NCBI GenBank assembly: GCA_030621535.1
Contig: JAUXHM010000024.1
Span: 1 to 10,592 of the forward strand
DNA length: 10,592 nucleotides
Source of the DNA: Candidatus Methanophagales archaeon
GTDB lineage: Archaea > Halobacteriota > Syntropharchaeia > Alkanophagales > Methanospirareceae
Direction: 5' to 3'
Both the position numbers and the translations under genes were made by a program. Numbering within the stretch: the first letter of the stretch is position 1; every line of letters begins with the position of its first letter. A model generated the notes under the pieces. The model had not been told where the DNA came from. It did no database searches and saw only the letters and a list, made by a program, of their open reading frames with translations. Below, in pieces: positions 1 to 10,592 of this stretch.

Positions 1-1
1 C

Positions 2-694
2 CGAACAGATTCTGACCTGATATGCTTATTGCAGTTAATAGATGCGGTGGAAGAAGCAAGTAAAACAAAAGTTGTTATTCCTTATCTGGGGTATGCGAGA
101 CAGGATAAAAAGTTCGAACCGGGCGAAGCTATATCCATAAGGGCAATTGCAAGAAGTATATGCGCTGCCGGTATAGTTGATAATATCTATGTGGTTAATG
201 TGCACAACAGAGGCGTATTGAAGTATTTCAGCGTGGATACGAAAGAGCTGGATGCATCGTCATTAATCGGCGATTACGTTGCGAAACGGGAAATACCACA
301 TCTGGTGATAATAGGACCCGATGGAGGAGCAACAGAGCTAACAAAAGCAGTTGCCGCACCCTACGGCTTCGATTATGACGTGCTGGAGAAGACGCGGATA
401 AGCAGTGAGAAAGTGGAAATAAAAGCAAAAGAGTTAAACGTAGAAGGGAAAAACGTCGTTATCGTAGACGACATAATTTCCACTGGTGGGACAATAGCAG
501 AAGCAACAGACATGTTAAAATCACAAGGTGCACACGACGTTTATGTCGCGTGCATACACGGAGTCTTTGTGCAAAATGCGGTTTCGCGAATGCTACACGC
601 GGGTGTCAAAGAAATAATTGCAACTGACACGATAGAATCGGAATTCAGCAAAATAAGCATAGCGAAAATGGTTGCTGAGAAGGGCATTGTCTAA
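2..694 (+). CDS. prs: Ribose-phosphate pyrophosphokinase (PRPP synthetase), 3' part
   Basis: This enzyme makes PRPP from ribose 5-phosphate and ATP for nucleotide, histidine and tryptophan synthesis in the cytoplasm. The reading frame is open from base 2 with no start codon (it begins R-T-D-S-D-L), and those residues match the conserved region upstream of the catalytic loop. The gene therefore starts outside the window, and the internal TTG at 29 is not the true start. About 230 residues are visible of the roughly 285 usual for archaeal enzymes. Visible motifs are YARQDKKFEPGEAIS (catalytic flexible loop, archaeal short form), GPDGGATE, and the PRPP-binding loop VVIVDDIISTGGT at about 454-493. 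The last codons (Gly-Ile-Val-stop) appear to lie inside the repeat element that begins near 683, so the C-terminus may have been altered by that insertion. The family call is secure; the C-terminal idea is inference. Confidence 0.95.
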   Translation, partial: RTDSDLICLLQLIDAVEEASKTKVVIPYLGYARQDKKFEPGEAISIRAIARSICAAGIVDNIYVVNVHNRGVLKYFSVDTKELDASSLIGDYVAKREIPHLVIIGPDGGATELTKAVAAPYGFDYDVLEKTRISSEKVEIKAKELNVEGKNVVIVDDIISTGGTIAEATDMLKSQGAHDVYVACIHGVFVQNAVSRMLHAGVKEIIATDTIESEFSKISIAKMVAEKGIV

Positions 695-866
695 AAATAT
701 AGTGATTTATCCACCGCGGAGAGCGCAAAATTAGAGGGTTAGTTTATTAGCGGTTCAGCTCGTTAGCTAAACATCCAAACCTCTAAACCGCTAAACCGCT
801 ATCTTCCGTGTGCTCTGCGGTAAAATTTAAGGATATAGCGATTTTACTATAAAATTCGACTGTGCC
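683..866. repeat. MITE-like intergenic repeat, copy 1 (about 184 bp)
   Basis: This shares both ends and both arms with 4608-4735. The left arm (690-727, around CCACCGCGGAGAGCGCA) is nearly identical to 4621-4658. The right arm (806-834, CCGTGTGCTCTGCGG then AAATTTAAGGAT) matches 4691-4719. The arms are imperfect inverted repeats of each other (ACCGCGGAGAG against ACCGCAGAGCA), and the outermost bases are GGCA (683) and TGCC (863-866). The core differs from copy 2. It holds a palindromic stretch (TTAGAGGGTT at 731 against AACCTCTAA at 778, and TTAGCGGTT at 748 against AACCGCTAA near 785) plus a direct repeat of CTAAACCG. No coding potential is seen. The boundaries are my reading of two copies only. 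Confidence 0.6.
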
Positions 867-904
867 TATCAAATGTATATATAGCATAAGGCACATATAG
901 CATA
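861..904 (+). promoter_or_regulatory. Probable slipin promoter with flanking inverted repeat
   Basis: An archaeal TATA-like box (ATGTATATATAG, 873-884) lies about 50-60 nt upstream of the slipin ATG, which leaves room for a short leader carrying the GGAGGTGA ribosome binding site at 915-922. The box is bracketed by an exact 7-bp inverted repeat, TGTGCCT (861-867) and AGGCACA (889-895). ATATAGCATA occurs twice, at 879-888 and 895-904. The symmetry could be an operator that blocks TBP/TFB access, but the left half also coincides with the end of the repeat element, so it may be a by-product of that. Confidence 0.5.
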
Positions 905-932
905 GAAATATAATGGAGGTGAAATAAAAAAA

Positions 933-1724
933 ATGGCTTTTGATTTGCTAATCGGGATAGTATTTGTAGCAGTGATTATACTGGCATCGTCGATAAAGAT
1001 AGTGAAGGAATACGAGCGGGGCGTAATATTTCGGCTTGGACGTTTGGTGGGCGCAAGGGGACCGGGGCTGTTTCTGGTCATTCCAATGTTTGAAAGCATG
1101 GTAAAGATAGACTTAAGAGTCTGTGTTTTCGACATTCCGCCACAAGAAGTCATAACGCGCGATAACGTCACAGCCAATGTGAATGCAGTCGTTTACTACC
1201 GCGTGCTTGACCCAGAGAAGGCGGTAACCGAAGTGGAGAGATATGACTATGCCACCTCTCAAATCGCGCTGACCACGATGAGAAGCGTGATAGGGCAGGC
1301 GGAACTGGACGAATTGCTCTCTAAACGCGACAAGCTAAACAAACAGTTGCAGACGACAATTGACGAAGCGACAGACCCATGGGGAATAAAAGTATCTGCG
1401 GTGGAGATAAAGGACGTTGGACTGCCAAAAGATATGCAGCGTGCAATGGCAGCACAGGCAGAGGCAGAAAGAAATAAGAGAGCACGAATTATCACTGCGG
1501 ATGGTGAGTTTCAGGCGGCGAAGAAAGTTGCAGAAGCGGCAAACGTCCTGCAAAGCGAAAAAGGCGGGATGTTCATTCGAACGTTACAGACAATAAAAGA
1601 GGCAACGGAGGAAAAAGCTACTACGGTCGTCATTCCGTTCCCAATAGAAATGCTCGAAGCTTTTGGACACCGATTCGAGACAAGCTCCGAATCTAAAAAA
1701 GAAACAGCGAAAAAAACTGAATAA
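933..1724 (+). CDS. Slipin (stomatin/prohibitin-like SPFH membrane protein)
   Basis: A 263-residue member of the SPFH/stomatin family, whose members form membrane-anchored oligomers that organise membrane microdomains and regulate membrane proteases. The N-terminus has one hydrophobic segment (residues about 5-21, LLIGIVFVAVIILASS). The stomatin signature follows (EYERGVIFRLGRL, GPGLFLVIP, DIPPQEVITRDNV, VNAVVYYRV). Next is an Ala/Glu-rich coiled coil (about 168-210, AAQAEAERNKRARI) and the usual C-terminal FPIEMLEAF element, ending in a charged Lys/Glu/Ser tail. Length is normal for the family. The ATG start is supported by GGAGGTGA 10 nt upstream and by the position of the membrane segment. 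Archaeal slipins are commonly paired with an NfeD-type serine protease, but none lies on either side here (prs upstream, moeA downstream). The family call is firm and the cellular role is unknown. Confidence 0.93.
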   Translation: MAFDLLIGIVFVAVIILASSIKIVKEYERGVIFRLGRLVGARGPGLFLVIPMFESMVKIDLRVCVFDIPPQEVITRDNVTANVNAVVYYRVLDPEKAVTEVERYDYATSQIALTTMRSVIGQAELDELLSKRDKLNKQLQTTIDEATDPWGIKVSAVEIKDVGLPKDMQRAMAAQAEAERNKRARIITADGEFQAAKKVAEAANVLQSEKGGMFIRTLQTIKEATEEKATTVVIPFPIEMLEAFGHRFETSSESKKETAKKTE

Positions 1725-1750
1725 GAAAAAATAACTTTTTATTTTCTTTA

Positions 1751-1777
1751 ATCAAACTTTCTTTTAGAAAGTTTGAT
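1751..1777 (+). promoter_or_regulatory. Perfect hairpin overlapping the moeA start codon
   Basis: ATCAAACTTTCT (1751-1762) and AGAAAGTTTGAT (1766-1777) are exact reverse complements around a TTT loop, giving a 12-bp stem. The right arm runs through the TTG at 1773 and the first two bases of the ATG at 1776. A T-rich run (1736-1750) lies just upstream, after the slipin stop. The hairpin may terminate slipin transcripts, or it may occlude moeA translation initiation when folded. No Shine-Dalgarno sequence is evident before moeA. The structure is read directly from the sequence; its function is inference. Confidence 0.7.
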
Positions 1778-3164
1778 GGGGAAGCAATTCTTAGAAATAA
1801 CCGAGAAAAAGGAAGTAGAAGAACTAATCACCGAACTCAGCGCTAAAATCGCTGCTGAGATAGCGATAAAGGTAAAGGCAGAGAAAGTGAGCCTCGGTGA
1901 CGGCGAAGGCGAAGCACTCGGTAGAATTGCTTCCACCGATATTTTTTCCACTCTTGATATCCCCCCTTTTGACCGTGCTACTATGGACGGCTATGCAGTT
2001 ATAGCTTCCGATACGTTTTACGCTGCTGAGGATAATCCCTCGCTGTTGATTGTGAAGGGCAATATCCAGGCAGGTGAGTTCCCTTCGTCTTCACAATACG
2101 TAGAAAAGGGCTATTGCACGGGCATATCTACCGGTGCACCTCTTCCGAAAGGCGCGAATGCCGTTGTAAAAGTCGAAAACACGTCTGACTACGAAGAAGA
2201 AGGCGGAGGCGCAGGAGGGAAAAACAGAAAGATAAAAACGGTAAAGATATACAAACCCGTAGCTCCTGCTGAATACATCATGTTCGCAGGCTCGGACATA
2301 AAGCGAGGGGAGAAGATAGTAGTAAAAGGAACACGGCTAACGCCGAGAGAGACCGGTGTATTGGCTGCATGCGGGATACGAGAAGTAGAAGTACGTAAAA
2401 AGCCCTCAGTAGCCGTTATATCCACGGGCAACGAATTAGTAGCACCCGGAACTCGAGCCGCTACCACCACGCTTGAACCCGGGAAAATATATGACGTTAA
2501 TGCACAAACCGTCTGCGATTCCGTCAGGGAAGTCAGCTCTGGCTGTGTTCCTTTATTTCTCGGAGTTGCTAAAGATAATCTGGAAGATTTATCTGCAAAG
2601 CTCAACGAATCGCTTGCAAAAGGAGCAGACGTTATAATATTCTCCGGTGGAACGTCTGCGGGTGCTGGTGACCTGCTGCCCACGGCGATAGAACGTTTGG
2701 GCGAGATTCTCGTTCACGGTGTTGACATAAAACCTGGAAAGCCTTTCATACTTGGGATGGTCCAGGGGAAGCCCGTATTTGGATTGCCCGGTAATCCCAC
2801 TTCCGCATTGGTTACCTTCAACCTTTTCGTTGCTCCTTTGCTACGCCGTATATCGGGCGATTATTTTTATAAATGTCGAGAAGGTAAACAAAATTTGGAG
2901 AGGAGAAAGAAGGTAAAAGCGACGGCAGCGGTTAGAATTTTTTCCGAGAAGGGTCGGAACGAATATGTGCTAGTAAAAGTAAATCTAGCGAAAACGAAAA
3001 CCGCGGAAGAAGGTAATTTGCTCGTTTATCCTATTCTTACAGGTTCCGGTGCAATCACCACGCTATCAAATGCCGATGGATACATATTCGTGGAGAAAGG
3101 GAAAGAAATAGTAGAGGAGGGGGAGGAAGTAGAAGTTGATGTTTTTAGTCAAGGTTTTTACTAA
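1776..3164 (+). CDS. moeA: Molybdopterin molybdenumtransferase MoeA
   Basis: MoeA inserts molybdate (or tungstate) into adenylylated molybdopterin in the last step of cofactor synthesis. In a methane-cycling archaeon a likely client is the Mo/W formylmethanofuran dehydrogenase. The protein is 462 residues from the ATG. Visible motifs are PPFDRATMDGYAV (63-75, active-site region with Asp66 and Asp71), GISTGAPLPKGANAVV (about 116-131), AVISTGNEL, the MPT-binding SGGTSAGAGD (290-299), GKPVFGLPGNPTSAL (331-345), and the domain IV stretch GSGAITTLSNADGYI (423-437). The ATG is preferred over the adjacent TTG at 1773, because FLEITEKKEVEELI already matches the MoeA N-terminus and little lies upstream. 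A Gly/Glu-rich insert (about 139-150) makes it somewhat longer than typical archaeal MoeA. No other cofactor gene adjoins it, and cotranscription with slipin across the 51-nt gap is possible. Confidence 0.94.
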   Translation: MGKQFLEITEKKEVEELITELSAKIAAEIAIKVKAEKVSLGDGEGEALGRIASTDIFSTLDIPPFDRATMDGYAVIASDTFYAAEDNPSLLIVKGNIQAGEFPSSSQYVEKGYCTGISTGAPLPKGANAVVKVENTSDYEEEGGGAGGKNRKIKTVKIYKPVAPAEYIMFAGSDIKRGEKIVVKGTRLTPRETGVLAACGIREVEVRKKPSVAVISTGNELVAPGTRAATTTLEPGKIYDVNAQTVCDSVREVSSGCVPLFLGVAKDNLEDLSAKLNESLAKGADVIIFSGGTSAGAGDLLPTAIERLGEILVHGVDIKPGKPFILGMVQGKPVFGLPGNPTSALVTFNLFVAPLLRRISGDYFYKCREGKQNLERRKKVKATAAVRIFSEKGRNEYVLVKVNLAKTKTAEEGNLLVYPILTGSGAITTLSNADGYIFVEKGKEIVEEGEEVEVDVFSQGFY

Positions 3165-3235
3165 GCCCTTACAGGGCTTGCGGGGCGGAGCCCCACATAG
3201 GTAAAAAAGTTGTTGGTAAAGCTTTTCTTTTTTTC
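3163..3235 (+). terminator. Double hairpin plus T-tract after moeA
   Basis: The stop codon runs directly into a 7-bp stem (AAGCCCT 3163-3169, loop TAC, AGGGCTT 3173-3179) and then a second GC-rich stem (GGGGC 3182-3186, loop GGA, GCCCC 3190-3194). A T-rich run follows (CTTTTCTTTTTTT, about 3222-3235). It sits between convergent genes. The run of A at 3203-3209 reads as T on the other strand, so the region may also end DUF460 transcripts. The compact paired hairpins could equally be a REP-type repeat. Confidence 0.55.
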
Positions 3236-3279
3236 ACAATATAAAGATTTGGAGAGTTCTCAAATAAGTCGCCATACCC

Positions 3280-4581
3280 CTACTTAAAGTACAAAGTCCG
3301 ATACTTTTCCCCCCTCTTTCCCCTTTTTCTTTCCTTCTTCCACTCCCCTATCTTTTCATTCAACAACTGCCCATCCACAAAAGCGAAATCGCCTCCGCTT
3401 TCGCCCTCACTTTCTTCTTTTAACAGCAACGGTATTTCACCAGAAGTAGAAAAAGCAGGAATCCCTGATTCGAAAAACTTATCCGCCGCGAAATGCGACA
3501 GCTCCTTATCATATATCACCGCTGCAACGCCTTTGCTCGCCAATAATTCCGCTGTGCTTGCTCCGCCACCACTGCCATCCTCAAGGAATACCACATCCCC
3601 TTTTTTCAACCCGTATTTCCTGTCCGTATCCAGTATTGCATTCCGACTGAAAGAGCGTATCACTTTTATCTTTTTTCCTCCTTTTACCTTCACTTCTCGT
3701 TTACCTTTTAACTCCTCCACGATTTGCCTTAATTCTGCATTCTCCCCCTCTCTCGCTTTTAGTTCCTCTTTCAGCCTTTTTATCTCCTTTTCTCTCCTAG
3801 TTATCTCCTCTGTCTCTTCTATCTCACGCTTCCTTGCGGTTTTCAGTGTCGCTACTCGAGAATGCAAATTCGCTAATTCTGCTTCCTTTTCCTCCAACCT
3901 CGTCTTAAGAGCCGCTGTGAGCTCTTCTAGCATCTCTATCTTATCGTCCTTACCTTTAATAATTCTACGTAATCTGAGCTCATTTTCATCAGTTCGTTCA
4001 CTGCCCTTTTTCATGGCTTGCATATCGCCGCTCTCCTTCCTCCTGGCATCCCAAGTCTTCATCCCCTTCTCCGCCTCTTTATCCTCTTTAGCACGGATTA
4101 ATCGGTCTATCGCAGCACTTATGGACACGCCTTTAATCACCATCGCTTTTACTTCTTCTACGTCCACACCCGCCGGCGTCTTCTTCTGCACCTGCGAGAA
4201 TTTCTTCTTATATCGCCGGAATGCATTAACGCAGGCGGCCAATGCGTCACGCTCATGCACATTTTTATATTCATACCCCTCTGCTTTCGTCAGTGCAATC
4301 TTCTCTTCCGTTGACAGCGATTCGTCTAATTCGTGAACGGGTGAAGAGAAAATACGGCTTATCCTTTTTACCGTTGAAGGTGTGGGTGTAACGTCAGATG
4401 CCACTATCAAAGGGTTTCCTCGTGCTATTATCCGTTCTATCACATCGGAGCACGAATAATTTTTTGAGCTGAATACTTCTATTGGTTTTCCATCGAGGTC
4501 AATTATGGCTACCCCTATCGTAGTGCCCGGGTCTATGCCGACGATGATGTATCTTCGAAATTTCGCAGATGAATATGCCAT
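3280..4581 (-). CDS. DUF460 (COG2433-like) RuvC/RNase H-fold protein with coiled coil
   Basis: A 433-residue protein of a conserved archaeal family with no established function. The N-terminal domain (about 11-125) has an RNase H/RuvC-like pattern: IIVGIDPGTTIGVAIID (Asp17), a second strand ending ASDVTPTP (Asp63), HELDES (Glu84/Asp86), and HERDALAACVNAFRRY (Asp112). The acidic residues could form a metal site. Residues about 145-165 (EEVKAMVIKGVSISAAIDRL) are a short helical element. A long Lys/Glu-rich coiled coil spans about 195-300. The C-terminal domain (about 305-405, VIRSFSRNAILDTDRKYGLK, DVVFLEDGSGGGASTAELL) ends in a basic tail. From memory, full-length relatives are longer because of an extra N-terminal domain, so this looks like a short form. 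It is convergent with moeA, and no Shine-Dalgarno is seen before the ATG. A nucleic acid-directed role is plausible but unproven. Confidence 0.85.
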   Translation of the reverse strand: MAYSSAKFRRYIIVGIDPGTTIGVAIIDLDGKPIEVFSSKNYSCSDVIERIIARGNPLIVASDVTPTPSTVKRISRIFSSPVHELDESLSTEEKIALTKAEGYEYKNVHERDALAACVNAFRRYKKKFSQVQKKTPAGVDVEEVKAMVIKGVSISAAIDRLIRAKEDKEAEKGMKTWDARRKESGDMQAMKKGSERTDENELRLRRIIKGKDDKIEMLEELTAALKTRLEEKEAELANLHSRVATLKTARKREIEETEEITRREKEIKRLKEELKAREGENAELRQIVEELKGKREVKVKGGKKIKVIRSFSRNAILDTDRKYGLKKGDVVFLEDGSGGGASTAELLASKGVAAVIYDKELSHFAADKFFESGIPAFSTSGEIPLLLKEESEGESGGDFAFVDGQLLNEKIGEWKKERKRGKRGEKYRTLYFK

Positions 4582-4585
4582 GATT

Positions 4586-4606
4586 AAAGATATAGAATAT
4601 AGAATA
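4586..4606 (-). promoter_or_regulatory. Possible DUF460 promoter (AT-rich, short or no leader)
   Basis: Read on the minus strand, the bases just upstream of the DUF460 ATG are TTATTCTATATTCTATATC. This gives one or two TATA-like boxes within about 10-25 nt of the start codon, which suggests a leaderless or very short-leader transcript. The element end (GTGCC on the minus strand, 4612-4608) abuts this region, so the insertion may have set the upstream edge of the promoter. The assignment is weak because many AT-rich windows would pass. Confidence 0.35.
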
Positions 4607-4607
4607 A

Positions 4608-4735
4608 GGCACTATCCAAATCTAAAAATCTATTGATTTCCCACCGCGGAGAGCGCAGAGTACGCAGAGTTACTTATGCCTTTGCGTTCTCCGTGTGCTC
4701 TGCGGTGAAATTTAAGGATGTAAATCGACCATGCC
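4608..4735. repeat. MITE-like intergenic repeat, copy 2 (about 128 bp)
   Basis: This is the second copy of the element at 683-866, in the same orientation. It starts GGCACTATCC and ends CGACCATGCC, so the ends are imperfect terminal inverted repeats. Inside are the arms ACCGCGGAGAGCGCAGAG (4643-4660) and CTCCGTGTGCTCTGCGG (4689-4705), which can pair imperfectly into a long hairpin. The core (GTACGCAGAG, then TTTGCGTTCT) is shorter than, and different from, that of copy 1. It lies between the DUF460 promoter and the Hdr operon terminator. ACCGCAGAG-type repeats are familiar as dispersed intergenic sequence in many prokaryotes; that point is from memory. Confidence 0.6.
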
Positions 4736-4740
4736 AAAAA

Positions 4741-4777
4741 AGAAAAAATAAAAGAAAAGCCCGATGAGCGGACTTTT
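4741..4777 (-). terminator. Terminator of the Hdr operon
   Basis: Reading on the minus strand directly after the hdrA stop codon, AAAAGTCCG and CGGGCTTTT form a 9-bp stem (one G-U pair) around a CTCAT loop (4755-4777). A T-rich tail follows, TTTTATTTTTTCTTTTTT (to about 4739). It resembles an intrinsic terminator and closes a five-gene minus-strand operon. Confidence 0.75.
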
Positions 4778-7504
4778 CTATACCGCGAAATCCAACTGTG
4801 CATACACCTGTCTGTCTCTGAAATTCCGCAACGACATCGCGCCTGACGGGCAATAAGAAGCGCAACTTCCGCAGCCGATGCATCCGTCTCCGGTCTTCGC
4901 AACCTTCTTTGTTCCGCCTACCACCGTGGTCACACCGAAAGTAACCACCGGTACCGGCTCTTCGGTCAGTTCTATCGCCTCGACCGGGCATATCGCTTCA
5001 CATACGCCGCATCCTGCACATATCTCCTCGTCAACCACCGAAGTCATCGCCGGCGTCTCGAGGAAATCTTTCGCCAGTAGCACACATGCCCTCGACGCTG
5101 CCGCACTGCTCATTGCGAGGCATTCGTCTATCATCGCGGGATAAACTGCCGAACCGCAGATAAACACCCCTTCGTTCACCGTGTCAACAGGAGTCAGCAC
5201 CATCTTTGGCCTCTCCGGCTTCTCCATAAAGAATCCCTTTTTCAATGGAATCATAAACATCTTGCTTAGTCTCTCGTTCTCCTCCGCAGGCATCGTCGGT
5301 GTGCTGAGCACCACCAAATCAGGCTTTATCTGTATCTCATCATTGAATATCACGTCATAGACCGAAACAATCCCATCTTCGTATTTCGGTGGTTTCTCCT
5401 TGTCATATCTGAGGAATATCACGCCTTTCTCACGTGCATCTTTGTACAGCACTTCCCACTTACCGTAGGTCTTTATGTCCTGGTACAGCACGAATACATT
5501 CGCATCCGGGTTCTTCTCTTTCGCTTTTAACGCACTATCCACTACCTCGATGCTGCTGTACCTTGCAGTTACGCCTTCCCCTGGCACATCTTGAATCAAT
5601 GCGATTGTATTTGCATCCAGCTTACCTGCCAGCATCTTTCCAAATTCGCTTACCGTCGTCACGTTCTTCTCTTTGCCATATCCGAAGTAACCTTCAGGCA
5701 CGAAATCACGCCTCGCTCCTGTTGCAATCACACAGGCGCCAAATTCTATCTCCGCATCCTCAGCCGAACCCTCTGCGACTATCTTCGCTTTAAACGAACC
5801 TGCTCTTCCCACTATTTCTTCTTCTTTCACCTTCGTGTGCACGTTTATTCGCTCATTAGCTGTTACTTTATCAACTAACTCTTTCAAAACGTCCGCAGCT
5901 TGCTCACCGCCTGGTCCCTGTAATTCTGTGGTCTTCTTCAAACCGCCACCCAGTTCTGCTCCTTTCTCCACTAAATGGACTTCATACCCTGCGTCTGCAA
6001 TTCCAAGTGCTGCGTTCATTCCCGATATGCCACCACCAATAACAAGCGCTTTCGGTATCACGGGATACCGTTCAACCGGTATTTCCTCGAGATACTTCGC
6101 TCGTTCCGCGGCCATTTTCAGCATATCTACCGCCGCTTCTGTCGCGTCTTTGGGGTCTTGCACCCACGCACATTGCTCTCGTAGATTTACCATCTCCAGT
6201 AAATACGGATTTAGTCCTGCTCCGGCACATGCGTCCCTGACCATGTCTTCACATTCTCTCGGCGACTGCCCTGCAAATACTATCCTGTTCAATCTCTGGT
6301 CCACTATTCCGCTCTCTATCGCGTCCATCGCCTCCTTCAGTGTGCTCGTTTCGCTGTTCACGTATGCAACGTCCTTTAATTCGTTGATTCGTTCCGCGAC
6401 CGCAGGTATATCTACGGTATTCGCCACTTCGCCTTCACAACCGCAAATGAATACGCCCGTCTTCAGTTCATCGCCAACTTCAATAAATTTGTGCTCCTCC
6501 TGCCCCGGAATTGGTTCCGTGCGCTGTGAAAGTCCTGCAGCTTTTAATGCCGCACCGCTCGCCTGTGCAACGCTTTCCCGCACCTTCATCGGTGCCGTTG
6601 CCGTTCCACACGCTAAAATACCAGGAACACTCGTTTCCAGCGGGCTCGTTAGGCTCGTTTCAATGTATCCGTATGTATCTGTTTTCACGCCCGTTATTTC
6701 TGCAAGTTTGCCCATGGTTTTTGACGGCAGCAAACCAACCGCAAGAACCACCATATCAAGCTCGAGTTTTTCTATCGTCCCCTTCTCAAGGTTCTCGAAC
6801 TTAACGGTCAACGCCCCTCCTTCGGGTATCACCTCAGGAACCCGTGACCTTATGTATTTTACGCCATATTTGTCCTTTAACTCTGCCACTAATTCCTCGT
6901 CTTTTCCAAATACCCGGATGTCCATGTAGAAGATGTAAATCTCCACGTCCGGGTATCGCTCTTTTACTTCCCACGCCTCTTTCGCTGTGTATGCGCAGCA
7001 CGCTGTAGAACAAATCTCGTTCTCCTGGCATCTTGAGCCAACGCACTTGATAAATCCTAACCTCTTTACTCGCTTACCGTCCGATGGTCTCACCAATTCC
7101 CCGGTTTCACTTACCGTAGCAGCTTTGAGAATCCCCTCGAAATCCAGTGAGACTACAACGTCCGGACTTCCAAATCCGTAACTCTTCGCTACTTCCGGAA
7201 TGTCGTAGCCCGGCGCCAACACCACGCTCTCCACCCCTATTTCATTGCCCGACACGCTCAGCTTGAAATCTCCCGCTGTGCCTGACAAACGCTCTAACTC
7301 GCTCGACAGCATCAAATCTATGTTTGGATGGTTTTCCACTTTGGCTATGTATGGCGACAACCCCATCTGACATTCCGCAAGCTCCCCCATCTTTCCTCCA
7401 AGCTCGGCATTCTTTTCTATCAAATGTACTTTATAACCCGAATCCGCAAGGTCAAGAGCGGCTGTTATTCCTGCAACTCCTCCCCCTATAATTGCTATTC
7501 CCAT
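4778..7504 (-). CDS. hdrA: Fused tandem HdrA: heterodisulfide reductase flavin subunit
   Basis: HdrA is the FAD subunit that splits electrons between heterodisulfide (via HdrBC) and ferredoxin. This protein is 908 residues against about 650 for usual HdrA. Module 1 (1-335) has an FAD fold (IIGGGVAGITAAL, 5-17), ECQMG at 44-48, and the HdrA/QmoA motif CVGSRC (154-159) with CSTACC (165-170). It lacks the N-terminal domain and any ferredoxin. Module 2 (about 348-908) has the HdrA N-terminal domain (VFICGCEG 351-358, SPRECE, LREQCAW 441-447), a second FAD fold (LVIGGGISGMNAAL), ICGSAVYP, and two CxxCxxCxxxCP motifs (829-839, 875-885). Its counterpart of the CVGSR region (637-655) has no cysteine. 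In the N-terminal domain the cysteines expected near 386 and 413 are absent, leaving C354, C356 and C445. No inserted ferredoxin domain is seen in either module. The ATG at 7504 is chosen because AGGTG lies 8-9 nt upstream; a GTG at 7510 would overlap hdrB by 4 nt but sits too close to it. Confidence 0.92.
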   Translation of the reverse strand: MGIAIIGGGVAGITAALDLADSGYKVHLIEKNAELGGKMGELAECQMGLSPYIAKVENHPNIDLMLSSELERLSGTAGDFKLSVSGNEIGVESVVLAPGYDIPEVAKSYGFGSPDVVVSLDFEGILKAATVSETGELVRPSDGKRVKRLGFIKCVGSRCQENEICSTACCAYTAKEAWEVKERYPDVEIYIFYMDIRVFGKDEELVAELKDKYGVKYIRSRVPEVIPEGGALTVKFENLEKGTIEKLELDMVVLAVGLLPSKTMGKLAEITGVKTDTYGYIETSLTSPLETSVPGILACGTATAPMKVRESVAQASGAALKAAGLSQRTEPIPGQEEHKFIEVGDELKTGVFICGCEGEVANTVDIPAVAERINELKDVAYVNSETSTLKEAMDAIESGIVDQRLNRIVFAGQSPRECEDMVRDACAGAGLNPYLLEMVNLREQCAWVQDPKDATEAAVDMLKMAAERAKYLEEIPVERYPVIPKALVIGGGISGMNAALGIADAGYEVHLVEKGAELGGGLKKTTELQGPGGEQAADVLKELVDKVTANERINVHTKVKEEEIVGRAGSFKAKIVAEGSAEDAEIEFGACVIATGARRDFVPEGYFGYGKEKNVTTVSEFGKMLAGKLDANTIALIQDVPGEGVTARYSSIEVVDSALKAKEKNPDANVFVLYQDIKTYGKWEVLYKDAREKGVIFLRYDKEKPPKYEDGIVSVYDVIFNDEIQIKPDLVVLSTPTMPAEENERLSKMFMIPLKKGFFMEKPERPKMVLTPVDTVNEGVFICGSAVYPAMIDECLAMSSAAASRACVLLAKDFLETPAMTSVVDEEICAGCGVCEAICPVEAIELTEEPVPVVTFGVTTVVGGTKKVAKTGDGCIGCGSCASYCPSGAMSLRNFRDRQVYAQLDFAV

Positions 7505-7506
7505 TT

Positions 7507-8376
7507 TCACACCACCTTCCCAAGTATTTCTTTCGTATCCACGGCATTTTTATTAAGCCCGAGTTTGTTCGGTTCTATTCCAAGCGCGAGACCCAACAAC
7601 TGCGTGATGTAAACAACGGGCATTCCTATTGTGACGTCTAACGCCTTTTCTATATCCGCCTGCTTGCCGTCCAGCATCATGCCGCACAGCGGGCATGCGA
7701 GTGAAATGCAATCCGCACCCGCATTCTTCGCAACGTCCAGTATCTTCCGCGCCATGTCAAATGCTATGTCCCCCCGCGTCATCATCAGAGGCCCACCGCA
7801 GCAGACCGTCTTCATGTAATTGAAATTTGGCACAATTTCGCCGCCTATCAGCTCTATTAACTTGTCCATCAAAACCGGATTGTCGGGGTCATCAAAAGCC
7901 GTCTCTGGCGGTCGCCCGATATAACATCCGTAATACGGTGCAACTTTCACGTTCACCTTCTTCTCCAGCTTACTTGAAATCTCATCCAGGCCTATGTCGT
8001 TCACGAAGACGTCCAGCACGTGTTTCGTTTTTATCGTACCGTTATAGTCCAGCGAGCTGTCTATCCCCTTTAGTTTCGTACGCAGAGCTTCATCTGCCTT
8101 CAATGCCCTGTTACTACGCTCTAAATTGTAATAGCAGATGCTGCACGGAGTTACAATGTCCAAATCTTCTTTCTCGGCAATCGCAAGATTCCGCGCGTTT
8201 AACGCATACACTACTCTCGGGTCCTCTACTTCCGCAGCACCACAGCAGTTCCAATCCTCTACCTCAACCAGCTCAACGCCTAACTTCTCAAACACCGCTT
8301 CGGTTGACATGTGCTGCTCTATCGCCGTCGCCTCGGAAGGACAGCCGGGATAGTATGCGAGTTTATCTACACTCAT
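7507..8376 (-). CDS. hdrB: Heterodisulfide reductase subunit B (CCG-domain)
   Basis: HdrB holds the site where CoM-S-S-CoB is reduced (or formed in reverse) on two noncubane [4Fe-4S] clusters. The 289-residue protein has two complete CCG modules: C12, C44-C45, C78 and C81 (PGC, NCCG, PCSIC), and C151, C192-C193, C228 and C231 (YGC, VCCGG, ACPLC). Spacing and length fit catalytic HdrB rather than a degenerate CCG protein. Its ATG overlaps the hdrC stop as ATGA (8373-8376), with a purine-rich GGAGGGG-type ribosome binding site inside the end of hdrC. Its stop lies 2 nt before the hdrA ATG. A heterodisulfide substrate is inferred from the intact cysteines and the operon; a related disulfide acceptor cannot be excluded. 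Confidence 0.95.
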   Translation of the reverse strand: MSVDKLAYYPGCPSEATAIEQHMSTEAVFEKLGVELVEVEDWNCCGAAEVEDPRVVYALNARNLAIAEKEDLDIVTPCSICYYNLERSNRALKADEALRTKLKGIDSSLDYNGTIKTKHVLDVFVNDIGLDEISSKLEKKVNVKVAPYYGCYIGRPPETAFDDPDNPVLMDKLIELIGGEIVPNFNYMKTVCCGGPLMMTRGDIAFDMARKILDVAKNAGADCISLACPLCGMMLDGKQADIEKALDVTIGMPVVYITQLLGLALGIEPNKLGLNKNAVDTKEILGKVV

Positions 8377-9005
8377 TTCTCTTTCCCCTCCTCTCCCAGT
8401 TCCTCAAATATCTTCTTCATCACGTCCTTCTGCTTTATCTTCGATGCGAGCATTCCTTTAACCGGACTGCCACCGCCAAGTGGCCCCATTTTTCCTTTCA
8501 AAAACATCCGCATCCCGAAATCCTTGTAATCTTTCATCATCGCCAGCATTCCCTTAATAAAGGAACCTTCTTTCTTCGGATAATATTCCATTGCCAGCCC
8601 CATATCGTAGAGCCGTCCGAACTTCTTCAGCTGATGCTGGAATGCCTTATCAAACAGTGGTCTGGGGCTGTCTATCTTCAAGTTACCCGCTTCCTCTTCT
8701 CTCTCTGCTATTCGCCGTAGCGCACCCAGCACATCGGCAATCCGCACGTCCTGCGGACACCGAGCCGTGCACGTCTGACAGATAAGACAAACCCACAAAT
8801 CAGGATTTGATAAAACCTCCTCCCGCATTCCTAACAAACTCATCTGGATGATTTTCCTCGGATTGTAACCTGGAACGAATTCGGTAATTGGACAACCAAG
8901 CGTGCAGGTGCTGCACTGAAAACATGACGCGAGGCGTTCTCCGCCCGCCTCGCTCATTATCTCGTTCTTGAAGTTCGGGTCCAGCTCCCATGTTTTTATT
9001 GGCAT
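8373..9005 (-). CDS. hdrC: Heterodisulfide reductase subunit C (2x[4Fe-4S])
   Basis: HdrC is the electron-transfer subunit linking HdrA to the HdrB active site. The 210-residue protein has two classical ferredoxin motifs, C28/C31/C34/C38 followed by Pro (SCFQCSTCTLGCP) and C73/C76/C79/C83 followed by Pro (VCLICQTCTARCP). Between them is the conserved NPRKIIQMSLLG stretch that is characteristic of HdrC. The C-terminal third (about 110-210) is basic and Gly/Met-rich (FLKGKMGPLGGGSPVKGML), with no membrane segment, so the complex is soluble. It starts 18 nt after the frhB-like stop. That gap holds a near-tandem AAAGGGTAAA duplication and only a weak ribosome binding site, and it is the only real spacer in the operon. 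Confidence 0.95.
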   Translation of the reverse strand: MPIKTWELDPNFKNEIMSEAGGERLASCFQCSTCTLGCPITEFVPGYNPRKIIQMSLLGMREEVLSNPDLWVCLICQTCTARCPQDVRIADVLGALRRIAEREEEAGNLKIDSPRPLFDKAFQHQLKKFGRLYDMGLAMEYYPKKEGSFIKGMLAMMKDYKDFGMRMFLKGKMGPLGGGSPVKGMLASKIKQKDVMKKIFEELGEEGKEK

Positions 9006-9023
9006 TTTACCCTTTTTTACCCT

Positions 9024-10091
9024 TTACCTCAACTTGTCTTCCAGCTCTTCCTCTTCGTATGTAGTGAATGGTAGTGGTTCCTCAACGTCCTTACCCGGCA
9101 CGTACTCGAAAATCTCCTGCACCTTCTCCGCAATCACTGGATAAAGCCTTGTCAGTGGGATGTCCTTTGGACAGGCATCCTCACAGGCACCACAGCCGAC
9201 ACAGGTCGTGCTGACATGGTAAACGCGCGTGAGATGATACATCAATTGATTTGCCGGGACCGCTATCGCACCTCTTAACTCCGCTATGTTCAATAAGTCC
9301 CCGCCAACCGGTTTCCCTAAGGGTTGCTCGAAGAAGCATTCCTTGCAGTAGCATACGGGACACATCTCACGGCAGTTCTTGCATACTATGCAGTCCCTCA
9401 AGAACTCCTCTAATGCTTCCACACTGCTTATCTCTGGTAGCGCCTCTTTCTTCTTCTTCGCTTCTGCTGCAATCTTTTCGGTTTCCCCGCTTCTGTCTAT
9501 ATCCTTATCCTCCAGCGAAATATCTTCGATAGCCGACAATGCCTCAACGCCCATGTCCGTTATTCCCACAACTACCACATTATCACCGTCCTGCTTCACA
9601 ATTCCTATATCTCCGACGTCTGCAAGCCGTTTGTCACATATCTCACACGCTTCTCGTATCGCAATCCCTTTTCCTTTCAGTTCCTCTATCTTCGCACTAT
9701 CCACCCAATCACCTATCTCTTCAGCGTGGTCTGCGTAATCCTGATTCTTAAAGGCACCTGAGCAATCTACGCTTATTAGAAGCACACTCTCTTTGTCCAT
9801 TTGTTTCAACTTTATCAATTCTATCGCTGCGCGTATCTCACATGGCTTTGCCACAATTCCTATCTTCTCCTTTATTAGCCACCCCTTCACGACGTTTGCA
9901 GCATTTACAGAGAACGAGGGAGCAAATATAGCGGGCACTGGCGATTCTATCTTATCCTTGTCCGTTACCATCATGTATGCCACGTTATTTCCTACTCGAT
10001 GTGGCAGAACCAGACAGTCCACGGCTTTCTTATCAAGCAATCCCTTAAATAACCCTTCTAAATCCCCTGATTTCAGTTCTACTCCTTTCAT
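9024..10091 (-). CDS. frhB: F420-dehydrogenase beta subunit (FrhB/FdhB family)
   Basis: A 355-residue member of the coenzyme F420 hydrogenase/formate dehydrogenase beta family, whose members carry FAD and exchange hydride with F420. Family features include KPCEIRAAIELIK (82-94), ISVDCSGAF (106-114), EICDKRLADVGDI (150-162), and a C-terminal ferredoxin domain. The first iron-sulfur motif is extended: C234, C237, C240, C244-Pro, then C247, C249 and C252 (CPVCYCKEC). The second is C297/C300/C303/C307-Pro. The acidic linker at about 190-222 is likely flexible. Relation to FdhB-like Hdr partners seems closer than to hydrogenase FrhB, so the symbol is approximate. Its ATG overlaps the mvhD stop (ATGA, 10088-10091), with GAGAGGT 8 nt upstream. 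No FrhA/FrhG or FdhA is encoded nearby, so it probably feeds F420H2 electrons into MvhD-HdrA. Confidence 0.88.
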   Translation of the reverse strand: MKGVELKSGDLEGLFKGLLDKKAVDCLVLPHRVGNNVAYMMVTDKDKIESPVPAIFAPSFSVNAANVVKGWLIKEKIGIVAKPCEIRAAIELIKLKQMDKESVLLISVDCSGAFKNQDYADHAEEIGDWVDSAKIEELKGKGIAIREACEICDKRLADVGDIGIVKQDGDNVVVVGITDMGVEALSAIEDISLEDKDIDRSGETEKIAAEAKKKKEALPEISSVEALEEFLRDCIVCKNCREMCPVCYCKECFFEQPLGKPVGGDLLNIAELRGAIAVPANQLMYHLTRVYHVSTTCVGCGACEDACPKDIPLTRLYPVIAEKVQEIFEYVPGKDVEEPLPFTTYEEEELEDKLR

Positions 10092-10531
10092 AGTACCTTA
10101 CCTCTCAATGGACTGGGTCCCAACTCCTTTATTTCTTCCGATAGTCCCTTCATCGTATTCGCAAATTTCTCCCCCTCTGACGCGCTTATCCAATACGATT
10201 TAAACCGATTGTCCAGCCCGAGCTGCTTCAGGATTGTCCGTATCGCCGCTATCCTGCGCCTGGCATAGAAGTTCCCTTTTATATAATGACACTCGCCCGG
10301 ATGACACCCGCTAAAGAAAACGCCATCCGCACCATTTAGTAACGCTTTGAGCACAAACATCGGATCCAACCTCGCTGAACACATAAGCCTTATTATCCGA
10401 GAGTTTGGTGGATATTTCTTACGTGACGTCCCCGCAAGGTCAGCAGCGGCGTATGTGCACCAATTACAGGTAAACCCGACTATTTTCGGCTCGAACTTCT
10501 CTTCCTCTTTCTTTGTCGTTTCTTCTCCCAT
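10088..10531 (-). CDS. mvhD: MvhD-type [2Fe-2S] electron-transfer subunit
   Basis: MvhD relays electrons between an input module and HdrA; in hydrogenotrophic methanogens it bridges the MvhAG hydrogenase to HdrABC. The 147-residue protein shows the full family pattern: FTCNWCTYAAADLAG (C22, C25), RIIRLMCSAR (C51), GADGVFFSGCHPGECHY (C76, C81), GNFYARRR, and the terminal WISASEGEKF and LGP. The five cysteines expected for the [2Fe-2S] site are present. A short charged Glu/Lys extension precedes the domain. It is the first gene of the operon, with GGAGGAG at 10542-10536 and a TATA box upstream. The hydrogenase subunits it usually serves are missing; an FrhB-like gene follows instead. Confidence 0.95.
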   Translation of the reverse strand: MGEETTKKEEEKFEPKIVGFTCNWCTYAAADLAGTSRKKYPPNSRIIRLMCSARLDPMFVLKALLNGADGVFFSGCHPGECHYIKGNFYARRRIAAIRTILKQLGLDNRFKSYWISASEGEKFANTMKGLSEEIKELGPSPLRGKVL

Positions 10532-10535
10532 TTTT

Positions 10536-10576
10536 CTCCTCCTTTTTTCCCCATTATTTTTGCAACTATAAATATT
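10536..10576 (-). promoter_or_regulatory. Promoter and ribosome binding site of the mvhD-hdrA operon
   Basis: On the minus strand an archaeal TATA box (AATATTTATA, 10576-10567), preceded by a purine-rich BRE-like stretch (GCGAAAA), lies about 36-45 nt upstream of the mvhD ATG. A start site some 25 nt downstream would give a short leader containing the near-perfect ribosome binding site GGAGGAG (10542-10536). No inverted repeat operator is visible in the few bases available before the window ends. Confidence 0.65.
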
Positions 10577-10592
10577 TTTCGCTTTTTTAATT

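Follow-up and report, generated by a model that had tools for sequence, protein, structure and literature searches.

A fused, asymmetric HdrA without the inserted ferredoxin domain in an ANME-1 MvhD-FrhB-HdrC-HdrB-HdrA operon

Results

A conserved ANME-1 operon ends in a fused HdrA

We analysed a window of 10,592 nucleotides, the whole stretch of DNA considered here, from a Candidatus Methanophagales archaeon. Five genes on its reverse strand run in the order MvhD-FrhB-HdrC-HdrB-HdrA, with a fused HdrA last. The order is conserved in ANME-1 and was complete in all 14 loci of the ANME-1 main clade that reach far enough upstream. The features of the operon and of the fused chain are as follows; E356 and K409 are canonical numbers.

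10088..10531, reverse strand: MvhD (FlpD), [2Fe-2S] subunit
9024..10091, reverse strand: FrhB/FdhB/ElpB-like subunit with C-terminal clusters, the probable F420-reactive subunit
8373..9005, reverse strand: HdrC, 8 cluster cysteines kept in 16/16 sequences, window included
7507..8376, reverse strand: HdrB, 11 cysteines kept in 16/16 sequences, window included
4778..7504, reverse strand: fused HdrA (type II-like, without inserted ferredoxin domain), 908 aa
6530..7504, reverse strand: module 1, TrxR/FAD domain, residues 1-325, without N-terminal domain and without inserted ferredoxin
7370..7372, reverse strand: C45, where canonical HdrA has Cys194/Cys197, a cysteine in 200/200 fused HdrAs counted
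7136..7138, reverse strand: E123, equivalent to E356, kept in 200/200
6995..7045, reverse strand: HA4-type cluster site of module 1, C154/C165/C169/C170 (CVGSRC...CSTACC), intact in 199/200
6980..6982, reverse strand: K175, equivalent to K409, kept in 192/200
6155..6469, reverse strand: N-terminal-type domain, internal here (residues 346-450)
5075..6079, reverse strand: module 2, TrxR/FAD domain, residues 476-810, FAD glycines kept
5537..5590, reverse strand: lost module-2 cluster site (D639, T646, S650, S651) and lost K409 (D656)
4781..5074, reverse strand: C-terminal 2x[4Fe-4S] ferredoxin domain, 8/8 cysteines

The cluster cysteines of MvhD are kept in all sequences compared, and 15 of the 16 cysteine positions of the FrhB-like subunit in 15/15 sequences. 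This subunit has the cluster cysteines of FdhB, and its best matches are F420-linked FdhB chains of Hdr complexes. It is short, its N-terminal half (the FAD/F420 pocket region) is divergent and the HMM match is weak, which leaves its use of F420 no more than probable.

The HdrA gene starts with ATG at 7504, with an in-frame GTG at 7510, and stops at 4778-4780. The 908-residue frame has no internal stop, in agreement with the first-pass annotation, which had described two HdrA-type modules in one polypeptide. The chain runs from TrxR/FAD module 1 through the N-terminal domain and TrxR/FAD module 2 to the C-terminal ferredoxin, and its two TrxR/FAD domains place it among the type II (fused) HdrAs. 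Aligned with canonical HdrA, neither module contains the inserted ferredoxin domain (HA5/HA6). We examined a set of 215 fused HdrAs picked by similarity to the window protein; the protein search for relatives covered the best 120 of 7276 matches. The N-terminal domain is internal in 212/215, absent in 3 and N-terminal in none.

The two modules have complementary sites

Module 1 retains the CVGSRC...CSTACC motif (C154...C165/C169/C170) and lacks the N-terminal and ferredoxin domains, exactly as annotated. Its C45 aligns with canonical C194, and G48 lies opposite C197. In the main clade, K409 of module 1 is present in 74/75 and E356 in 75/75. In module 2, canonical C386, C399, C403 and C404 are replaced by D639, T646, S650 and S651, while K409 and E356 have become D656 and G622. 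The pairing of E356 and K409 at a flavin site, a feature of canonical bifurcating HdrA, is thus found in module 1 only; according to PMC12054007 both residues are proposed marks of bifurcating proteins.

No cysteine was found at residues 592-782 of the window protein. The reported absence of cysteines from the matching region of module 2 is therefore real, and ligands at shifted positions are ruled out. Among the 83 relatives without the module-2 site, 71 have no cysteine at 592-700 and 12 have one. The FAD glycines are intact in both modules, which bears out the earlier view of two intact FAD folds, and G490, G492 and G495 of module 2 are kept in 83/83 of these relatives. Two cysteines had been reported missing from the N-terminal domain, and we identify them as C46 (L389) and C71 (Q413); C11, C13 and C103 are kept as C354, C356 and C445. 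This trio, together with C45, is present in 57/75 of the main clade.

Losses across the family are mostly one-sided

Ligand counts covered 200/215 fused HdrAs, 107 with the inserted ferredoxin domain (40 proteins + 67 locus ORFs) and 93 without it (76 proteins or window + 17 locus ORFs); the protein and locus-ORF sources overlap, so the rows are non-independent. With the inserted domain, the module-2 HA4 ligands are intact in 107/107, K409 of module 2 in 105/107, C46 and C71 in 107 each and all five N-terminal-domain cysteines in 105. Without it, module 1 keeps its HA4 ligands in 93/93, E356 in 93/93 and K409 in 85/93, and the C-terminal ferredoxin cysteines are kept in 93/93; module 2 retains its HA4 ligands in 10/93, K409 in 10/93 and E356 in 20/93, and all five N-terminal-domain cysteines are found in 15/93. 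Decay in fused HdrAs without the inserted ferredoxin is mostly one-sided. One subgroup (L030) shows the same losses but lies outside the operon.

The 15 rows left out were gapped at C45 with a cut N terminus (4), longer than 1250 aa (7), without the N-terminal domain (3) or without the C-terminal ferredoxin cysteines (1). Module-2 ligands read CCCC in 14 of them and CCGC in one, and K409 of module 2 is present in 15/15. The three without an N-terminal domain (L068_12923, L094_12864, L095_12795) keep the inserted ferredoxin, so the N-terminal domain and the ferredoxin exit are not strictly lost together. The first-pass annotation had overlooked C45, the lack of an inserted ferredoxin in either module and the one-sided nature of the losses.

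On a tree of 78 rows, thinned at 93% and 55% identity, the module-2 HA4 site needs 2 changes, C46 3, E356 of module 2 8 and K409 of module 1 4; the module-1 HA4 site needs none, and E356 of module 1 is invariant across the fused HdrAs counted. Loss of the inserted ferredoxin amounts to 1-2 events, and an independent-pairs test of the module-2 HA4 site against K409 of the same module had 2 pairs only. Mean dN/dS values of 0.08-0.13 show, by this measure, purifying selection in four segments of the fused HdrA (14-16 pairs).

We also surveyed 52 other genomes of the order, scoring the best 17 candidates at most in each. At least 33 hold a match of at least 50% identity that covers virtually the full chain at a single site, with an internal TGA in the case of G021, and at least 8 further genomes hold partial matches. 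All 29 copies from these genomes, 2 of which are incomplete at the N terminus, have the module-1 CCCC ligands (29/29) and lack those of module 2 (29/29). G008 and G010 have an FrhB-like gene and no HdrA match of at least 50% among the matches listed; in G017, G025, G027 and G036 an HdrA match of that level occurs without an FrhB match of at least 60%.

Discussion

Proposed electron path and function

We propose that the fused HdrA is a permanently asymmetric HdrA without a ferredoxin branch and represents an ANME-1 branch of the type II family, with a probability of about 0.5. A single fused chain would stand in for the HdrA homodimer. Module 2 would supply the input arm, whose N-terminal domain and C-terminal ferredoxin presumably contact MvhD and the FdhB-like subunit. 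Module 1 has the one flavin site that retains both E356 and K409, and the one cluster site through which electrons could reach HdrC/HdrB. With the only donor arm in module 2 and the only HdrC exit in module 1, electrons would have to pass between the modules, from the arm of module 2 to the flavin of module 1, judging from the sequence and published structures. Such a crossing would agree with the cryo-EM model, in which electrons move in trans to FAD' on the partner HdrA and HA4' leads on to HdrB (PMC12350162). The earlier suggestion of a built-in asymmetric pair with complementary motifs is supported, and the one-sided loss gives evolutionary support to trans electron transfer in Hdr complexes.

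The ferredoxin route of HdrA consists of HA3, HA5 and HA6 (PMC6019823). Less certainly, without HA5/HA6 there would be no ferredoxin exit and the complex would interconvert F420/F420H2 and CoM-S-S-CoB/CoM-SH + CoB-SH in both directions. It is probably an F420:CoM-S-S-CoB oxidoreductase and may oxidise CoM-SH/CoB-SH in ANME-1. Retention of one flavin site and one input arm, with the ferredoxin exit lost, suggests a simpler enzyme linking F420 to the CoM/CoB thiols. The figure legends of PMC12350162 place HA1/HA2 in the N-terminal and HA3 in the C-terminal region, while in PMC9012536 the cluster of the N-terminal domain belongs to the low-potential path; cluster naming conflicts between these sources.

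With the revised heterodisulfide potential of -281 mV (quoted in PMC12054007) and an F420 potential near -340 mV (PMC9012536), we calculate that thiol oxidation by F420 costs about 11 kJ/mol under standard conditions, or about 38 kJ/mol with the older value of -145 mV. At about 11 kJ/mol, ANME-1 could run the methanotrophic direction at high thiol/disulfide and low F420H2/F420 ratios. ANME-1 is described as lacking HdrDE, and its route of CoM-SH/CoB-SH reoxidation is an open question of anaerobic methane oxidation (both PMC9012536). For this step, a soluble complex of five subunits that lacks the ferredoxin exit is a concrete candidate.

More tentatively, and at clearly less than even odds, the complex would be a non-bifurcating, ferredoxin-independent soluble Hdr in which F420 directly oxidises the ANME-1 CoM-SH/CoB-SH. 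Its fused HdrA would have given up a flavin centre as well as the low-potential branch, and these losses would amount to a deletion experiment made by nature, from which it follows that in HdrA dimers each flavin can be served by the arm of the partner protomer.

Several observations count against the main proposal of a permanently asymmetric HdrA without a ferredoxin branch. The loss events are few (2 for the module-2 HA4 site, 1-2 for the inserted ferredoxin), K409 of module 1 also varies, and the N-terminal-domain trio with C45 could still hold a cluster in 57/75 of the main clade. The three rows that keep the inserted ferredoxin without an N-terminal domain, the L030 subgroup outside the operon and the weak match of the FdhB-like subunit weigh in the same direction. 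So does the retention of K409 and E356 in module 1, through which bifurcation is possible.

Alternative explanations

The complex might still bifurcate or confurcate, the module-1 flavin splitting electrons and the low-potential electron leaving through the arm clusters or a second, trans-binding HdrA. We consider this rather unlikely, although besides E356/K409 it can draw on an excess of HdrA over HdrBC in ANME-1 (PMC9012536) and on HdrA genes with the inserted ferredoxin near the operon in 5/14 complete loci. Of these loci, L016 and L019 have a pair of 540 + 739 aa, L032 has one of 537 + 729 aa, and L021 and L028 have a single match each. The pair in L016/L019, however, adjoins an HdrB and HdrC of its own, the N-terminal-domain ligands are thinned in the branch without the inserted ferredoxin, and the flanks of the other 9 complete loci contained no second HdrA, a weak argument as their upstream flanks span from none to about 6 kb. 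The first-pass annotation had assigned bifurcation to one flavin and a relay or a second acceptor to the other. This division fits badly, because no ferredoxin branch is left to the flavin site that retains E356/K409 and the exit cluster, and most relatives lacking the inserted domain have lost the two residues at the second site.

A serial relay from the C-terminal ferredoxin through FAD2 and FAD1 to the module-1 cluster and HdrC, with FAD2 as a wire, would account for G490, G492 and G495 persisting in all 83 relatives without the module-2 cluster. K409 and E356 have nevertheless been lost repeatedly at the module-2 flavin site, and the published model leaves the second flavin unused on this path (PMC12350162), which makes the relay improbable. 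That two genes were wrongly joined, or that a frame error or a pseudogene with a decaying second half is involved, is highly improbable. Unfused relatives do exist in the family (446 + 564 aa in L138), G021 has its in-frame TGA, and the copies in G025 and G027 are broken or partial. Yet the L138 genes are 36-40% identical to the window modules and, rather than joining ANME-1, sit next to a fused Lokiarchaeal protein where the module groups begin to branch. The fused frame recurs in independent assemblies, dN/dS is about 0.1 in all segments and the 29 copies agree, on which grounds we reject an artefact or pseudogene.

Comparison with known systems

The split of cysteine motifs, which had been singled out for attention, has a precedent. 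Chadwick et al. 2022 describe HdrA3/HdrA4 fusions in ANME with two HdrA per chain and complementary Cys197 and N-terminal domain (PMC9012536), and the window likewise encodes a two-HdrA chain with complementary motifs. That study produced the GoMg1 genome, which carries the 96% orthologue (L016), and it reports HdrA clusters with FdhB and no FdhA only in ANME-1. Its text places the N-terminal domain in the first half, whereas it is internal in the window protein and in 212/215, and the C45 at the place of Cys197 aligns with C194 instead. In the text of that study we found no mention of module 2 losing its cluster site or K409/E356.

Type II HdrA has two TrxR domains and is described as a fusion of classes A6 and A12, with 14% co-located with MvhD, HdrBC, FdhB and an FdhA-like protein (PMC12054007). 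The window halves, the first without and the second with an N-terminal domain, each fall in their own clade of the module tree. In that paper 75% of type II sequences have K409 and E356 in both halves, which makes this a typical and not a strict feature; the window has them in module 1 only, and its operon lacks the FdhA-like gene of those neighbourhoods.

A resemblance to QmoA joined to a full HdrA had been noted. The layout does resemble QmoA + QmoB, a short partner (FAD and cluster, without N-terminal domain) with a long one (N-terminal domain, FAD and C-terminal ferredoxin), the Qmo genes being named from their position beside a QmoC match. Descent from Qmo is ruled out, as the three QmoA and three QmoB sequences in the module tree group together on a branch of their own. 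QmoA and QmoB are moreover separate genes with QmoC as partner; QmoA has the inserted ferredoxin, and in QmoB the cluster site is intact and the C terminus carries an additional part. The canonical HdrABC complexes (5ODC, 7BKB, 8RVU) share HdrB, HdrC and the HdrA domain types with the window, together with FdhB/ElpB-like and MvhD partners. Their HdrA, however, is a homodimer with the inserted ferredoxin, where the window has one asymmetric chain without it.

Architecture of the fused HdrA and its operon

The gene for the fused HdrA is the last of a five-gene operon, in which neighbouring genes overlap or are closely spaced.

10531-10088, minus strand, MvhD
10091-9024, minus strand, FdhB/FrhB-like subunit
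9005-8373, minus strand, HdrC
8376-7507, minus strand, HdrB
7504-4778, minus strand, fused HdrA, 908 aa

Alignment to the HdrA of PDB 5ODC gives the domain order TrxR/FAD 1, N-terminal domain, TrxR/FAD 2 and C-terminal 2x[4Fe-4S] domain. TrxR/FAD 1 (module 1) has no N-terminal domain, and neither it nor TrxR/FAD 2 (module 2) has the inserted ferredoxin domain. Module 1 retains C154/C165/C169/C170 at the canonical C386/C399/C403/C404 cluster site (HA4), E123 at E356 and K175 at K409, while C45 occupies the place of C194/C197. Module 2 has no cysteine at the four HA4 positions, and its residues at K409 and E356 are D656 and G622. In the N-terminal domain, C354, C356 and C445 remain and equivalents of C46 and C71 are missing. 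Thus, the alignment bears out the complementary loss of cysteine motifs between modules proposed in the first-pass annotation, and adds C45 and the missing inserted ferredoxin to that description.

The genome assembly (1.09 Mb, 60% complete) holds an mcrA match. The closest relatives of the fused HdrA come from ANME-1/Methanophagales, with identities of 95% and 94% among the 120 matches listed, and the 80-locus search found an orthologue in ANME-1 GoMg1 (96%). All five genes stand in the order MvhD-FrhB-HdrC-HdrB-HdrA at 14 of the relatives' loci within L016-L032. Contig ends interrupt the operon at L020 and L024, where the remaining genes match this order and the L024 HdrB is two ORFs. At L030, from a different subgroup (50% identity), the fused HdrA is followed by an MvhD-like ORF and another HdrA ORF, with no HdrB, HdrC or FrhB match at the locus. 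Window included, all 11 cysteines of HdrB and eight cysteines of HdrC are conserved in 16/16 sequences, as are five in MvhD (15/15 sequences) and 15 of 16 positions in FrhB (15/15; C26 in 13). Of the family's 51 genomes (own included), 40 encode the FdhB-like subunit at 60% identity or above. Downstream of the operon and on its strand lies a DUF460 protein (PF04312; 3280-4581), which also follows the fused HdrA in L019.

Ligand conservation among relatives

We aligned 215 fused HdrA-like sequences: the window's, proteins of at least 850 aa from the 120 listed matches and, from the 80 loci, HdrA ORFs no shorter than 790 aa. Ligands were counted in 200, with 15 dropped.

Ligands in fused HdrAs with (n = 107) and without (n = 93) the inserted ferredoxin; suffixes give the module
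Module-1 HA4: 106; 93
Module-2 HA4: 107; 10
K409-1: 107; 85
K409-2: 105; 10
E356-2: 105; 20
All five N-terminal-domain Cys: 105; 15

Those without the inserted ferredoxin also have E356-1 and all eight C-terminal ferredoxin cysteines in 93/93, and C46 in 15/93. In three dropped rows (L068_12923, L094_12864, L095_12795) only the N-terminal domain is missing among these parts, both HA4 motifs and the inserted ferredoxin being present, so this domain can also be lost by itself. The main ANME-1 group (n = 75), defined by loss of the inserted ferredoxin, C46 and module-2 HA4, has K at K409-1 in 74/75 and E at E356-1 in 75/75. Where module-2 HA4 is lost, residue 639, at the position of its first ligand, is always acidic (D 79/83, E 4/83), though the loss represents two changes on the tree.

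Matches of at least 50% identity occur in 42 of the order's 53 genomes (own included), all within the family's 51; 34 are essentially full length (own included) and eight partial. Besides the window's copy, 29 further copies all have the four module-1 cysteines, E123, K175 and the eight C-terminal cysteines; none has a module-2 ligand or C46, and one has K409-2. Of the 29, 27 have C45, and the other two do not cover it.

Mean dN/dS against orthologues (Nei-Gojobori, saturated pairs excluded, synonymous distances above 1 in most) was 0.08 for module 1 (14 pairs), 0.13 for the linker and N-terminal domain (14), 0.12 for module 2 (15) and 0.13 for the C-terminal ferredoxin (16). The module-2 FAD glycines G490, G492 and G495 are conserved in 83/83 sequences lacking the module-2 cluster site. 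These values speak against gene decay.

Evolutionary history

In a phylogeny thinned to 78 rows (LG+G4, SH-aLRT only, with warnings on long branches and composition), module-1 HA4 requires no change, module-2 HA4 two, C46 three, the complete N-terminal cysteine set four, K409-1 four, K409-2 five and E356-2 eight. The inserted ferredoxin requires two, a single origin also being possible. An independent-pairs test on module-2 HA4 and K409-2 had two pairs only.

In a single-module tree (61 rows, 333 columns, midpoint root for display only), modules 1 and 2 of fused HdrAs form two separate groups, and QmoA and QmoB jointly form a branch apart from both. One genome of the family (L138, 5338-8370) carries an unfused 446 + 564 aa pair of the same complementary layout about 1.6 kb from a fused copy; in the tree, these two genes sit next to a fused Lokiarchaeal protein, basal to the module groups. 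The 540 + 739 aa pair near the operon in L016 and L019 clusters with ANME-1 single HdrAs. From this tree, complementary short/long pairs seem to have at least three separate origins. Coordinates of adjacent matches suggest further unfused pairs in other genomes.

Split HdrA pairs of the published tandem layout lie near the operon (L016 1937-5793, L019 1945-5800, L032 13210-17029), with their own HdrB and HdrC in L016 and L019. In L016 and L032, the short member (537-540 aa) has CSAC and no N-terminal domain, and the long member (729-739 aa) has that domain and has lost C194/C197. Elsewhere in the window's genome (L002, contig C85, 319-1899), an HdrA-like ORF of at least 527 aa combines an N-terminal domain, ferredoxin clusters and an MvhD domain with a degenerate Rossmann motif where the FAD domain is expected, and is possibly a flavin-less HdrA.

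A proposed electron path

The fused chain has its arm (N-terminal domain and C-terminal ferredoxin) in module 2 only and its exit cluster in module 1 only, and therefore electrons must cross modules. We propose that this flow would follow the trans route of the cryo-EM model (PMC12350162), from one HdrA to FAD' and HA4' of the other and then to HdrB; the lost parts (module-2 HA4, K409 and E356) would be those that this route does not use. The reported route to ferredoxin (PMC6019823) runs through HA3, HA5 and HA6. Since HA5 and HA6 are missing from both modules, we infer that the ferredoxin exit is absent, leaving a two-way F420/heterodisulfide reaction. From potentials of -281 mV for CoM-S-S-CoB (PMC12054007) and about -340 mV for F420 (PMC9012536), thiol oxidation by F420 is computed to be about 11 kJ/mol uphill at standard state, or about 38 kJ/mol if -145 mV is used for CoM-S-S-CoB.

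Against a reaction without the ferredoxin branch stands the near fixation of module-1 E356 and K409, residues proposed as marks of bifurcating proteins (PMC12054007). In addition, C354, C356, C445 and C45 could hold a remodelled cluster; equivalents of the first three occur together in 57/75 of the main ANME-1 group, but not in 18/75. C45 (7370-7372) persists even when a relative's N-terminal domain is left with almost no cysteine, and therefore may do something other than ligating that cluster. F420 as partner rests on the FdhB likeness of the FrhB-like subunit, whose N-terminal half is divergent.

Comparison with published HdrA fusions

Chadwick et al. 2022 (PMC9012536) regard HdrA3/HdrA4 fusions as self-contained heterodimers and report HdrA clusters that have FdhB and no FdhA from ANME-1 alone; the window's operon very probably belongs among these clusters. 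Their text on module order gives the reverse of the order found here: in our set, chosen for similarity to the window's protein, the N-terminal domain is internal in 212/215, N-terminal in 0/215 and absent in 3/215. HdrA-HdrA fusions are also described in Asgard and TACK archaea (PMC11237513). Among the literature listings and passages covered, from open-licence full texts, none describes such a one-sided loss in a fused HdrA. For type II HdrA, two bifurcations per protein have been proposed, on the ground that both halves have the key residues (PMC12054007), and the window's branch is an exception to this arrangement.
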